Shown: piece after piece, positions 1 to 64,000 of the stretch
Layout: the number at the start of each line of letters is the position of its first letter
Numbering within the stretch: position 1 is the first letter of the stretch
NCBI RefSeq assembly: GCF_001543245.1
Contig: NZ_CP014163.1
Coordinates: 186,001-250,000 of the forward strand
DNA length: 64,000 bases
Direction of reading: 5' to 3'
Origin: Aerococcus urinaehominis
GTDB lineage: Bacteria; Bacillota; Bacilli; Lactobacillales; Aerococcaceae
Notes under the pieces: model-generated
Seen by the model: only the letters and a program-made list of their open reading frames with translations
What the model was told of the DNA's origin: nothing
Database searches by the model: none
Translations under genes and position numbers: made by a program

Positions 1-404
1 ATACCGGTCATCAAATAAACCACAATGACTTCCAGTATGCCGTGGACCAAGTTGACTAAGCTTGAAAATATTACCCGCTGACTAGTTTTACCTAAAAAGC
101 TAGATTGGTATCGCAGATAATAAGCTGCCAGAGCTCCGTATATCACATGAGTTAACGACCGACCAACAATCACCAATGGAAAGCCTGCAAATAAGAAACC
201 CAAGGCTGTCCCAAGACCAACTGTTACGGCCGCAGCCGGTCCCATATAAATAGCCATATCGACAGGAACGTGGGAGGCTAGCGTATAAGAAGCTGGTCCA
301 ATGACTAGTTTCACAGGCATAATCATGGGGATCAAGATACCCAAAGCTAGTAAGAGTGCGGTCACGGTTAGGCGCTGAATTTTAATCCGATTTTCACGAT
401 TCAT
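1..404 (-). CDS. ECF transporter S component, NiaX-like (3' end outside window)
   Basis: This is the first 134 codons of a hydrophobic integral membrane protein that runs off the window edge. It starts at ATG 404 after AGAAGGAGCAT. The N-terminus is basic (MNRENRIKIQR), then come hydrophobic helices with MPVKLVIGPASYTLASHVP and GFLFAGFPLVIVGR. This layout resembles the substrate-binding S subunits of ECF vitamin transporters, and the GPASYTLASHVP stretch recalls the niacin-type NiaX group. Such S subunits sit in the membrane and share a common EcfA/A'/T module encoded elsewhere. The substrate is inferred from resemblance only; another vitamin is possible. Confidence 0.6.
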   Translation of the reverse strand, partial: MNRENRIKIQRLTVTALLLALGILIPMIMPVKLVIGPASYTLASHVPVDMAIYMGPAAAVTVGLGTALGFLFAGFPLVIVGRSLTHVIYGALAAYYLRYQSSFLGKTSQRVIFSSLVNLVHGILEVIVVYLMTG

Positions 405-640
405 AATATGCTCCTTCTTAGCTTGCAGAAATTAATTAGTCTTATTCTAGCACATCTAGTTTTTAAAATCACTTATTTTCAAAATATAATATCCAGCTGG
501 TTTAAGTTATATAATATAACAATTTAAACCATTAATTATGTTTATTGTTATATTTTTTATAGACTAATTGACCAAAACTGTGACTTATGCTAGGATTTAG
601 AAGTAATTATACTTATAATTTATTATAGAAGGTGATTTTT

Positions 641-2056
641 ATGTTAGAAACATTAACAAAACTCATTAGTCCCCTTAATGATTTTCTCTACTACCCTGTC
701 CTCATCATCCTTTTGATCGGTCTCGGTCTCTATTTTACCGTCCGCACCGGCTTGATTCAGATCACCCAATTCAAGGATGCGGTCAGTGTCATTACTGAGA
801 AACCAGCGGAAGATGATGCGGTTTCTTCCTTCCAGGCCCTAATGGTTTCCACAGCTTCCCGGGTAGGTACTGGTAATATTGTCGGTGTATCAACAGCTAT
901 CTGTTTAGGTGGCTACGGGGCTGTCTTTTGGATGTGGCTGGTAGCTATCATTGGTGGCGCTTCTGCTTTTATTGAGTCCACTCTCGCCCAAATCTACAAG
1001 AAAAAAGGCCGCTTTGGTGAATCATACGGAGGCCCGGCCTATTATATTGAACAAGCGCTTGGTCAACGCTGGTTGGGTATTATTTTTGCCATATGTCTTA
1101 TTCTCACCTATGCTGTTGGTTTCAATATGCTGGCTGCCTATAACCTACAAGATTCTTTCCGCATCTATAGCTTCTATAACAGTCAAATTTCGCCTTATCT
1201 AATTGGCGGCATCTTAGCCTTAGTGACTTGCTATTGTATCTTAGGTGGTGGTCAACGCATCATCAAGGTAACCTCCTTCCTGGTTCCTTTTATGGGGCTG
1301 ATTTATGTTGGTGTTGCCCTAGTGATGATTGTCCTTAACCTGGACTATCTACCAACCATCTTTAAGTTAATTTTCGCAGATGCCTTTAATTTTAAAGCTA
1401 TTTTCTCTGGTATTGCCGGTTCCAGCATGATGTACGGTATTAAGCGTGGTCTTTATTCAAACGAAGCTGGGATTGGATCAGCTCCTAATGCGGCTGCCTC
1501 TGCTCAAGTTTCACATCCGGTTAAGCAAGGTTTAGTCCAAATGATTTCAGTCTTTATTGATACACTTTTAATTTGTACCGCTACAGCCTTTATGTGCCTA
1601 GCTTCTGGAATTGCCCCTAACCCAGATTTATCTGGTGCCCCTTATGTCCAAGAAGCCTTAGCTTCAGCTTTCGGACCAATTGGACCCTACTTTGTTACCC
1701 TTGCCCTGGTCTTATTTGCCTTCACTACCTTAATTGGTAACCTTTACTATGTTGATAACAACCTAGCCTATATTTTTGGCACTACTCCTGGACGTCGCTT
1801 TATGATTGGTTATCGGCTACTAGCAGGACTAGTCATTTTCTTAGGTGCCCTCCAAGAAGCAGATTTTGCTTGGTTAGCAGCTGACTTTATGATGGCTTTA
1901 ATGGCTTTGATTAACCTGCCAACCATCTTGATTCTCAGCAAGACCGCTATAAATGCCCTAGCAGACTATAAAGCGCAAAGAAAAGCCGGCAAAGATCCTG
2001 TTTTCAGAGCTAAAGCCATTGGGCTTGACCCAGAAAAATTAGACTACTGGCATTAA
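641..2056 (+). CDS. Sodium:alanine symporter, AGCS family
   Basis: A 471-residue polytopic membrane protein of usual AGCS length, importing alanine or glycine with Na+. Family hallmarks are RVGTGNIVGVS (about residue 74), the GGPAYYIEQALG segment, and SNEAGIGSAPNAAASA (about residue 272), which belongs to the conserved substrate/sodium region. I chose ATG 641 rather than the in-frame GTG at 632, because AGAAGG at 627-632 is then well spaced and the GTG lies inside that ribosome site. It is a single gene, divergent from the ECF component and closed by the terminator at 2071-2104. Confidence 0.92.
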   Translation: MLETLTKLISPLNDFLYYPVLIILLIGLGLYFTVRTGLIQITQFKDAVSVITEKPAEDDAVSSFQALMVSTASRVGTGNIVGVSTAICLGGYGAVFWMWLVAIIGGASAFIESTLAQIYKKKGRFGESYGGPAYYIEQALGQRWLGIIFAICLILTYAVGFNMLAAYNLQDSFRIYSFYNSQISPYLIGGILALVTCYCILGGGQRIIKVTSFLVPFMGLIYVGVALVMIVLNLDYLPTIFKLIFADAFNFKAIFSGIAGSSMMYGIKRGLYSNEAGIGSAPNAAASAQVSHPVKQGLVQMISVFIDTLLICTATAFMCLASGIAPNPDLSGAPYVQEALASAFGPIGPYFVTLALVLFAFTTLIGNLYYVDNNLAYIFGTTPGRRFMIGYRLLAGLVIFLGALQEADFAWLAADFMMALMALINLPTILILSKTAINALADYKAQRKAGKDPVFRAKAIGLDPEKLDYWH

Positions 2057-2070
2057 ATATTTTCTCAAAA

Positions 2071-2104
2071 AAAACGCCCAGCTCAAAGCTGAGGCGATTT
2101 TTTT
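2071..2104. terminator. Bidirectional intrinsic terminator
   Basis: A CGCC-CAGCT / AGCTG-A-GGCG stem is flanked by A8 on the left and T7 on the right, so it can stop both the symporter and the convergent esterase transcript. Confidence 0.85.
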
Positions 2105-2852
2105 AATCATCCCATAAATAGGACATATAGATTGGATTTTGCCGACGCCAAGTATTTTCGTTATGCCAGCCATTACTTTGCACGTAGTAAGTGGCTGCTA
2201 ATCCCTGGTCTTCAAGGGCTTGACAAAAGGCTTGGGCTAAAGCTTGACCGTCAGGATAACGGGCTAATTCGCGTTTACCATAAGAAAAAAAGGCGCGTGA
2301 GTCAGGATTCAAATCCTGGTCAGCCAGTAAGTTGGCTAGGTAATCGGCACACAGGCCTAAAGATGGTGATAAAATAGCTGCTTTAGAAAAATAGTCATTA
2401 AAGGCAAGCAAGGCGTAAAAAGATACCAAGCCGCCCATCGAAGATCCACCAATACCTGTCGACTCCCTGAAGGGCTGGGTGCGATATTTATGGTCAATCA
2501 TGGGCTTGAGGTCTGATACCAACCAGGTCAGAAAAGACTCAGCATAGCCATTGATATCTTCTCCACCAATCCCCCCTCCAGCCACATCACACGGGCAATA
2601 TTCATCTAGACGCCGGTCATGATCACATTCAACCCCTACAATTATCATTTGCCGGTCAGACTGGTCCATATAATGCTTAAGAGCCCAGGACCTGCCATAA
2701 GTGGCATCACGATGATAAAAGAGGTTATGACCGTCCATCATATACATAACTGGGTATGAACGCTCTGATAAATAATAATCATCTGGTAAGTAAATGTGCA
2801 GGGGCCGATGTTGGTCTCGGTATGGAAAATAATGAGTAAATTTTTCAATCAT
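2103..2852 (-). CDS. Putative alpha/beta-hydrolase esterase (esterase D/Fes-like)
   Basis: A 249-residue cytoplasmic protein with no signal peptide. It matches the PF00756 esterase group: YPVMYMMDGHNLF near residues 33-45 forms the oxyanion region, GGSSMGG around 135-141 holds the probable nucleophile Ser138, and NGWHNENTW near 227 carries the catalytic His. Relatives hydrolyse esters such as S-formylglutathione, acyl esters or ferric-siderophore trilactones; the substrate here cannot be told. It is monocistronic. No siderophore biosynthesis genes are adjacent, so a siderophore role is only a possibility. Confidence 0.8.
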   Translation of the reverse strand: MIEKFTHYFPYRDQHRPLHIYLPDDYYLSERSYPVMYMMDGHNLFYHRDATYGRSWALKHYMDQSDRQMIIVGVECDHDRRLDEYCPCDVAGGGIGGEDINGYAESFLTWLVSDLKPMIDHKYRTQPFRESTGIGGSSMGGLVSFYALLAFNDYFSKAAILSPSLGLCADYLANLLADQDLNPDSRAFFSYGKRELARYPDGQALAQAFCQALEDQGLAATYYVQSNGWHNENTWRRQNPIYMSYLWDD

Positions 2853-2929
2853 AACTATGTTTAAGCCTCACTTTTACTAGATTTCAGGCTTATTATACCC
2901 TATTTAAGCCCCTGCCTTAAGTAAACTGA

Positions 2930-3469
2930 TTAACTAAATTGTTTTCTTAAGCGATCACCAATAAAACCAGCTACTAGTACCTTAAGCAGATCACCAGGAA
3001 TAAATGGTAGTAAACCAGCTGTTAAAACGCCAGTTAAACCCAAATCTACCCCTTGCTGAGTTTTTAAAATCAAGTACATATAGGGCAAACCAATGGCGTA
3101 AGTAACGACTACATTAATAGCTAAAGAGATAAAAATGGCCGACTTTTTAACTGGATTAGCCTGGCGGCTAAGATAAAGGGCCTGTAAGCAAGCAGCTGGG
3201 ATAAAAGCGATGATAAAACCAAAAGCTGGCCCCATTACTGAAGAAAGACCGCCAGAATAGTTAGCAAATACAGGAATACCTACCAGTCCTAAGACCAAGT
3301 ATCCTACTGTCACAAACAAGGTATTTTTGGGCGTTAATAAGATACCAATTAACATCACCGCTAAGGTTTGCAGGGTAATAGGCACCGGTTGGATGGGAAT
3401 GCTTAGCTGGGAGCAAACCGCTAATAAGGCGATCATCAGGGCGTTACGGGTTAAGTCATTAATTTTCAT
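2930..3469 (-). CDS. bioY: Biotin ECF transporter S component BioY
   Basis: A 179-residue membrane protein typical of BioY, the biotin-binding S subunit of an ECF transporter. It shows SIPIQPVPITLQTLAVMLIG near the N-terminus, YLVLGLVGIPVFANYSGG, and a GFIIAF helix followed by GLLPFIPGDLLKVLVA near the C-terminus, all BioY signatures. ATG follows GGAGAAAAAAT. It stands alone, so it probably relies on the shared Ecf energizing module. A BirA-like inverted repeat lies just upstream (3484-3516), suggesting biotin-dependent repression. Confidence 0.93.
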   Translation of the reverse strand: MKINDLTRNALMIALLAVCSQLSIPIQPVPITLQTLAVMLIGILLTPKNTLFVTVGYLVLGLVGIPVFANYSGGLSSVMGPAFGFIIAFIPAACLQALYLSRQANPVKKSAIFISLAINVVVTYAIGLPYMYLILKTQQGVDLGLTGVLTAGLLPFIPGDLLKVLVAGFIGDRLRKQFS

Positions 3470-3483
3470 ATTTTTTCTCCTCT

Positions 3484-3516
3484 ATTGTCACCCAAATATT
3501 TTTATAAGGTGACTAT
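3484..3516 (-). promoter_or_regulatory. BirA-like operator upstream of bioY
   Basis: ATTGTCACC and GGTGACTAT form an inverted repeat around a 15-bp AT-rich spacer, directly before the bioY ribosome site. Biotin repressor sites in Firmicutes have this form (about 8-9 bp arms, 14-16 bp spacer). A related but weaker copy, TTGGTCAAC-N-GGTGACAG, lies at about 3545-3576. The repressor gene is not in the window. Confidence 0.6.
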
Positions 3517-3629
3517 ACTTTTTATTTTAAAGCTAGTTAGGAAATTGGTCAACTTATTTTTATTTTTAGGTGACAGTATCTACCTACACCAACTAAATCT
3601 AATATCTAGCAAGCTTCTTGTTTAACTAA

Positions 3630-3658
3630 AATAAAAAGCCCAGTGCACGACTGGACTT
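3630..3658 (-). terminator. Intrinsic terminator of the ATP-grasp gene
   Basis: Reading the minus strand, AGTCCAG-loop-CTGGGCT is followed by TTTTTATTTT. Confidence 0.8.
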
Positions 3659-3667
3659 AATCATTGC

Positions 3668-4839
3668 TTATTCATAAGAGAATTCTGCTAGGATATAATG
3701 CATAATTTCTTCTTGTGATGCCATATCATCAGTAACGACGATATAGCCGACATTACCCATTACTTGGGCAAAGACTTCTGGTTGGTAAATAACCTCTTTC
3801 ACAAAGTGACCGTAACGAGCTAAGATATCTTCCTGGCTATGGCAGTAGTTTCGGCCATACTTACGCGAAATATAAGCTGCATTATGTTTAGGCCGTGGAG
3901 AGTAATTTAGTCCGCCTTTGGTCACTAGGTCAGCATAGGCCGCAAAGATATCCATATCATAAGCATAATTAACCAAATCTAAAGACGGGCCACCAGCTGG
4001 TCGACAGTTGATTTCTAAAGCTATATAAGACCCGTCTGCCAAGTGGAAAAATTCGCAATGGAAGAAGCGTTCTGGAATATTAAAAGCCTCAACCAGACGT
4101 GTCCCCAATTCGGCTAAGTCTGGATCAACGTGGTTAGGGACATAATAGACATTATCGCGGTCATTCACCACTAAGTCTAAGGCCGTTTCCATATAGTTTA
4201 GTGAAGAATAAAAGGCGACCTTACCCTGACCGTTTGTAATACCGTCAAAGGTGACAATTTTTCCATCAACAAAAGCTTCCATCATATAATCAATATCTTG
4301 TTTTTCATGTAGGAAGCGGTCCATATCCTCATTATTGTTAATCTTCCAAGTATCAGAGGCGCCCACACCTAGATCCGGCTTAACAATCACAGGATAACCC
4401 AGTTCTTCGACCAAATCCCAAGCTTCCTCAGCTTGAGCAAATACCCTCCCCTTAGTGCAAGGGATATCATTTGCTAAGAAGACCTGCTTCATACCAGATT
4501 TAAACTTAATCCGGTCCATCTCATCAGCCTTAAGACCAAAGACATTGAAGTCAGTCCGCAACTTCGCATCAAGTTCTAACCAATACTCTTCGTGAGACTC
4601 CACCCGATCGATGCGTCCATACTGAGAAGCAATATAGGCTAATCCGCGATATACTTGATCATAATTATGTAATCGTCTACCTCATAGTAGATGCTGAGCA
4701 AGTATTTCAGCTCCTCAGGCAAACGATCGTAGGGTTCCTGGCCAATTCCAGTTACAGTTACACCCTTTTTACGCAATTCCACCACAAAAGGAATAAAATT
4801 TTGGGGGAAATGCGGCGCAATATAAACATAATTCATCAT
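3668..4839 (-). pseudogene. ATP-grasp domain protein, frameshifted
   Basis: Two frames together spell one ATP-grasp protein of about 390 residues. The N-terminal part starts at the ATG pair 4839/4836 after GGAGGGACCC, begins MNYVYIAPHFPQNF (pre-ATP-grasp fold), and stops at 4639. The larger frame (stop at 3668) holds the ATP-binding core: GYPVIVKPDLGVGASDTW, FVDGKIVTFDGI and HCEFFHLADGSYIALEINCRPAGG with its metal-binding Glu/Asn. Between them the sequence keeps coding in a shifted frame (YRGLAYIASQYGRID). A single lost base near 4669-4671, for example GATTTACAT reduced to GATTACAT, explains the break. The family makes carboxylate-amine or carboxylate-thiol bonds; the substrate is unknown. 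It is either a decayed gene or a sequencing indel. Confidence 0.8.
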
Positions 4840-5033
4840 GGGTCCCTCCACTTCTAATGATTTAATAAACTTAATCATATTATAGCAAAGATTGTCACCA
4901 TAGCAGGATATTTTTAAATTTTTTATTAAGAAATACTAATTTTTGATGCCAACTAGCTCATTTTTATTCCTTTAGAAGCACAATCTCTACACCACAGGCT
5001 AGCTTGACTTGCTAATTAAGAGGGCGACTAAGC

Positions 5034-5073
5034 AAAAAGACTAAAAGCCAGATATGCGGCCTTTAGTCTTTAA
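5034..5073 (-). terminator. Intrinsic terminator of hpt
   Basis: AAGACTAAAGGCC and GGCTTTTAGTCTT pair around a short loop, followed by TTTTT on the minus strand. Confidence 0.75.
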
Positions 5074-5092
5074 ATATTTTTTCTAAATAATT

Positions 5093-5638
5093 TTAGTCCC
5101 GATCCATGTAAACAGACTCTTTGAGCACAGCGATTTGCGGATAGTTACGCAGAGCACCTTCGTAATCCAGCCCGTAGCCAACAACAAATTTATCAGGAAT
5201 TTCAAAACCAATCCAGTCAGCCTGGAAATCTTGGCTACGACGAGCCGGTTTATCCAATAGAGAAACCGTCTTAATTGAAGCTGCCTGGCGTGATTGTAGT
5301 AAATCATAGAGATAGGTCAGTGTCCGACCTGTGTCAACAATATCCTCCACAAAAATGACGTGGCGACCTTTTACCGGTTCTGATAGGTCTTTAATAATTT
5401 TTACTTCACCACTAGACTCGAAACCATCCCCATAGCTAGAGACATCCATAAAATCTAAATCTAAAATAATGTCCATTTGCTTAACCAGGTCTGCCATAAA
5501 AGGCATACCGCCTTTTAAAACACAAACCATCAAGGGTCTTTTGTCTTGGTACTCAGCAGCAATTTCTGCCGCCAATTCTTTGATCCGGGCTTGGATTTGG
5601 TCTTCACTAACCAAAATTTCGGCCATTAGTTCATCCAT
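5093..5638 (-). CDS. hpt: Hypoxanthine phosphoribosyltransferase
   Basis: A 181-residue cytoplasmic purine salvage enzyme that joins hypoxanthine (and usually guanine) to PRPP, giving IMP or GMP. The PRPP-binding loop VEDIVDTGRTLTYL lies at about residues 97-110. LKGGMPFMADL (about 41-51) and the C-terminal DKFVVGYGLDYEGALRN stretch are standard for the family. ATG follows AGGAGCGATGAC. In many Firmicutes hpt sits between tilS and ftsH; here it stands alone with its own terminator. Confidence 0.95.
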   Translation of the reverse strand: MDELMAEILVSEDQIQARIKELAAEIAAEYQDKRPLMVCVLKGGMPFMADLVKQMDIILDLDFMDVSSYGDGFESSGEVKIIKDLSEPVKGRHVIFVEDIVDTGRTLTYLYDLLQSRQAASIKTVSLLDKPARRSQDFQADWIGFEIPDKFVVGYGLDYEGALRNYPQIAVLKESVYMDRD

Positions 5639-5757
5639 GTCATCGCTCCTAATTTTTTTATTATAGGTCTATTATACTTGCTTAAATTCAGACTGCAAGC
5701 TAAAATACCGAATTATTTCAACTAAATAAAATGAAATCGTTCGATTTATCTAATTTT

Positions 5758-6261
5758 TTATTCCTCGTCAGCTTCTTCAGCATCTTCTTGATCCATTAAA
5801 TTATCAATAGCAATTGCGATACCAACTAAAACCTGTTCAAAATCAGTATTTTCAACCGTTACTACATAAGAGTCCCCGATTGAAATCATCTTTTTACCGA
5901 TGCTGCCGATTAAATCACCATCCTGGTAAATTTTGAATTTATAATCAATCAGATTCCCCTTTACCTGCAGTTTAAAGTCATCCGAAGTCACCTTAAGCTT
6001 ACGCTTCATAAATGATAATTGGCTACGTACCTTAATAGTTTCACCACTAGTAAATTCAATCTCATAAGTTGGGAATAAACGAATAATTTTACGAGTAACC
6101 GTGAAAATCGGCTCTTTATTAGCATCATTAACATGAATCTTGTCGCCAATTAAACGGAGGTCCTGGTCAACCTGGTAGGCCTTATTACCGTCCTGGTCCT
6201 TGATCCAGTATTTATCAGTAATTTGAAAAATTTTTTGGCGAAAAGTTAATTTTCTAGTCAT
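5758..6261 (-). CDS. LURP-one-related (LOR/YxjI-like) protein
   Basis: A 167-residue protein of beta-rich composition. It matches the LURP-one-related (tubby-like beta-barrel) family: an N-terminal FRQKIFQITDKYWIKDQDGN, alternating strands with GDKIHVND, and IGSIGKKMISIGDSYVV. The C-terminus is very acidic (MDQEDAEEADEE). I prefer the second ATG (6261) because the first is only 3 nt from AAAGGAG. The bacterial function is unknown and the neighbours give no hint. Confidence 0.75.
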   Translation of the reverse strand: MTRKLTFRQKIFQITDKYWIKDQDGNKAYQVDQDLRLIGDKIHVNDANKEPIFTVTRKIIRLFPTYEIEFTSGETIKVRSQLSFMKRKLKVTSDDFKLQVKGNLIDYKFKIYQDGDLIGSIGKKMISIGDSYVVTVENTDFEQVLVGIAIAIDNLMDQEDAEEADEE

Positions 6262-6425
6262 CATAGACTCCTTTTAAACATATATTTATGTGATTCATTA
6301 GTGGATCTTTCAAGCTATCTACCCTTATTTTACCATAATCCGGTTAGCTATTAAAACCCGTCTGCCAGTTCCTTAAGTTGATTCAGCTTAATCGACTAGT
6401 CAAATGGCTTTGAAGCTATAACCAT

Positions 6426-6464
6426 TAAAAAAAGAGGTTGCGATTTACAGGGCAACCTCTTTTA
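6426..6464 (-). terminator. Intrinsic terminator of the acyltransferase operon
   Basis: AAAAGAGGTTGC and GCAACCTCTTTT pair around a short loop; the minus-strand copy ends in TTTTTT. Confidence 0.85.
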
Positions 6465-6492
6465 ACAACATTATACAATAAATCTGCAAGGA

Positions 6493-8439
6493 TTAGTTAA
6501 CTTCGGTAGCAAGCATTCCCAGCCACTGCTTAATGCCCTCTTCATTAAAGTGGACGCCATCTTCTCTTAACCAGGCTCCTGCTTCTGCCTGACCAGCAAA
6601 GTAGCCACCCCAATCGATTAAGTGGACATTATCTCGATTTTGACTGGCCTGGGTAAGCAATTGGTTAACTTGGCTAGCCCATGGCCTGGTCACATGCGTT
6701 GTAACCAGATAAATCTGCCGATCACTACCAATTGTATCTAATAAAGCGTCTAATTGGTCCTGACTAAAACCACCATTTGAACCCAAGAAGAAAACAACAT
6801 TAGCAGCTAACTCATTATTGGCAGCCATAGATTGGACGACTGGCAAAGCATAAGACACCTGCATGCCGACTTCAGCCTGAATATTAGCCTGAGGAAAGAC
6901 GGTGTAAATACCCGGCGCTGCGCCAACTGTTAGAGAGTCCCCAATAAATGAAATAGGTTGGTCTAAATGTTTAGCCGCGTCTTGTTTAGAAATATAGTCA
7001 TAGTAAGCTTGTTGGTCTTCCGGTAATTGAGACACATAGTCTTCAAAACTCTTGATTTCAGTAATACCAGCCCGGTTCTTTTCAGCAATGTAATTAATGT
7101 TTTTGGCATTTTCTGCTTCCCAGGCTTGGGCCTGGTCTGAGGTCGGTGCCGTAAAGATAACGAGTCCAGCCAGAGCCAAAGCCGATATTTTCCCAATTAA
7201 CGACCAATTTAGGGCTCTAAACTTAACCACCCAGGCATTTACAGAAGGTGCCTTAGATTCTAAACTCACCCGCCAATTACGATTTATCACGAAACCTTGG
7301 AAAAGGATAGCAATTACAGCCAGCGTGACTAATTGGATAATCACATTATTAGTGAAATTATTTTCCGTTGTGGTCTGGCTATAGAAAATAATAAAAATAG
7401 GATAGTAGAAAAGATAGGCCGCAAAGGTCTGTTGCCCCAACCAAACAAAAGGTTTAAAACGAAACACTTGGGCTAAGAAGCCTTGGCCATCTACCAGGCA
7501 CCAAATTAAAAGGGCAGTCACCATATCAAATAAGACCATCCCGCCATAATAAGTAAAACTAGCCTGGGCGGTCATCTTAGTTACCATTGCCAGTAAAGCC
7601 AAGCTACTAGCAATGATAACAAGGCTAGGTAACCAGCTGCTTAGCATTGACCCAGTTTTTTGACTGTCTTCTTCAGCATTTTTATTAACTACTTGCAGCA
7701 ATAACTCGGCTTGACTAGGTAATAAGGCTAATCCGGCCCCAATTAAGAAAGAGAAGGCCCGGGTATCTAGACCATAGTATACCCGAGAGGGATCTTGGCC
7801 AGGCTTGAAAATAATAGCCATCGCAATAATAGAAGCCAATGCCAATGCTAAGATAACCAGTAACCTTTTGCCTCGATTTTTTATGGTTCTTTGCAGCAAA
7901 GGATAAGCAATTTGCCAAATAACAACTAGTTGAGCATAAAGAGATAGATACCATAGGTGGGTAAAAATCGATGGACTCAGCGAATTAGCAAAATAAGACT
8001 GACCAGCGATAATTTGCTGAAAATTATTAACCAAAGCTAAACTCGCCAAGGCAGAATTACGAATATTTACTAGGAGGTCACTTCTAAATAAGTATATAAA
8101 TATCAGCGACGCCACCACCATTACTAACATGGGTAACCAGATTTTAAGTAACCGCTGGCCAATTTTACGCCACTGAATCAAGGCCTGGTCCGCTCGCTTA
8201 GCTGCTCGGCTTTCCTGGTTAACATCAAGATAGTTTTGGTCAATATCAGCTTGGTAAAGCTGGTGGTCTTCATTACGCCAATTAAGCTGGCGAGTAAGCA
8301 GAAAGCCTGACAAAATGAGAAAGACATTGACCCCTAAAAAGCCACCCGGCAAGGCGAATTCAAAATAATGGTAGCCTATAATAGCTATCATGGCGAATAA
8401 ACGTAAGCTATCTAAGGCTGGTAAAAAATGTTTTTTCAC
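6493..8439 (-). CDS. OatA-like acyltransferase (acyltransferase-3 plus SGNH domain)
   Basis: A 648-residue, two-part membrane protein. The N-terminal two thirds form the multi-helix acyltransferase-3 module (LDSLRLFAMIAIIGYHYF, then GGFLGVNVFLILSGFLLTRQL). The extracellular C-terminal SGNH domain has GDSLTVGA (about residue 499), FFLGSNGG and EDGVHFNEEG (about 626) with the Asp and His of the catalytic triad. OatA proteins of this layout O-acetylate peptidoglycan MurNAc and give lysozyme resistance; polymers such as teichoic acid are alternatives. It starts at GTG 8439 after AGAGGTAG, 11 nt downstream of the FAD-protein stop, so the two look co-transcribed. Confidence 0.85.
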   Translation of the reverse strand: MKKHFLPALDSLRLFAMIAIIGYHYFEFALPGGFLGVNVFLILSGFLLTRQLNWRNEDHQLYQADIDQNYLDVNQESRAAKRADQALIQWRKIGQRLLKIWLPMLVMVVASLIFIYLFRSDLLVNIRNSALASLALVNNFQQIIAGQSYFANSLSPSIFTHLWYLSLYAQLVVIWQIAYPLLQRTIKNRGKRLLVILALALASIIAMAIIFKPGQDPSRVYYGLDTRAFSFLIGAGLALLPSQAELLLQVVNKNAEEDSQKTGSMLSSWLPSLVIIASSLALLAMVTKMTAQASFTYYGGMVLFDMVTALLIWCLVDGQGFLAQVFRFKPFVWLGQQTFAAYLFYYPIFIIFYSQTTTENNFTNNVIIQLVTLAVIAILFQGFVINRNWRVSLESKAPSVNAWVVKFRALNWSLIGKISALALAGLVIFTAPTSDQAQAWEAENAKNINYIAEKNRAGITEIKSFEDYVSQLPEDQQAYYDYISKQDAAKHLDQPISFIGDSLTVGAAPGIYTVFPQANIQAEVGMQVSYALPVVQSMAANNELAANVVFFLGSNGGFSQDQLDALLDTIGSDRQIYLVTTHVTRPWASQVNQLLTQASQNRDNVHLIDWGGYFAGQAEAGAWLREDGVHFNEEGIKQWLGMLATEVN

Positions 8440-8450
8440 ATAACTACCTC

Positions 8451-9967
8451 TTATCTAATTTGATTCATTAAGTGTTCTGCCGACCGACGCCCCTGCTTTA
8501 GATTGAGTTGTGCATTGTTATTGCCGTATTGGGTCAAGTGGATATAATGACCGAGGCAATACAAGTGAGGCATCATACCGTAGGATTGGTTAATAATTTG
8601 ACAAGTCGGCCAATTAACCATAACACCTTGACCTGTTTCCTGGTCGGCCGGCTGAATCCAATCCTTGGCTAACAAGTTTTTTATCAGTGGGTCAGTTTGG
8701 CTAGCAATTTCTAGATTTAGTTGAAAACCAGTTGCATTAATTAAGTAATCACAAGTTTCACGCTTTTGCTCATCAATCTCAATCATAAAGTTGCCTGCTG
8801 TTTGAGCGCTTATATCAGTTAAACCTGAAGCAATTCTTAGGCGGCCTTCAGCCATTTCCTGCAGTAAATCTGCCATAACTTGATAAGGTACTGTATGGCG
8901 GAAATATTCAACATTTGCCGGTACAAGCGGTCATAACGCTGGCGGTCAGCATGATTAAGACTGTTATAGAGATCAGGCAAGTAAGCTGTGATTTCAGAAA
9001 TATAGGCTTGGAGCAAAGCTAACTCTTGGTCTTGTTGGTAGAATTGGCGAATATTGTCCGACAAGTCACCGATAGCTTCGCGCCATACCAGGGGCTGCCA
9101 GTCAATGCCCATAGCCTGGAAATCGCAGCGCACCTGGGCTAATATCTTATCCAAACTAATAAAACCAGCCTCATCCTGGGCTTGATTCAACCAGTCATCA
9201 TCAATGGATAGGATTAGCGCTTGGTCATCTGCTAAGATGACTTCTGCTACTGTAAAGGGACGCTGACGCACATAAAAGGTCAGTGGCTGTTTTAACTCGT
9301 AGTTTGTTCTTATATAACGCCAGATATCAAAAGCTGTTGCTGACGAGCCAATAATGCCAATTCTTTTTGTTGGATCCAAATGGGCCAGCTGGGTTTTGGC
9401 AGGATAAGGCGTCCCGACATACTGAGAACACTCCGATAAATGATAATAGTCGGCATAAGGCGGATGACCAATACACAGAAAAACTGCCTGGTAAACTGAT
9501 GACCAGGCATCAGGCTGACCATTTTTAGTTGTTGGACTAGCCTCTGCTTGGCTAAATTTAAGCCGGTAGCCAGATGCAGGTTTATTCGCATCCACTAAAG
9601 CCACATCAACCACCTTATGATGGTAAACTTGAACACAATCACTAGCAAAATAAGGCGCAAAAACTTGATTGAGATAATCGCCGTAATGCTGGCGCCGTGC
9701 CATCCCCTGCAAGGTATCGTCACTAAGTCCAGCCTGGGCTAGCCATGTGACAAAATCGTTAGGCTGGTCTCTCACAGCCGAGACCCGACTGGCTGCTGAA
9801 TTTAAAAGCAAGCAGTCACTATCCTGTTGATAGGGTAAGCCCTTGCTTAACTCAGTTCGGTAATCATAGACATCAATTTCTAGCGGGCTAGTCGATGGGC
9901 CAACCGATAGTAAAGTTCTTAAAACACTGGAGCCAGCCACACCCGCCCCAACAATTGCAATTCGCAT
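8451..9967 (-). pseudogene. FAD/NAD(P)-binding protein, frameshifted
   Basis: The N-terminal frame (starts 9967 after GAGGTGACTT) carries a Rossmann dinucleotide fold, MRIAIVGAGVAGSS, followed by YDYRTELSKGLPYQ and LLLNSAASRVSAVRDQPNDF, typical of the NAD_binding_9/HI0933-like flavoprotein group. It runs off frame near 8914-8916. The continuation NVEYFRHTVPYQVMADLLQ, then CDYLINATGFQLN (second dinucleotide motif), is in the next frame to 8451. Loss of one A in a CAAAA run restores one protein of about 505 residues. The natural substrate is unknown. It lies directly upstream of the OatA-like gene in one apparent operon, so a frameshift could be mildly polar on it. Confidence 0.78.
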
Positions 9968-10094
9968 AAGTCACCTCAAGTTAATTCATCGTCTTCCAAT
10001 TATATCATAAGCCCTGGATGAGATTAACAGGATATTCGACAAGGTCGGCAGCTCATTACCCTTCCAAGACACCATAACCTACCTATAAACAATG

Positions 10095-10146
10095 CAAAAA
10101 ATCCCCCCTAAACAGCTTAGTCTAAGCAGCTAGTCTAGGAGGAAAA
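10095..10146 (-). terminator. Probable intrinsic terminator after the GntR gene
   Basis: On the minus strand TCCTCCTA pairs with TAGGGGGGA, enclosing a second GCTTAG-A-CTAAGC hairpin, followed by TTTTTT. Confidence 0.65.
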
Positions 10147-10175
10147 TTTAATAGTTTAATGATGCTAATATAGGT

Positions 10176-10832
10176 CTAAGTATTACGCACAATGTTAGCA
10201 CTTAGGTTGTAAAACCAATTGTTAAATAATTGGTCACAGGCCTCATAATCTTGTTGTAGGACTAGATTTACGATTTGATCATAAAAGGCTAGCATTTTAT
10301 CAGAGGTGTGACCGATTTGAAAAATACGGGAAGAAACTGATTCATAATAAGAATTTTGAATCATCTCATAATAATTAAGAATCTGTTTGGCAGCAAAGCG
10401 GTTTGGATAATATTTCAACAGGACAGAGAAAAAGTAAGCCAGCTGATCCTTGTAAGCCTCAATATCTTTTCTATCCGCCTTTTCATGTATATCCGCAAGA
10501 ATTTTATCCAAGCCATCCTTACTAAAATCAGGATTAATCAAGATATATTTATGGCTTACATCATTTACAATTAGCTGGATGAGTTGCACAACTTCAATGA
10601 TGTTATTAGAATCATAATCCTGGTGAAGAATTTTAGCACCCTTATAGGGCACCACTTCTACATAGCCGTCTGCTTCCAACTTTTTAAAGGCTGATAGGAC
10701 CGGTGTGCGTGAAATCATGAATTTACGCGTCATATGGACCGTCTTTACATAGTCATCTGGCCGATAAAGTCCTGCTTGGATGCCATCCACAACGGCAGTG
10801 TAGACCTGTTTACTGTAGCTATCACTTGACAT
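10176..10832 (-). CDS. GntR-family transcriptional regulator (intact paralog)
   Basis: 218 residues: an N-terminal winged helix (about 5-70) with FMISRTPVLSAFKKLEADGYVEVVPYKG, the GntR recognition-helix and wing pattern, then an all-helical C-terminal domain of FCD/FadR-like type that would bind a small acid. ATG follows GGAAGGTGCCACT. It lies directly downstream of a second, related GntR gene and of an ornithine cyclodeaminase-like gene, all on the minus strand. Control of that enzyme is a reasonable guess but not shown. Confidence 0.88.
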   Translation of the reverse strand: MSSDSYSKQVYTAVVDGIQAGLYRPDDYVKTVHMTRKFMISRTPVLSAFKKLEADGYVEVVPYKGAKILHQDYDSNNIIEVVQLIQLIVNDVSHKYILINPDFSKDGLDKILADIHEKADRKDIEAYKDQLAYFFSVLLKYYPNRFAAKQILNYYEMIQNSYYESVSSRIFQIGHTSDKMLAFYDQIVNLVLQQDYEACDQLFNNWFYNLSANIVRNT

Positions 10833-10850
10833 AGTGGCACCTTCCTAACA

Positions 10851-11495
10851 CTACTGGAACATAACAGTTAAACGATTAATTAAATTAGCTAATTCTTGTC
10901 GAGCTGACTGATAATTACCTTCCTGACTATACTTTACAATTTTCTGGAAGTAGCCGGCAATCAAGTCAACAACCATCGCTTCTAGCTTAGGCCGTTAATC
11001 AAATTTTTGTTTAAGAATTTGATAGATTTCAGCTAAACTATTTAAAGTAATATCACGGATGTAACTATTACCAACCGCCTGGCTCAAAACTGTAACTAAG
11101 GTAATGAGTGCCTCATTAAGCGCTGAAAAATCATGACTAGCATGCGCATAATCAAACTGGCTAGCTAAATTATCAAGATCCTCTTTATCAATATCAACGA
11201 AGAAAGTCGACAAGCTATTGAAGAAATAACTAAGAGAAAAATCAAAAAACTGGAGCAACTCTACCAAGGATTCATGTCTAACGACCTGACCCGTCACTCG
11301 TTTGCCCTTATTAGGAACATACTCGAGGATACCCTCCTTGGTTAACTTCTTAAAAGCTCCCCGTACTGGTGTCCGGGAGATATTTAAATGTTTGGCAATA
11401 TCTGATTCATTAATAAATGAGCCTTGTACAAAACGATGTTGCATGATTTCATCTGCAATATAGTCATAGGCTAAATCTGTCAAAGTTCTAGTCAT
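10851..11495 (-). pseudogene. GntR-family regulator cut by an in-frame stop
   Basis: From ATG 11495 (after AAAGGGGGCTTGGAC) the frame codes 166 residues with a clear GntR winged helix: DIAKHLNISRTPVRGAFKKL, then EGILEYVPNKGKRV. It stops at TAA 10995-10997. The same frame then stays open for another 47 codons (RPKLEAMVVDLIAGYFQKIV and on to VMFQ, TAG at 10851), which look like the last helices of the FCD-like domain. Joined, the product is about 214 residues, matching the 218-residue paralog downstream. So one nonsense change, or a base error, truncates the ligand-binding domain. DNA binding may survive in the short form. Confidence 0.75.
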
Positions 11496-11813
11496 GTCCA
11501 AGCCCCCTTTATACAAAATCTTTTGGCGTCTCTACTAAAAGAAAATAATTAAATAATTTCTTTTTCACGTTTTATTTTACGCTATTTTGAGACAAATGTC
11601 TCAAATAAATATTCTTTTTATAAAAAATAAACATCATTGTATATATGAGTGCAAGAATCATGCATTTTATAGGTAATTATTAGTAATGCCGCTTGTATTA
11701 AAGCGGTTTCATTTAGCTGCAATGACTTTTTATAGGCCATGCCTGAAAAAATAAAAACACGACTACAAAGTACCGTTTTTGCAGCCGAAAATATTGTCCA
11801 ATATTGTTTTTAA
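11496..11813. other. Intergenic region upstream of the GntR pair
   Basis: About 318 bp between the ornithine cyclodeaminase-like gene and the GntR genes. It holds the palindrome at 11586-11605 and AT-rich promoter-like sequence. Near 11753-11800, after the upstream gene, AATATTG-GA-CAATATT and a weak GC-poor hairpin run into TTTTTATTTTTT and could act as a terminator. I see no gene in it. Confidence 0.5.
11586..11605. promoter_or_regulatory. Perfect palindrome, candidate GntR operator
   Basis: TTTGAGAC-AAAT-GTCTCAAA is an exact 8-bp inverted repeat with a 4-bp centre, 91 bp before the start of the truncated GntR gene. Size and position fit an autoregulatory operator. The binding protein is inferred. 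Confidence 0.5.
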
Positions 11814-12827
11814 CTAGCTAGTAAAGTCAAACACCTCGCCAATTTTTTCCTGGCAGGCAGCTTGATACACATAAGCTGCAATCGCCACATCCATGGCGCC
11901 GGTACCGATTGGAATACATAGACTAATTTCATTTTGCCAATTAGCTAACGAAAGTTTATTAGCAACTAAATCGCCAATCGTCATGGTGACATCTTCAGGA
12001 CCAATCTCTCCCTTTTCATGGAGCGATTTTAAGCTTCCTCGGTTTAAAGCCTGGTCAATGTGATCAACGATTATTTGATCGGCCTTTAAGATGAGTTGAT
12101 TTTCTATTTCTTGAAAAGATCCCATAGGAAATACGATATGACCTGGTTTTATCCAATCAGTTTTAATGAGCGGTTCCTGGGCCGAGGTCATTGTTAAAAT
12201 AACAGGTGCCTGGCAAGGACCGGCCTGGTCAGCTACCGGGCAAACGATAATATCTCCAGCAACATAGCTGGCCATATCAGCCTTGAACTTTTGGGCCGTT
12301 TCTTCCCGATGGTTCCATACATAAACGTGGTCAATCGTTAGCAAGTCAGCAACCGCTATAATCATTTGCCTTGCCTGCATGCCAGCCCCATATAAACCTA
12401 GGACTAATGGCTGGCTAGGATCCCAAACACTAGCCAGGCTGACAGCTACTTGAGCACCAGTCCGGTGGTTAGTAATCCATGCGCCATCCATCACTGCTAA
12501 AAAATGGCCTAATTTGGGATCTAATAAGGTGATCAAACCTGTAATATAGGGTAATCCAGCAGCCTTACGATCACCTAAAAATCCCCCTACCCATTTAAGG
12601 CCGGCCAAGTCTTGGTAACCAAGATAGGCTGGCATGGCATTCATAAAGCCTTCATGGTCAGGCCAATTTCCTGTTTCGCCTAAATCAAGACTCACCTTAG
12701 AGGGATTAATTATTGAACCCTGGTTGAGGCCAACAAAGGTCTCCTTAACAATTTGATTAATTTGACTGGTATTAACTAAGCCAGCAATTTGCGACTGGTT
12801 GAGTAAAAGTGTTGGTTGCATAGTCAT
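11814..12827 (-). CDS. Ornithine cyclodeaminase / mu-crystallin family dehydrogenase
   Basis: A 337-residue cytoplasmic protein of the OCD/mu-crystallin family (ornithine cyclodeaminase, alanine and other imino-acid dehydrogenases, opine-type synthases). WVGGFLGDRKAAGLPYITG and ITNHRTGAQVAVSLA line the active site, and LGLYGAGMQARQMI (about residues 143-156) is the NAD(P) Rossmann motif. The C-terminal PIGTGAMDVAIAAYVYQ is typical. The exact substrate cannot be read from sequence. Its ATG follows AAAGGGGTGAACTG. Two GntR genes follow downstream on the same strand. Confidence 0.85.
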   Translation of the reverse strand: MTMQPTLLLNQSQIAGLVNTSQINQIVKETFVGLNQGSIINPSKVSLDLGETGNWPDHEGFMNAMPAYLGYQDLAGLKWVGGFLGDRKAAGLPYITGLITLLDPKLGHFLAVMDGAWITNHRTGAQVAVSLASVWDPSQPLVLGLYGAGMQARQMIIAVADLLTIDHVYVWNHREETAQKFKADMASYVAGDIIVCPVADQAGPCQAPVILTMTSAQEPLIKTDWIKPGHIVFPMGSFQEIENQLILKADQIIVDHIDQALNRGSLKSLHEKGEIGPEDVTMTIGDLVANKLSLANWQNEISLCIPIGTGAMDVAIAAYVYQAACQEKIGEVFDFTS

Positions 12828-12860
12828 CAGTTCACCCCTTTTTACTAAGATTATAAAAGA

Positions 12861-12888
12861 TAAAAACCCAGCTCACAAGCTGGGTTCC
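12861..12888 (-). terminator. Intrinsic terminator of the metal ABC operon
   Basis: AACCCAGCT-TGTG-AGCTGGGTT followed by TTTATC on the minus strand, 30-60 bp after the last permease gene. Confidence 0.8.
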
Positions 12889-12919
12889 TATCACCTAGAC
12901 AATAAGGGGAAATTCTAGG

Positions 12920-13834
12920 TTATTTATTTTGGCCCGACTGGCTGGCTAACCAGCTGTCAAAGGCTTGCTTTTGCGCTTGATAGCGACGTCGGTTAACAAT
13001 CAGACCTTTTCTCGGAGACAATAAGAAGGTTAGGATACTAGTAAAACCAGTTACACTACCGATGGCTCCGGCTAAGGAGACATCGAATAAAAATCCTAAA
13101 TAAGTACCAATTATACTGTTGACGACTGCATAAACCATGGCTATAAGCAATAATTTCTTCAGGTCATCAGTTAATAAGTAGGCAGAGAGGGCAGGTCCGA
13201 CCATAAAGCCAACTACCAAGATGGAGCCAACCGTATCATAGGCACCAACGGCAGTCAGAGAAACTAGGGTCATTAGGCCATAATGAATGAGTACTGGTGA
13301 GAAACCAAGCGCTGCCGCAAAGGCAGGATCAAAGGTAGATAACTTGAGTTCTTTCCAAAAGACCGCCACAAATATGACGTTAATCAAGAGGACAAATAAC
13401 ATGGTCCATAGTGATTTAGGGCCCCAGTCGTAACCGAAAGCTATTAACCGTTTGAAGGGGGCAAAAGCAAGTTCACCCATCATAACGGAGTCTGTATCGA
13501 GGTGGACATCACTAGCACCCTGGGTAATTAAAATCAGCCCAAGGGAGAAGAAGAGTGGAAAGACACTACCAATCGCAGCATCCTCACCCATTAACTTGGT
13601 GCGCTGTAAAGCCTCGATACACCAAACAACTAGGACACCAACCAGGGTCGCCCCCACTAGCAGCAAAGGCGAGTTTAAATCATGGGTAATAAAGAAGGCA
13701 AGTACAATACCTAACAATACAGAGTGGGTAATGGCATCAGATAGCATCGATGTACCACGTAAAACCAGGAAGATACCCGGAACAGCACAGGCTAAAGCTG
13801 CCACAATAGCAATTGCATATATTTCTAAAGTCAT
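12920..13834 (-). CDS. Metal ABC transporter permease (second permease)
   Basis: A 304-residue ABC-3 family permease with about eight helices, last gene of the operon. Typical stretches are RGTSMLSDAITHSVLLGIVL near the N-terminus, TDSVMMGELAF, and GAYDTVGSILVVGFMVGPALSAYLLTDD cut by hydrophobic helices. It overlaps the previous gene in TAATG, so translation is probably coupled. Two different permeases per operon is the MntABCD/SitABCD layout, which transports manganese (sometimes iron or zinc). Confidence 0.9.
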   Translation of the reverse strand: MTLEIYAIAIVAALACAVPGIFLVLRGTSMLSDAITHSVLLGIVLAFFITHDLNSPLLLVGATLVGVLVVWCIEALQRTKLMGEDAAIGSVFPLFFSLGLILITQGASDVHLDTDSVMMGELAFAPFKRLIAFGYDWGPKSLWTMLFVLLINVIFVAVFWKELKLSTFDPAFAAALGFSPVLIHYGLMTLVSLTAVGAYDTVGSILVVGFMVGPALSAYLLTDDLKKLLLIAMVYAVVNSIIGTYLGFLFDVSLAGAIGSVTGFTSILTFLLSPRKGLIVNRRRYQAQKQAFDSWLASQSGQNK

Positions 13835-14748
13835 TAGTCTTGCCCCCTCTCACGCATGATTTTTTGATAATGCTTTTTGCGCTGGTGGTATTGCCAGCTA
13901 CGGGCCAGCAAGCCCCGGTTTGGCGCAAATAGAATCGAGAATAAAACAATAATTGAAGCAACTAAAACAATAGCTGGTCCAGTTGGCATATTACGGGTCA
14001 TAGAAGACCAGAGCGTGCCGATTAATCCAGCTGCTAGACCAAAGCATCCGCTGAGAATCACCATGGTTTCTAAGCGATTGGTCCATTGACGGGCAGCAAC
14101 CGGTGGCGAAATTAAAAGAGCTGACATCAGGATAACGCCGACCGACTCCAGACCTAAGATAACTGTTACCACCAAAATTAGTGAAAATACAAATTGTACC
14201 AATTTTGGTGAAAAAGCTAAGGTCGAAAAGAAGACCGGATCAAAGGTTTGGGCCTTGAGTTCCTTCCAGAAAAGGATAATTAGTGCAATAAAAATCAGAC
14301 CGGTCACAACGATAGTGATCACATCACCTTTTAGCATGGCAGAGGCCTGACCATAAATAAAATTCTTTAAGCCAGCTTGCTGGGCATTAGGTGTCTTTTG
14401 AGCTTGGGTTAATAGAACCAGGCCGAGGGCAAAAAAGGATGATAGAATCAAGGATAAACTAGCGTCCATTTTAATACTACCTTTTGAAATCCAACGAATT
14501 AAAATAGTAGCCAGTAGCCCAGAAACGGTGGCTCCTAATAACATGAGCATCAAATTTTTATGACCAACCAGCATAAAGCCAACCACAATACCTGGTAAAG
14601 CAGCGTGACTGAGCGCATCTCCTAGCAAACTTTCCTTACGGAGGACTGCCAAGCTACCAATAATGCCAGACAAAATGCCGAGCATCCCGGTACCGATAGC
14701 TACCACCTGGAAGGTGTAGTCATGAAGTAATTGTAAAATATTTGCCAT
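13834..14748 (-). CDS. Metal ABC transporter permease (first permease)
   Basis: 304 residues, also ABC-3 family and a paralog of the following permease: LRKESLLGDALSHAALPGIV, KNFIYGQASAMLKGDV, and LESVGVILMSALLISPPVAA, which are the conserved cytoplasmic loop and helix motifs. It is cytoplasmic-membrane integral and pairs with the second permease as a likely heterodimer. It starts 1 bp after the ATPase gene ends, again suggesting coupled translation. Confidence 0.9.
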   Translation of the reverse strand: MANILQLLHDYTFQVVAIGTGMLGILSGIIGSLAVLRKESLLGDALSHAALPGIVVGFMLVGHKNLMLMLLGATVSGLLATILIRWISKGSIKMDASLSLILSSFFALGLVLLTQAQKTPNAQQAGLKNFIYGQASAMLKGDVITIVVTGLIFIALIILFWKELKAQTFDPVFFSTLAFSPKLVQFVFSLILVVTVILGLESVGVILMSALLISPPVAARQWTNRLETMVILSGCFGLAAGLIGTLWSSMTRNMPTGPAIVLVASIIVLFSILFAPNRGLLARSWQYHQRKKHYQKIMRERGQD

Positions 14749-14749
14749 C

Positions 14750-15499
14750 TTAATCGCCTTCTCCCAAGTTGCGGTCGGTCCGGTAGGTTTCTTGAATTAA
14801 ATCTTCAGTAAAGGCTTCTTCTACCGGTCCATAGGCAACAATTTCGTGGTTTAAGAAGACCACATCATCAAAGTATTGTTCAACTGTCGACAAATCGTGG
14901 TGAACTAAAACGACAGTCTTACCTTCAGCTACCAATTGCTTTAAGAGGTTGATAATAACAGCTTCTGTTTTAATATCTACCCCAGCCAAGGGCTCATCTA
15001 AGATATAGATGTCCGCCTCTTGGCTAAGTGCCCGAGCCAAGAAGACCCGTTGGCGTTGACCACCCGATAATTGGCTGATTTGACGGTTTTTAAAGGTTGG
15101 CATGCCGACCTTTTCCAGCATCATATCAGCAATTTCCTGGTCCTTTTTACTAGGTCGTTTGAACCAACCTAACTTGCCATAGCGTCCCATCAAGACCACA
15201 TCATGAACTGTGGTTGGAAAATCCCAATCCACTGAAGAGTTTTGGGGCACATAGGCAATATTAGTCTTCAATTCATCATAGGGAGCAAACTTGCTGCCAT
15301 CTAACGAGTACATAACCTGTCCTGAGATCGGTTTAACCAGGTTCAGAATGGTTTTCAGCAGGGTCGATTTCCCGGCCCCATTAGGACCAACAATAGCAGT
15401 CATCCGACCCATTTTAATGGCTGCATTAACATTCCACAAGACTGGTTTGGCATGATAGGCCACAGTCACATTTTCAATTAAGATTGCATTATTATCCAA
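14750..15499 (-). CDS. Metal ABC transporter ATP-binding protein
   Basis: A 249-residue ABC ATPase: Walker A GPNGAGKSTLLK (about 38-49), Q-loop in AYVPQNSSVDWDFP, signature LSGGQRQRVFLARAL (about 144-158), Walker B DIYILDEPLAGVD, and the switch His in VLVHHDLS. The VPQNSSVDWDFPTTV wording is typical of Mn/Zn cluster transporters. The start is TTG 15499, preceded by GGGGGATGCAAC; there is no in-frame ATG at this end. Confidence 0.93.
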   Translation of the reverse strand: MDNNAILIENVTVAYHAKPVLWNVNAAIKMGRMTAIVGPNGAGKSTLLKTILNLVKPISGQVMYSLDGSKFAPYDELKTNIAYVPQNSSVDWDFPTTVHDVVLMGRYGKLGWFKRPSKKDQEIADMMLEKVGMPTFKNRQISQLSGGQRQRVFLARALSQEADIYILDEPLAGVDIKTEAVIINLLKQLVAEGKTVVLVHHDLSTVEQYFDDVVFLNHEIVAYGPVEEAFTEDLIQETYRTDRNLGEGD

Positions 15500-15521
15500 G
15501 TTGCATCCCCCATTTTATTTA

Positions 15522-16478
15522 TTATTTTAATGCATCGACAATGGTGTCAATATTAGCTTTATACATGGTGATATAAGTATCAGTACCTGCTGAAGCATCA
15601 CCAAGTGAGTCAGAATACAATTCCCCACCAATACCAACTTCATGCCCTTTAGCTTTAACTGCTTCTTGCAAAGCTTCAATATTACGTTTAGGTACAGAAG
15701 ATTCAACAAAGACAGACTTAATACCCTTATCAGCGATAAATTGAGCTAATTCAGAGAAATCAGCGGTTCCTGCTTCAGTTTGTGTGTTCAAGCCTTGAAT
15801 ACCGACTACATCAAAGTTATAGTCTTTACCGAAATAGTTGAAGGCATCATGAGCCGTTACTAGGTAACGCTTATCTGCCGGCACTTCAGCAACCCGTTCT
15901 TTAATGTAAGTGTCTAACTCATCTAATTCTTTTTGATAGGCTTCATTATTTGCTTGGTAGTCAGCAGCATTATCGGGATCATAAGCTGATAATTCCTTAG
16001 TTACATGGTCAGCAGCTTCCTTCCAACGTGCCACAGAGAACCAGATATGAGGGTCATGGTTCATGCTGGCATCTTCAGAAGCTAGTAACTTAGTTTCGTC
16101 AAGACCATCTTCTAGACAAATCGTTTTAGTATCAGATTGCTCCAGGGCTTCAAAAATTTCACCCATTTGACCTTCTAAATGCAAGCCATTGTAGACGGCT
16201 ACATCTGCTTCTTGCAACTTACGGTTATCTTCGGCAGTAGCTTGGTAACCATGGGGGTCAATACCAGGTCCCATTAAACCTTCAACCTCAACATGATCAC
16301 CACCAATAACCTTGACCAAATCACTGATCATAGTGGTTGTTGCGACAACTCTAGTAGGTTGACCGTTTTGGCTACTCGCGGCTTCTTTACCAGCCTGCTG
16401 GCCTCCTTCATCAACCTTGCCACAACCGGCAAAAATTAATACCATGGCCGTAACTAAGGCTAGCAATTTTTTCAACAT
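15522..16478 (-). CDS. Manganese/zinc-binding lipoprotein of ABC transporter
   Basis: A 318-residue cluster A-I solute-binding lipoprotein. The signal peptide ends in the lipobox FAGC (Cys19). Metal ligands expected for PsaA/MntC-type proteins are visible: His in GPGIDPHGY, His in NHDPHIWFS, Glu in SVFVESSVP, and Asp in GELYSDSLG. No long His-rich loop is present, which favours Mn over Zn. It is the first gene of the four-gene operon (lipoprotein, ATPase, two permeases) behind a TTGACA promoter covered by palindromes. Confidence 0.92.
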   Translation of the reverse strand: MLKKLLALVTAMVLIFAGCGKVDEGGQQAGKEAASSQNGQPTRVVATTTMISDLVKVIGGDHVEVEGLMGPGIDPHGYQATAEDNRKLQEADVAVYNGLHLEGQMGEIFEALEQSDTKTICLEDGLDETKLLASEDASMNHDPHIWFSVARWKEAADHVTKELSAYDPDNAADYQANNEAYQKELDELDTYIKERVAEVPADKRYLVTAHDAFNYFGKDYNFDVVGIQGLNTQTEAGTADFSELAQFIADKGIKSVFVESSVPKRNIEALQEAVKAKGHEVGIGGELYSDSLGDASAGTDTYITMYKANIDTIVDALK

Positions 16479-16512
16479 AATATCTCCTCTTTCTATATTG
16501 TTCTGTTGATGT

Positions 16513-16530
16513 TTTTAGGTTATCCTAAAA
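16513..16530. promoter_or_regulatory. DtxR/MntR-type operator 1
   Basis: TTTTAGG-TTAT-CCTAAAA is a perfect palindrome. It overlaps the -10 (TAACCT) of the metal ABC promoter, whose -35 TTGACA is at 16540-16545 on the minus strand with 17-bp spacing. The form matches operators of the DtxR/MntR/ScaR group, so metal-loaded repressor would block transcription. Confidence 0.7.
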
Positions 16531-16550
16531 CATTTTCACTGTCAAGCACT

Positions 16551-16568
16551 TTTTAGGTTACCCTTAAA
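16551..16568. promoter_or_regulatory. DtxR/MntR-type operator 2 (imperfect)
   Basis: TTTTAGG-TTAC-CCTTAAA repeats the first operator with one mismatch in the right arm and lies just upstream of the -35. A weak third copy, TAGG-ATAG-CCTA, is at 16576-16587. Confidence 0.6.
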
Positions 16569-16604
16569 AAATCCATAGGATAGCCTAGTTGTTTTAATTT
16601 GCTA

Positions 16605-16636
16605 AATAAAAAAAGAGCGGATTTCCGCTCTTTTTG
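16605..16636. terminator. Intrinsic terminator after the P-type ATPase gene
   Basis: AAAGAGCGGA and TCCGCTCTTT form a stem with A-rich and T-rich flanks on either side. It stops the ATPase transcript before the metal ABC promoter. Confidence 0.85.
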
Positions 16637-16679
16637 ACTCTTTATTATAGTGTTCATTATCTGGATACTTTGCAATCTC

Positions 16680-18572
16680 TTAGGCTCTTTGCTCTTGCTC
16701 AAATATTTTTTTAAGTTGAATATCCTTTTGACTACTATCATCATTTTGCTTTAGAAGGCGCAGACCATTGAAAATAACTAGGATAGTTGACCCTTCATGA
16801 CAGACAACCGCTAATGGTAAGCTGATTAAGCCAAAAAGATTAAAGACAACTAAGAGGATAATCACACCCACTGCAAAGATAATGTTTTGCTTAATTAGCT
16901 TGGCCAATTTTTGGCTGAGCCGATATGAATAGTAAAGCTTGCTGAGATCATTTTTCACAATCACGACATCTGCTGATTCCATAGCCACTGATGAGCCAGA
17001 ACCCATGGCAATACCGATATCTGCTGCTGCTAAGGCTGGGGCATCATTGATACCATCCCCAATCATCCCTACCATTTCAGTGCCAGCTGCCTGGGCCTGG
17101 TTAACATGGTTAATCTTATCTTCTGGTAGTAGTGAGGCATAATAATTATCAGCCCCTACTTGTTTAGCTACCTGACTAGTTACACTCTCATTGTCACCAG
17201 TTAGAATATCTACTTTAACACCGGCTGCTTGAAAGGCAGGAACGGCCTCGAGGGCGGTCGGTCTTACCTGGTCAGCTAATGAAAAGAAGCCGACGATTTC
17301 TTGGCCTTGAGCGACAAAAATGGAAGTATGCCCACCATGCAATTGGTCCCGGTAATGGTGAGGATCATCATAATCAGCAAAGGCAGATGGTTTACCTACT
17401 TTGATAGTTCCCTTTTTAACCCCTTTTCCGGCTACTTCTTCTACAGCTTGGCTAGTGTCAACCTGTGATAAATCAATGGTGTTAAAGTGATTGACAATGG
17501 CTTCGGCAATCGGATGGCTAGATTGCTGTTCCATATAAACCACCTCAGCAATCACCTGGTCATCAGCCTGGTAATCCACTACTTTGAAGTCTCCAAAAGT
17601 CAAAGTGCCAGTCTTGTCGGTAAAGAGCTGGGTCATCTGACTCAAAGCTTCAAATGATGCCCCTCCCTTGGTTAGGACCCCATTTCGTGCGCCATTGGAG
17701 ATGGCTGAAAGGGTGGCTGGCGTAGCAGAGGCCACTAAGGCACAAGGGCTAGCCACTGTTAAAAATACCATGCCCCGATAAAATGCAGTTTGGAAGTCTA
17801 AACCAACCACATAATAGAGCAGACCAATAAAAATCGGCACAGCAATTAGGACGCCGACCACGTACTTAGACTCAATCCGATCAATTAAGGATGACACCCG
17901 ACTTGGCCGACCCTGAGCCTCTTCAACCATACGAATAATATTAGAAAAGACCGTTTCACTTGCTAATTTAGATACCGTGATATGAAAGACATTGCCTTCA
18001 TTGATAGTACCAGCAAAGACTTCTTCCCCTGCCTCTTTGTGGACTGGTACAGATTCACCAGTTAGGGCTGCTTCGTTAACTTGGCTGGACCGGTCTAAGA
18101 TGCCATCAATAGGAAGTTGTTGACCTTTAGACACAACCACCACATCACCCTTTTTAAGGTCCTCAGTCAGGACTGTCACTACCTCACCGTTCGGTCCTAA
18201 TTTTTGGGCAGTATTAGGAACCTGAGACATGAGAGCTTCAATTGAAGCCGTTGATTTACCATTAGCGTAGGCTTCTAAATTTTCGGCTAAAGCGAAAATA
18301 AAAAGTAACATGGCCCCTTCTGACGCATAATCTATAGCGACTGCCCCTAAGGCTGCTAGGACCATCAAGAGGTCAACATTTAATGATTTATTCTCAATCG
18401 TAGAAAGAATGGCGTTCTTGGCAGCAAAAAAACCAAGAAAGAAGATAGCAAAATAGTAACAGATATTACTAAGTATCGGTTGATTAAAGCTAAGCATAAA
18501 GCCTGCTAATAATAAAATAGTACCAATTAAAAGAAACCGACCACTTCTTTGCTTGATTAGAAAATTAAACAT
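16680..18572 (-). CDS. P1B-4 type metal efflux ATPase (PmtA/PfeT/FrvA-like)
   Basis: A 630-residue P-type ATPase that expels divalent metal ions. It has actuator TGES (in AALTGESVP), SPCALVASATPAT (about 273), phosphorylation DKTGTLT (about 319), GDGINDAPAL, and HEGSTILVIFNGLRLL in the last helices. The SPC plus HEGST pair defines the P1B-4 class, linked to Fe(II), Co or Zn export; there is no N-terminal metal-binding domain, as usual for the class. Upstream PerR/Fur-like boxes (18621-18674) match the known PerR control of PmtA and PfeT, so ferrous iron efflux under peroxide stress is the best inference. Confidence 0.88.
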   Translation of the reverse strand: MFNFLIKQRSGRFLLIGTILLLAGFMLSFNQPILSNICYYFAIFFLGFFAAKNAILSTIENKSLNVDLLMVLAALGAVAIDYASEGAMLLFIFALAENLEAYANGKSTASIEALMSQVPNTAQKLGPNGEVVTVLTEDLKKGDVVVVSKGQQLPIDGILDRSSQVNEAALTGESVPVHKEAGEEVFAGTINEGNVFHITVSKLASETVFSNIIRMVEEAQGRPSRVSSLIDRIESKYVVGVLIAVPIFIGLLYYVVGLDFQTAFYRGMVFLTVASPCALVASATPATLSAISNGARNGVLTKGGASFEALSQMTQLFTDKTGTLTFGDFKVVDYQADDQVIAEVVYMEQQSSHPIAEAIVNHFNTIDLSQVDTSQAVEEVAGKGVKKGTIKVGKPSAFADYDDPHHYRDQLHGGHTSIFVAQGQEIVGFFSLADQVRPTALEAVPAFQAAGVKVDILTGDNESVTSQVAKQVGADNYYASLLPEDKINHVNQAQAAGTEMVGMIGDGINDAPALAAADIGIAMGSGSSVAMESADVVIVKNDLSKLYYSYRLSQKLAKLIKQNIIFAVGVIILLVVFNLFGLISLPLAVVCHEGSTILVIFNGLRLLKQNDDSSQKDIQLKKIFEQEQRA

Positions 18573-18620
18573 GGTTGCTCCTCCTTATTTAGAATTAATT
18601 TACTTCTCTTTTATTATAAA

Positions 18621-18635
18621 TTAAATTCATTCTAA
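18621..18635. promoter_or_regulatory. PerR/Fur-like box (weaker)
   Basis: TTAAATT-C-ATTCTAA in 7-1-7 form, with 5 of 7 arm positions symmetric, 49 bp before the ATPase start. Confidence 0.5.
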
Positions 18636-18659
18636 ATTCAAATGAAAAAGAGGATATTT

Positions 18660-18674
18660 TTATAATGATTCTAA
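18660..18674. promoter_or_regulatory. PerR-like box
   Basis: TTATAAT-G-ATTCTAA in 7-1-7 form, with 6 of 7 arm positions symmetric. It closely resembles the PerR box of B. subtilis and streptococci (TTATAAT-N-ATTATAA, TTAGAAT-N-ATTCTAA). It lies about 88 bp upstream of the ATPase start. Confidence 0.65.
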
Positions 18675-18881
18675 TTTCATTTAGCCTTGATAAACCAATT
18701 AAGAACTCCTTTAATAAACGAAAACAACACATCAGCTTGATTATTAAAGTATAATTAATTTAAATCAATTCTAAATTAATCACCTGGGTTGAAAGTAAAT
18801 AATCTCTAAAGACTTGCCAACATAACTTTTTTAAAAGCTATGCTAGAATAAAAGTATCAAAATTACGAAAGTAGGTGCCCC

Positions 18882-19889
18882 ATGCCTAAATTAAGCAAAC
18901 CTGACCCTAAACGTTTTGCCGTCAGTTTGACAGCTAGCCTAGCTTTAACTGGTCTATATTCCTATTATTTTAAGGACCAATCCCTATCCTCTTTCCTCCT
19001 GGACAAAACTTTACGCCTAGTCGATGCCAAACAAATTAGTCGCCGGATGGCAAAATCAGACCATTTTAAATCTGACCTGATTAAAAATAACGAATTACCC
19101 CTGACCATACCTAAAACATTGCTGGACTACCCCGTTAAAGAATATCTAATCAATGATATGCAAGTCTTTTCCTGGAATAAAAAAAGTGATGACCAACCAG
19201 TTATTTTCTTCCTTCATGGTGGGGGCTATGTCTTTGAGCCCAATATCTTCCACTGGCAATTTATCAACCGTATCACTAAATTAACTGATGCCCATGTTGT
19301 CATGCCTATTTATTTTAAGGCCACCCAGGCTAGCTTCGAAACATCTTTCAAACCGGTCATCACCTGCTATCAAATGTTGAGAAATCGACTTGCTAACCCT
19401 GATCGTATCTTCTTTTTAGGGGATTCGGCAGGTGGTGGTTTTGTCCTCGGCCTAGCAGAGTATTTAATTGAAAATGAGCTTGAGCAACCAACCGGTTACC
19501 TGGCTATCAGCCCATGGCTAGACATTCGTTTAGATAACGAAGAAATTTCTAGCTACGAACAAGCCGACCCGCTTTTGGATCCAGAGGCTACCCGGTATGC
19601 CGGTAGCTACTGGTTAGATCCCGAAGCTGATAATAATGCCTACGTCTCTCCACTTTACATGGCAGTTGACCAACTACGTCCAGTATTCTTAACAACTGGT
19701 ACCAAGGAAATCCTCTATCCAGATATTGTCCACTTCGCCAAACGTCTCAGTGACCATCAAATCGACCATCAACTTGTAACCGGCCACCAGCAAATTCATG
19801 ACTACGCCATATTAATGACACCTGAAGGCCGATCAGCTCAGAATAAAATGCAGCAATTCATCAACCAGCTCCTTAACAATAAAAGCTGA
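18882..19889 (+). CDS. Alpha/beta-hydrolase, hormone-sensitive lipase family
   Basis: A 335-residue esterase/lipase. It has the HSL-family oxyanion motif HGGGYVFEP (about 108-116), nucleophile GDSAGGG (about 179-185), Asp in SYWLDPEAD and His in QQIHDYAIL near the C-terminus. A short hydrophobic stretch near residues 13-28 (VSLTASLALTGLYSYYF) may be a membrane anchor. Small acyl esters are the usual substrates; the native one is unknown. It is a single gene ended by the 19920-19958 terminator. Confidence 0.85.
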   Translation: MPKLSKPDPKRFAVSLTASLALTGLYSYYFKDQSLSSFLLDKTLRLVDAKQISRRMAKSDHFKSDLIKNNELPLTIPKTLLDYPVKEYLINDMQVFSWNKKSDDQPVIFFLHGGGYVFEPNIFHWQFINRITKLTDAHVVMPIYFKATQASFETSFKPVITCYQMLRNRLANPDRIFFLGDSAGGGFVLGLAEYLIENELEQPTGYLAISPWLDIRLDNEEISSYEQADPLLDPEATRYAGSYWLDPEADNNAYVSPLYMAVDQLRPVFLTTGTKEILYPDIVHFAKRLSDHQIDHQLVTGHQQIHDYAILMTPEGRSAQNKMQQFINQLLNNKS

Positions 19890-19919
19890 TATGAGCTAGA
19901 GCAATCAATAACGAAACAG

Positions 19920-19958
19920 AAAGGCCACCTCCTAGAAATCTAGGGGGTGGCCTTTTTC
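19920..19958. terminator. Bidirectional intrinsic terminator
   Basis: AAGGCCACC-TCCTAGA / CTAGGGGGTGGCCTT stem with TTTTT to the right; serves the lipase and probably the convergent membrane gene pair. Confidence 0.8.
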
Positions 19959-19975
19959 AAATATGGGCAACTGAC

Positions 19976-20668
19976 TTATTTAGCTAGCCAGCCGTTTCTA
20001 AACATGACATAGGCTGCCAAACAAGAAACTATTAAGGAAGAAATCAAAATGTATGATTGGTATTGGGCGAAGCCGGCTGGCCCCAATATAAAGAAGAGGG
20101 CCAAGACAAAAATAGCTGGAGCAATTGCTAATTTAGGCTGTTTTAAAATTTGCGGAACAGTAATAGCACCGTATAGAGCTGGCGTAATATGGTCAAAACC
20201 TACCTTTAAAAGGGGATGGTTTAAAATTGGTACTAACCATGAGCCAATTAAGAAAGCTCCTAATACTAAAATAAAAACAGTAACTAATGATGACACACCA
20301 ACACTGAGAATGGCAACCACGTCGCCTTCATCAGTACCTGGTTCCGCACCAGCAATCTTTTGACCAGCTACAGTCACCGGCAGTTTCATATTAGTAATGT
20401 TACCCGTAATCGATGATAGATACATACCACCTGCACCAAGTACAGAGTAGAAAGATAAGTTTTCGACGACGGCAGTGGGTAGATAAATCGCCACTAAGCC
20501 AGCTGAAGCCGCCATCAATTCTGAAAATGATAATTCAATCTTAAAAGCATAAGCAGTCACTAAGGGAACTGAAAACATAGCTATTAGGGCAATAATTGAT
20601 GTGACCCGCCCCAACAGATTGATTTCCTTAGAAAAGGCTTGACTAGCGCGCATTTTTTCTTGTGACAT
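19976..20668 (-). CDS. Membrane protein, partner of the DUF5058-like protein
   Basis: A 230-residue integral membrane protein with about six helices and no recognised enzymatic motif. The soluble loop NMKLPVTVAGQKIAGAEPGTDEGDV is the only longer polar stretch. It starts 11 bp after the preceding 240-residue membrane gene, with AGGAGG before ATG, so the two are surely co-expressed. Such pairs look like two-subunit transporters, but no substrate can be named. Confidence 0.65.
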   Translation of the reverse strand: MSQEKMRASQAFSKEINLLGRVTSIIALIAMFSVPLVTAYAFKIELSFSELMAASAGLVAIYLPTAVVENLSFYSVLGAGGMYLSSITGNITNMKLPVTVAGQKIAGAEPGTDEGDVVAILSVGVSSLVTVFILVLGAFLIGSWLVPILNHPLLKVGFDHITPALYGAITVPQILKQPKLAIAPAIFVLALFFILGPAGFAQYQSYILISSLIVSCLAAYVMFRNGWLAK

Positions 20669-20679
20669 AAAAAGACCTC

Positions 20680-21402
20680 CTAGAGCATTTGGTTAGCAAT
20701 AATGGCTGCTGCCATACCCACTAATAGTGAAATAGGTAAAGCAAAGTCATTAATTATTTTTTTGTCTAATGCCTTAGCCAGGCTAGAACATAAAATCGTC
20801 GCTAGACCAGCAGCAATAAAGGTAATAATAGATATAGGCTTCTCAGCATTGGCAACATATGGCGTTGCTAAAGTAATTAATAAAGCTGTAAATAGGGCTG
20901 CAGAAAATATCGGCATAAATAAACTTAGACGTGGGTTGGCCTTAGCCTTAGCGGTGAATTTATCTAATTGATTCATAAATAGAATATTAAAGACAATTCC
21001 CCAAACAATACCGATAGTCATGGCAAACATGATAATGACGAAAATTTTCGGTGTAATATTGGGATCAGAAAAGTCACTTAAGCCTTGACTTTGAGCAGCT
21101 ACATTGGCTGCAGTCCCCTCATAAATAGCCGACCCGACAATAGATAATCGCAACCAAGGAAAATATTTACCTAACGGCACTGACAAGGCTAACATCATAA
21201 CAATAATTGGTAATGATGGCACAATTGATAACAAGGCCGAATTGGACATCACCTTAGTTAAATCTTGCTTTGACATACCGATTTCTTGACCACGCTTGTA
21301 GCCCTTGCGTAAGAATAACAGGGCCTGAATGACAACAATTGCAATAACGCCAGCACAGAGTAGAAAAACTACCTGGCTGTTGGCTATATCTAAATAATGC
21401 AT
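20680..21402 (-). CDS. DUF5058-like membrane protein
   Basis: A 240-residue polytopic membrane protein that resembles the DUF5058 family: FLRKGYKRGQEIGMSKQDLTKVMSNSALLSIVPSLP is a characteristic cytoplasmic stretch (it continues over residues 31-66), followed by RLSIVGSAIYEGTAANVAA. It is translated from ATG 21402 after AAAGAGGTATGAT and forms a two-gene operon with the 230-residue membrane protein. The family function is not established; a paired permease is likely. Confidence 0.6.
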   Translation of the reverse strand: MHYLDIANSQVVFLLCAGVIAIVVIQALLFLRKGYKRGQEIGMSKQDLTKVMSNSALLSIVPSLPIIVMMLALSVPLGKYFPWLRLSIVGSAIYEGTAANVAAQSQGLSDFSDPNITPKIFVIIMFAMTIGIVWGIVFNILFMNQLDKFTAKAKANPRLSLFMPIFSAALFTALLITLATPYVANAEKPISIITFIAAGLATILCSSLAKALDKKIINDFALPISLLVGMAAAIIANQML

Positions 21403-21539
21403 ATCATACCTCTTTCACTGTTTTATCACTTCAAGTCATAAAACCAACAAATTTATGTCACTATTTTAGCAATTTATACTTTTTAACGCAAGTTATCTTA
21501 CAAAAACGCTGGATGAAAAATATAGATATGCCTTTACAA

Positions 21540-21573
21540 ACAAAAAATGATGGCAAAGATCTTACCATCATCG
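21540..21573 (-). terminator. Intrinsic terminator of the orphan 288-residue gene
   Basis: ATGATGG-loop-CCATCAT followed by TTTTTTG on the minus strand. Confidence 0.8.
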
Positions 21574-21639
21574 TGAATTTAATATAAAACCATGCCGTTA
21601 AATACTTTTATCAATTAGCTAGCCTGAGTCATATATTTG

Positions 21640-22506
21640 TCAGCTAATAAACCGAACATTTAAACCATCGAAGTTTCTGGCCACCGCTATATCATTAATA
21701 TAAGTAGCGTTCAGCTCAAGATATAAATTACGCCTTTGATCAATATCTTCTAGAACATATTCGCCGCCATTACCAACATAGTTGGTTGAAATAAAGGCAA
21801 CCAAGATACAAGCCACTAAAAAGAGGACTTGCTGGTTTAACCATTGATAAATTCCTGGTTGTTGGTTAGCAGTCTCTAAACCATCAGAATTAGTCTGTCT
21901 AGGAGCAACTTTTTGGCGTAAATAGCTATCCGCTTTAAGTTGACGATAACTAGCTAAGCTGACCAACTTATTAGTCGTTTCTTTATTATTTGGCTGCGTT
22001 GAAAATTGCTTGAGTCGGTCTTCCCAAGCCCATAAGTCTGCTTCCTTGTCTAGTAAGGCTTGCCGGCCTTGATAAATTTTTTCAATCATAGCGGCTTGGT
22101 TATCCAAATCTGCTAGTCTTTGTTTGCGCCATGCCTGTTGCATCTGCCAGTCTCTAGTTAAACTGCCAGATAGTTGTCGCTTGTGGTTACTATCTTCGGC
22201 ACTTAGTTCCTGATTTAGTTGGTGCTCCAGAGCGATAACTTGGGCCCTAGTTAGATTACAAGTCGCTTGGCCTATTTGTTGATAGCATTGAGCAAAAAAA
22301 GCAAAATGCTTATCACCTAAACTTAAGTTAAAATAGCCCAGTTGATGATCTTGGTCCCAAATTTGCAAGCTATATTCTTTTCGTATACCCTGACTAAGAC
22401 AGTCTTGGTTGACTAAGCCACTGACTACAATCGCCTCACGAATTGATAGCGCCTGTTTATTATCAATGTATGGCCGCCAAGAGCGATCAGCAATTATCTT
22501 TACCAC
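21640..22506 (-). CDS. Orphan protein with coiled coil and one membrane helix
   Basis: I do not recognise this 288-residue protein. It starts at GTG 22506 behind GGGGGAGACCATA. The N-terminal half is polar with a beta-rich start; residues about 90-175 are Gln/Lys/Glu-rich and probably coiled coil (LTRAQVIALEHQLNQEL, QAAMIEKIYQGRQALLDKE). A single membrane helix (QVLFLVACILVAFISTNYV, about 233-251) precedes a short tail of about 37 residues, so it is probably a C-terminally anchored protein. It has its own terminator and no operon partner. Confidence 0.55.
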   Translation of the reverse strand: MVKIIADRSWRPYIDNKQALSIREAIVVSGLVNQDCLSQGIRKEYSLQIWDQDHQLGYFNLSLGDKHFAFFAQCYQQIGQATCNLTRAQVIALEHQLNQELSAEDSNHKRQLSGSLTRDWQMQQAWRKQRLADLDNQAAMIEKIYQGRQALLDKEADLWAWEDRLKQFSTQPNNKETTNKLVSLASYRQLKADSYLRQKVAPRQTNSDGLETANQQPGIYQWLNQQVLFLVACILVAFISTNYVGNGGEYVLEDIDQRRNLYLELNATYINDIAVARNFDGLNVRFIS

Positions 22507-22991
22507 TATGGTCTCCCCCTTAGTCTAATAGACACCAATACCATTGCTGAACAATTTTACAGACACCTATTAGGAATAGTTTTATTTTACCCTAGCCTAG
22601 TTCATATATGAGCGGTTATGTTAAGGACCCATTTTTTTAAAACTAAAGTGTCTTTTATGTAATCTTTTTAAGGTTAAAAATAGCATAGTTTCCAAAATCA
22701 GGTAAGCTTTTTTATGCAATTTTGTACTTTTTCATGCTGGAAATTATGATAGCTACAACTAAAATTTGAAATTTAAAATGGCTATCATAGCAAGCTTTAT
22801 CTCCATTTTTCAGTCAAATGATTGTTTCATTATCGTAAATATGACTTTTTATTGCCCTACTAGTTAGTCTTTAGCCTGGCAACTTTATTGGCGCCTGGGA
22901 CATTCTGATAGCTAGCCTAGAAAAAGCGAAACCCTGCGAAATAAATCACAGGGTTTAACAAGATGTATCCAAATTAAAAACTTGAGCCGGC
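22507..22991. other. 485-bp intergenic region with one inverted repeat
   Basis: Very AT-rich, no convincing gene on either strand. It contains TATGATAGC and GCTATCATA (22745-22789), an exact 9-bp inverted repeat separated by 27 bp, and the sstT terminator at its right end. Its purpose is unknown. Confidence 0.5.
22920..22957 (-). terminator. Intrinsic terminator of sstT
   Basis: AAACCCTG-loop-CAGGGTTT, followed by CGCTTTTTC on the minus strand. Confidence 0.75.
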
Positions 22992-24260
22992 TTATTCCAT
23001 TTCCTTAGCTTGGACTACATGAGCGTTGACTGATAGGCCTTCGCCAGCTTTTTTGCGATCATGAAATTCAGCGACAGCTGTAAAAAGTAAATCAGAGGCT
23101 GAATTTAGGGCTGTCTCAATCGAATCTTGAATGACACCGATGATAAAGCCAACACCGACTACTTGCATGGCCACTTCATTAGGAATATTAAACAATGAAG
23201 CTGCTAGAGGGATAAGAAGTAAAGATCCCCCAGCAATACCGGATGCACCAGTAGCAGCAACTGCAGACATAAAAGACAATAAAAAGGCTAAGAAAAATGG
23301 TGTATCAATACCTAAGGTGTAGGCTGCAGCCAGCGTCATACAGGTAACTGTAATAGCCGCGCCACCAGAATTGGCAGTCCCACCCAAAGTAATTGAAATG
23401 GTGTAAGAATCCTTATCCAAGCCTAATTTCTCGGCTGCATGCAGGTTAATGGGAATATTAACAGCTGAAGACCGAGTGAAGAAAGCCGGAATACCAGATT
23501 CTTTGGCACAGTACATGGTTAATGGATAAGGGTTCTCCTTTATATAAAACCAGGTCATCAGTGGATAAATAATAAAGCCAACAAAGAGCATGGTCCCGAC
23601 AACCAGACCTATCACCTGAATATACTGGGCCATACCCGCTAACCCCACCTCAACCATGGAATTATAAACTAAACCAGCAATCCCCAATGGCGCAAAGCCA
23701 ATTAAGATCTGCACAGCCCGGGTAATGGCCTCGGAACAGTCAGTTAGAAATCGCTTGGTCTGGGGTGAGGCCATGCGCAGGCATAAGCCGATTAGAATCG
23801 CCCAAAAGAGGATAGTGAGATAGTTCCCTTCCATTAGAGCAGCAACTGGATTACCGACCATCGATAGCAATAAATTACTGACAATCCCACCCAGCGAATC
23901 GGGTACTTCAATCGTTTCTGCAACCCCGGCGGTGTCCGGTAAAACAAGTTCTACCGGGAAGAGGTAGCTGGCAGCCACCGCGACGAAAGCAGCGACCAAA
24001 GTAGCAATCAGATAGAGGAATATAACGGTCTTCATATGCGTCTGTTGACCAGGTTGATGCTGGGCTACTGCCGCAATAATGAGACCGAAAACTAAAAGTG
24101 GTGCTAAAGCGGTTAAGCTTTGAATAAAGAGCTGACCAAAGATACTAATCCAGGACCAACCTGGTGCAAGTATTCCCAGAACAATCCCCAGCAAGATGCC
24201 AAGGAGAATTCTTTGGATCGATGACAACTTGTGCCAACTGTAATAAAGGGTACGAATCAT
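22992..24260 (-). CDS. sstT: Serine/threonine:sodium symporter SstT
   Basis: A 422-residue member of the DAACS (dicarboxylate/amino acid:cation symporter) family, closest in wording to SstT. It shows LTALAPLLVFGLIIAAVA, the re-entrant loop region ESGIPAFFTRSSAVNIPIN, and the SITLGGTANSGGAAITVTCM unwound helix. It imports serine and threonine with Na+. Its start at ATG 24260 is behind a modest GGACTGAG site. It is divergent from the MarR exporter operon and shares a 133-bp promoter region with it. Confidence 0.9.
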   Translation of the reverse strand: MIRTLYYSWHKLSSIQRILLGILLGIVLGILAPGWSWISIFGQLFIQSLTALAPLLVFGLIIAAVAQHQPGQQTHMKTVIFLYLIATLVAAFVAVAASYLFPVELVLPDTAGVAETIEVPDSLGGIVSNLLLSMVGNPVAALMEGNYLTILFWAILIGLCLRMASPQTKRFLTDCSEAITRAVQILIGFAPLGIAGLVYNSMVEVGLAGMAQYIQVIGLVVGTMLFVGFIIYPLMTWFYIKENPYPLTMYCAKESGIPAFFTRSSAVNIPINLHAAEKLGLDKDSYTISITLGGTANSGGAAITVTCMTLAAAYTLGIDTPFFLAFLLSFMSAVAATGASGIAGGSLLLIPLAASLFNIPNEVAMQVVGVGFIIGVIQDSIETALNSASDLLFTAVAEFHDRKKAGEGLSVNAHVVQAKEME

Positions 24261-24329
24261 AGTCTCAGTCCTATTCTAAAAAATTAATAATTCAAAAATT
24301 ATAACATAAGGTTAATCATTAGTCATATT

Positions 24330-24345
24330 AGTTGTATTTACAACT
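24330..24345. promoter_or_regulatory. MarR-type operator in the divergent promoter
   Basis: AGTTGTA-TT-TACAACT is a perfect palindrome. It overlaps a TTTACA -35 (24337-24342) that stands 17 bp before TATATA (24360-24365), so a bound repressor would block the MarR-ABC-ABC promoter. Confidence 0.65.
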
Positions 24346-24393
24346 GTTTCTTGATAGACTATATAAGTTGCTATAAAAGAGAAAGGAGGACCT

Positions 24394-24825
24394 ATGAAAG
24401 CTTTCAGCAATCAGCCCCTGGGCAAATTACTAGCATTACGCCATCTGAATATTGAATTTATTCAGCATCAATTAAAAAACCATGATATAAATCCCATGCA
24501 AGCCCATGCTATTTATTTTATTAAGGAACATCCCTACTGCCAGCAGAAAACTTTAGCTGGATTTTTAGGTAAGCCAAATTCCACCACTGCTAATTTAATT
24601 TCCGCCTTAGAAAAAAAAGGCTATCTCAGCCGTCAAACTGCTAGTGATAATGATCGCAGTAAGGAACTCTTCCTCACTGATTCTGGACAAGCCATGGCTA
24701 CACAGCTTAGCCAGACCTTCGACGCGCTAAACCAGCGTCTAATTGCAAATTTGACTGACCAAGATATCTCCCTTTTTAGTCGGTTAGTCGATCAAATGAT
24801 AAATAATCAAATAGAAAAGGAGTGA
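24394..24825 (+). CDS. MarR-family transcriptional regulator
   Basis: A 143-residue winged-helix regulator. The recognition region QKTLAGFLGKPNSTTANLISALEKKGYLSR (residues about 50-80, quoted in part from its start) and the wing ASDNDRSKELFLTDSGQA are the MarR pattern. ATG follows AAAGGAGGACCT. It is the first gene of an operon with two ABC half-exporters, so it most likely represses that exporter and responds to its substrates. The operator at 24330 is the probable target. Confidence 0.9.
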   Translation: MKAFSNQPLGKLLALRHLNIEFIQHQLKNHDINPMQAHAIYFIKEHPYCQQKTLAGFLGKPNSTTANLISALEKKGYLSRQTASDNDRSKELFLTDSGQAMATQLSQTFDALNQRLIANLTDQDISLFSRLVDQMINNQIEKE

Positions 24826-24830
24826 CAAGT

Positions 24831-26555
24831 TTGCTTGAATTAATCAAAAAAGTTCCCAGGTCTTTAATTATCTGGTGCGTCATTTTCGCCTTTCTTCAAG
24901 GTGGATCAGAACTCATCCTCCCCTCTTTAACCGCGCAGCTCTTTGACCAGGGGGTTGCCTTAGGAGATAGCCGTGCTATTATGACCACCGCTTTAAAGAT
25001 GCTAGGGATGACCATATTAATCGTTTCTTTCGCTGTTTTAAATGTTTATTTCGCTTCCAAAGCTTCTTTAGGCCTAGGCCGTTACCTACGCAATAGCCTC
25101 TATCAAAAAGTGGTTGGCCTCCCCAAAGATCAGTATGAAGAATTTGGAGCCGCTTCGCTCATTACCCGGTCTTCCAGTGATGTTGTACAAATTGAACAAA
25201 CAGTGATGATGACCCTCCGAATGTTCTTACTGGCTCCAGCTATGTTTATTGCCGGGGTGGCAATGGCTATTTATACTAGCCCTCAACTGAGCCAAGTTTA
25301 CATTTTTTCTATACCTATGCTGGCACTTGTGATGGGAATTGTCATTTACTTTGCCGGCCCCCTCTTCTTCTCTATGCAAGAAAAAGTTGATAATATGAAC
25401 CGTATCTTCAGGGAAGGTTTGACTGGTATTCGGGTCATTAGGGCCTTTAACCGCAACCAATATGAGAGTGACCGTTTTGCTGGTGCCAATCAGGACTATC
25501 AAACCACAGCGATTAAGGCGAATGTCCGGATGGGCTTTTTAATGCCTGCCATTACACTAGTCTTATCCCTTACCAATATCGGTATTATCTGGTTAGGTGG
25601 CAACCTGGTAAGTGACCTACAACTCCAAGTTGGACAAATTATCTCCTTTATTTCCTATACAGGTATTATTGTCTTTTCTTTCACCATGCTGGGGATGCTT
25701 TTCGTCATGATCCCTCGCGCCCAAGTAGCCGCAAAACGAATTAACCAAGTGCTAAATACGGTGAATGATATTCAGAACCCTGACCAAGCCATGCTGATTG
25801 ATAAACAAAGGCCTGGACAGGTGGACTTTAACCAGGTTTCCTTTAAATTTGGTGATGCACAAACTAACACTTTAACTGATATTGATTTCCATTTGCAAGC
25901 TGGACAAACCCTAGGCATTATCGGTGGTACTGGATCTGGGAAATCTACTATCCTAAACTTGATATTACGATTCTTTGATGTCAATGAAGGATCTGTACAG
26001 GTCAACGGCACTGACGTCCGTGAGATTGATTTAAATAGTTTACGCGATGCCATTGGTTATGTGCCGCAGAAGGCCAACCTCTTTTCCGGAACCATTCGGT
26101 CAAATTTACAATTCGGTAATGAAAACGCCAGTGATGAAGCCTTATGGCGGGCATTAGATATTGCCCAAGCCAAATATTTTGTTGAAGCCCTTACTCACGG
26201 CTTAGATTCTAAGGTAAACCAGGGCGGATCAAACTTTTCCGGTGGCCAAAAACAAAGACTTTGTATTGCCCGGGCCCTGGTTAAACAGGCTAATATCAAT
26301 ATCTTTGATGACTCCTTCTCAGCCCTCGATGCGCAAACGGATGCTAAATTGCGTCAAGCCCTTAACCGCGAGGTGCAAGATTCTGCCAATATTATTGTCT
26401 CCCAACGCGTCTCTACTATTATGGATGCTGACCAAATTTTGGTCCTGGATGACGCTGGCAATATGTGTGGTCTAGGCCACCATGATGACTTATTGGCTAA
26501 TAACAATATCTACCAGTCAATTGTAAACTCACAGTTAGGAGAGGTGGTTGACTAA
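24831..26555 (+). CDS. ABC half-exporter, subunit A (multidrug type)
   Basis: A 574-residue half-transporter: six-helix exporter domain (about 1-310), then an ABC domain with Walker A GGTGSGKST (about 366), signature FSGGQKQRLCIARAL and D-loop region. The Walker B reads NINIFDDSFSALD: Asp stands where the catalytic Glu normally is, the typical degenerate site of heterodimeric exporters. I prefer TTG 24831 (GGAG, 8 nt before) over GTG 24822, which is inside the ribosome site. It overlaps the next gene in TAATGA-like fashion. Confidence 0.88.
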   Translation: MLELIKKVPRSLIIWCVIFAFLQGGSELILPSLTAQLFDQGVALGDSRAIMTTALKMLGMTILIVSFAVLNVYFASKASLGLGRYLRNSLYQKVVGLPKDQYEEFGAASLITRSSSDVVQIEQTVMMTLRMFLLAPAMFIAGVAMAIYTSPQLSQVYIFSIPMLALVMGIVIYFAGPLFFSMQEKVDNMNRIFREGLTGIRVIRAFNRNQYESDRFAGANQDYQTTAIKANVRMGFLMPAITLVLSLTNIGIIWLGGNLVSDLQLQVGQIISFISYTGIIVFSFTMLGMLFVMIPRAQVAAKRINQVLNTVNDIQNPDQAMLIDKQRPGQVDFNQVSFKFGDAQTNTLTDIDFHLQAGQTLGIIGGTGSGKSTILNLILRFFDVNEGSVQVNGTDVREIDLNSLRDAIGYVPQKANLFSGTIRSNLQFGNENASDEALWRALDIAQAKYFVEALTHGLDSKVNQGGSNFSGGQKQRLCIARALVKQANINIFDDSFSALDAQTDAKLRQALNREVQDSANIIVSQRVSTIMDADQILVLDDAGNMCGLGHHDDLLANNNIYQSIVNSQLGEVVD

Positions 26556-28372
26556 TGAATCATAAATTAAACGATGAAAAATTAAGCCTTGGCCAAACAT
26601 GCCTACGCCTCTTTCACTATTTTGGCTCCTATAAGTTAGCCCTAGTAGCAGTTATTATTGCCACTAGCTTGGCTACAATTATGACCACTCTGGCCCCAGC
26701 TATCCTTGGTCAGGCAACAACCGTGATTGTAGATGGCGTAAATCAGGGTCAACAAATAGTTAATGGTCAAGCCCAGTACGTTATTGACTTTAATCGAATT
26801 GGACAAATTGTTAGTCGTGTCCTAATGCTCTATTTACTTGCGGGAGCCGCGCGTTTTGTCCAAAATGCGCTATTGGCCTTCTCAGTTCAAGGCATGCTGG
26901 CAAGTTTACGCCAAGATATGCGCAATAAACTCAATACCCTACCGGTAGCCACAGTAGACGCAATCCCTAACGGAGAAATTCTTAGCCGAGCGATTAATGA
27001 TGTGGAAAATATGGGGCGTACCCTACCCCAAATGGTCTCTCAGACTGTTATGTCAGTGCTACAATTCTTTGGCGTTTTGGTGATGATTTTCCTAATTTCT
27101 TGGAAAATTAGCCTGGTTGTCCTATTTCTTGTTGGCTTAGTCCTGTTTTTTATCTCTAAGGTTGCGCCTTATTCACAAAAGCTCTTTAGCCAACAACAAA
27201 AATCAGAAGGTGAACTTAATGCCATTCTTGAAGAAGACTACAATGGACAATTAGAGATCAAGGCTTTTAACCAACAAGAAAAAAGAGCTGATTATTTCCA
27301 GACTAAAACGGATGATTTCTTTGCTTCGGCATCAAAGGCTCAATTTATTTCGGGGATTATGATGCCCCTGTCAAATTCTGTCAGAAATTTGTCCTACGTG
27401 ACTGTCGCCCTACTAGGCGGTATCGCAGTCATCAATGGCCAACTAACCGTTGGTCAAGTCCAAGCCTTGATCCAATATAACCCACAGTTATTCCAACCCT
27501 TGAGTCAAATGGCTAATATAGTCAACCTGGTCCAAGACACCCTAGCTTCGGCACGTCGGGTCTTTACCTTCTTAGACCTGGATGATATGACTGATGAGCC
27601 ATCCGGCTATCCTGCTATTGAAACTGATAAGACTATGATTTTTGACCAGGTTGATTTCGGTTACCAAGCAGATAAGATGATTATCAAAGATTTTAACTTG
27701 CAAGTTAACCCGGGAGAGACCATCGCTATTGTTGGCCCGACTGGGGCTGGTAAGACCACCTTGATTAACCTCATTGAACGTTTCTATGATGTATCTGCCG
27801 GCTCTATTAAATTTAAGGGCAAAGATATTCGCGACATCGACCGGGCCGATTTACGTGACCATATTTCCATGGTGCTCCAAGATACCTGGCTCTTTACTGG
27901 TAGCCTCTATGATAATATCGCCTATGGTGGCGATGAATCAACCACTAAAGCAGATGTAATGGCAGCAGCCAAGACCGCCCATGTTGATGATTTTGCCCGT
28001 AAACTACCAGATGGTTATGACACCATTATCAACGAAGATGCTTCTAACCTCTCTCAAGGCCAGCGTCAATTAGTGACTATTGCACGCTCCTTGGTTAATG
28101 AACCAGAAATATTAATATTAGATGAAGCCACTTCATCTATTGATACTAGAACTGAAAAATTAATCCAAACTGCGACAGAAAAACTATTAGCGGGCAGAAC
28201 GTCCTTTGTGATTGCCCATCGCCTATCCACTATCCGCGATGCAGACAAAATTCTGGTTATGGACCAGGGCCAAATTATTGAAATGGGTAACCACGACCAA
28301 CTTATGGAAAAACGCGGTTTCTACTATAATCTCTACCAAGCTCAATTTGAAGAAGCCTTTGGTGATGACTAA
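26555..28372 (+). CDS. ABC half-exporter, subunit B (multidrug type)
   Basis: A 605-residue half-transporter with six helices and an ABC domain: Walker A GPTGAGKTTLINLIERF (about 394), signature LSQGQRQLVTIARSL and a canonical Walker B EILILDEATSSID with catalytic Glu. Together with subunit A (degenerate Walker B) it should form a heterodimer of the BmrCD/LmrCD/EfrAB kind. Its ATG overlaps the A stop in TAATG, so translation is coupled. The long terminator at 28390 closes the operon. Confidence 0.9.
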   Translation: MNHKLNDEKLSLGQTCLRLFHYFGSYKLALVAVIIATSLATIMTTLAPAILGQATTVIVDGVNQGQQIVNGQAQYVIDFNRIGQIVSRVLMLYLLAGAARFVQNALLAFSVQGMLASLRQDMRNKLNTLPVATVDAIPNGEILSRAINDVENMGRTLPQMVSQTVMSVLQFFGVLVMIFLISWKISLVVLFLVGLVLFFISKVAPYSQKLFSQQQKSEGELNAILEEDYNGQLEIKAFNQQEKRADYFQTKTDDFFASASKAQFISGIMMPLSNSVRNLSYVTVALLGGIAVINGQLTVGQVQALIQYNPQLFQPLSQMANIVNLVQDTLASARRVFTFLDLDDMTDEPSGYPAIETDKTMIFDQVDFGYQADKMIIKDFNLQVNPGETIAIVGPTGAGKTTLINLIERFYDVSAGSIKFKGKDIRDIDRADLRDHISMVLQDTWLFTGSLYDNIAYGGDESTTKADVMAAAKTAHVDDFARKLPDGYDTIINEDASNLSQGQRQLVTIARSLVNEPEILILDEATSSIDTRTEKLIQTATEKLLAGRTSFVIAHRLSTIRDADKILVMDQGQIIEMGNHDQLMEKRGFYYNLYQAQFEEAFGDD

Positions 28373-28389
28373 TTAATTTGTAAGATAGA

Positions 28390-28431
28390 AAAAAATAGCT
28401 TAAAAGCGCTTGCTTTTAAGCTATTTTTTAT
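28390..28431 (+). terminator. Intrinsic terminator of the exporter operon
   Basis: AATAGCTTAAAAGC and GCTTTTAAGCTATT pair over 14 bp, followed by TTTTTTA. Confidence 0.9.
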
Positions 28432-28466
28432 TGCTAATTACTAGCGTATTTTTAATATCCTGACTT

Positions 28467-30404
28467 TTAATTACTAGCATGCTTTAAATAACCTGCTTTG
28501 AGTGCTTGGTTAGCCGTTTGCTTAAAGTGGAGGCGACCTTGGTCATCAGCACCTTGCATGGTTACCCAAACCTGTGGCCCATTTACCCCCTGGGTAAAAA
28601 GATATAAGTGGCGTTCCTGGCTAGGATTATCCTGGTCAGCAATATCCGAATAGATGGCATCGATTTTATAATTAGCATCTGTGGACTGGCCATCCTTAAA
28701 TTGAATATTTTGACCATCGAGGACTACTTGAAATTCTTTTTCAGGGAATCTAGTCCCATAAAAGTCCACTGGTTGATCAAGCTGGTAAGCTTTGTAAGTC
28801 TGTCCCATCTCTTGTCCCCAGTGCGTCATAAAATTGGCTAGCGCGTCTTGATCATTTGATGAAGCTTGATTTTTTGCTTGACCCGCCATAGCCCTTTGTG
28901 GGTAGTGGTTGTCTAATTTCACCCCGTAAAGTTGGGACAAGTCTACTTGATCAATAGATTCACCCGTTCTGTTCCCACTACCCGGTGTAAATCTAGTTAT
29001 ACCACCATCGACGAAGTCATAAAAATAAACCTTAGTACCAGAAACATCCTGGGCACCAATGCGGTCGTTAATGGTATAAAACCTTTGGCGACTAGGATCA
29101 TAAGTAAAGCCAAATTGACTGCCAACATCTGATGATAACATTGGAAATGCCTCCACAGCTACCCCGCTGTGAATACTAATTAGGTTAAGGTCATCAAATT
29201 CTCGGTCAGACCGTGCCAGTAATTGTGCCAGTTGCTGATCGTAACCTGCTAGCCATTTTGCTTCCCACTCAAAACTTACTATAGGAGTTTCAGCTAGTAG
29301 CTGGCCTAGTACGGCTTGTCTGGATTGAACAATATCATAACGTAAATTATCCAAACTATCTTGGGAATTTTTATCCAGTTCTGGTAAAAGCATTTTTTCC
29401 AAAACAAAGCTATGACTCAAGATAACCATTAAATGACGGGGGATTTCTGACTGATCATCCTCAGCTAGGCTTTGACTTGCAGCTTGATGCAAAGCCGGTA
29501 CAATTGGATGGAGGTCCCCACTTGGTAAGGGACGAATGCCTATTTGGTCAGCAGTAAATGCATCTTGGTCTATCAAGGGCTGAACTTTGTTAGCCCAAAC
29601 TTGCCAGCGATTCCGTAAAAGATTTAAATAGGCCTGCTTATCTATTTGATCAGAATTAGATGAAGCTTCGTCTGCTCCTCGGTCATGATCTGGTTTAGGG
29701 GCAATCGCCTGATTTTCTTCTATACCTTGCCATTCCCACTGGCTAAAGATATCCATAGGTTCTCCCAAGGACTCGCTACTGTAATACTGGTTAAATTCTT
29801 CATCTGTAATTTCTTGGCCAGTCAATTGATCCCTTATAGTTAGAGCGTCTGGCATAGCAGACCGATGGTAAGAACGTATGACTTCAAAATTACCAGCCCC
29901 TGCCGGTAATTCTAAATCACTGTAATTACTAGTTGTCGCGCCCCCCGAAAGAGAAGCGACAATTCTACCATCTTCATAAAAATCTAAACCACCACGATTA
30001 CCGATATGAGCCCCTTCCACGTTATAACCAGCTAAATCTGTTAGCTGTCCAGTATTCAGGGTATAGATATGAAAGACACGGGCTTGGTCACCACGGCTAG
30101 CCAGGAATAGTTCACCAATCCCATTACCATCAAGATCATGCTGGGCATATTGGATGCCTGCCTTGGTATCCGTATTATTAATATCCAATGCCTCGACATA
30201 GCGTGCCTGCTCTAAGGCCTTCTGGTTATTATTTTTAATATCAGGCAGTAATGTCTGATATTCTTCCAATATTTCTAGATACTCGGCTGGCATCGACTCA
30301 ACTTGACTGTTTTGGGCTAAGCTGTTGTTATGATTTTGGCAGCCAGCCAAGCTTAACAAACTAACCGCCACTATCATTAGTTTCCTGCTATACATTAGAT
30401 TCAT
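28467..30404 (-). CDS. Large lipoprotein with C-terminal DUF4767-like domain
   Basis: A 645-residue exported lipoprotein. Signal peptide MNLMYSRKLMIVAVSLLSLAGC ends in lipobox LAGC (written here only to show the Cys; 20 residues precede it closely). An N-terminal segment has QHDLDGNGIGELFLASRGD, a calcium-like DxDGNG repeat seen in many Firmicute lipoproteins. The C-terminal ALANFMTHWGQEMGQTYKAY is the DUF4767 signature. The middle is unrecognised. Start at ATG 30404 after GTGAGGGATTCA. The role is unknown, presumably at the cell surface. Confidence 0.65.
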   Translation of the reverse strand: MNLMYSRKLMIVAVSLLSLAGCQNHNNSLAQNSQVESMPAEYLEILEEYQTLLPDIKNNNQKALEQARYVEALDINNTDTKAGIQYAQHDLDGNGIGELFLASRGDQARVFHIYTLNTGQLTDLAGYNVEGAHIGNRGGLDFYEDGRIVASLSGGATTSNYSDLELPAGAGNFEVIRSYHRSAMPDALTIRDQLTGQEITDEEFNQYYSSESLGEPMDIFSQWEWQGIEENQAIAPKPDHDRGADEASSNSDQIDKQAYLNLLRNRWQVWANKVQPLIDQDAFTADQIGIRPLPSGDLHPIVPALHQAASQSLAEDDQSEIPRHLMVILSHSFVLEKMLLPELDKNSQDSLDNLRYDIVQSRQAVLGQLLAETPIVSFEWEAKWLAGYDQQLAQLLARSDREFDDLNLISIHSGVAVEAFPMLSSDVGSQFGFTYDPSRQRFYTINDRIGAQDVSGTKVYFYDFVDGGITRFTPGSGNRTGESIDQVDLSQLYGVKLDNHYPQRAMAGQAKNQASSNDQDALANFMTHWGQEMGQTYKAYQLDQPVDFYGTRFPEKEFQVVLDGQNIQFKDGQSTDANYKIDAIYSDIADQDNPSQERHLYLFTQGVNGPQVWVTMQGADDQGRLHFKQTANQALKAGYLKHASN

Positions 30405-30463
30405 TGAATCCCTCACTTTTTAATATTTTATTAAGTATATCAAAAGTATAATCAGTAAGCATA

Positions 30464-30492
30464 AAGAAAAGAGCTAAAAAATTTAGCTCTTA
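30464..30492 (-). terminator. Intrinsic terminator of the MFS-UDG pair
   Basis: AAGAGCTAAA and TTTAGCTCTT stem followed by TTCTTTAT on the minus strand. Confidence 0.7.
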
Positions 30493-30506
30493 GGATAAAC
30501 ATAAAA

Positions 30507-31118
30507 TTATTCTGCTTGTTCATCTCTAATTAGTGCTGCCACATATTTAGCTAGGTCCGGCTGCACCTGGTCTAAAAACCAGGGATTATTTTTTAGCCAG
30601 CGATTATTTAATGGTGAGGGATGGGGCAGGGGAAAATAGTCCGGCAAATAGTCTTGGTAATAGGCAACCGTTTGGGTCAAATTAGCTTGGGCCTGGTCAC
30701 CTAGATAAAAGTCCTGGGCATGCTTGCCTACTAAAATAGTCAGCTTTAAATTTGGCATTAAGGCCCGCAATGCAGGATGCCACTTGCTGGCAAAGTCTGA
30801 GCGCGGCTTCTGGTCCCCGGTCTTGGCCTTGCCAGGAAAATAAAAATCCATGGGCAGGTGGCCGATTAAATCGGTCTGATAAAAGAAGTCTCGTGATACA
30901 CCCAACCAAGCTCGCAGCCGATCGCCTGAGGGATCGTCCCAAAACCGCCCCCGTGCTTCGGCTAAACGTCCAGGTGCTTGACCCACCACTAAAATACGTG
31001 CTTGAGCTGGTGCTGAAAACAAGGGGCCTATTCCCCGATCAGTAAAGGATTGATTAGCTGGATCAGCCATGATGGCTTGACGAATGGCCGCTACTTTTTC
31101 TGCATGTGGAGCAGCCAT
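30507..31118 (-). CDS. Uracil-DNA glycosylase superfamily protein
   Basis: A 203-residue protein of the UDG fold. The N-terminal active-site region reads ARILVVGQAPGRLAEARG (about 40-57) and the C-terminal DNA-intercalating loop reads HPSPLNNRW (about 164-172). The GQAPG wording fits the family-4/6-like and uncharacterised UDG group rather than Ung. Iron-sulfur cysteines of family 4 are absent. DNA repair is likely but not proven. Its ATG overlaps the MFS stop in TAATG. Confidence 0.75.
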   Translation of the reverse strand: MAAPHAEKVAAIRQAIMADPANQSFTDRGIGPLFSAPAQARILVVGQAPGRLAEARGRFWDDPSGDRLRAWLGVSRDFFYQTDLIGHLPMDFYFPGKAKTGDQKPRSDFASKWHPALRALMPNLKLTILVGKHAQDFYLGDQAQANLTQTVAYYQDYLPDYFPLPHPSPLNNRWLKNNPWFLDQVQPDLAKYVAALIRDEQAE

Positions 31119-32344
31119 TATTCAGCCACCTGAAGACTGGGCCGCTTGACGCCCTTGTAAAAGCCAAATAAGCCAAAAATACAGCAAATAATACAGAAAT
31201 ACAAGGCCATTTGGGTAGAAAAATGGTTAATAATCATACCGCCCACTAAAGACCCAAGCACATTACCAATTGTTTGTGCCGTTGCCAACATGGCCTGCCC
31301 CTTCACCATATCCTGCTTAGCCATAACCGTATTGGTATAATAAACCGAAACCGTGGTATAAATACCAAATGCTAACATTTGGGTAGCTTGGGCTAACATA
31401 ATACCAGGTACCCCAGTTGCGAAAGCAGTAATAATTGCTTTTACGAGGAAAAAGATAGCTGAAGTCATCAGTAACTGGCGGAGACTAAAGCGCCGGCTTA
31501 GCCATGCATAGGACACCATAACAGGTACCTCAATAAAGGCAGCTAAGGCGAAGGCTGTCCCCATATGTTCCTGGCCGCCACCAACATTGACTAAAATCTG
31601 GAACATATAGTTATTGACTAGGTTGTGAAAGGTAATAAAACAAAGCACGCCTGCTAAGAAATAACCATACTGACGGTATTTTTTGAAAAAAGGTTCGGCA
31701 TCAGGCAAGTCAGTGACATCAGCTGGCGTTGCGATATGGTCTTGATGGTCAGGCGCTTGGTCTGCCGCCCGGTCCCTAGCCTGGTGGAAGGGAAAGAAGA
31801 AGAGGACTAAGCTATAGATAACAAAACTAGCAATTGCAAAAGCCACCATGGCGTCAGTGCCATAGGCCACTGTCAATCGGCCAATGATTAGAGCGCCTAC
31901 TGCATAGAAAGCTGAACCAATTGCCCGTGGTACCCCATAATCTAATTGGTAACCATGGTTAATAAAGTACATGGCCACGGAATTTAACAGGGGCATCAAA
32001 ATCATCATCAAGGTCATGGCTAAAACAAATAATACAGCAATTAGCCACATTAATTGATTGGCAATCAGCATAGCAAGCATGGTGAAAAATAACGGTATTA
32101 ATAAAGCGAGCTTATATTCTAAAAGGGTCCAGCGCCGGCTGCGGTCAATCCGTTCAGCCAGGACTGGTTGAACGAATACAGCGAGTAAGTTGGCTAAGGC
32201 TACCGCCAAACCAATTTGTGATTCATTCAGCCCCTTGCTTAGTAAATAAACAGTCCCAAAACCAGTAAAGCCCGCATATCCTAGATTATAAGATCCCATC
32301 AGACCAGCATACTTGGTCGACAGGTGTTTAAAAGATTGCTTCAT
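31118..32344 (-). CDS. MFS transporter (MFS_1-like, sugar/nucleoside permease type)
   Basis: A 408-residue major facilitator with 12 predicted helices. The wording YNLGYAGFTGFGTVYLLSKG near the start and RAIGSAFYAVGALIIGRL resemble the LacY/PPP/NupG-like MFS group. A charged central loop of about 40 residues (RDRAADQAPDHQDH) separates the halves. ATG follows AAGGAGAAAAT. It forms a translationally coupled pair with the UDG-like gene. The substrate is unknown. Confidence 0.8.
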   Translation of the reverse strand: MKQSFKHLSTKYAGLMGSYNLGYAGFTGFGTVYLLSKGLNESQIGLAVALANLLAVFVQPVLAERIDRSRRWTLLEYKLALLIPLFFTMLAMLIANQLMWLIAVLFVLAMTLMMILMPLLNSVAMYFINHGYQLDYGVPRAIGSAFYAVGALIIGRLTVAYGTDAMVAFAIASFVIYSLVLFFFPFHQARDRAADQAPDHQDHIATPADVTDLPDAEPFFKKYRQYGYFLAGVLCFITFHNLVNNYMFQILVNVGGGQEHMGTAFALAAFIEVPVMVSYAWLSRRFSLRQLLMTSAIFFLVKAIITAFATGVPGIMLAQATQMLAFGIYTTVSVYYTNTVMAKQDMVKGQAMLATAQTIGNVLGSLVGGMIINHFSTQMALYFCIICCIFGLFGFYKGVKRPSLQVAE

Positions 32345-32677
32345 ATTTTCTCCTTATCGTTTTTAAAATTATTTTAACCATTATAACTTACCAGGCTCCC
32401 AATATTAAGTAAATATCTCAGAATAAGTAAGGGGGTGAGGGCTGGTGCTTAGACTGAATCCTTGGCATAAAAAACGTCCCATATCACAGGTATTGTGTCG
32501 GATTTTATGAAAGGACTTCAGGTCATTTTTTTGCTATAACCGTAGCATTTTCAATGCGTACTTATATAGTATGCCTGCCCGAACCCGACTTAGCCGTTAA
32601 TATACGTATAATAGCGAGAGTCCGGGACGTATGCCCCAGACTCTTTAAGCTGATATAGCTTTTTATTTAACCTTGCC
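32345..32677. other. Structured intergenic region between tkt and the MFS gene
   Basis: 333 bp without a gene. Read on the minus strand from the tkt end it carries AGAGTC-TGGG...CCCG-GACTCT (32614-32644), GCATT-GAA-AATGC (about 32544-32556), and CACA-ATACC-TGTG inside a larger GTCC...GGAC pairing that runs into GTTTTTT (about 32468-32518). The last could terminate the aro operon; the rest is unexplained and could be an RNA element. Confidence 0.45.
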
Positions 32678-34747
32678 TTAGCTAGGTCCTGCCCAGCTGG
32701 CTATCGCTTGATAGCGGTCAGCTTGAAGTGCAATTTGGCTAGAAGGATAGAAATGTTGGTAATAAGCTCTAACAATGGCATCGACCGTGATTCCCATGCT
32801 GGCTTGGAGGCGGTCACCGGCCATAGACTGACCAAACGCATCAAGACCCAGCACTACCCCCTCAAGGCCGACATACCGGTACCAGGACTGGCTAGCTCCA
32901 AGTTCAATGGCAATCCGCCGCTTTTCACAAGAAGGCAGGACACTTTCTTGGTAGGCCTGGTCTTGTTCATTAAAAAGCTCCTGACAAGGCATGGAAACCA
33001 CAGCTAGCTCAATACCTAAAGCGCGCAACTGCTCTTGCGCTTGTAGGGTTAAATCAACTTCGGACCCGCTAGCAATCAAAATACCATCCCGGTGACCTTG
33101 GGCTGGTGATAAGACATAAGCACCACGCGCCACTCCTTGGTCAGCTAGCCGGTCAGTACCAGCTAAGATCGCGAGCTTTTGCCGTGATAAGGCCAGTACC
33201 TGCGGCCGGTCTCGAGCCATTAAAGCAATCTTCCAAGCGGCTTGGACTTCATTAGCATCTGCAGGCCGAAAAACATTGAGGTTAGGTATGGCTCTTAGAC
33301 TAGCCAGTTGTTCAATGGGCTGGTGAGTCGGGCCGTCTGCACCGACTTGGATTGAATCATGGGTGAACACATAAATAGCTGGTAATTTTGATAAGGCGGC
33401 CATGCGCATGGCTGGACGTAAGTAGTCAGCAAAAGCGAGGAAGGTGGCCACATAGGACTTACTGCCACCATGTAGGCAAATACCGTTCAAAATAGCTCCC
33501 ATAGCATGCTCGCGTATACCATAGTTAATATTACAGCCTTGATAGTAATCAGGAGCAAAATCTCCCTTATTCGTCAAAGTGGTCTTATTTGATGAAGCTA
33601 AATCAGCAGAACCGCCCCATAAATTAGGTAAGATATCTTGCAAGCAGGTCAAAACTTCACCAGAAGCATCACGACCTGAAAGGCCAGTTTCATCCACCCG
33701 GTAAGGGGTGAGCTGGCTCGTCCAATTTTTTGGTAACCACCCGCCCAGAGCCTGCCGATAGGCTTGGGCCTGATGTGGATAGGAGGCCTGATAGTTAACC
33801 AAGTCAGCCTGCCATTTCTCGTAGCTAGCAAGTTGGCTCGTTAAAATACTTGACCGATAGAGATCATAAACCTGGCGATCCACATAAAAGGTCTGGCTAG
33901 AGAGCCCCTTATCCAGCTTGTAGTCAACTATATCATCAGCTTTAAGTGGATTACCATGTACCTGATGACTACCTGCCAAACTAGAACCAGCCCCGATAAC
34001 TGTTTTGACCTCAATTAAACTAGGATGCTCTGTATCTGCCTTAGCCTCATTGATGGCCTGGTCAATCTCTGCAAGGTCTTCACCATCTTCAACCCGAATA
34101 TATTGCCAATTATAAGCTTGAAAGCGACTAGCTACATGATCTGAACACGATAAATCTAGCTGGCCATCTAAGGAAACATCGTTTGAATCATAGAGCACAA
34201 TCAGCTTGCCTAACTTAAGGTGACCGGCTAATGAGGCGGCTTCGTGGGAAATCCCCTCCATCAAGTCGCCATCAGAGACCAGACAATAGGTATGGTGATT
34301 AACAACTTGTTGACCTTTTTGGTTATACTGGCCGGCTAGGTGGGCTTCAGCCATGGCCATACCCACTGCATTTGCAAAACCCTGCCCCAGAGGACCAGTT
34401 GACGCTTCCACTCCAGGCGTCTGACCGTATTCAGGGTGACCTGGTGTCTTAGGATTAGCCTGGCGAAATCCCTTTAGATCCTGCATGGACAAGTCATAGC
34501 CTGCCACATGCAATAAGGCATAAAGGAGCGCTGAACCATGACCTGCTGATAGGACAAAGCGGTCTCGATCTGGCCAGTCCGGTTGGCTTGGTAGCTGCTT
34601 CATATGCCGCGTCCATAAGACATGCAGCATGGGAGCTGCTCCTAAAACTAAGCCTTGGTGGCCAGACTCAGCCTTGTCAATCATATCTAAGGCTAAGGCT
34701 CTTAAGGTGTCTACTGCTAATTGTTCACTTGTACTATTTAATCCCAT
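32678..34747 (-). CDS. tkt: Transketolase
   Basis: A 689-residue thiamine-diphosphate enzyme that moves two-carbon units between sugar phosphates and can supply erythrose 4-phosphate. The ThDP motif begins at [15 protein letters not shown] (about 161) and ends in [28 protein letters not shown] and [13 protein letters not shown] are conserved cofactor contacts. The N-terminal [14 protein letters not shown] has Gln where HPG is usual. It is the last gene of the aro operon, behind AATGGAGGAAGCATC, fitting its role of feeding DAHP synthase. Many Lactobacillales also have a housekeeping copy elsewhere. Confidence 0.93.
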
Positions 34748-34782
34748 GATGCTTCCTCCATTTAGTATCTACTTATGGTGTT

Positions 34783-34825
34783 AGAGCCTGGGATGTTAAC
34801 TTGATAGCCTTATCCCTAGTGCTCT
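34783..34825 (-). promoter_or_regulatory. Stem-loop upstream of tkt
   Basis: AGAGC...GGGAT pairs with ATCCC...GCTCT over two short arms. It lies between the mini-ORF at 34816-34863, whose stop codon falls in the 5' arm, and the tkt ribosome site. It has no T-run, so it is not an ordinary terminator. Confidence 0.4.
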
Positions 34826-34863
34826 TTATCTGTCCAACTGCTAAAGTCAAAGTCAAAATCCAT
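34816..34863 (-). CDS. Aromatic-rich mini-ORF between aroE and tkt (leader-like)
   Basis: A 15-codon ORF, MDFDFDFSSWTDKEH, with a good ribosome site (AAGGAG, 9 nt before ATG) that begins at the aroE stop TAAGGAG. Its core DFDFDFSSWT is close to YFYFYFSSFT in the leader peptide at 37991-38056, with Tyr codons TAT/TAC replaced by Asp codons GAT/GAC and the Phe codons unchanged. It could be a second leader peptide, a decayed copy of the first, or chance. Expression is inferred from the ribosome site only. Confidence 0.45.
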   Translation of the reverse strand: MDFDFDFSSWTDKEH

Positions 34864-34877
34864 TGACTGTTCACTCC

Positions 34878-35735
34878 TTATGCTAGTAAATTTTTTCCTG
34901 TTGCTAATTGATAATTAATCTCTGCTTGGCCCCATAACATCAGCAGGCCATTAAAGGCTTGACAGCCCCGACCCTTAGCTTGGCCAAGAAAAACCGTCTG
35001 GTCAGGTTCATAAATAATATCGAAAACATAGTTATGTGGGGAAAACCAATCTGCTTCTTTAACCACCGACTGGTTAACCTGGCCAACCATACCTACTGAG
35101 GTGGTTTGAACCACAATGTCTGCCTGATTGAGGGCCGACTTTACTTGGTCATCCTCGGCTAAATCAAGACAAGTAATCGCTAAATCTGGAAAATCAGCCC
35201 TAAGTTTTTCAATGACAGTTTTAATAGCCAATGGCCGCTGCCACTGACGGCCGACTAACTTGATTTGTCTAGCCCCCATCAAAACGGCTTGGGCCAAAAT
35301 TACACGACTGGTGCTACCAGTGCCGAATATAGTAATTTTCTGACCTGGCAAATGGCCACAATGTCGGCAGGCTGACTGCCAAAAACCTAGCCCATCAGTG
35401 TTGTAACCCCACCAACCATCATCCTGTTTAACTATGGTATTGACCGCCTGTACATAGGCGGCTGCTTGGTCAACATGGTCTACGCAAGCCAGAGCCTGGT
35501 GCTTACCCGGCATGGTAACATTAATCAGGAGAGCATCCAGGTTTTTTAAGGCTTCAATGCGGCCAATTGTCTCTGCCTCGCAGGTTTCAAATGCCAAGTA
35601 AACCGCGTCGACAGCTTGACGAGCAAAGGCCTGGTTATAGATAGCCAGTGATTTAGAATGTTTGATAGGACTTCCGACAATACCGGCTATCCGCGTCTCA
35701 CCATTGATATTTAAACTAGGCTCACTGGATGTCAT
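34878..35735 (-). CDS. aroE: Shikimate dehydrogenase
   Basis: 285 residues from ATG 35735, which overlaps the aroB stop by 14 bp; the longer in-frame version would lie inside aroB. It reduces 3-dehydroshikimate with NADPH in the shikimate pathway. GSPIKHSKSLAIYN (about 21-34) is the substrate motif, LLINVTMPGKHQAL holds the catalytic Lys, and ITIFGTGSTSRVILAQA is the NADP fold (GTGSTSR). The C-terminal FNGLLMLWGQAEINYQLATG is typical. Third gene of the aro operon. Confidence 0.93.
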   Translation of the reverse strand: MTSSEPSLNINGETRIAGIVGSPIKHSKSLAIYNQAFARQAVDAVYLAFETCEAETIGRIEALKNLDALLINVTMPGKHQALACVDHVDQAAAYVQAVNTIVKQDDGWWGYNTDGLGFWQSACRHCGHLPGQKITIFGTGSTSRVILAQAVLMGARQIKLVGRQWQRPLAIKTVIEKLRADFPDLAITCLDLAEDDQVKSALNQADIVVQTTSVGMVGQVNQSVVKEADWFSPHNYVFDIIYEPDQTVFLGQAKGRGCQAFNGLLMLWGQAEINYQLATGKNLLA

Positions 35736-36813
35736 AGGCTGCCCACACCCTTTCCAAGCTGGTATAAAAATCTTCAAGCTGATAATGATAGAGACCGCAA
35801 TGGCCTAGGCTATCAGGTAATACTAAGGTTATTTCATCTTGGCGACGCTTTTTATCATTAGACATGGCTGTCTTTAGCTCATCAAAGTCATATTGTGGCT
35901 TCGTGGTCAGAAGTTGGTAATCCTTAAGTAGCCCATCTAAGTCAGACCTGAAGTTATCAGCTAATATCCCCTGGTCAACCGCTAAGTCAACAAATACTGA
36001 CATGTCTAGAGCTACCGCACGACCATGCGATATTTGATAATTAGATACCTGTTCTAGGGCATGGCCCAGGGTGTGCCCATAATTAAGTAATTGGCGGACA
36101 CCATGGTCCTTAGCATCCTGGCTAGCAATATCGCGCTTCATGGTGACACAAGTTTTTACAAAATCGATTAAATCTGCTGCTTCAGCATTAAGTGGCTGGT
36201 CACGATTATTCAATTTTTTGACTAAAGCAGGATTATCAATTAGGCCATATTTGATCATTTCCGCCATACCATCCTGAAAATCCTGGCTGGCTAAAGTTTT
36301 TAAACTATCCAAGTCACAGAGGACAACTTTTGGTTGATAAAAGGCACCAACTAGATTTTTTCCAGCTGCGATATCCACCCCAGTCTTGCCACCTACAGAA
36401 GAGTCAATCGCCGCCAACAGGGTGGTTGGCATCTGGAAAAAGTTAATCCCGCGCAGATAACAAGCCGCAGCAAAACCGGCCAAGTCACCGACAACACCGC
36501 CCCCCAGGGCAATGAGATAGTCGTTACGGGAAAAGTTGACCTGGGCTAAGTAATCAAAGATACGGCCAACATTAGCCAAATTCTTAGTGGTTTCACCAGC
36601 AGGAAAAATAAGCTGGTGGACCTGGTGGGCTAAGCTTTGGATACGACTTTGCAAACGATCTGGATAAGCGAAGCTGGCAACGTTAGCATCAGTGATGATC
36701 ATCACCTTACGGCCAGTGATGTAAGGCGCTAGTAAGTCATCAGCTTGGTCGATTAAACCGCGGCCAATAATGACATCATAGGCTGGCTGGATGGGAATAT
36801 GAACCTTTTCCAT
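35722..36813 (-). CDS. aroB: 3-dehydroquinate synthase
   Basis: 363 residues, converting DAHP to 3-dehydroquinate with NAD and a divalent metal. It shows LIALGGGVVGDLAGFAAACY (NAD-binding), PTTLLAAIDSSVGGKTGVD, KNLVGAFYQPKVV and the metal-binding His residues in LLNYGHTLGHALE and SHGRAVALDM. I chose ATG 36813 because AAGGAG stands 8 nt before it and the usual N-terminus begins here. It lies 17 bp downstream of the DAHP synthase gene. Confidence 0.95.
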   Translation of the reverse strand: MEKVHIPIQPAYDVIIGRGLIDQADDLLAPYITGRKVMIITDANVASFAYPDRLQSRIQSLAHQVHQLIFPAGETTKNLANVGRIFDYLAQVNFSRNDYLIALGGGVVGDLAGFAAACYLRGINFFQMPTTLLAAIDSSVGGKTGVDIAAGKNLVGAFYQPKVVLCDLDSLKTLASQDFQDGMAEMIKYGLIDNPALVKKLNNRDQPLNAEAADLIDFVKTCVTMKRDIASQDAKDHGVRQLLNYGHTLGHALEQVSNYQISHGRAVALDMSVFVDLAVDQGILADNFRSDLDGLLKDYQLLTTKPQYDFDELKTAMSNDKKRRQDEITLVLPDSLGHCGLYHYQLEDFYTSLERVWAAYDIQ

Positions 36814-36830
36814 GGGCGACACTCCTTTTT

Positions 36831-37838
36831 TTAGGCATTCAAACCTTGCATAAAGCTGTGTAATTGCCATACTTTCTTGGTCATGGCTTGATATTGGTCT
36901 GGGTATAGAGATTGGGGACCATCAGATACGGCCTCTTCCGGTTTAATATGGGTTTCAATAATTAAGCCATCAGCGCCGGCTGCTACCCCGGCCAGGGCCA
37001 TATCTTCAATAATGTCACGACGACCAGCAGCGTGTGACGGGTCAACTACTACTGGCAGGTGGCTTAACTGATGAACCAGCGGGACGGCGGATAAGTCCTG
37101 GGTATTACGAGTCGCTGTTTCATAAGTTCTGATACCACGTTCACAAAGCATAACATTTGGGTTACCCTCGCTCATGATATACTCAGCTGACATCAACCAC
37201 TCGTCAATAGTGCCGGCAATGCCACGCTTCAATAATACTGGTCGTTTGGTTTTACCAACTGCTTTAAGGAGGTCAAAGTTTTGAGCATTCCGAGCACCAA
37301 TTTGGAAAACATCTACGCCTTCTTGGTCGAAGAGTTCAATTTGAGAAATCTCCATAACTTCAGCTACTGTTGGCAAGTTAAATTCTTGACCTACCTGGTG
37401 TAAGAGGCGCAAGCCCTCTTGACCCATACCTTGGAAGGAATAGGGAGAGGTACGCGGCTTAAAGGCACCGCCGCGCAACATGTTGGCTCCAGCTGCTTTA
37501 ACGTAGCGAGCTGTTTCTCGCAACTGATCCAGAGACTCAATCGCGCAAGGGCCACCAATCATGGCGAAATGACCGCCGCCTACCTTGACACCTGCCACAT
37601 CTATTACGGAATCTTCAGGATGCACCTGGCGTGAGGCCCGCACAAATTTTTCTTTTAATTCTTCAATGGCAAGGACCTCTTCCATATTAGCAAGGGCCTG
37701 CTTGTCGTCTGCCGATAGCTTACCCTCAATTAAAAGGGCACTGTCCCCCCGTTTGAGCGGGGTCAATTTTAGGTCTTGGGCACTTAATTTTTCAACTAGC
37801 TTTTGCCGGGCTTGGTCATTTTTACTTACAATAATCAT
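36831..37838 (-). CDS. aroF: DAHP synthase with N-terminal regulatory domain
   Basis: 335 residues, first enzyme of the shikimate pathway: condenses phosphoenolpyruvate and erythrose 4-phosphate. The N-terminal 70 residues are a ferredoxin-like regulatory domain as in the Thermotoga enzyme, where it senses Tyr/Phe. The catalytic barrel (AroA-beta class) has IGGPCAIESLDQL (about 94), GAFKPRTSPYSFQG, LLKRG and VDPSHAAGRRD, which carry the PEP, E4P and metal contacts. ATG follows TAGGAGGACTAAT. It sits 27 bp after the attenuator terminator at 37865, so its expression should be set by that leader. Confidence 0.95.
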   Translation of the reverse strand: MIIVSKNDQARQKLVEKLSAQDLKLTPLKRGDSALLIEGKLSADDKQALANMEEVLAIEELKEKFVRASRQVHPEDSVIDVAGVKVGGGHFAMIGGPCAIESLDQLRETARYVKAAGANMLRGGAFKPRTSPYSFQGMGQEGLRLLHQVGQEFNLPTVAEVMEISQIELFDQEGVDVFQIGARNAQNFDLLKAVGKTKRPVLLKRGIAGTIDEWLMSAEYIMSEGNPNVMLCERGIRTYETATRNTQDLSAVPLVHQLSHLPVVVDPSHAAGRRDIIEDMALAGVAAGADGLIIETHIKPEEAVSDGPQSLYPDQYQAMTKKVWQLHSFMQGLNA

Positions 37839-37864
37839 ATTAGTCCTCCTAAAATTTTCTAAAC

Positions 37865-37912
37865 AAAAAAGCAGCCGACAGCGAGATGGATAATCTCTGC
37901 TGCCAGCTGCTG
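37865..37912 (-). terminator. Attenuator terminator in the aro leader
   Basis: On the minus strand, from 37911, AGCAGCTGGCAGC-A-GAGAT pairs almost fully with ATCTCGCTGTCGGCTGCT over about 17 bp with a five-base loop (one bulged A, two G-T wobbles), followed by TTTTTT. It ends only 27 bp before the DAHP synthase start, so it must be read through for expression. Confidence 0.88.
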
Positions 37913-38056
37913 GTGAAATACTGAATCGGATAGTAGATTTAAAGATTCAGACTTCTTCACGAACATATTTGGATGCAACAAAAATTACCTTTACCTAGTA
38001 AAGCTACTAAAGTAAAAGTAAAAATATGTAAAAGCTGTTGCATTCATATTTAACAT
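37873..38056 (-). promoter_or_regulatory. Candidate attenuation region with competing RNA pairings
   Basis: Segment 1 ATGCAACA (38036-38043, inside the leader peptide) is an exact complement of segment 2 TGTTGCAT (37973-37980). Segment 2 can instead pair as TTTTTGTTGC with GCAGCAGAGA (37894-37903), the 5' arm of the terminator, using three G-T wobbles. An independent hairpin CTGAATC...GATTCAG (37921-37950) lies between. The order is 1:2 with 3:4 (off) against 2:3 (on). The pairings are visible; the switching is inferred. Confidence 0.6.
37991..38056 (-). CDS. Phe/Tyr-rich leader peptide of the aro operon
   Basis: A 21-codon ORF (ATG 38056, TAA 37991). The first eight residues are MLNMNATA, then FTYFYFYFSSFTR: five Phe and three Tyr codons within eleven codons. 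A GGAG site stands 13 nt before ATG, somewhat far. It lies between the promoter and the attenuator terminator of the DAHP synthase operon. A ribosome paused at the Phe/Tyr codons would cover segment 1 of the RNA switch and favour readthrough. This is the arrangement of the enteric pheA and trp leaders. No homolog is known to me, so the call rests on composition and position. Confidence 0.8.
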   Translation of the reverse strand: MLNMNATAFTYFYFYFSSFTR

Positions 38057-38092
38057 GTTGGTTAAAAATCTCCTTTTTTTCTACTTGGAACT

Positions 38093-38121
38093 AGCTTATC
38101 AGTTTATGGAAACCTTGTCAA
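38093..38121 (-). promoter_or_regulatory. Promoter of the aro operon leader
   Basis: TTGACA (38116-38121), 17-bp spacer, TAAGCT preceded by TGA (extended -10 TGn). The TTGACA is exact; the -10 is weak. Transcription would begin about 35 bp before the leader peptide start. Confidence 0.6.
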
Positions 38122-38181
38122 AATATTTTTTACATTGGTGAAGAATTCTTTAATAAATTTAACTTGAGACTTATTATCGAT

Positions 38182-39182
38182 TTAATTAGCTAAACAATCG
38201 ACCACAGCCTGAGTAAAGGCGGAACAAGTCAGTGGTCCGCCTAAGTCCCGAGTGGTGAGGTCAGGCTGGCTTAAAACCTGGGCTAGAGCCTGACGTATGC
38301 GGTCAGCCACCTCCTGTTGGTCTAAATAATCAAGCATCAGACAAGCTGATAATACCAAGGCTGTTGGATTAGCCAAGTCTTGACCAGCAATATCAGGTGC
38401 TGAACCGTGGACAGCTTCAAAAATCGCCATATCATCGCCGATATTAGCCCCGGGAACCAATCCTAGTCCGCCAACCAAACCGGCCATCAGGTCAGAAAGA
38501 ATATCGCCATACAGGTTTTCAGTCAAGATAACATCAAACTGCTTAGGGTTGATCACCAGTTGCATAGCCATATTATCAACCAGAATCTCTTCTAGTTGAA
38601 TACTAGGATAATCCTTGGCCACCTGGCGGGCTGTTTCCAAAAATAAACCATCCGTTAGTTTCATAATATTAGCCTTCGTCACCACCGTCACTTTTTGACG
38701 CTGGTGTTTTTTGGCATAGGTAAAGGCCTGGCGGGCAATCCGTTGTGACCCTCGCCTAGTGATAATTTTGATACTGTGCATGACGTCATCAGAAATACGC
38801 TCTTCCACGCCAGCGTAAAGGTCTTCCGTATTTTCTCTAAATAAAACCAGGTCCAAGTTCGCTACCTGTCCACCAGCCTGACCAATTGATTGGATGGGCC
38901 TAAGATTGGTGTAAAGATCATATTTTTTCTAAGCGCTACATTGGCAGATCGGAAACCGGTGCCAATTGGAGTGGTCATCGGCCCTTTTAGTCCCACTCTA
39001 GTATCGGCTAATGAATCATAAACTGCTTGAGGAATCAGCTCACCAGTCTCTTCGTAGACTGCCTGCCCGGCCTTCACCACTTGCCAGTCAACATTTGCAC
39101 CAGCTGCTTGTAAAATCCTTATAGTCGCCTGCGCAATTTCTGGGCCAATGCCGTCCCCGGGTATCAATGTCACTTTCATCAT
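38182..39182 (-). pseudogene. NAD-type isocitrate/isopropylmalate dehydrogenase, frameshifted
   Basis: Joined frames give an approximately 333-residue dehydrogenase. The N-terminal frame (MKVTLIPGDGIGPEIAQATI, KGPMTTPIGTGFRSANVALR) starts 39182 after AGGAGGAAGAT and stops prematurely; the rest, LVLFRENTEDLYAGVEERI to the C-terminus ([40 protein letters not shown]), is in another frame. Adding one A to the run at 38923-38928 restores LRKKYDLYTNLRPIQ. The PMTTPIGTGFRS wording fits NAD-dependent isocitrate (or homoisocitrate, tartrate) dehydrogenases. It lies downstream of a CitMHS transporter in one operon and opposite the 2-oxoglutarate-using gdhA. Either decayed or an indel error. Confidence 0.8.
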
Positions 39183-39214
39183 ATCTTCCTCCTTAGTACA
39201 ATTAGATTAATCCT

Positions 39215-40531
39215 TTAAATTATAATTGGCATCAAGCCTAGAAGGCCACCAACAATCACATAAATAATGAAAATGCCCAGTGAGACGACCAGACCCTTCT
39301 TCTGCCATGCCCCCCAATCCACTCCTGTCATGCCCAGCAGTACATAAGAGAAGGGCACTAAAGGACTAAACAAGTGAAAGGCCTGGCCCATTAAAGAAGC
39401 AAAGGTCAGCTGCAGATCAGTAAAACCATATACCTCACCAGCCTGGCGTAAAATAGGCATCATCCCGTAATAGAAGGCATCGTTGTGTAGAAAATAAGTA
39501 CCTAGGGCTGAAAGTATAGCCACTATCAAACCGTAAAAGCGACCCAGCGAATCAGGAATCATAGCTAATAGGGCAGTAGCAATGCCATCAGCCATACCCG
39601 TTTCTTTTAAAATTCCCATAAAAACACCGGCTGCAAATACAGTCATGACCACCTGGTTGGCTTCGCTCGCATTAGCATCAATGCGTCCTTTTTGGTCCTT
39701 TAGGTTGGGATAATTAACGAGTAAGGTCACTACCGTGCCTACCATAAAGATTATTGCTGGCGGTATATCAGAAACAACTAATAAGCCAACAGTAATCAAA
39801 ACAATTGTAGCATTGAGCCAAACTAAATGGGGGCGCTTCAGATTTTGATTATCCCCATCACCTTGCACCATCATGTCCGCAATTTCTTGGTCCGTCAAGT
39901 AAATCACACCCAGGCGCTTTTGCTCCTGTTTCCCAATCCAATAAGCAACTGCGAACATATAGACTATGGCAACAGCCATCATGGGCACCAGGCCGCGCAT
40001 CACTTCTGAAGTGCCAACTTCCATCACGGCAATAGCCCGTGCAGTCGGACCGCCCCAAGGCAGTAAATTTATAATCGAATGAGCCGTCATGGTAAGGACA
40101 GCCAAGTCCAACAAGTTCATATTTAGCTTTTTATATATCGGCACCATGGCAGTAGAGACAATAATCATAGTCGTAGTCCCATCGCCATTGAGCGACACCA
40201 ATATAGTTAGCAAAACCGTTGCTAAGGAGACTTTTAAAGGATCACCCTTTGCGTACTTAATCATCAAATTTGATAAGGGGTCAAACAAACCGGCATCAAT
40301 CATGATGGTAAACATATAAATAGCAAAGAAAAGCATAATACCGGTTTTAGCTGTTGTCATTAAACCTGACAAGGCCGCTTCACCTATGTCAATTGACCAA
40401 AAATTTAGTAGCTGACCTAGCGCAGCAAAGCTGACCGGTAGGGCAACTAAACCAATAAAAGGACTAATCTTCTTTTTCATTATCAAGGCCATGAAAATAA
40501 TAATCATAGCAAATCCCATTAAAGCAATCAT
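39215..40531 (-). CDS. CitMHS-family citrate (divalent metal-complex) transporter
   Basis: A 438-residue polytopic transporter of the CitM family, which takes up citrate, usually as a Mg2+ or Ca2+ complex with a proton. It shows LNGDGTTTMIIVSTAMVPIY, SIINLLPWGGPTARAIAVM and THFLHNDAFYYG-type wording (here YFLHNDAFYYGMMP). ATG follows CGGAGGTGGTCCC. The isocitrate dehydrogenase-like gene begins 33 bp downstream, so uptake and oxidation of citrate or isocitrate are linked. Aconitase is not in the window. Confidence 0.88.
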   Translation of the reverse strand: MIALMGFAMIIIFMALIMKKKISPFIGLVALPVSFAALGQLLNFWSIDIGEAALSGLMTTAKTGIMLFFAIYMFTIMIDAGLFDPLSNLMIKYAKGDPLKVSLATVLLTILVSLNGDGTTTMIIVSTAMVPIYKKLNMNLLDLAVLTMTAHSIINLLPWGGPTARAIAVMEVGTSEVMRGLVPMMAVAIVYMFAVAYWIGKQEQKRLGVIYLTDQEIADMMVQGDGDNQNLKRPHLVWLNATIVLITVGLLVVSDIPPAIIFMVGTVVTLLVNYPNLKDQKGRIDANASEANQVVMTVFAAGVFMGILKETGMADGIATALLAMIPDSLGRFYGLIVAILSALGTYFLHNDAFYYGMMPILRQAGEVYGFTDLQLTFASLMGQAFHLFSPLVPFSYVLLGMTGVDWGAWQKKGLVVSLGIFIIYVIVGGLLGLMPIII

Positions 40532-40721
40532 GGGACCACCTCCGTTTAAGAATTATTTAAATTCAAAACTAGGATAGCATGTAAATGTTATTTTGTCTAA
40601 CTTATTTTAAAATTAACGTTATATTTAATAACACGTATTGTGTCTAGAGGTGCCTTCTGATACTTTTTTAGCAATTAAAATTTATAGTCAACTACAGTTT
40701 TAATAATCCTATCCAAGGCAA

Positions 40722-40757
40722 ATAAAAAGCAGAGCAATCCGAGATTACTCTGCTAAA
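40722..40757 (-). terminator. Intrinsic terminator of gdhA
   Basis: AGCAGAGTAATC-loop-GATTGCTCTGCT, followed by TTTTTATT on the minus strand. Confidence 0.85.
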
Positions 40758-40799
40758 AATTGATTCATTTTAATTTTTAATTGACATCGTTAACTAGGC

Positions 40800-42146
40800 T
40801 TAAACTAAGCCTTGGGCTAGCATTACTTCAGATACGCGGGCAAAACCAGCTACATTAGCCCCAAGTCTTAAGTCATCAGGGTGACTATACCGCTTGGCCG
40901 TATTAGAACAAGCATCATAAATAGCTTTCATGGTTTCTTGTAAGCGGCCATCAACCTCTTCAAAGGTCCATTGGAGACGTTGTGAGTTTTGTGCCATTTC
41001 TAAGGCTGAAACAGCTACCCCACCAGCATTTACTGCTTTGGCAGGACCGAAAAGCACCTTATTGTCATCGAAAATTTCAACAGCTGCCTCTTGACTCGGC
41101 ATGTTGGCACCTTCAAAGACATACTTAACGCCATGGTCCACCATATTTTGCGCCATTTCCGCATTAATTTCATTTTGAGTTGCGCAAGGCAAGGCCACAT
41201 CATAACTTAAATCAGCTGCCCACACAGATTCATTTGGATAGAATTTAGCATCTGGGTGGTGTTTAGTGTATTCATCTAGTGAAATGGCATCGTCAACTGG
41301 AATATTTTTAAGGGTCTCTGCAGAAATACCAGCTTCGTCATAGACGTAGCCTGTAATATCTGAAACAGCGATGACAGTAGCACCTAATTGCTCAGCTTTT
41401 TCTACTGCATACATAGCAACGGTACCCCGACCTGAGATAACGACCCGCTTGCCTGATATATCTTGGCCACGGTCAGCAAGGGCATTTTGGGCAAAGTAAA
41501 CAACACCATAACCTGTAGCCTCTGTCCGAGCAAATGAACCCCATTGGTTAGTCGGTTTACCAGTCAAGACACCAGGTTCAGTTTGATTGAGGCGTTTATA
41601 TTGGCCATACATATAGCCAATTTCCCGCGCCCGCACACCGATATCTCCAGCTGGTACATCACGATCAGGTCCAATGTATTTTTGCAATTCGGTCATGAAG
41701 CTTTGGCAGAAGCGCATCACTTCAGCATCAGACTTACCAGAAGGATCAAAGTCTGATCCCCCCTTACCACCACCGATAGGGAGACTGGTCAAGGCGTTCT
41801 TGAAAATTTGCTCAAAGCCTAGGAAGCGAACGATACTTTCATTCACTGAAGGATGGAAGCGTAAACCGCCCTTATAAGGACCCAAAGCTGAATTATATTG
41901 GACTCGATAGCCTAAATTAACGCGCCAATTCCCTTGATCATCTTGCCATGGGACACGGAATTGAATCACCCGTTCAGGTTCAACCATGATTTCTAGTAAA
42001 TTATGGGCTTCAATTTCAGGGTGCTCAGCCACATAACCTGCAATTGTTGGTAGAAATTCTTCCACTGCTTGGACAAATTCAGGCTTATCTTGATGACGTT
42101 CTTGGACACTGGCCAATACACGATTTACATATTCTTGGGCAGACAT
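40800..42146 (-). CDS. gdhA: NADP-specific glutamate dehydrogenase
   Basis: A 448-residue hexameric-type glutamate dehydrogenase, aminating 2-oxoglutarate to glutamate with NADPH and ammonia. PIGGGKGGSDFDPSGKSDAEVMRFC (about 121-145) holds the catalytic Lys region, PAGDIGVRAREIGYMYG the conserved Asp, and VVISGRGTVAMYAVEKA the coenzyme fold. The length and MSAQEYVNRVLASVQER start fit the NADP biosynthetic class. Its promoter is TTGCCA-N18-TATAAT (42199-42228). It is transcribed alone, but its neighbour operon could supply 2-oxoglutarate. Confidence 0.95.
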   Translation of the reverse strand: MSAQEYVNRVLASVQERHQDKPEFVQAVEEFLPTIAGYVAEHPEIEAHNLLEIMVEPERVIQFRVPWQDDQGNWRVNLGYRVQYNSALGPYKGGLRFHPSVNESIVRFLGFEQIFKNALTSLPIGGGKGGSDFDPSGKSDAEVMRFCQSFMTELQKYIGPDRDVPAGDIGVRAREIGYMYGQYKRLNQTEPGVLTGKPTNQWGSFARTEATGYGVVYFAQNALADRGQDISGKRVVISGRGTVAMYAVEKAEQLGATVIAVSDITGYVYDEAGISAETLKNIPVDDAISLDEYTKHHPDAKFYPNESVWAADLSYDVALPCATQNEINAEMAQNMVDHGVKYVFEGANMPSQEAAVEIFDDNKVLFGPAKAVNAGGVAVSALEMAQNSQRLQWTFEEVDGRLQETMKAIYDACSNTAKRYSHPDDLRLGANVAGFARVSEVMLAQGLV

Positions 42147-42450
42147 GATACCATCCTTTTCTTTATACGCTAGGTCGAACCTAGTTTTTTATGGGTCTAT
42201 TATAAGTCTATTAATAAAAACTTGGCAAGTTTTTTTCTAATAAAAATTCTGAATATTTTCACTATAGCATACTTTAATGGTTAAAATCCCTGTTTTCTAT
42301 TATACTAACCTGATTGAGGCCCAAAATCTCATACCACTCGTGATTGTATATTATTTTGTATATTTTTTTAAACAATGAATGTATTTATCTTTGCTGGTTC
42401 AGTCTGAGATGCTATACTGGTTTCATAGTAAATTTTCTAAGGAGGATTTT
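42147..42450. other. Divergent promoter region, gdhA and flavin oxidoreductase
   Basis: 304 bp with only promoters visible: minus strand TATAAT at 42199-42204 with TTGCCA at 42223-42228 for gdhA; plus strand TTGCTG at 42391 and TATACT at 42413 for the oxidoreductase. The middle is AT-rich and shows no gene or clear operator. Confidence 0.6.
42391..42418 (+). promoter_or_regulatory. Promoter of the flavin oxidoreductase gene
   Basis: TTGCTG, 16-bp spacer ending in TGC, then TATACT: an extended -10 promoter about 32 bp before the ATG. Confidence 0.6.
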
Positions 42451-43674
42451 ATGTCAAACCAAGTTAACCCGAAATATCAAGCCCTGTTTGAGCCAATTAA
42501 ATTAGGCAATGGTATTGAATTGGCCAACCGCTTCTCTTTAAACCCGCTAACTACGAATGCTTCTACTCGTGAAGGCTACGTGACTAAGGAAGAAGTTGAT
42601 TACGCGCTCCGTCGCAGTCAGTCTGCCCCCCTCCAGGTCACTACCGCAGCCTATATTGAAGATTATGCCCAGCTTTTTGAATACGGTCCCAGTGTCCGAG
42701 ATGACTCTTTCATCTATGGTTTATCTAAATTAGCCGATGCTATGCGCAAAGATGGCGCCAAAGCTATCTTACAATTAACCCATGCTGGGCGCTTTGCTAA
42801 AATTGCCTTAAATGATTATGGTGTGGTGTATGGCCCCTCTGCAATGACCCTTAAATCACCCTTTGAACACCAAGTACTAGAAATGTCCACACGCAAAATT
42901 CACCATGTCATCCAACAATATGCTGATGCGACGCGCCGTGCCATCCGCGCTGGCTTTGATGGTGTTGAAATTTCAAATGCCCAGCGAATCCTGCCCCAAC
43001 AATTCTTCTCACCTTTCTCAAATCAAAGAACAGATGGATATGGCGCCCAATCACTGGAAAATCGGGCCCGTTTCGGGGTTGAGGTTATGGCTGCTGTCCA
43101 AGCAGTGATTGATGATTATGCACCTGAGGGATTTATTCTCGGCTTCCGCGGTACACCTGAAGAAACGCGGGGTAGTGAAGTGGGATATACGGTCGATGAG
43201 TTTAACCAGTATTTTGACATGATGATGGATGTATCAAATATCCACTATTACGCCATCGCTAGCTGGGGCCACGATATCTATCTAGAAAAAGCCCGAGCGG
43301 GTAGCCGAAAAGGCGAATTCGTTAACCGTATCGTCCTTGACCATATAAAGGGTCGTTGCCCTGTAATTGCGACAGGCGGTATTAACTCTCCTGATAAAGC
43401 CCTAGAAGCTTTAGAACACGCTGACATGGTTGGTATGTCATCTGTCTTCGTCACTGAACCAGATTTTGTTAATAAACTAGCAGCTGGTCAGGAAGATCAA
43501 ATTGACCTCGGCATTGATATGGATGAATTAGACCAACTAGCTATCCCCCATCGTGCCTTTAAAGATTTGGTTGAATTTATGGACTTCGGTGGCTCACTAC
43601 CTGAAGCCGCTCGGGATAAATTACGCAGGATGACTGACCAAACTGATATTTCTTATTTCAAAGCTTATAAATAG
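42451..43674 (+). CDS. NADH-dependent flavin oxidoreductase (Old Yellow Enzyme family)
   Basis: 407 residues from ATG 42451, which has the exact AAGGAGG 8 nt before it; upstream in-frame codons would include the promoter. It is an FMN TIM-barrel of the OYE family: NRFSLNPLTTNAST, ILQLTHAGRFAKI (His and Gly contacts), GFDGVEISNAQRILPQQFFSPFSN and VIATGGINSP. It reduces alpha,beta-unsaturated carbonyl or nitro compounds; the true substrate is unknown. Single gene ended by the 43683-43727 terminator. Confidence 0.9.
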   Translation: MSNQVNPKYQALFEPIKLGNGIELANRFSLNPLTTNASTREGYVTKEEVDYALRRSQSAPLQVTTAAYIEDYAQLFEYGPSVRDDSFIYGLSKLADAMRKDGAKAILQLTHAGRFAKIALNDYGVVYGPSAMTLKSPFEHQVLEMSTRKIHHVIQQYADATRRAIRAGFDGVEISNAQRILPQQFFSPFSNQRTDGYGAQSLENRARFGVEVMAAVQAVIDDYAPEGFILGFRGTPEETRGSEVGYTVDEFNQYFDMMMDVSNIHYYAIASWGHDIYLEKARAGSRKGEFVNRIVLDHIKGRCPVIATGGINSPDKALEALEHADMVGMSSVFVTEPDFVNKLAAGQEDQIDLGIDMDELDQLAIPHRAFKDLVEFMDFGGSLPEAARDKLRRMTDQTDISYFKAYK

Positions 43675-43682
43675 TTCATTAT

Positions 43683-43727
43683 GAAAAAGAACAAGACCTG
43701 TGAAAAATCACTGGTCTTGTTCTTTTT
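43683..43727. terminator. Bidirectional intrinsic terminator
   Basis: AAAAAGAACAAGACC and GGTCTTGTTCTTTTT pair over 15 bp. It serves the oxidoreductase and the convergent MoxR cluster. Confidence 0.9.
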
Positions 43728-43735
43728 CTATGCAC

Positions 43736-44251
43736 CTACTTGTCAACGCCACGAATCCACTTAGGTACTACGGTTTCATTTTTCTTCTTGTCAGGATCCA
43801 GGTCAGTAAAATCCTGGCCTAAATGATTAAAGAGGGCTTCCTGCTGGTCATGTAACTCTACTAGCGAATCATAAAACAAGCGGTCCCAGGTCACTTCTAC
43901 TGAGGTCCGATTCTTTTTGCCTAAAGCCGCCTCTTGTTTTTTGATAGCTTCGTAAACCTGCCAGGCTGCTTGTAGGTAAGCAGCCTCCAAGTCTGAATTA
44001 ATTTCCGCCCCTTGCCGGTAATGGTGGCCACGCTGGATTAAATTATGCTTTTGTAAATGATTGGAAAAGGCAGCCATATAGCCATTGATGACCATATAAA
44101 AAGCAGCTTGGTCATCAATTTTTTTAAATTCAAATTGCAAAGGAATCTGAGCGTCGACAAGCTCTTGGTAACTAACATCTGCTACCAAGGGCATATACTT
44201 GCCAAACTGGGCAGCCATAATCGCGCGTTTCTGCTGACTTAAATCTGCCAT
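43736..44251 (-). CDS. Unknown protein, last gene of the MoxR/VWA cluster
   Basis: I do not recognise this 171-residue, soluble, mostly helical protein. It is rich in charged residues with a probable coiled-coil part (AYLQAAWQVYEAIKKQEAALG) and a Lys-rich tail. It starts 4 bp after the VWA gene, behind AAAGGAGG, and is therefore a member of that operon. It could be a co-factor or substrate of the MoxR/VWA machine. No catalytic motif is visible. Confidence 0.7.
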   Translation of the reverse strand: MADLSQQKRAIMAAQFGKYMPLVADVSYQELVDAQIPLQFEFKKIDDQAAFYMVINGYMAAFSNHLQKHNLIQRGHHYRQGAEINSDLEAAYLQAAWQVYEAIKKQEAALGKKNRTSVEVTWDRLFYDSLVELHDQQEALFNHLGQDFTDLDPDKKKNETVVPKWIRGVDK

Positions 44252-44255
44252 CAGC

Positions 44256-45779
44256 CTACCTCCTTTTAGTCAGTTGACTTAAAATATCACGGTTATACTT
44301 CTCGTCACCGCGTAAATACAAGATCTTACCACCACCATCAGTCGATAGTGGAACAGGTTCACTCGGATCAGCATCGGTGAGCACCCAGTACATATTGGTA
44401 AATCCATAACGTTCAAAGTTGTCATCGCCATAGCCATCTGTAAAGTAAACAGCCACCGTGTCCTGGTCGGTAAAGCCCATCTGGTGGAGCCATTCAAAGG
44501 CTGGCGCAAAGGAAGTGCCACCTCGACCCTTGAAGTCAAACTCCTTGAGAGTTTGACGGTTAAGCTTTTCAACCTTGGTAACCTGGGTATCGACTTGGAC
44601 GACCCAGACATCAGCGTGGAGCGTTTCTTGGATATTAGCTAATTCCCCCAATGAATAGGCCAGAGCGCCCTCATTTTGTGAAGCTGACGTATCAAAAAAT
44701 GCGACTAAACGACTAGCTGTATCCAGTGTCCGGCCCGGCAGGTCAATCCGGTAAGGTTGGCGACGGTTCATCCGGTTTTTAGATAGGCGATAAGGAACCA
44801 CTGTCGTCCCAAGCCCTCTTTGAATAATATCACGCCAGTTCAGACTACGCCGTTTAGTAATCTGGGCAATCTTAACGTCCAAATTATTTGAAAGATTTTT
44901 ACGCATTTCTTCACTCAAGTCACGGTAAGAGTCCCGTACCAAGCCATTAACAATTTTACGGTGTAAGTCATTGTTTTTGGCTTGAGGAATGGCTTGCTGC
45001 ATAGACGGATTCTTTCTCATTTCTTTAGCCAGTTGGTCAGCCTTATCTGCACGTAGATCACTAGCCTGACGGGGATCAAAACTACCAGTAAATTGTTCAT
45101 AGAGGTCGGACATCTCTCCCGACCCCTTCATGCGGTTAAAGGTGGTGGCTAAGCGCTGGTGACCTTGCTTTTTAGGATCCTGGTCAACAGCCAGCATGGC
45201 TTCGTAATAGTAGAGGGCTCCTCGGTGACTATCTAGATAGGCATCACCTGTCATTTCTTGGACCCAGTCTAGACCAACCGAATTACCAGGAAGGTCTTGC
45301 AGGTATTGGTTAATCGCGACTTCCATAGCGACCGACATCATTTTACCAGTCCGCTCTTCCTGATAAGCCCAATCGTACTTGGTTAAATAATCAAAAACTA
45401 CATGGTAGCACATCTGCTTGAGACCAGCTAACATTTGGGCTGGTTTTTCATAATAGAGGTAAAAGAGCAAGGGATTAATCGCCAAATTTAAAGACAAGCC
45501 TTCAAATTCAAAAAACATGGGTTTGGCTAGTTCCGTATCCATCCGTCGGTTGATGCGGTATAAAATACCAGCAAAAAGGGCATCACTAGCGCCTTGATAG
45601 GTCCGATCTGCCATCAAGGAAGATAGCAAGAGGCCAATATACTGGTCCATTAACTGAGAAAATTTCTGCAGATCTTCCTGCTGACCATGGTTCAAAAAGG
45701 TAATATATGCTAATTCTACCTGGCCAAAATGATCTGACAGATCTTGGTAGCTTAAATTACGGGTCACATCAGCCATCAT
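44256..45779 (-). CDS. VWA-like metal-binding protein partner of MoxR (DUF2201-type)
   Basis: A 507-residue cytoplasmic protein. The C-terminal von Willebrand A-like domain holds MIDAS residues: DTSAS (about 357, DxSxS), the Thr in RGGTSFAP, and FTDGYGD. The long N-terminal part (about 1-330) is helical, like the DUF2201/CoxE-type VWA proteins. Such proteins work with MoxR AAA ATPases in chaperone-like assembly or remodelling. It lies 6 bp behind the MoxR gene. The initiation codon could be either of two adjacent ATGs (45779 or 45776). Confidence 0.8.
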   Translation of the reverse strand: MMADVTRNLSYQDLSDHFGQVELAYITFLNHGQQEDLQKFSQLMDQYIGLLLSSLMADRTYQGASDALFAGILYRINRRMDTELAKPMFFEFEGLSLNLAINPLLFYLYYEKPAQMLAGLKQMCYHVVFDYLTKYDWAYQEERTGKMMSVAMEVAINQYLQDLPGNSVGLDWVQEMTGDAYLDSHRGALYYYEAMLAVDQDPKKQGHQRLATTFNRMKGSGEMSDLYEQFTGSFDPRQASDLRADKADQLAKEMRKNPSMQQAIPQAKNNDLHRKIVNGLVRDSYRDLSEEMRKNLSNNLDVKIAQITKRRSLNWRDIIQRGLGTTVVPYRLSKNRMNRRQPYRIDLPGRTLDTASRLVAFFDTSASQNEGALAYSLGELANIQETLHADVWVVQVDTQVTKVEKLNRQTLKEFDFKGRGGTSFAPAFEWLHQMGFTDQDTVAVYFTDGYGDDNFERYGFTNMYWVLTDADPSEPVPLSTDGGGKILYLRGDEKYNRDILSQLTKRR

Positions 45780-45785
45780 ATTCTC

Positions 45786-46988
45786 CTAGCGGTTGGCATT
45801 AATTGCCATAGTAATATCATAGGCAGCATCAACAAATTGATCATTTTGATATAGCGCCTCCCTTAAAACTTCTAACCCCTCAGTTTCCTCATCAGTCATC
45901 AAGCGGTGAACCAGACTATATTGAATATCACCATCGACTTGACTGAAGAGGTCAGCAAAACGACTGATAAAACTATCATCGGTTAGTAATTCCGGATGGG
46001 CTACACTAAAGCTAACTAAGTCCTGGACAACGCGCTTGCGGCGAATCGGCTGCATAGCAGCTAGGCGTTCACTCAGTGATTGATCAAGTTGGTATCCGTC
46101 AGTTTGCGCCACTTCTTGGGGCTTAATGTAATCAGCCTGGTGATTTTCTAAGAAGGTTAACATCACTGCCCCTGCCTCTTCACCAATCGAGCCGTCAATT
46201 CCTTCAATCAAGAAAGCCAAGAGATCATCATCATTAAGGGCTTGAATCTGATAGCCAGCATCCTCATAGTTGTAGAAGAGGTTGGAAATCCGCTCATAAG
46301 CCCTAGGGGTTGGGTTTTTATCTCTGGTCTCATCCACCACAATAAAGTATTGGCGTCCTTCCGCTTGCAAGAATTCTATCACCAGCGGATGAATCATCGT
46401 ATGACCTGGTCGCTTAGGATGGTCTTGGCTGGCAAAGCTTTCAATCCAGCTATCCAGGTTAGTACCCATCCGAATCCGCATGGTTCGGTCGTTAATCGCC
46501 ATATCCCGAGAATTAGTTGCATACGAAGTGCCTTCAAAACCTTCAGTATCTGATGATGGATTTTCAGCCGTGATAATCACAACATTGTCCGGCAGTGGCG
46601 TCCCCATCAAATTGCGTTGTAACACTAGGTTCATTAATTCACCCTGAACCATAGCAACCGGCCGATTAAATTCATCTAAGAAAAGAATAACCTTGGAATC
46701 AGGATGGGCATTGGCCCAATCAATGGCTCCCTGAACTTGAGGGTTTAAATAATACTCAACCCGGTCTTCCTTAGGAATGGGCATAGTCAAATCACCTGGT
46801 TGCAAGAGGGAACAAGTAATCTCATAAAAACCATAATGATTACGGGCAGCTAAATCACCAATCAATTGTGATTTACCAATCCCCCCATGTCCAACGATAT
46901 TAGGTACAATAACAGAATCTTCAGCTAAAAGTAGTTCCAAACCTTTTAGAACAGCAGGATAGGTTAATCCTGGTAAGCGGTCTGCCAT
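45786..46988 (-). CDS. MoxR-family AAA+ ATPase
   Basis: A 400-residue AAA+ ATPase: Walker A GHGGIGKSQ (about 34), Walker B VILFLDEFNR (about 100), sensor 1 region VVIITAENPSS, and an Arg in NDRTMRIRMG that may serve as finger. The family couples ATP use to protein remodelling with a VWA partner. ATG follows AGGAAATAAGCT. It comes just after a 97-residue membrane protein and before the VWA gene, so all four genes are likely one unit. Confidence 0.85.
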   Translation of the reverse strand: MADRLPGLTYPAVLKGLELLLAEDSVIVPNIVGHGGIGKSQLIGDLAARNHYGFYEITCSLLQPGDLTMPIPKEDRVEYYLNPQVQGAIDWANAHPDSKVILFLDEFNRPVAMVQGELMNLVLQRNLMGTPLPDNVVIITAENPSSDTEGFEGTSYATNSRDMAINDRTMRIRMGTNLDSWIESFASQDHPKRPGHTMIHPLVIEFLQAEGRQYFIVVDETRDKNPTPRAYERISNLFYNYEDAGYQIQALNDDDLLAFLIEGIDGSIGEEAGAVMLTFLENHQADYIKPQEVAQTDGYQLDQSLSERLAAMQPIRRKRVVQDLVSFSVAHPELLTDDSFISRFADLFSQVDGDIQYSLVHRLMTDEETEGLEVLREALYQNDQFVDAAYDITMAINANR

Positions 46989-46991
46989 AGC

Positions 46992-47285
46992 TTATTTCCT
47001 CCTTGGTTTATATTTATCAGTAACTGGTTTAGCAACAAAGTAGGCCCCAGCCAAACTGATTACTAGTGCGATTAAAATCCATGTTTGCCCTAGGCTAGTC
47101 CATAGCGTTAAAGCACCCGCTAAGACTAGGCCTAAACTCAAGAGCATGAGGGCAAGCGCCATTTGTCTGGCATCTCTTGGTGTCAGCTGATCACTATCTT
47201 CGTATATATTAGACTGGGTGCGATTAATTTTCCAACCGGCAAAGGCGGTTAAAAAGCCCATCGCCAACATTAAGTAGCCAAGCAT
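46992..47285 (-). CDS. Small membrane protein, first gene of the MoxR/VWA cluster
   Basis: 97 residues with three predicted membrane helices: MLGYLMLAMGFLTAFAGW, QMALALMLLSLGLVLAGALT and a final helix through ILIALVISLAGAYFV, then a basic tail KYKPRRK. No family is recognised. Only 3 bp separate it from the MoxR gene, so it may anchor the machine at the membrane. ATG follows AGGAGAAAGAAAAGC. Confidence 0.7.
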   Translation of the reverse strand: MLGYLMLAMGFLTAFAGWKINRTQSNIYEDSDQLTPRDARQMALALMLLSLGLVLAGALTLWTSLGQTWILIALVISLAGAYFVAKPVTDKYKPRRK

Positions 47286-47363
47286 GCTTTTCTTTCTCCT
47301 TTATTATAAGCGGACATGAACCCTGCTAAACTAGCTAGCGTTCTCTTCCATTTCTACCATAGT

Positions 47364-47402
47364 AAATAAAAAGAGCCAGCTAGACAAGTCTAAAGCTGGC
47401 TA
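47364..47402 (-). terminator. Intrinsic terminator of the nucleoside hydrolase gene
   Basis: AGCCAGCT...AGCTGGCT stem, then CTTTTTATTT on the minus strand. Confidence 0.8.
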
Positions 47403-47426
47403 ACTGGCTGAATCCATGTAGGTAGA

Positions 47427-48365
47427 CTAAAAGGCTTTTTCAATCGTTTCAACAAAGTGACGGGTATAAAGCGGCCCATCAACAGCCAGACCCACACGAA
47501 CATTAGGCTCAGCACCATCTGCTAAGGCTGGCAGATTTTGCACGATCCGCCCTTCTTGATCACCAGACAGTGAGCGTAAACAGAAAGTTTGGCCTGTTAC
47601 CCAACGTTCATCTAAGGCTACTGAAACAGCCAGTGGATCATGGAGGGCACAGCCACGTAATTCATCATAAGAGGAGTCATAAGCTTGGAAGTAATAACTC
47701 ACAATATCAAAAAAGGCTTGGGCAGCTGGAGAGCCAGCTTGCCATTTATTGATATGGTCTTCTGTTAATAATGTTTGCAAGGTTACATCTAAACCTATCA
47801 TGGTCATATTAATGCCGGAATCAAAAACAATATTATTGGCCTTACTATCTTTATTAAAGTTGGCCTCAGCAAAATATGAAACATTTCCAGGCACAGTAAG
47901 TGCGCCACCCATTGAAACAACCTGGCGTACAGATAGCATAGCCTCAGGATCTTTTTGGATAGCCAGAGCTAAGTTAGTCAAAGGACCAGTCGTGACAATG
48001 GTTAATTCATCACCCAGGGCCCGAGCTTGGTCGACTAAGTAGTCAACCGCATCCTGGTCTTGAACTGGAGCACCCGCTGGAAAATCGAGATTAGCTAGGC
48101 CATTACGTCCATGGAAAATCCCCGAAGCAGCCTCTTGAACATAGTCTTGGTCGGCATCTAGGGCCCGCTTGGCACCAACATAAACAGGAATATCTTCCCG
48201 TCCCAACAATTTTAAAATGGCTGCTGCATTGTCAGCCCCAGTAACAGTTTCAACATTACCAAAAACAGATGTAACTGCAAGTACTTCAGCTTCAGGATGG
48301 CCAACGGCATAGGCTAGGGCCATTGCATCATCAATACCGGTATCCAGATCAAGTATTAGCTTCAT
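47427..48365 (-). CDS. Inosine-uridine-type nucleoside hydrolase
   Basis: A 312-residue enzyme splitting ribonucleosides into base and ribose. The Ca2+-binding N-terminus is DLDTGIDDAMAL (about 5-16); the segments VTTGPLTNLALAI and VSMGGALTVPGNVSYFAEANF hold further metal and ribose contacts, and the C-terminal CALHDPLAVSVAL has the final Asp. Specificity (purine or pyrimidine) is not readable. Single gene with its own ribosome site AAGGGAGGATTCATT. It fits the salvage genes nearby, hpt and the cytosine deaminase-like enzyme. Confidence 0.9.
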   Translation of the reverse strand: MKLILDLDTGIDDAMALAYAVGHPEAEVLAVTSVFGNVETVTGADNAAAILKLLGREDIPVYVGAKRALDADQDYVQEAASGIFHGRNGLANLDFPAGAPVQDQDAVDYLVDQARALGDELTIVTTGPLTNLALAIQKDPEAMLSVRQVVSMGGALTVPGNVSYFAEANFNKDSKANNIVFDSGINMTMIGLDVTLQTLLTEDHINKWQAGSPAAQAFFDIVSYYFQAYDSSYDELRGCALHDPLAVSVALDERWVTGQTFCLRSLSGDQEGRIVQNLPALADGAEPNVRVGLAVDGPLYTRHFVETIEKAF

Positions 48366-48536
48366 AATGAATCCTCCCTTGGATGGTTACGAAATTTATA
48401 TACCAATCTTAGCAATTCCTGTAAGTGCTGTCAAAGAAATCAAGTGATTTTCATTTACTTTCTTATCCCCTACTAAGTCTATTTTTTAATAATTATCAGA
48501 TTATAACAATTCTAATAACTATTTGCTGACCAATGA

Positions 48537-48551
48537 CTAGAATCATTCTCA
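48537..48551. promoter_or_regulatory. Fur-like box
   Basis: CTAGAAT-C-ATTCTCA in 7-1-7 form, with the inner 5 bp of each arm symmetric. It is upstream of the iron-siderophore operon, the expected place for Fur. Confidence 0.6.
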
Positions 48552-48629
48552 TTTTTCCAGAAAGCTAGCTTTTGGATTCGCTTAATGGTATAGTTTTAGC
48601 TAACATGATCATGCCACAAACAAAATAAC

Positions 48630-48661
48630 AATTGAGAATATGCCCAGTTTTATTCTCAATT
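48630..48661. promoter_or_regulatory. 10-bp perfect inverted repeat before the siderophore operon
   Basis: AATTGAGAAT and ATTCTCAATT flank a 12-bp spacer, ending 5 bp before the AAGGAG ribosome site. The arms contain Fur-type GAGAAT/ATTCTC halves but with unusual spacing. It may be an operator or an RNA hairpin masking the start. Confidence 0.5.
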
Positions 48662-48678
48662 AAAAAGGAGATCTTATC

Positions 48679-49716
48679 ATGCATAAATTTACTAAGTATT
48701 CCCTAGTTCTATCTGCTGGTCTGGTACTGGCAGCTTGCGGCCAATCTAAACCTCAAGATAGTGAAAAAGCTGCTGAATCTAATGTCAGTCAAGCTGCCAG
48801 TCAAACCTCAAATGACCAGCAAGTAGACCAAGCAACTGTCACTGTAAAAGATATCCACGGTGAAGTACAAGTCCCTGTCCAACCTAAAAAAGTAGTTGCC
48901 TTGGACAACCGGACTTTTGAAACACTAGAAGATTGGGGGGTCGACTTAGTAGCTGTGCCTAAAGATGTCATGCCAGCAGATAGCGCTTATGTTAAGGATG
49001 ACAAGGTTGAAAATATTGGTAACCACCGCGAACCTAACTTGGAATTAATCGCGGCGGCTGATCCTGATTTGGTTATTGTGGGTCAACGCTTTGCCAAATA
49101 CTACGATGATATCAAGGCGCTAGCCCCTAATGCAGCGATTGTTGACTATTCTTGGAATACTGAAGATGCCGAGAACACTGGCCAAAGCCTAATGGAAGGT
49201 TTCAAAACTTCAACTCAAGGTTTAGGCGCTATCTTCCAAAAAGAAGACCAAGCCCAAGCCTTAATTGATAACTTAGACAAGGCAATTGCCGATGTGAAGT
49301 CAGCCTACAATGGCCAAGATAAAGTAATGTCTGTCATTGTATCTGGTGGTGAAATTGGCTATGCGGCGCCACATACCGGTCGCGTTTGGGGACCTCTATA
49401 CGATTTATTTAACCTTAAACCAGCACTAGAGGTTGCTGATAGCTCATCTGACCACCAAGGTGATGATATTTCAGTTGAAGCTATCGCCCAATCTAACCCA
49501 GACTGGTTACTCGTATTAGACCGAGATGCTGCGATTACTGATACTGAAAGTCAACCAGCACAAGAAGTGATTGAAGACTCTCCTGCCCTTAAATCTCTGG
49601 ATGCTGTTAAGAATAACCATGTGATTTATGCTCCTGCTGATACCTATACCAACGAATCTATCCAAACTCTAACCGAAATATTCCAAAGTATGGCTAAGGC
49701 TTTTAAAGGAGAGTAA
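48679..49716 (+). CDS. Iron-siderophore-binding lipoprotein
   Basis: A 345-residue solute-binding lipoprotein of the FecB/YclQ/CeuE type. The signal peptide ends in lipobox LAAC, then a Gln/Ser-rich linker. The binding domain has VQPKKVVALDNRTFETLEDWGVD at its start and DLVIVGQRFAKYYDDIKALAP typical of the hinge-helix fold. It captures ferric catecholates or related iron chelates; the precise ligand is unknown. First gene of an operon with two permeases and an ATPase behind Fur-like boxes. Confidence 0.9.
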   Translation: MHKFTKYSLVLSAGLVLAACGQSKPQDSEKAAESNVSQAASQTSNDQQVDQATVTVKDIHGEVQVPVQPKKVVALDNRTFETLEDWGVDLVAVPKDVMPADSAYVKDDKVENIGNHREPNLELIAAADPDLVIVGQRFAKYYDDIKALAPNAAIVDYSWNTEDAENTGQSLMEGFKTSTQGLGAIFQKEDQAQALIDNLDKAIADVKSAYNGQDKVMSVIVSGGEIGYAAPHTGRVWGPLYDLFNLKPALEVADSSSDHQGDDISVEAIAQSNPDWLLVLDRDAAITDTESQPAQEVIEDSPALKSLDAVKNNHVIYAPADTYTNESIQTLTEIFQSMAKAFKGE

Positions 49717-49761
49717 TTAGCTTTATAATGGACATAAAAGTAATGAAAGAGGTTGGTTAAA

Positions 49762-50742
49762 TTGCTCAAGCAGACAAGCGACTCCCACAACAAAATATGG
49801 ACACCTGGTTTACTGGTGACCCTCATCGTCGTCGTTGCTTTAGCCATCCTTTCAATCTTTACTGGTGCTTATGATATTATGGGCCAAGCGGACGGCTGGC
49901 AGATGGTGTTTATCACCCGTCTGCCCCGGACCTTGGCCCTTTTATTATCTGGTTCTGCCATGGCCGGTGCCGGACTGGTGATGCAACTTTTAACCCAGAA
50001 TCGCTTTGCTGATGCAACGACTACAGGTACAGCTGAATGGGCCGGTCTAGGAATTATTGCAGCTTGGGCTTTTATCGATAGTCCCAGCCTAATCACCCGC
50101 ATGCTCTTTGCCGCTGGCTTTGCTTTTGTCGGCGCCATGGTATTTTTTAGCCTACTCCAGCGGGTTAAATTAAAGTCATCTCTGATTGTTCCGATTTTTG
50201 GCACCATGCTAGGAGCAGTGGTTTCCGCTATTTCCACCTTTCTCGCTCTGCAATTCAATATGAGCCAGACTTTGGAAACTTGGTTTGCCGCTTCTTTTGC
50301 TCCAGTCCAAGTGGGCCGGTATGAAATTCTCTGGGGCATTGTGGCAGTTACTCTGATTATCTATCTTTTTGCTGATCGCCTGACTATTGTCGGTTTGGGT
50401 AAGGATATTGCCACCAATCTAGGCCTTAATTATCAATCTATCCTGCTAATTGGTACTGCCCTGGTTGCCATTATTGTTGGCCTAGTTTCGGCAGTTATTG
50501 GAAATCTGCCCTTTATCGGCCTCATAATTCCTAATATTGTATCGATGGTCAGAGGCGATGATGTTAAAGGGAACTTGGCCTGGGTCTGCCTGCTAGGTAT
50601 GGCGGTAATTACAGCTTGTGATATCATATCGCGAACAATTATCCAGCCCTTTGAAGTCCCAGTATCAGTTATATTAGGTAGTTTCGGTGCCTTCTTCTTT
50701 ATTCTGGTACTGTTTATACAGAGAAAGGGAGGCCGACCATGA
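49762..50742 (+). CDS. Iron-siderophore ABC permease 1
   Basis: 326 residues of the FecCD/BtuC permease family, with RLPRTLALLLSGSAMAGAGLVMQ near residue 45, the typical coupling and helix motif, and GNLPFIGLIIPNIVSMV. I prefer TTG 49762 (AGAGG 9 nt before) over TTG 49753, which touches the ribosome site. It overlaps the next permease by 4 bp (ATGA), so the two are translated together. Confidence 0.9.
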   Translation: MLKQTSDSHNKIWTPGLLVTLIVVVALAILSIFTGAYDIMGQADGWQMVFITRLPRTLALLLSGSAMAGAGLVMQLLTQNRFADATTTGTAEWAGLGIIAAWAFIDSPSLITRMLFAAGFAFVGAMVFFSLLQRVKLKSSLIVPIFGTMLGAVVSAISTFLALQFNMSQTLETWFAASFAPVQVGRYEILWGIVAVTLIIYLFADRLTIVGLGKDIATNLGLNYQSILLIGTALVAIIVGLVSAVIGNLPFIGLIIPNIVSMVRGDDVKGNLAWVCLLGMAVITACDIISRTIIQPFEVPVSVILGSFGAFFFILVLFIQRKGGRP

Positions 50743-51746
50743 GTAAGTCTAACCATCATATTAGTTTCCGTCAGCCAGGAGACCGTCGTCGTTTCTACTG
50801 GACCTTCTTCACCTGTCTGGTTTTAGCCCTCTTGGCCAGTTACGGTCTAATGACCTATAATAATCCTGTCCCAATTAGCTCACCTGCCTTTATGGCGGTA
50901 GTTAAGCGGCGTTTAGTAGCTCTAGTAGCCATGCTAATAGCTAGTGTTTGTCAGAGCCTAGCAACCATCGCTTTCCAGAGTTTAGCGACTAATCAATTGA
51001 TAACACCCTCCTTGTTAGGCTTCGAGGCCCTTTATGCTTGTCTTAACACAGGAATTGTTTTCTTTTTAGGGGTTGATGCGCTCTTGTCCTTTACCGGGCC
51101 ATTTGCCCTGCTAATTCAAATTATTTTAATGGTGGCTTTCAGCCTCTTAATTTACGGCTGGCTACTGACTAGCCAAAACCAAGATATCCAATGGCTACTC
51201 TTGATTGGGCTAGTCTTGGGGTCAGGTTTACGCGCGCTAGCAACTTTTATGCGCCGCCTGTTAGAACCCTCAGTCTTCGATGTTTTGCAAGCCAAACTCA
51301 TGGCTTCAGTTAATAACGCAAACGCTGAAGATTTTAAACTAGCAATTCCCCTGGTTTTAATCGTTGTCGTTATTTTCTTTGTTTTAGCACGTCGCCTGAA
51401 CGTAATCAGTCTAGGACCAGCTGTTGCTATCAATCTTGGGCTTAATTATCGCGCTTACACTGTCTTTTTCTTAGTGTTGGTATCAATCTTGATGGCAATT
51501 TCAACCGCCTTAGTCGGCCCGCTGACCTTCTTTGGTTTTCTAACCGCGACACTAACCTACCAATTAGCCAAGACGTATGACCACCGCTATCTTTTTGCCT
51601 TATCAATGGTCCTGGGCTTCTTAATATTAACGGCTGCCTATTTCTTTATGAACCACATTTTTAATACCCAAGGCGTGGTTTCAATTATTATTGAGCTTTT
51701 TGGTGGTCTTGCCTTTATTGTCATGATGCTTAGAAAGGGAGATTAG
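50739..51746 (+). CDS. Iron-siderophore ABC permease 2
   Basis: 335 residues, second FecCD-type permease and a paralog of permease 1: KRRLVALVAMLIASVCQSLATIAFQSL (positions about 62-88) and ALVGPLTFFGFLTATLTYQLAK. The two permeases should form the membrane channel as a heterodimer, as in YclNO, SstAB or CeuBC. It starts ATG 50739 after GGAGGCCGACC and overlaps permease 1 by 4 bp. Confidence 0.9.
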   Translation: MSKSNHHISFRQPGDRRRFYWTFFTCLVLALLASYGLMTYNNPVPISSPAFMAVVKRRLVALVAMLIASVCQSLATIAFQSLATNQLITPSLLGFEALYACLNTGIVFFLGVDALLSFTGPFALLIQIILMVAFSLLIYGWLLTSQNQDIQWLLLIGLVLGSGLRALATFMRRLLEPSVFDVLQAKLMASVNNANAEDFKLAIPLVLIVVVIFFVLARRLNVISLGPAVAINLGLNYRAYTVFFLVLVSILMAISTALVGPLTFFGFLTATLTYQLAKTYDHRYLFALSMVLGFLILTAAYFFMNHIFNTQGVVSIIIELFGGLAFIVMMLRKGD

Positions 51747-52496
51747 ATGATTATTAAGGATCTCGTTAAACGCTATAGCGAAGAAGTGCAAATCGGTCCC
51801 CTAAACTTAGAAATTACTAATCCAGGCTTTACTGCCCTAGTCGGTCCTAATGGAGCAGGTAAGTCCACCCTGCTATTAATGGTTGGACGCCTTTTGGACT
51901 TTGACCAAGGACAGGTAAGCGTAGGTGGTTTAGATATCAAAACCACTCCATCACATATCCTAGCCAAAAAGATTGCTATTTTGCGCCAGGAAAATCATTT
52001 TATGACTCGGTTAACGGTTCGGCAACTCTTGGCTTTTGGCCGTTTTCCTTATAGCCAGGGACGCATAACTGAAGAAGACCAAGCCATTATTAATAAATAT
52101 CTTAACTTTTTTAATTTAAGTAAACTCCAAGACCGTTATCTGGACCAACTATCAGGCGGACAGCGTCAACGTGCTTATGTTGCCATGGTCCTCTGCCAGG
52201 AGACTGACTATATCTTACTCGATGAACCCCTTAATAACCTTGATATTGCTTCATCAGTACAAATGATGAACCTGTTACGGGAGGCAGTTGATATTTTTGA
52301 CCGTCGCATTATTGCAGTGCTCCATGATATCAACGTGGCTGCCCAGTATGCCGACTCCATTGTAGCCATGAAGGAAGGCCAAATTATTGCCTATGGCTCA
52401 GCTGAAGAAATTATGCAGGCTGATATCCTAACCAATATTTTTGATGCCCATATTCAAACCGTAGACTCTCCTATGGGTAAAATCGCAGTATATTAA
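51747..52496 (+). CDS. Iron-siderophore ABC ATPase
   Basis: 249-residue ABC ATPase: Walker A GPNGAGKSTLLLM (about 35), Q-loop ILRQENHFMTR, signature LSGGQRQRAYVAMVL (about 136), Walker B DYILLDEPLNNLD, and H-loop AVLHDIN. It immediately follows permease 2 (0-bp gap). The wording matches the FepC/YclP/CeuD group. The operon is closed by a bidirectional terminator. Confidence 0.92.
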   Translation: MIIKDLVKRYSEEVQIGPLNLEITNPGFTALVGPNGAGKSTLLLMVGRLLDFDQGQVSVGGLDIKTTPSHILAKKIAILRQENHFMTRLTVRQLLAFGRFPYSQGRITEEDQAIINKYLNFFNLSKLQDRYLDQLSGGQRQRAYVAMVLCQETDYILLDEPLNNLDIASSVQMMNLLREAVDIFDRRIIAVLHDINVAAQYADSIVAMKEGQIIAYGSAEEIMQADILTNIFDAHIQTVDSPMGKIAVY

Positions 52497-52534
52497 AAAA
52501 AGTCCCTAGCAATTATTAGCTAGGGACTTTTTAT
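52494..52534. terminator. Bidirectional intrinsic terminator
   Basis: AAAGTCCCTAGC and GCTAGGGACTTT stem over 12 bp, flanked by A7 and TTTTTATT. It serves the siderophore operon and the convergent deaminase gene. Confidence 0.9.
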
Positions 52535-52540
52535 TACTTG

Positions 52541-53812
52541 CTATTTTGTTTTACGATCGATGTCTAATTCAGTAGCATAGCTAGGTAATTCTTTTTCAAA
52601 GAGATACTCGCCATTGCGGACTGAAGCGAGACATTCCACGCGTCGACGCTGGGCATCGTAGGCTGACTCAGCATCAAGTACAATAAAGTTAGCCGGCTTA
52701 CCTTCGTCTAAGCCATACGCATCATCAACTTGCATAAGTTGGGCACCATTATAAGTCACTAAGTCAAAGTTACGGTCAAAGTCTTCTTCACGCATCAATT
52801 GACTGGCGTGAATCCCATTGTCTAAAATGTTCATCATATTGCCAGAACCAGCAGGATACCAGAGGTCAACAATCGAGTCCTGACCAAAGGCAACATTAAT
52901 GTCATTATCAACAAATTCTTTAACTCGAGTTAGGCCACGACGCTTAGGATAGGTATCTTGACGGCCTTGTAAGAAGAGGTTTTCAGTTGGGCAAGAGACA
53001 AAATTAAGTCCTGATTGACGGAATAGACCCATCATTCGGAAGGCATAAGCATCATTAACTGAGCCAAATGAACAGGTATGAGAGGCAGTGGTGGATTGTC
53101 CGTAGCCTTGTTTCATAGCTTCTGCATTTAATAATTCTAGGAAGCGAGCTTGGTCATCATCGGTTTCGTCACAGTGGACATCAATTAATTTATCATATTT
53201 GATAGCTAGGCGCACAATTTCTTCAATTGATTTGTAGCCATCTTGACGGGACCATTCATTATGTGGGATACCACCGACACAATCAGCACCTAATTGCAGG
53301 GCTTCTTCAACTAGGTCACGGCCAGTTTTGCCCTCTTCTTCAAAAGAATACATGCCATTTTGAGGGAAGGCGACCACTTGAATTGTGATATTATCCTTCA
53401 ATTCATCGCGAACTTCCAAGGCGGCCTTAATACCAGTTAGGTTAGGATCAGTACAGTCAGTTTGAGCCCGAATATATTGGGTACCATATCCAGCTACATC
53501 CTTAACAGCTTGACGGATACGCTCTTTCATCTCTTCTTTAGTCGTACCCTTTTTATAGTCATTCCAGAGGTCAATGGCTTCAAAAAGCGTACCTGTTTCA
53601 TTTTTGACCTTGTCATCCTGACCGGTAAAATAATAGTCTAAATGTAGGTGAGCATCAACATATGGGGGTAATACGAAGCGACCTTTAAGATCAATGGTTT
53701 GATCAGCTTGGCCCAAGTTCTGACCAAAAGCGACAAATTTACCATCTTCAACCAGGATTTCACTGGCTTCTGGGTGTTTGTAAATCACTGCATTAACAAA
53801 TTTTTTCTTCAT
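52541..53812 (-). CDS. codA: Cytosine deaminase-like amidohydrolase
   Basis: 423 residues from ATG 53812 (AGAGGAGGTATTTTG upstream). It belongs to the CodA branch of metal-dependent amidohydrolases: DAHLHLDYYF (metal His pair), GIPHNEWSRQDGYKSI, LIDVHCDETDDDQARF (metal His and catalytic Glu), ASHTCSFGSVNDAY, and LQGRQDTYPKRRGLTRV, all close to E. coli CodA. The C-terminal metal-Asp motif reads FGQDSIVDLWYPAG where CodA has GHDDVFDPWYP, so cytosine is likely but a related base or cyclic amide is possible. Confidence 0.82.
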   Translation of the reverse strand: MKKKFVNAVIYKHPEASEILVEDGKFVAFGQNLGQADQTIDLKGRFVLPPYVDAHLHLDYYFTGQDDKVKNETGTLFEAIDLWNDYKKGTTKEEMKERIRQAVKDVAGYGTQYIRAQTDCTDPNLTGIKAALEVRDELKDNITIQVVAFPQNGMYSFEEEGKTGRDLVEEALQLGADCVGGIPHNEWSRQDGYKSIEEIVRLAIKYDKLIDVHCDETDDDQARFLELLNAEAMKQGYGQSTTASHTCSFGSVNDAYAFRMMGLFRQSGLNFVSCPTENLFLQGRQDTYPKRRGLTRVKEFVDNDINVAFGQDSIVDLWYPAGSGNMMNILDNGIHASQLMREEDFDRNFDLVTYNGAQLMQVDDAYGLDEGKPANFIVLDAESAYDAQRRRVECLASVRNGEYLFEKELPSYATELDIDRKTK

Positions 53813-53900
53813 CAAAATACCTCCTCTTTTCACTATTATTACTTTAAGCCAATAAAATTTCTTTTGCAAGTTTTGGCTATCAATTTTCCTATCAATTCCT

Positions 53901-53910
53901 ATGCTATAAT
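53901..53910 (+). promoter_or_regulatory. Extended -10 of the FUSC-like gene promoter
   Basis: ATGCTATAAT gives a TGC extension in front of TATAAT, 24 bp before the start codon. The -35 is not clear. Confidence 0.5.
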
Positions 53911-53934
53911 ATAAGCAGATAAGGAGATGGTTTG

Positions 53935-55038
53935 ATGCATATAATGGTTAAAGAAGCTTTTCACTATCGTAAACCTAGTGAATTTTCAAATTGGCGCCTA
54001 TTGGCAGCTGGGCTTTGTATTTTAATCGTCAACCTGACAGGTTTTTTCCTTAATAACTACCAAATCAATGCCCTTGCGAGTCTGGGCGTTTTTACTTTTC
54101 TTAACTACCAGTCTACCGACGGATCGCGCATCACGAAGCGCCTCATATCAGTGGGTGTCATGATTATTTTGGCCCACTTCTTAGGTATGGTTTCTCATTT
54201 TATAAGCTGGACCGAGCCTTTGCTTATTGCCTTAATCGCCTTCTCTAGCCGGATGATCTACCGCATGCTGCACTTCGACAAACCAGGTGATATCTTTATT
54301 ATTCTAGTTGCTGCAGTCGGAACAACAATCAAAACCCCAATTGCTGCAATTCCAGCTAACACACTGTATGTCACTTTTGGTGTGGTTGTCTCAATTATCA
54401 TTGGCTATTTGACTTTAAGAATTGAAGGAGCACCACGACAGGTATTATTGCCCACTCACTCTTTAAGAAATCGTATTTTTGCCGACCCGCGAATGGTAAT
54501 TGATGCGTGGTTTTATGCAGTGACCCTCTTTCTGGCATCATACCTCAATTCAGCCTGGGGGCTAGGTGCCTATTCTTGGGTAACCGTATCCTGCTCAGCT
54601 ATTTTGCAAGGCAACACCCTGAAACATATTATCAACCGAAATAATCAGCGAATTATCGGTACCTGTATGGGTTTGGTAGTCGCTGCCCTAGTCGTCAATA
54701 TCCCCATGGCCAATCTGGTTCGTATTGGCTTGATTGTCATTCTTTATATGACCACTGAATTTTTTATGCCCCGCAACTATGCCATTGGGATTTTCTTTGT
54801 CACCATCCAGGTGATGTTCCAAATATCCCTAACTGCCCCAGAAATTGGCTATGCTATCTTGGGCGCCCGCTTTTTAGGTATTTTTATCGGTTCTCTCTTA
54901 GGTGTGATATCCGCATCTTGGCAATACCGTCTCCACCACTTCTATGCCCAATCGCTTGTCCATGAGCGGACCTATGACAAAGATCTTGAGGCTAGTCTCG
55001 ATGATGAAGCCCACCAACAAGCTAATCTTCCCAACTAG
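53935..55038 (+). CDS. FUSC-like inner membrane protein
   Basis: 367 residues with ten or so membrane helices in two halves, separated by a basic linker (APRQVLLPTHSLRNRIF). The second half, LGAYSWVTVSCSAILQGNTLKH, resembles the FUSC (fusaric acid resistance/aromatic acid exporter) domain. Function is inferred only: relatives export aromatic acids or act in cell envelope stress. ATG 53935 has AAGGAG 8 nt before; the preceding TTG is too close. Single gene. Confidence 0.7.
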   Translation: MHIMVKEAFHYRKPSEFSNWRLLAAGLCILIVNLTGFFLNNYQINALASLGVFTFLNYQSTDGSRITKRLISVGVMIILAHFLGMVSHFISWTEPLLIALIAFSSRMIYRMLHFDKPGDIFIILVAAVGTTIKTPIAAIPANTLYVTFGVVVSIIIGYLTLRIEGAPRQVLLPTHSLRNRIFADPRMVIDAWFYAVTLFLASYLNSAWGLGAYSWVTVSCSAILQGNTLKHIINRNNQRIIGTCMGLVVAALVVNIPMANLVRIGLIVILYMTTEFFMPRNYAIGIFFVTIQVMFQISLTAPEIGYAILGARFLGIFIGSLLGVISASWQYRLHHFYAQSLVHERTYDKDLEASLDDEAHQQANLPN

Positions 55039-55054
55039 TAGCCTAGCTTGACAG

Positions 55055-55091
55055 CAAAAAACGACCACCCTAATTAGTGGGTGGTCGTTTC
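55055..55091. terminator. Bidirectional intrinsic terminator
   Basis: AAACGACCACCC and GGGTGGTCGTTT stem over 12 bp, with AAAAAA to the left. It closes the FUSC-like gene and the rpiA-lplA operon. Confidence 0.9.
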
Positions 55092-56117
55092 CTATTTACC
55101 AAGGATTAGATTGATGAATTCAGTCTTTTCTAAGCCAGATATATATTGGTCTAAATCAATAGTATTTAAGGCCGCCTCCAAGCCCTGGCTGTCAAACTTG
55201 TGGCCAACCAAGGCTGCTTCTAAGTCACTAATTTCTTGGTTACCAAAAAAGTCACCATAAATTTTGATTGCCTTAATATAGCCTTGGTTAACTTGAAGTC
55301 TCACCTCTACAGTTCCGGCCTTAAAACGCCCATCATTTTGATAGTCATAGTCTGGTGACTGACCATAGTTCCAACTCCAGTTGCCGAATTTTTCAGCTAC
55401 CAATTGATCAACCTGGGCCCATTCTTGGTCGTTTAAAAAGTAGTAGTGAGCTTGACTCAAATCATCAACACCAACTAACCGGGCCAAGATAAAATCTGAA
55501 AACTCCTCACCTGTCATATCTTGATATACAGGTGCCAAAAAGTCACGAATTGTGGTTACCCGCCGGCGCACTGACTTAACTCCTTTTGATGCTAGTTTCT
55601 TCAAATTGGGCCTAAGTGCTTTTGCCATCGCTTCAGCATCTGTATCTAGCAACAATGAGTACCCCCCATAAAGTCGACCGTGGCTGACAGAAACGGCCGC
55701 ACCCGACACCTTATGGCCATCAATTTCAAGATCGTTGCGCCCAGACATGGTCACCTGGTCAACTCCTAATTCCTGTAGGGCAGCGATAGCTGGCTGGTAA
55801 ATTTTCTTAAAATTATCTGCTAATCTATCTTCAGCAGCCATCTGAAACACGAAATTAATTTGACTAGGTTCCATATAAATGGCTCCTCCACCCGTTTCCC
55901 GACGAACTAAATCAATATTATTTTCGTCTAAGTAGGGTTGGTTAACTTCCGCAAAGACATTTTGAAATTTTCCAATCTGGACGGCTGGACCAACTCGGTA
56001 GGGAAAAACATAATCTTCACGCTTATCCAAATGGTTTAAGGCCCAAATTTGTAAAGCCATGGCTTGAGCTAAATCGTGACTTACCTGGCCATTTCTAATA
56101 TTTTCAACAATAATCAC
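55092..56117 (-). CDS. lplA: Lipoate-protein ligase A
   Basis: A 341-residue two-domain ligase that activates lipoate with ATP and joins it to lysine residues of E2 or GcvH proteins. RRETGGGAIYMEPSQINFVF (about 74-93) is the RRxxGGG lipoate-binding loop, and GRNDLEIDGHKVSGAAVS (about 124) has the catalytic Lys. The C-terminal accessory domain is present. GTG start 56117 behind AGGAGATGCTTGC. It is 34 bp downstream of the PII-like gene, so it is the last gene of the rpiA operon. Confidence 0.93.
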   Translation of the reverse strand: MIIVENIRNGQVSHDLAQAMALQIWALNHLDKREDYVFPYRVGPAVQIGKFQNVFAEVNQPYLDENNIDLVRRETGGGAIYMEPSQINFVFQMAAEDRLADNFKKIYQPAIAALQELGVDQVTMSGRNDLEIDGHKVSGAAVSVSHGRLYGGYSLLLDTDAEAMAKALRPNLKKLASKGVKSVRRRVTTIRDFLAPVYQDMTGEEFSDFILARLVGVDDLSQAHYYFLNDQEWAQVDQLVAEKFGNWSWNYGQSPDYDYQNDGRFKAGTVEVRLQVNQGYIKAIKIYGDFFGNQEISDLEAALVGHKFDSQGLEAALNTIDLDQYISGLEKTEFINLILGK

Positions 56118-56151
56118 GCAAGCATCTCCTAAGCATAAAAAAGACTAAGAA

Positions 56152-56829
56152 TTACTGATTTGCTTCTTCAACCAGATCATCCCTGAAAACTTTACCCACC
56201 GCGTTTGGCGCATTTAAGCTAACAATAATACCATTACCAGGTTTATCAATATCTACCGCCTCAGCTATGCCAGCCATCACTTGTTCCGCGATTGCGGTTT
56301 CAACTAACATAATCACAATATCTTTTTCATCCTGGATAGCAACATTAAAAACCTTGGTTTGATCATGCAGACCAGTGCCACGGCCATGAATCACTGTTCC
56401 TCCAAAGGCTCCTTGGTCAGCGGCTGCAGTAACAACTCGCTTACCTAGTTTTCGGTCTACAACAGTGATAATGGCTTGGGTATCAGCCAGGTCTTCGCGC
56501 CTATTATCAAAGGGAATTTCCAGGTATTCATTACCATAACAGGCTGTCGTATCGAAAGAAAAGAGAACCCCTGAACCTGGTTCGTCTAGGTGGGCGTGGT
56601 CCTTAATATAATCATGAACGCGTTTTTCGTGGTCTTTAGGTAATACTGATAACAGTAGGTCCTTATGACTTTCATGAAATCCTAAAAAGTTCATGACTTT
56701 ATTGTGGATAGTTCCTTCCCCTCTAAAGATTGTCGCACCGGTTGACCCTGAGTGGCGGATATGCTCGGTAAAGCGACGACTCTCGCCACCCTTAATTATG
56801 GATAGGAAAAGTACTGGATAATTTGCCAT
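56152..56829 (-). CDS. Double-domain PII-like protein
   Basis: 225 residues from ATG 56829 (AAGGAGGTTAGC before). It holds two PII (GlnB/GlnK-like) domains. Domain 1 (about 1-110) has GSTGATIFRGEGTIHNK; domain 2 (about 115-225) has AFGGTVIHGRGTGLHDQTKV and IDKPGNGIIVSLNAPN, which is PII wording. PII proteins sense nucleotides and 2-oxoglutarate; the T-loop uridylylation Tyr is not in its usual place. No amtB or glnA is nearby; instead the gene lies between an orphan, rpiA and lplA. Confidence 0.75.
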   Translation of the reverse strand: MANYPVLFLSIIKGGESRRFTEHIRHSGSTGATIFRGEGTIHNKVMNFLGFHESHKDLLLSVLPKDHEKRVHDYIKDHAHLDEPGSGVLFSFDTTACYGNEYLEIPFDNRREDLADTQAIITVVDRKLGKRVVTAAADQGAFGGTVIHGRGTGLHDQTKVFNVAIQDEKDIVIMLVETAIAEQVMAGIAEAVDIDKPGNGIIVSLNAPNAVGKVFRDDLVEEANQ

Positions 56830-56839
56830 GCTAACCTCC

Positions 56840-57292
56840 TTATATTTTATGGTAGTCATCGACGTGAGAAATAATCCGTCCACGTTCAGTATAAATAAAA
56901 TCGCGAACGCGTTTACTATCATTCATAGCAACAATTAAGCGGTCTCGGTAAGGTTCAGCTAACTCATCAAACAAGTAAGCTGATTCATCTAAGTCCAACT
57001 TAGCCCGATCAGCCTCAATTTGCCCAGCTGTCTTCAATTGGTAAGAAGTGGATGGGAGGTCCCCTTCAATCTCTCTTTCTTCTACGCGATAGACATAGTT
57101 GTCATTGTCGAGATATTTAACCTCCAGGGCACCAGTATTGGTCCGGTAGATTTCAGGTTCATATTTATCCTTTTGTAGTTCCCACCAGGCATAGATGCCG
57201 TTTAAGGCCTCTTCTTCTGTCGCATAAGAACCATGTTGCTTACGGATACCATACAAACGATTTTCCCAATAATTAGTATAGACTTTAGTCAT
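56840..57292 (-). CDS. Unknown protein of the rpiA-PII-lplA operon
   Basis: I do not recognise this 150-residue soluble protein. It is acidic and rich in Tyr, Glu and Asp (YGIRKQHGSYATEEEALNG, KYEPEIYRTNTGALEVKYLD), suggesting a compact alpha/beta fold. It starts behind GAGGAGAGACAG, 10 bp after rpiA, and the PII-like gene follows after 10 bp. That tight order makes it a constant partner candidate for one of them. It has no signal peptide or membrane helix. Confidence 0.7.
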   Translation of the reverse strand: MTKVYTNYWENRLYGIRKQHGSYATEEEALNGIYAWWELQKDKYEPEIYRTNTGALEVKYLDNDNYVYRVEEREIEGDLPSTSYQLKTAGQIEADRAKLDLDESAYLFDELAEPYRDRLIVAMNDSKRVRDFIYTERGRIISHVDDYHKI

Positions 57293-57302
57293 CTGTCTCT
57301 CC

Positions 57303-57977
57303 TCATCTTTCTAATTCTACGATATGGCCGCCATTATCAGCATAAATGACCCGCTGGCAAATATCAATAAATAGGCCATGTTCAACAACGCCGACCAAAT
57401 TAATTAACTCTTGGGCCAGTTGGTCAGGGTTATCAATCTTTTCTAAGGCTAAATCAATAATATAGTTATCATTATCAGTGCGATATTTATTTCCAGCTTC
57501 ATCCAAGCGGATGCTAGGCTGGTAACCGCGGTCAGCGAACAGCTGGTAAAGTTGCTGGCTACCTTCTTTAATAACCTCTACTGGCAGTGGGAAGGCCCCT
57601 AATTGGTTAACCTTTTTAGAATCATCAGTAATCCAAATTACCTGATCAGAGTAAGTGGCCACAATTTTTTCTATTAACAGAGCGCCACCCCCGCCTTTGA
57701 TACCATTCAATTGCGGATCAAACTCATCAGCACCATCGACTGTTAAATCAATCCGGTCGACCTCGTCAACGCTCTTGAGCGGGATGCCTAATTCACGCGC
57801 TTGATCAGCCGTCCGATTAGAGGTGGCCACCCCAGTTACCTTGAGCCCCTCTTCCTTGACCATCCGACCTAACTCTGCAACAAAATAATAAGCAGTTGAC
57901 CCTGTCCCTAAACCCAGAATCATACCATCTTTAACATATTTAGCTGCCGCTTGTCCGACAATTTGTTTGGCTTTCAT
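57303..57977 (-). CDS. rpiA: Ribose-5-phosphate isomerase A
   Basis: 224 residues, interconverting ribose 5-phosphate and ribulose 5-phosphate in the pentose phosphate pathway. GLGTGSTAYYFV (about 22-33), DLTVDGADEFDP (about 78-89) with active-site Asp residues, and GIKGGGGALLIEKIVA with the catalytic Glu/Lys are standard. ATG follows AAGGAGCATAAT. First gene of a four-gene operon with an orphan, a double PII protein and lplA. Confidence 0.95.
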   Translation of the reverse strand: MKAKQIVGQAAAKYVKDGMILGLGTGSTAYYFVAELGRMVKEEGLKVTGVATSNRTADQARELGIPLKSVDEVDRIDLTVDGADEFDPQLNGIKGGGGALLIEKIVATYSDQVIWITDDSKKVNQLGAFPLPVEVIKEGSQQLYQLFADRGYQPSIRLDEAGNKYRTDNDNYIIDLALEKIDNPDQLAQELINLVGVVEHGLFIDICQRVIYADNGGHIVELER

Positions 57978-58048
57978 ATTATGCTCCTTCAGCTTTTTTC
58001 CAAATAAATCACTTCAATGAATATAATAATTATACCTTAGATAGCTAT

Positions 58049-58077
58049 TTTTGCAATGAAAGTCGTTTCCGCTTTCA
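58049..58077 (-). terminator. Short hairpin at the methyltransferase stop, possible terminator
   Basis: TGAAAGCG-GAAA-CG-A-CTTTCA with a GNRA-type loop, then TTGCAAAAATAG: weak U-run, so it may be a terminator or only an mRNA end structure. Confidence 0.4.
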
Positions 58078-58698
58078 TTAGACAAACTGGTAAATCACCA
58101 CATAATCCTCTGGGTCAGAACCGGTTTTTAGATTAATGATGTCCTTGATCATTAGCCAATCTTGCTGGTTTAACCAATCCTGAATCTCTTCAAGGGGGTA
58201 ATAGACCAACATGTCAATTGGGCGTGGACTTTGCCAGTAGGAGGTCTGGATATTGAACAACACTCTTTGGAAGACTGGCAGACTAAATGGATTAAAAAAA
58301 TAAAATAGGTTTTGCTGGCTCTTAATCTGATATTCACGGCCATCACCTGCAAAATAATCGATAGCAAGCTGCCCGCCCATTTTCCTTTGGTAGCCTACCA
58401 GGTTGCCAGCCAAGGCATCTAAGGTTATGGGATTAATTTCAATGCCTGTAGCTGGTATACCAAATTTATAATGAATATAGAACAGGACCCGACCCTTGCC
58501 ACAACCAAAATCAACCAGGTGACTATTAGCGCCTGGTTGATAGCTGGTGAAAATTTCTTCTAAAACAAGATAGTCGGTCGATTCAGTCCTAGTGCCTAAA
58601 TCTTGGTGCTTTTTAGGTAGGTCAATATAGCCTCGGGTATCAATTCCCAAGCGCTTGTCCCAGTGGCGGTTGACCATAAAATGATTCAAAGCTTGCAT
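58078..58698 (-). CDS. Class I SAM-dependent methyltransferase
   Basis: 206 residues from ATG 58698 behind AAGGAGTTTAAGC; a longer frame would overlap trkH. Motif I reads LVDFGCGKGRVLFYI (about 79-93) and the acidic end of strand 2 reads ATGIEINP. FYFFNPFSLPVF marks strand 4. The target could be a small molecule or protein; nothing indicates which. It follows trkH by 47 bp and may be co-transcribed with the potassium genes. Confidence 0.82.
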   Translation of the reverse strand: MQALNHFMVNRHWDKRLGIDTRGYIDLPKKHQDLGTRTESTDYLVLEEIFTSYQPGANSHLVDFGCGKGRVLFYIHYKFGIPATGIEINPITLDALAGNLVGYQRKMGGQLAIDYFAGDGREYQIKSQQNLFYFFNPFSLPVFQRVLFNIQTSYWQSPRPIDMLVYYPLEEIQDWLNQQDWLMIKDIINLKTGSDPEDYVVIYQFV

Positions 58699-58745
58699 GC
58701 TTAAACTCCTTATTTGCGGTTTACTCTTTTTTTGAGTGATATTAC

Positions 58746-60215
58746 TTAAGTTTGCTGCCAAGTACGTCGAGAGAATAAAATCAAGACTGGGTAAATCTCT
58801 AACCGACCCATAATCATCCCTAAACACATGACTAGTTTAGATGTTTTAGACAATAAGGCATAGTCATCGGCTGGACCCAACAAATCTAGCGAGCCACCTA
58901 TATTAGATAGGGTTGCTATTGTCGCATTAAAAGCTGAAGCAAAGGTATCTACATCAAGAGACAAGACTAGCATAAGGGTCAGAAAAACACCTAAATAAGT
59001 AATTAAATAAAAACAGACTGAGTACAAAACACCCTTGGTAATCACCTTGCCGTCAAAAGTTAGCGGCACCACACGACTGGGTGAAATTAAGCGATGCACT
59101 TCCCGATAGATTGCCTTAATAAAAATAGCTACCCGAGCAACTTTCAAACCTGAAGTCGTAGAACCTGACATGGCCCCAGAAAACATTAAAAAGAGTAGAA
59201 TTATCTGGCTAAACACCGGCCACACCGTCAAATCCATATTAGTATAAGCAGTTGTTGACATCACCGAGCTGACATTAAAAATGACATCAGTAAACCAGGT
59301 GGTCAGGTCCTGATACTGGGGCCAGACATTAAGCATAATCAAGGCCACACAAGCCAAAACAATGCCCACATACCACTTGAATTCCTCATTCTTTAACACT
59401 TGCCGCCATTTACCTTCGTAAATTAAATAGAAAAAGTTAAAATTCATACCAAAAATGAACATGCCAGCTGTCAGTACTAATTCAATATATGTGGAGTCAT
59501 AATAAGCAATTGAATTGGCATGGACATTAAAGCCACCAGTACCAGAGGCCCCCATGGCTAATAGCATGGCTTCAAACCAGGCGACCCCACCCAGTCTAAG
59601 CAAAATAGTCATTGCGACAGTCATTAACAAATAAATAATATAGAGAATATATATAGTAGAAGACACCCGCGATTCCACCTTACCAAAAACTGGTCCTGGT
59701 AGCTCAGCGCGCATAATATAAACGCCTTTTGCTCCTAAATTAGGTAGGATATAGAGGATAAAAATTAGCATCCCCATCCCACCTACCATTAAAGTAAATG
59801 ACCGCCAAAATAACAGGCCTTCAGGTAGGGCGGTTAAGCTAGAACCTAGGACGGAGGCCCCGGTTGTCGTAAATCCAGATACCGATTCAAAGAGGGCATC
59901 AATATAGGACGGCACAGCACCTGATATATAAAAGGGTAAAGCCCCAAATAAAGCAATCACCATCCAAGATAGTGAAACTAAGGCTAAACCCTCTTTAGCA
60001 AAAAAATCTGAGTTTTTAAGAGGACGAAAAGATATAGCAGCACCGGCTGCCCAACATAAAACCATGGCTATTAAGAATGATAGGACCACCCGATGAGAAT
60101 TATCGAAGTAGAGAGATACCGCCACAGAAGGGATCATGAGTAAGCCCAAAACCATCAAAAGACGACCGATTAAGTAACGGATGATATCTAAGTTTATTCT
60201 TGCTCCCTCCCCCAA
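58746..60215 (-). CDS. trkH: Trk/Ktr-type potassium channel subunit
   Basis: A 489-residue membrane protein of the TrkH/KtrB family, importing K+. Pore loops are visible: SVSGFTTTGASVLG, MGASGTGGFNVHANS, SSVMSTTAYTNMD and ATLSNIGGSLDLLG, the four filter regions. The start is uncertain: the open frame begins at TTG 60215 inside the ribosome site GGGAGGGAG, while the natural N-terminus (INLDIIRYLIGRLL) begins near a rare ATA at about 60196. It overlaps trkA by some 20 bp, so coupling is likely. Confidence 0.85.
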   Translation of the reverse strand: MGEGARINLDIIRYLIGRLLMVLGLLMIPSVAVSLYFDNSHRVVLSFLIAMVLCWAAGAAISFRPLKNSDFFAKEGLALVSLSWMVIALFGALPFYISGAVPSYIDALFESVSGFTTTGASVLGSSLTALPEGLLFWRSFTLMVGGMGMLIFILYILPNLGAKGVYIMRAELPGPVFGKVESRVSSTIYILYIIYLLMTVAMTILLRLGGVAWFEAMLLAMGASGTGGFNVHANSIAYYDSTYIELVLTAGMFIFGMNFNFFYLIYEGKWRQVLKNEEFKWYVGIVLACVALIMLNVWPQYQDLTTWFTDVIFNVSSVMSTTAYTNMDLTVWPVFSQIILLFLMFSGAMSGSTTSGLKVARVAIFIKAIYREVHRLISPSRVVPLTFDGKVITKGVLYSVCFYLITYLGVFLTLMLVLSLDVDTFASAFNATIATLSNIGGSLDLLGPADDYALLSKTSKLVMCLGMIMGRLEIYPVLILFSRRTWQQT

Positions 60216-61603
60216 TTAAGTAGACGTTGATAAAAACTTGGACTATGTTTTTTCAAAATATGGTCTAAGGTCAGCATTTTTTCTCCTACAGAGATAATGA
60301 GGACATGGTCTTCAGCCACAAAATAATCATCACCTGTCGGGAAAATCATTTCTCCATCACGGATAATGGCCCCAATAACGACGCTATCTTTAATAGGGAG
60401 GTCCTTAATTGGCGCCCTAGTCACCTCATCTGAAGCTACTACGATAAACTCTAGGGCTTCAGTCTGGTCACTATTAAGGCGCGCATAGTTAACTAAATGA
60501 TTGCGATTATTGGTTGATAAGGTTCTAACGCGGCGGATTATAGAGTCAGATATCGTCAAACGCGGCGAAATCAAGGCGTCCAAATGGTCTAAATCTATTA
60601 ACTCTGTTAATTGAGGTTGGTTAATTTTAGTCACATTTTTCCTTACCCCTTCATGGTAGGCAAAAAGGGAGACCATTAGGTTTTCTTCATCGTTATCAGT
60701 TAAGGCAATCACCAAATCATGGTTGCCAATGCGGTGTTCTCGTAAAAAATCTTGGTCCGTGCCATCACCTAAAATTACCTCGACACTAGTAAAACGTGAA
60801 GCTAGGGCAATGGCTCGTTCTTCATTCTGCTCAATCACTTTGGTACGAATACCGCGTGCATGAAAAGCCGGTAGGAGATAGTTGGCTACGCGACTCCCTC
60901 CTACTACTAAGGCGCTTTTAAAGCGAAGTTCATTATTATGCCCAGCCAGCTTAGCAAACTGGTCTAGAGACCGGTCAGATGCAATCACATCTAGCTCATC
61001 TTCAGCCAAGACCACCGTATCCCCACGGGGAATGATGGTCTCATAAGCTCTGGTTAAAACACAGACAACCACATTAGGCACCTGTTGGCGAATTTGTTGC
61101 ATCGTCATACCGACAATTTCAGCGAAACTTGCCGCTTTAATACGGACCAGATGTATCTTTTTATGATTGAACATTTCAACATAATTGGCTGCCGGAAAAT
61201 CAACTACATTAGTAATGTGCTGGGCAGTCTCCCGGTCTTGATTAATTAGGGCATTAAGGCCAAAAGTTTTTTTCATAAAAGGCTCTTGCAAGGCATAATC
61301 TTCCTTACGTGCCCTAACAATACAATATTCTGCACCCAATATTTTAGCAATATTAGAAGAAATCAGATTAATTTCATCAGATTGGGTGACAGCGATGAAG
61401 ATCCGGCAGCGGTCAACATCGGCCTCCCTTTGAATATCTATTGAAGTCCCTGACCCCACTACCCCCTTGATATCCACTTCTTCTATTAATTGATCAATAA
61501 TCTCAGGTCGATTATCGATTAGGGTAATTTCATGTCCCTCATCATTGAGGTCTCGACTCAGCTCGCGGCCTAGCTCTCCCCCGCCCACAATTACGATTTC
61601 CAT
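60194..61603 (-). CDS. trkA: Trk potassium uptake regulator TrkA
   Basis: A 469-residue cytoplasmic protein with two RCK repeats. RCK1 starts IVIVGGGELGRELSRDLND (about 4-22), RCK2 starts ALVVGGSRVANYLLPAFH (about 227); each has a TrkA-N Rossmann fold (GxGxxG variants) followed by a TrkA-C-like part. It gates TrkH by nucleotide binding. ATG 61603 is behind AAAGGAGTTAGTC. It precedes trkH and probably the methyltransferase in the same operon. Confidence 0.92.
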   Translation of the reverse strand: MEIVIVGGGELGRELSRDLNDEGHEITLIDNRPEIIDQLIEEVDIKGVVGSGTSIDIQREADVDRCRIFIAVTQSDEINLISSNIAKILGAEYCIVRARKEDYALQEPFMKKTFGLNALINQDRETAQHITNVVDFPAANYVEMFNHKKIHLVRIKAASFAEIVGMTMQQIRQQVPNVVVCVLTRAYETIIPRGDTVVLAEDELDVIASDRSLDQFAKLAGHNNELRFKSALVVGGSRVANYLLPAFHARGIRTKVIEQNEERAIALASRFTSVEVILGDGTDQDFLREHRIGNHDLVIALTDNDEENLMVSLFAYHEGVRKNVTKINQPQLTELIDLDHLDALISPRLTISDSIIRRVRTLSTNNRNHLVNYARLNSDQTEALEFIVVASDEVTRAPIKDLPIKDSVVIGAIIRDGEMIFPTGDDYFVAEDHVLIISVGEKMLTLDHILKKHSPSFYQRLLNWGREQE

Positions 61604-61670
61604 GACTAACTCCTTTAACATAAATATTAAGCTGATTATACCAGTAAAGTGAACTAGAGATTAATTTAAA

Positions 61671-61699
61671 TCAAAAAAGCTGGGGCAAAAACCCAGCCT
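61671..61699 (-). terminator. Intrinsic terminator of ppaC
   Basis: GGCTGGG-TTTTTG-CCCCAGC followed by TTTTTT on the minus strand. Confidence 0.85.
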
Positions 61700-61743
61700 A
61701 TGATTAAGTCAGTTTAATTACAGTTTCCCTAACTAAATAATTT

Positions 61744-62685
61744 TTAGTCTTCAATTGCCTTGGTTAAAGGTGGCACTACTTGTTTTTTACGTGATACAAC
61801 TCCAGGCAAGTCAAGGGTCTGTTGGTCAATTTTAGTATTAAATGCTGCTTCAAAGCTAGCCTGTAGATTTTCATTACCAACATAAAGGCCAACCGAATCA
61901 TTCGTTAAGATGTTAGTTACAACTAATAAGAATGCATCATAAGAATGATCAATTGATTCTGACTGCATTACGGCAAGAATCTCATCTTTACGTTTTAAGA
62001 CATCTGCAACATCAACAACGTTAATCTGTCCTATCCGAATACTATAATCTCCCATTGGGAAAGATTTAGCATCGCCCTCGGCAATTTCCAGGGCAGATTT
62101 ATCATCCACATTGGCGCCGGCTTTTAAAAGGTCTAAACCAAAGGCTTGTAGGTCTATTTCAGCAATTTCAGCCAAGGCTTCAGCCGTTTTTTTGTCCTGG
62201 TCAGTTGTTGTTGGTGACTGGAATAAGAGGGTGTCAGAAACAATACCAGCAATCATTAAGCCAGCAATTTCCTTAGTTGGCTTAACTCCAGCAAATTTCA
62301 TCATTTGATAGATAACAGTTTGGGTACAGCCTACTGGTAGGGCAACATAAAGAATCGGATCAGCTGTTTCAAAGTTAGCAATCCGGTGGTGGTCAACTAC
62401 AGAATAAACGCTGACCTCTTTTATATCGCTGACTGACTGTTGGCTTTCATTATGGTCAACCAAGGCAACTAAATCTACTTCGTTGGCAGCAGTCTCAATC
62501 ACGCGAGGTGCTGGTTGATTAAAATAGTCTAGCGCAAACTGGGTTTCAGGATTAACAGGTCCTAAAGCAACTGGTTCAGGTTCTACCTCTTGATTACTTT
62601 GGCTGAGATAGTAACTATAGGAAATAGCTGAGGTAATGGCATCGGTATCAGGATTCTGATGGCCAAAAACTAAAATCTTTTGCAA
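61744..62685 (-). CDS. ppaC: Manganese-dependent inorganic pyrophosphatase (family II)
   Basis: 313 residues of the DHH family, splitting pyrophosphate with Mn2+. LVFGHQNPDTDAI (about 5-17), ALVDHNESQ, SVVDHHRIANF with the DHH signature, and the C-terminal SRKKQVVPPL phosphate-binding stretch are standard. I chose TTG 62685 (AGAGGAGCGATTCAT before), because it gives the usual MxKILVFGHQNPDTD start; no ATG fits. Single gene with its own terminator. Confidence 0.95.
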   Translation of the reverse strand: MQKILVFGHQNPDTDAITSAISYSYYLSQSNQEVEPEPVALGPVNPETQFALDYFNQPAPRVIETAANEVDLVALVDHNESQQSVSDIKEVSVYSVVDHHRIANFETADPILYVALPVGCTQTVIYQMMKFAGVKPTKEIAGLMIAGIVSDTLLFQSPTTTDQDKKTAEALAEIAEIDLQAFGLDLLKAGANVDDKSALEIAEGDAKSFPMGDYSIRIGQINVVDVADVLKRKDEILAVMQSESIDHSYDAFLLVVTNILTNDSVGLYVGNENLQASFEAAFNTKIDQQTLDLPGVVSRKKQVVPPLTKAIED

Positions 62686-62753
62686 AATGAATCGCTCCTC
62701 TATCACTTGATTAAGCTTATTTTAACACAAGTTAGACCCTAACAGTAGACCAA

Positions 62754-63599
62754 TTAAAATTCTTCATAGCTAGCTGGATTTTGAGCTGATAAGCGACCAA
62801 CTGGGCTATCATAGCTTTTAATTAAATCAAGGTCGTCTTGGTCAAGTTCAAAATCAAAAACTGCTAAGTTTTCAGCCAGACGCGCTGGATTAGATGATTT
62901 AGGAATGGGCATGGTCCCAGTTTGTACTTGCCAGCGCAGCACGACTTGACCAATCGACTTTTGATGCTTAGCAGCAATTGCTTGCAGTTCAGGTAATTCA
63001 AAAATAGAAACTTCAGCTTTTTCATTAGCCCGGCCTAAAGGTGTCCAAGACTGGGTAATAATTCCTTGAGATTGATCGTAAGCAATTTGTTGGTCTTGAT
63101 GAAAATAAGGATGGCGCTCAACCTGGTTAACAATCGGTTTTACACCAGTCTCTGCAACTAAGTGATCAATATATTCAGGTAAAAAATTTGAGGTCCCTAA
63201 TTCCTTAATATAGCCGCGTTTTTGGGCTTCAATCATAGCTTGCCAAGCTTCCAAATACAGTCCTTGTTTGGGATTAGGCCAGTGGATCAGATAGACATCG
63301 AAGTAATCAAGGCCAGCCCGTAAAAGGGATTCCTGAATGGTCGTTAGAGTATCGTTATAACGCTGGTAACGACCTGGTAACTTAGACGCCACAATCAAGT
63401 CATCCCGGTCAACACCAGCTTGGCGGATTGCCTGACCTACCGTACCCTCATTTTCATAATTATAAGCCGTATCAATATAGCGATAACCCAAATCAATTGC
63501 AGCAGTAATGGCTTCAATACCAGCTTGTCCCTTTAGTTTAAAAGTTCCTAAACCAATTTTTGGTAGCTGTAAACCGTCATAAGTTTGATAATATTCCAT
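62754..63599 (-). CDS. Aldo/keto reductase
   Basis: 281 residues, NADPH-dependent TIM-barrel reductase. The catalytic tetrad is in place: Asp/Tyr in YIDTAYNYENE (about 41-51), Lys in LIVASKLPG (about 73) and His in YLIHWPNP (about 107). IPKSSNPARLAENLAVFDF near the C-terminus contacts the coenzyme phosphate. It resembles the 2,5-diketo-gluconate/methylglyoxal-type reductases; the substrate is unknown. ATG follows AAAGGGAGGCGTAAATT. Single gene. Confidence 0.9.
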   Translation of the reverse strand: MEYYQTYDGLQLPKIGLGTFKLKGQAGIEAITAAIDLGYRYIDTAYNYENEGTVGQAIRQAGVDRDDLIVASKLPGRYQRYNDTLTTIQESLLRAGLDYFDVYLIHWPNPKQGLYLEAWQAMIEAQKRGYIKELGTSNFLPEYIDHLVAETGVKPIVNQVERHPYFHQDQQIAYDQSQGIITQSWTPLGRANEKAEVSIFELPELQAIAAKHQKSIGQVVLRWQVQTGTMPIPKSSNPARLAENLAVFDFELDQDDLDLIKSYDSPVGRLSAQNPASYEEF

Positions 63600-63671
63600 A
63601 ATTTACGCCTCCCTTTCTTATTTAGTATAGCAAAAATTAAAAAGGCTTCCTATTAATTAGTAAGCCTGGGA

Positions 63672-63703
63672 AGAAAAGAAACCAGCCCATTTAGACTGGT
63701 TCC
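63672..63703 (-). terminator. Intrinsic terminator of the ABC permease gene
   Basis: GAACCAG-loop-CTGGTTTC followed by TTTTC on the minus strand. Confidence 0.7.
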
Positions 63704-63713
63704 ATTATTTATT

Positions 63714-64000
63714 CTATTGACGACGAACATATACCTTACCGTTAGCTTTAGGAGCTTTGCCTTTACTAGTAACAAAACTAACCACCAAAATAGTTAATAG
63801 ATAAGGGAATATTTTAAGTACCACGCTAGGTAATTGATTGATCACAGGAATGTAGGCGCCAATAACAGCGAGTGACTGGGCAAAGCCGAAGAAAATAGCT
63901 GCACCAGCTGCACCTAAAGGATGCCAAGCACCTAAAACCATGGCTGCCATAGCCATAAAGCCTTGACCAGCAACCGTTGTGGCTGAAAAGTCATTGGTAA
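63714..64000 (-). CDS. ABC permease, nucleoside/simple sugar type (5' part outside window)
   Basis: The last 95 codons of a membrane protein that continues beyond the window. GQGFMAMAAMVLGAWHPLGAAGAAIFFG and AVIGAYIPVINQLPSVVLKIFPYLLTI (quoted in part) are the C-terminal helices of the BPL/RbsC-like permeases of BmpA-type nucleoside ABC importers, ending in a basic KVYVRRQ tail. The true protein starts beyond position 64000. Salvage genes in the window (hpt, nucleoside hydrolase, codA) fit a nucleoside role. Confidence 0.7.
   Translation of the reverse strand, partial: TNDFSATTVAGQGFMAMAAMVLGAWHPLGAAGAAIFFGFAQSLAVIGAYIPVINQLPSVVLKIFPYLLTILVVSFVTSKGKAPKANGKVYVRRQ

Follow-up and report, generated by a model that had tools for sequence, protein, structure and literature searches.

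A predicted attenuator with phenylalanine and tyrosine codons in the leader of the DAHP synthase operon of Aerococcus urinaehominis

Results

Genes and leader elements at the locus

The window analyzed here, a stretch of 64,000 nucleotides from Aerococcus urinaehominis, carries on its minus strand the aromatic-pathway genes aroF, aroB and aroE, of which aroF is the first (Table 1). The listed start of aroB overlaps aroF, and its real start is probably located slightly inside the listed ORF. We infer that the transketolase gene, which lies on the same strand, is also a member of the operon. On the other side of the leader, an isocitrate dehydrogenase-like gene occupies two reading frames (38182-39182, minus strand), the pieces of which were searched separately; genes for a citrate:proton symporter (39215-40531) and a glutamate dehydrogenase (40800-42146) adjoin it.

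Table 1. Positions of the leader elements, pairing segments and genes in the window
Feature	Position	Strand	Basis
Promoter-like site: TTGACA (38121-38116), 17-nt spacer, TG-A-TAAGCT (-10 at 38098-38093)	38093..38121	minus	sequence read
Shine-Dalgarno-like AGGAG for the leader ORF	38070..38074	minus	sequence read
Leader peptide ORF, MLNMNATAFTYFYFYFSSFTR and stop	37991..38056	minus	21 codons, translation read
Segment A (ATGCAACA), before the control codons, partner of B	38036..38043	minus	duplex, -14.6 kcal/mol
Control-codon run FTYFYFYFSSF	38000..38032	minus	5 Phe and 3 Tyr in 11 codons
Segment B (GGTAATTTTTGTTGC), abuts the leader stop codon, partner of A or C	37975..37989	minus	duplexes
Small hairpin CTGAATC...GATTCAG, between B and C	37921..37950	minus	sequence read
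Intrinsic terminator, hairpin and T run	37865..37911	minus	18 pairs, -28.7 kcal/mol
Segment C (GCAGCAGAGATTATC), terminator 5' arm and loop, partner of B	37889..37903	minus	duplexes
Segment D, terminator 3' arm	37870..37887	minus	terminator fold
DAHP synthase (aroF type), first gene of the operon	36831..37838	minus	NF006421 and TIGR01361 over cut-off
3-Dehydroquinate synthase, aroB	35722..36870	minus	TIGR01357 over cut-off
Shikimate dehydrogenase, aroE	34878..35777	minus	shikimate dehydrogenase models best, none over its own cut-off
Transketolase	32678..34747	minus	TIGR00232 over cut-off

The sequence-only reading of this DNA had claimed an exact TTGACA upstream of the leader. The hexamer is present, though the -10 element is weak, matching the consensus at three of six positions with a TG one base ahead of the hexamer. 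The same layout (TTGACA, 17 nt, TAAA..) was also seen in the related loci L002, L004 and L008. The AGGAG motif precedes the ATG of the leader ORF by 13 nt, a spacing above the usual one. As in trp-type attenuators, an intrinsic terminator (-28.7 kcal/mol) lies between the leader and the first gene of the aromatic pathway, just as had been claimed. Its stem (37911-37870) has one bulged base and is directly followed by five T residues, or six with the closing pair; the distance from the terminator to aroF is 31 nt. A simple consensus scan of the window listed neither the promoter nor the terminator, because the -10 element matches at only three of six positions and the scan allows no bulge in a stem.

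The translation and a census of short ORFs both agreed with the claim of a 21-codon ORF on the minus strand with eight aromatic codons in eleven, and this first observation is confirmed. Among the 1351 ORFs of 10-60 codons on both strands of the window, only the leader ORF has eight Phe/Tyr codons in eleven, and three ORFs reach six. Six Phe/Tyr codons in a row (38026-38009) occur once in the window, compared with 0.07 expected, and 7 of 100 shuffled windows contained such a run. In the whole genome, the six-codon Phe/Tyr pattern gave six matches at five sites. Since the reversed control pattern gave 11 matches genome-wide, the codon run by itself is no proof. The predicted leader ORF is nevertheless rich in codons for end products of the pathway, which is a characteristic of trp-type attenuators.

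Competing helices in the leader RNA

The part missing from the earlier attenuation claim, an antiterminator, was found in the pairing of segments B and C. A four-segment design with the pairings A:B, B:C and C:D is shared by 11 loci (L001-L011), the window included, and in all of them B is the best partner of the terminator 5' arm. Across these loci the B:C duplex has an energy of -19.0 to -21.4 kcal/mol and the A:B duplex one of -14.6 to -30.9 kcal/mol, and segment A is TGCAACA-like throughout. In the window, B:C consists of 15 contiguous pairs (-19.0 kcal/mol). In the minimum-energy fold of the window's leader, part of the control run also pairs with a stretch running into B; the small hairpin between B and C is missing from the minimum-energy fold of the entire leader.

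In an alignment of the 11 sequences, 91.3% of the B:C cells and 89.3% of the A:B cells were paired. When the helices were slid by one to three columns, pairing dropped to at most 62.5% for B:C and at most 50.9% for A:B. At column 96, in segment B, C is replaced by U in five sequences, and the partners in A (column 21) and in C (column 188) change from G to A. Such a double co-variation is the mark of a single strand that would serve two helices. Since the five sequences form one sub-clade, the compensatory changes may represent few events. For A:B as well as B:C, none of the 500 shuffles reached the value of the real alignment in paired cells, in cells changed on both sides or in the covariation score. 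The count of pairs with both sides changed was not clearly exceptional against the shuffles (22/500 for B:C and 182/500 for A:B), and the number of further pair types was not exceptional (398/500 and 465/500, respectively).

We also compared the pairing with C in the native leaders and in shuffled ones. Of 500 shuffled leaders, 23 paired with C equally well for the window, 43 for L003 and 0-6 for the other nine loci. The B:C pairing of the window is only moderately unusual in this respect, and that of L003 is weak. Segment B of the window prefers its own C (-19.0 kcal/mol) to ten foreign C arms (-14.5 kcal/mol or weaker); this preference is not general, as most of the other loci pair a foreign C equally well or better.

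Energy model and proposed mechanism

In the model with the ribosome halted on the control codons and the transcript ending at C, 12.0-14.5 B:C pairs were expected in 11/11 loci. Without a ribosome, A:B took the lead in all 11 loci, with 8.3-16.9 pairs. The lead was clear in nine of them (B:C at most 0.1 pairs), compared with 8.3 vs 4.2 pairs in L002 and 8.5 vs 6.3 pairs in the window. Because the ribosome-free model is split in this way, default termination would be less clear-cut in the window than in its relatives. With the ribosome at the stop codon of the window's leader, B:C was reduced to 3.6 pairs and C:D amounted to 17.6 pairs. The stop codon abuts B in the window, whereas it lies beyond B in L002-L011, and B was therefore left out of the stop-reached model for these ten loci. 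Duplex energies, co-variation and the energy model together point to a competing antiterminator, B:C, and a protector hairpin, A:B, as in trp-type attenuators.

The following mechanism may be proposed for the window. As long as charged Phe- and Tyr-tRNA are in supply, translation would proceed to the stop codon and the ribosome would mask B; C would then pair with D, and transcription would end. A shortage of either charged tRNA would stall the ribosome between A and B. Segment B could then anneal to C ahead of the synthesis of D, and the polymerase would continue into aroF, aroB and aroE. If no ribosome translates the leader, B would be partly sequestered in A:B. For L002-L011, the ten relatives with four segments, the leader stop lies beyond B, and termination would have to rest on A:B re-forming behind the ribosome. 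We infer that the charging of Phe- and Tyr-tRNA is sensed at the leader.

Conservation of the leader in the family and beyond

A DAHP synthase search of 76 genomes of the family gave a match in 33 and none in 43. The family sample consisted of 30 loci from 30 genomes, including that of the window; matches in G005, G029 and G031, and a second one in G034, lie outside this sample. Upstream ORFs were counted as aromatic-rich leaders when 12 residues included 6 or more Phe, Tyr or Trp, and candidates were accepted by judgement. The ORF scan started 800 nt before the match start. By this threshold, such a leader precedes DAHP synthase in 26 of the 30 family loci. Absence of the leader, or of its richness in aromatic codons, in close relatives had been named beforehand as a result that would speak against the claim; 25 of the 29 relatives carry it.

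The leader peptide is AFTYFNYFYFYFF in L004, with nearly identical ones in L002 and L003, and TTFYNFFNFYFYFYGF in L007-L009, which belong to the window's genus. Most loci of genus g19 have NFYFTYFTFWGFYF. Leaders with SWFYFSFYFF were found in L024 and L025, and leaders with YFTFWFF in L028 and L029. The leader of L013 is weaker (YYFSYFR type, 5 in 12); a higher-scoring ORF at this locus, which overlaps a promoter-like TTGACA, was left uncounted. No aromatic-rich leader was found upstream of DAHP synthase in L026, L027 and L030. All 11 four-segment loci contain both Phe and Tyr codons in the control stretch. In their alignment, gaps within this stretch are multiples of three, whereas later gaps are not.

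At the level of the order, 210 of 395 genomes matched in the DAHP synthase search, 30 of them from the family. Sixty loci, one per genome, were hand-picked among the matches listed from the 180 non-family genomes; they represent families f2, f3, f5, f6, f8 and f9, with f4 and f7 outside the sample, and the ORF scan started 500 nt before the longest start. By the same threshold, 2 of these 60 loci passed (L122 and L137). The two belong to two other families, and the aromatic ORF of L122 is similar to the g19 type.

A broader scan of 80 loci gave at least 6 aromatic residues in 12 at 12 loci and at least 7 at five. By title, these five are records of Kiritimatiellae, Lentisphaerae or uncultured organisms, and none is from Paenibacillus or Cohnella. 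The aromatic ORFs before DAHP synthase in the Kiritimatiellae, Lentisphaerae and uncultured records L031, L033, L040, L060 and L086 differ in kind (e.g. FKFAWYYYFGF) and apparently represent an independent case.

Other architectures in relatives

Six segments were assigned in L024, L025, L028 and L029, in which each pairing between neighbours has an energy of -12.2 to -19.3 kcal/mol. Pairings between non-neighbours are weaker (-1.1 to -8.6 kcal/mol), except for 3:5 in L028 and L029 (-12.0 kcal/mol). Since the segments were picked by eye before the energies were computed, this contrast is partly built in. In L024, no terminator was detected by the automatic search. The six segments might act as a relay: a stall would free segment 2, the 2:3 pairing would free 4, and 4:5 would block the terminator 5:6.

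The type found in genus g19 (11 loci: L012 and L014-L023) has an aromatic leader and a terminator. A search for an antiterminator in five of these loci gave weak and inconsistent pairings of -10.4 to -12.4 kcal/mol.

A second candidate leader before aroC

In the genome of the window, a second candidate leader was observed at 1969-2221 of L179 (G000:C1 1651968-1652220) and 1183-1435 of L187. Its ORF, MLVNCSLSIQSAYYFSFFR (1969-2028 in L179 and 1183-1242 in L187), ends 258 nt before aroC. The cluster contains chorismate synthase and EPSP synthase (aroA), both over the NCBIfam cut-off, as well as shikimate kinase-like and prephenate dehydratase-like (pheA) proteins, the best models of which are below cut-off, with an unmatched ORF between them. 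The ORF has 5 aromatic residues in 12, under the count threshold of 6. It is followed by a terminator (-16.8 kcal/mol), the 5' arm of which has an upstream partner (-16.2 kcal/mol).

None of the other 29 aroC loci fetched has a leader like MLVNCSLSIQSAYYFSFFR. The count reaches 5 in L196, L199 and L200 and 7 in L195, where the ORFs were judged unrelated. The second leader resembles the leader before DAHP synthase in L013 and otherwise appeared, among the aroC loci fetched, only in the genome of the window.

Domains of pheA and tyrA were found in this genome, while neither trpB nor trpD was over cut-off. Phe and Tyr would therefore be the amino acid products of the pathway here. We rejected the idea that Trp codons in the leader track Trp synthesis. 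The leader of G023 includes a Trp codon, yet this genome has no trpB or trpD over cut-off; trpB and trpD were found despite a Trp-free four-segment leader in G009, G010, G016, G017, G018, G034, G049 and G051.

Searches for T-boxes and other RNA families

The earlier claim that no T-box core is present agrees with a scan for RF00230, which gave no match in the window and none in the leader even at E<=5. At E<=0.001 the whole genome gave 17 T-box matches, all outside the window; nine of these are over cut-off. The accompanying remark that Lactobacillales usually use T-boxes was not borne out at the DAHP synthase gene, because none of the 60 sampled upstream regions from the order outside the family contained a T-box at gathering score. 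Replacement of a T-box by the leader was considered and rejected, since with 0/60 order loci showing a T-box no such replacement can be claimed at this gene. A scan with 4227 Rfam families found none at gathering score in the leader or in the 30 family loci.

Discussion

We conclude that the leader is predicted to act as a trp-type, ribosome-mediated attenuator that would let transcription pass under a shortage of charged Phe- or Tyr-tRNA. We regard this reading as highly probable.

Three other explanations have to be weighed. The aromatic ORF might be noise that stands next to the terminator by chance, the terminator serving the transcript of the upstream dehydrogenase gene. The upstream gene does run in the same direction, its ORF ending at 38182; a leader in 26 of 30 related loci, a terminator arm that pairs with B in 11/11 and the single ORF this extreme among 1351 short ones in the window make such a coincidence hardly credible. 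A leader RNA that senses a small molecule or protein directly, as a riboswitch or the target of an RNA-binding regulator, with the aromatic ORF incidental, is very unlikely. The strong structure of the RNA (z-score -6.95) and the terminator at its end would suit a riboswitch, yet neither the leader nor the 30 family loci match an Rfam family at gathering score. Moreover, the aromatic ORF is constant while the pairing shifts from four to six segments, whereas an aptamer should do the reverse.

The remaining explanation accepts attenuation coupled to translation and differs in the cue, which would be a general slow-down or a single amino acid and not Phe- and Tyr-tRNA together. The leader of ermC is described as sensing a general slow-down of translation (PMC2965389), and the control run of the window has more Phe than Tyr codons (5 vs 3). 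Each of the 11 four-segment loci has codons for both amino acids in its control stretch, which argues against such a cue, and we regard this explanation as unlikely.

The enteric trp and phe attenuators have a leader ORF with control codons and exclusive pairings of the segments 1:2, 2:3 and 3:4. The leader of the window is like them in its short control-codon ORF, its four segments and its terminator before the first biosynthetic gene, and, in the predicted fold, the control codons likewise lie inside the first hairpin. It differs in that it combines Phe and Tyr codons and precedes the first common step, DAHP synthase, in that segment A precedes the control codons, and in that it matches no Rfam leader family. 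The his operon attenuator has six segments, A-F, with the pairs 1:2, 3:4 and 5:6 competing against 2:3 and 4:5. The six-segment loci L024, L025, L028 and L029 are similar to it; the layout of the window differs, as do the gene and the codons.

The phylum Firmicutes is better known for T-boxes. Leader peptides have nevertheless been described in it, with his leader peptides before hisZ/hisS in bacilli (PMC2965389) and a Leu-rich ilv-leu attenuator in Staphylococcus aureus (PMC5794164). As described there, these share translation-dependent attenuation of amino-acid genes with the leader of the window and differ in amino acids, genes and RNA. The Leu/phe leader RF01743, listed for Lactococcus lactis (PMC2864571), is a leader motif of a lactic acid bacterium named for Leu/Phe and resembles the window's leader to this extent. 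It was found neither at gathering score in the window and the 30 family loci nor at E<=5 in the window's leader.

The motif uORFC-13-1, with 24 representatives from Acholeplasma and environmental sequences, is an upstream ORF with a U run coding for Phe that adjoins a terminator and occurs exclusively before aroF; attenuation has been proposed for it (PMC8632094). Compared by description only, it shares the upstream ORF, the terminator and aroF with the window. It belongs to another lineage, and the passages of that paper describing it speak of one or more Phe and of no Tyr run (PMC8632094). The class of mechanism is thus already known, and both the Firmicute leader peptides and the Phe upstream ORF of Acholeplasma aroF precede the case of the window. 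In the full-text literature searched, mostly without subscription papers, no description of an aromatic leader before DAHP synthase in the window's family was found.

We lean slightly towards a wider view in which one bacterial family governs its entry into the aromatic pathway through such leaders. The DAHP synthase leaders would read the charging of Phe and Tyr together, and in some lineages of Trp, and would have diversified into at least two designs, a four-segment switch and a six-segment relay that hands the signal along successive hairpins. The second leader of the window's genome would control the remainder of the pathway, namely aroC, aroA, shikimate kinase and pheA.

The predicted attenuator would add a conserved, enteric-style attenuation to a Gram-positive family, in a genome that has 17 T-box matches. 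The step it would regulate commits carbon to all aromatic amino acids, and a single leader reading two amino acids would respond to whichever is depleted first. With four segments in some loci and six in others before the same gene, the leaders would offer a natural experiment on how layers of a switch are gained or lost while its logic is kept.
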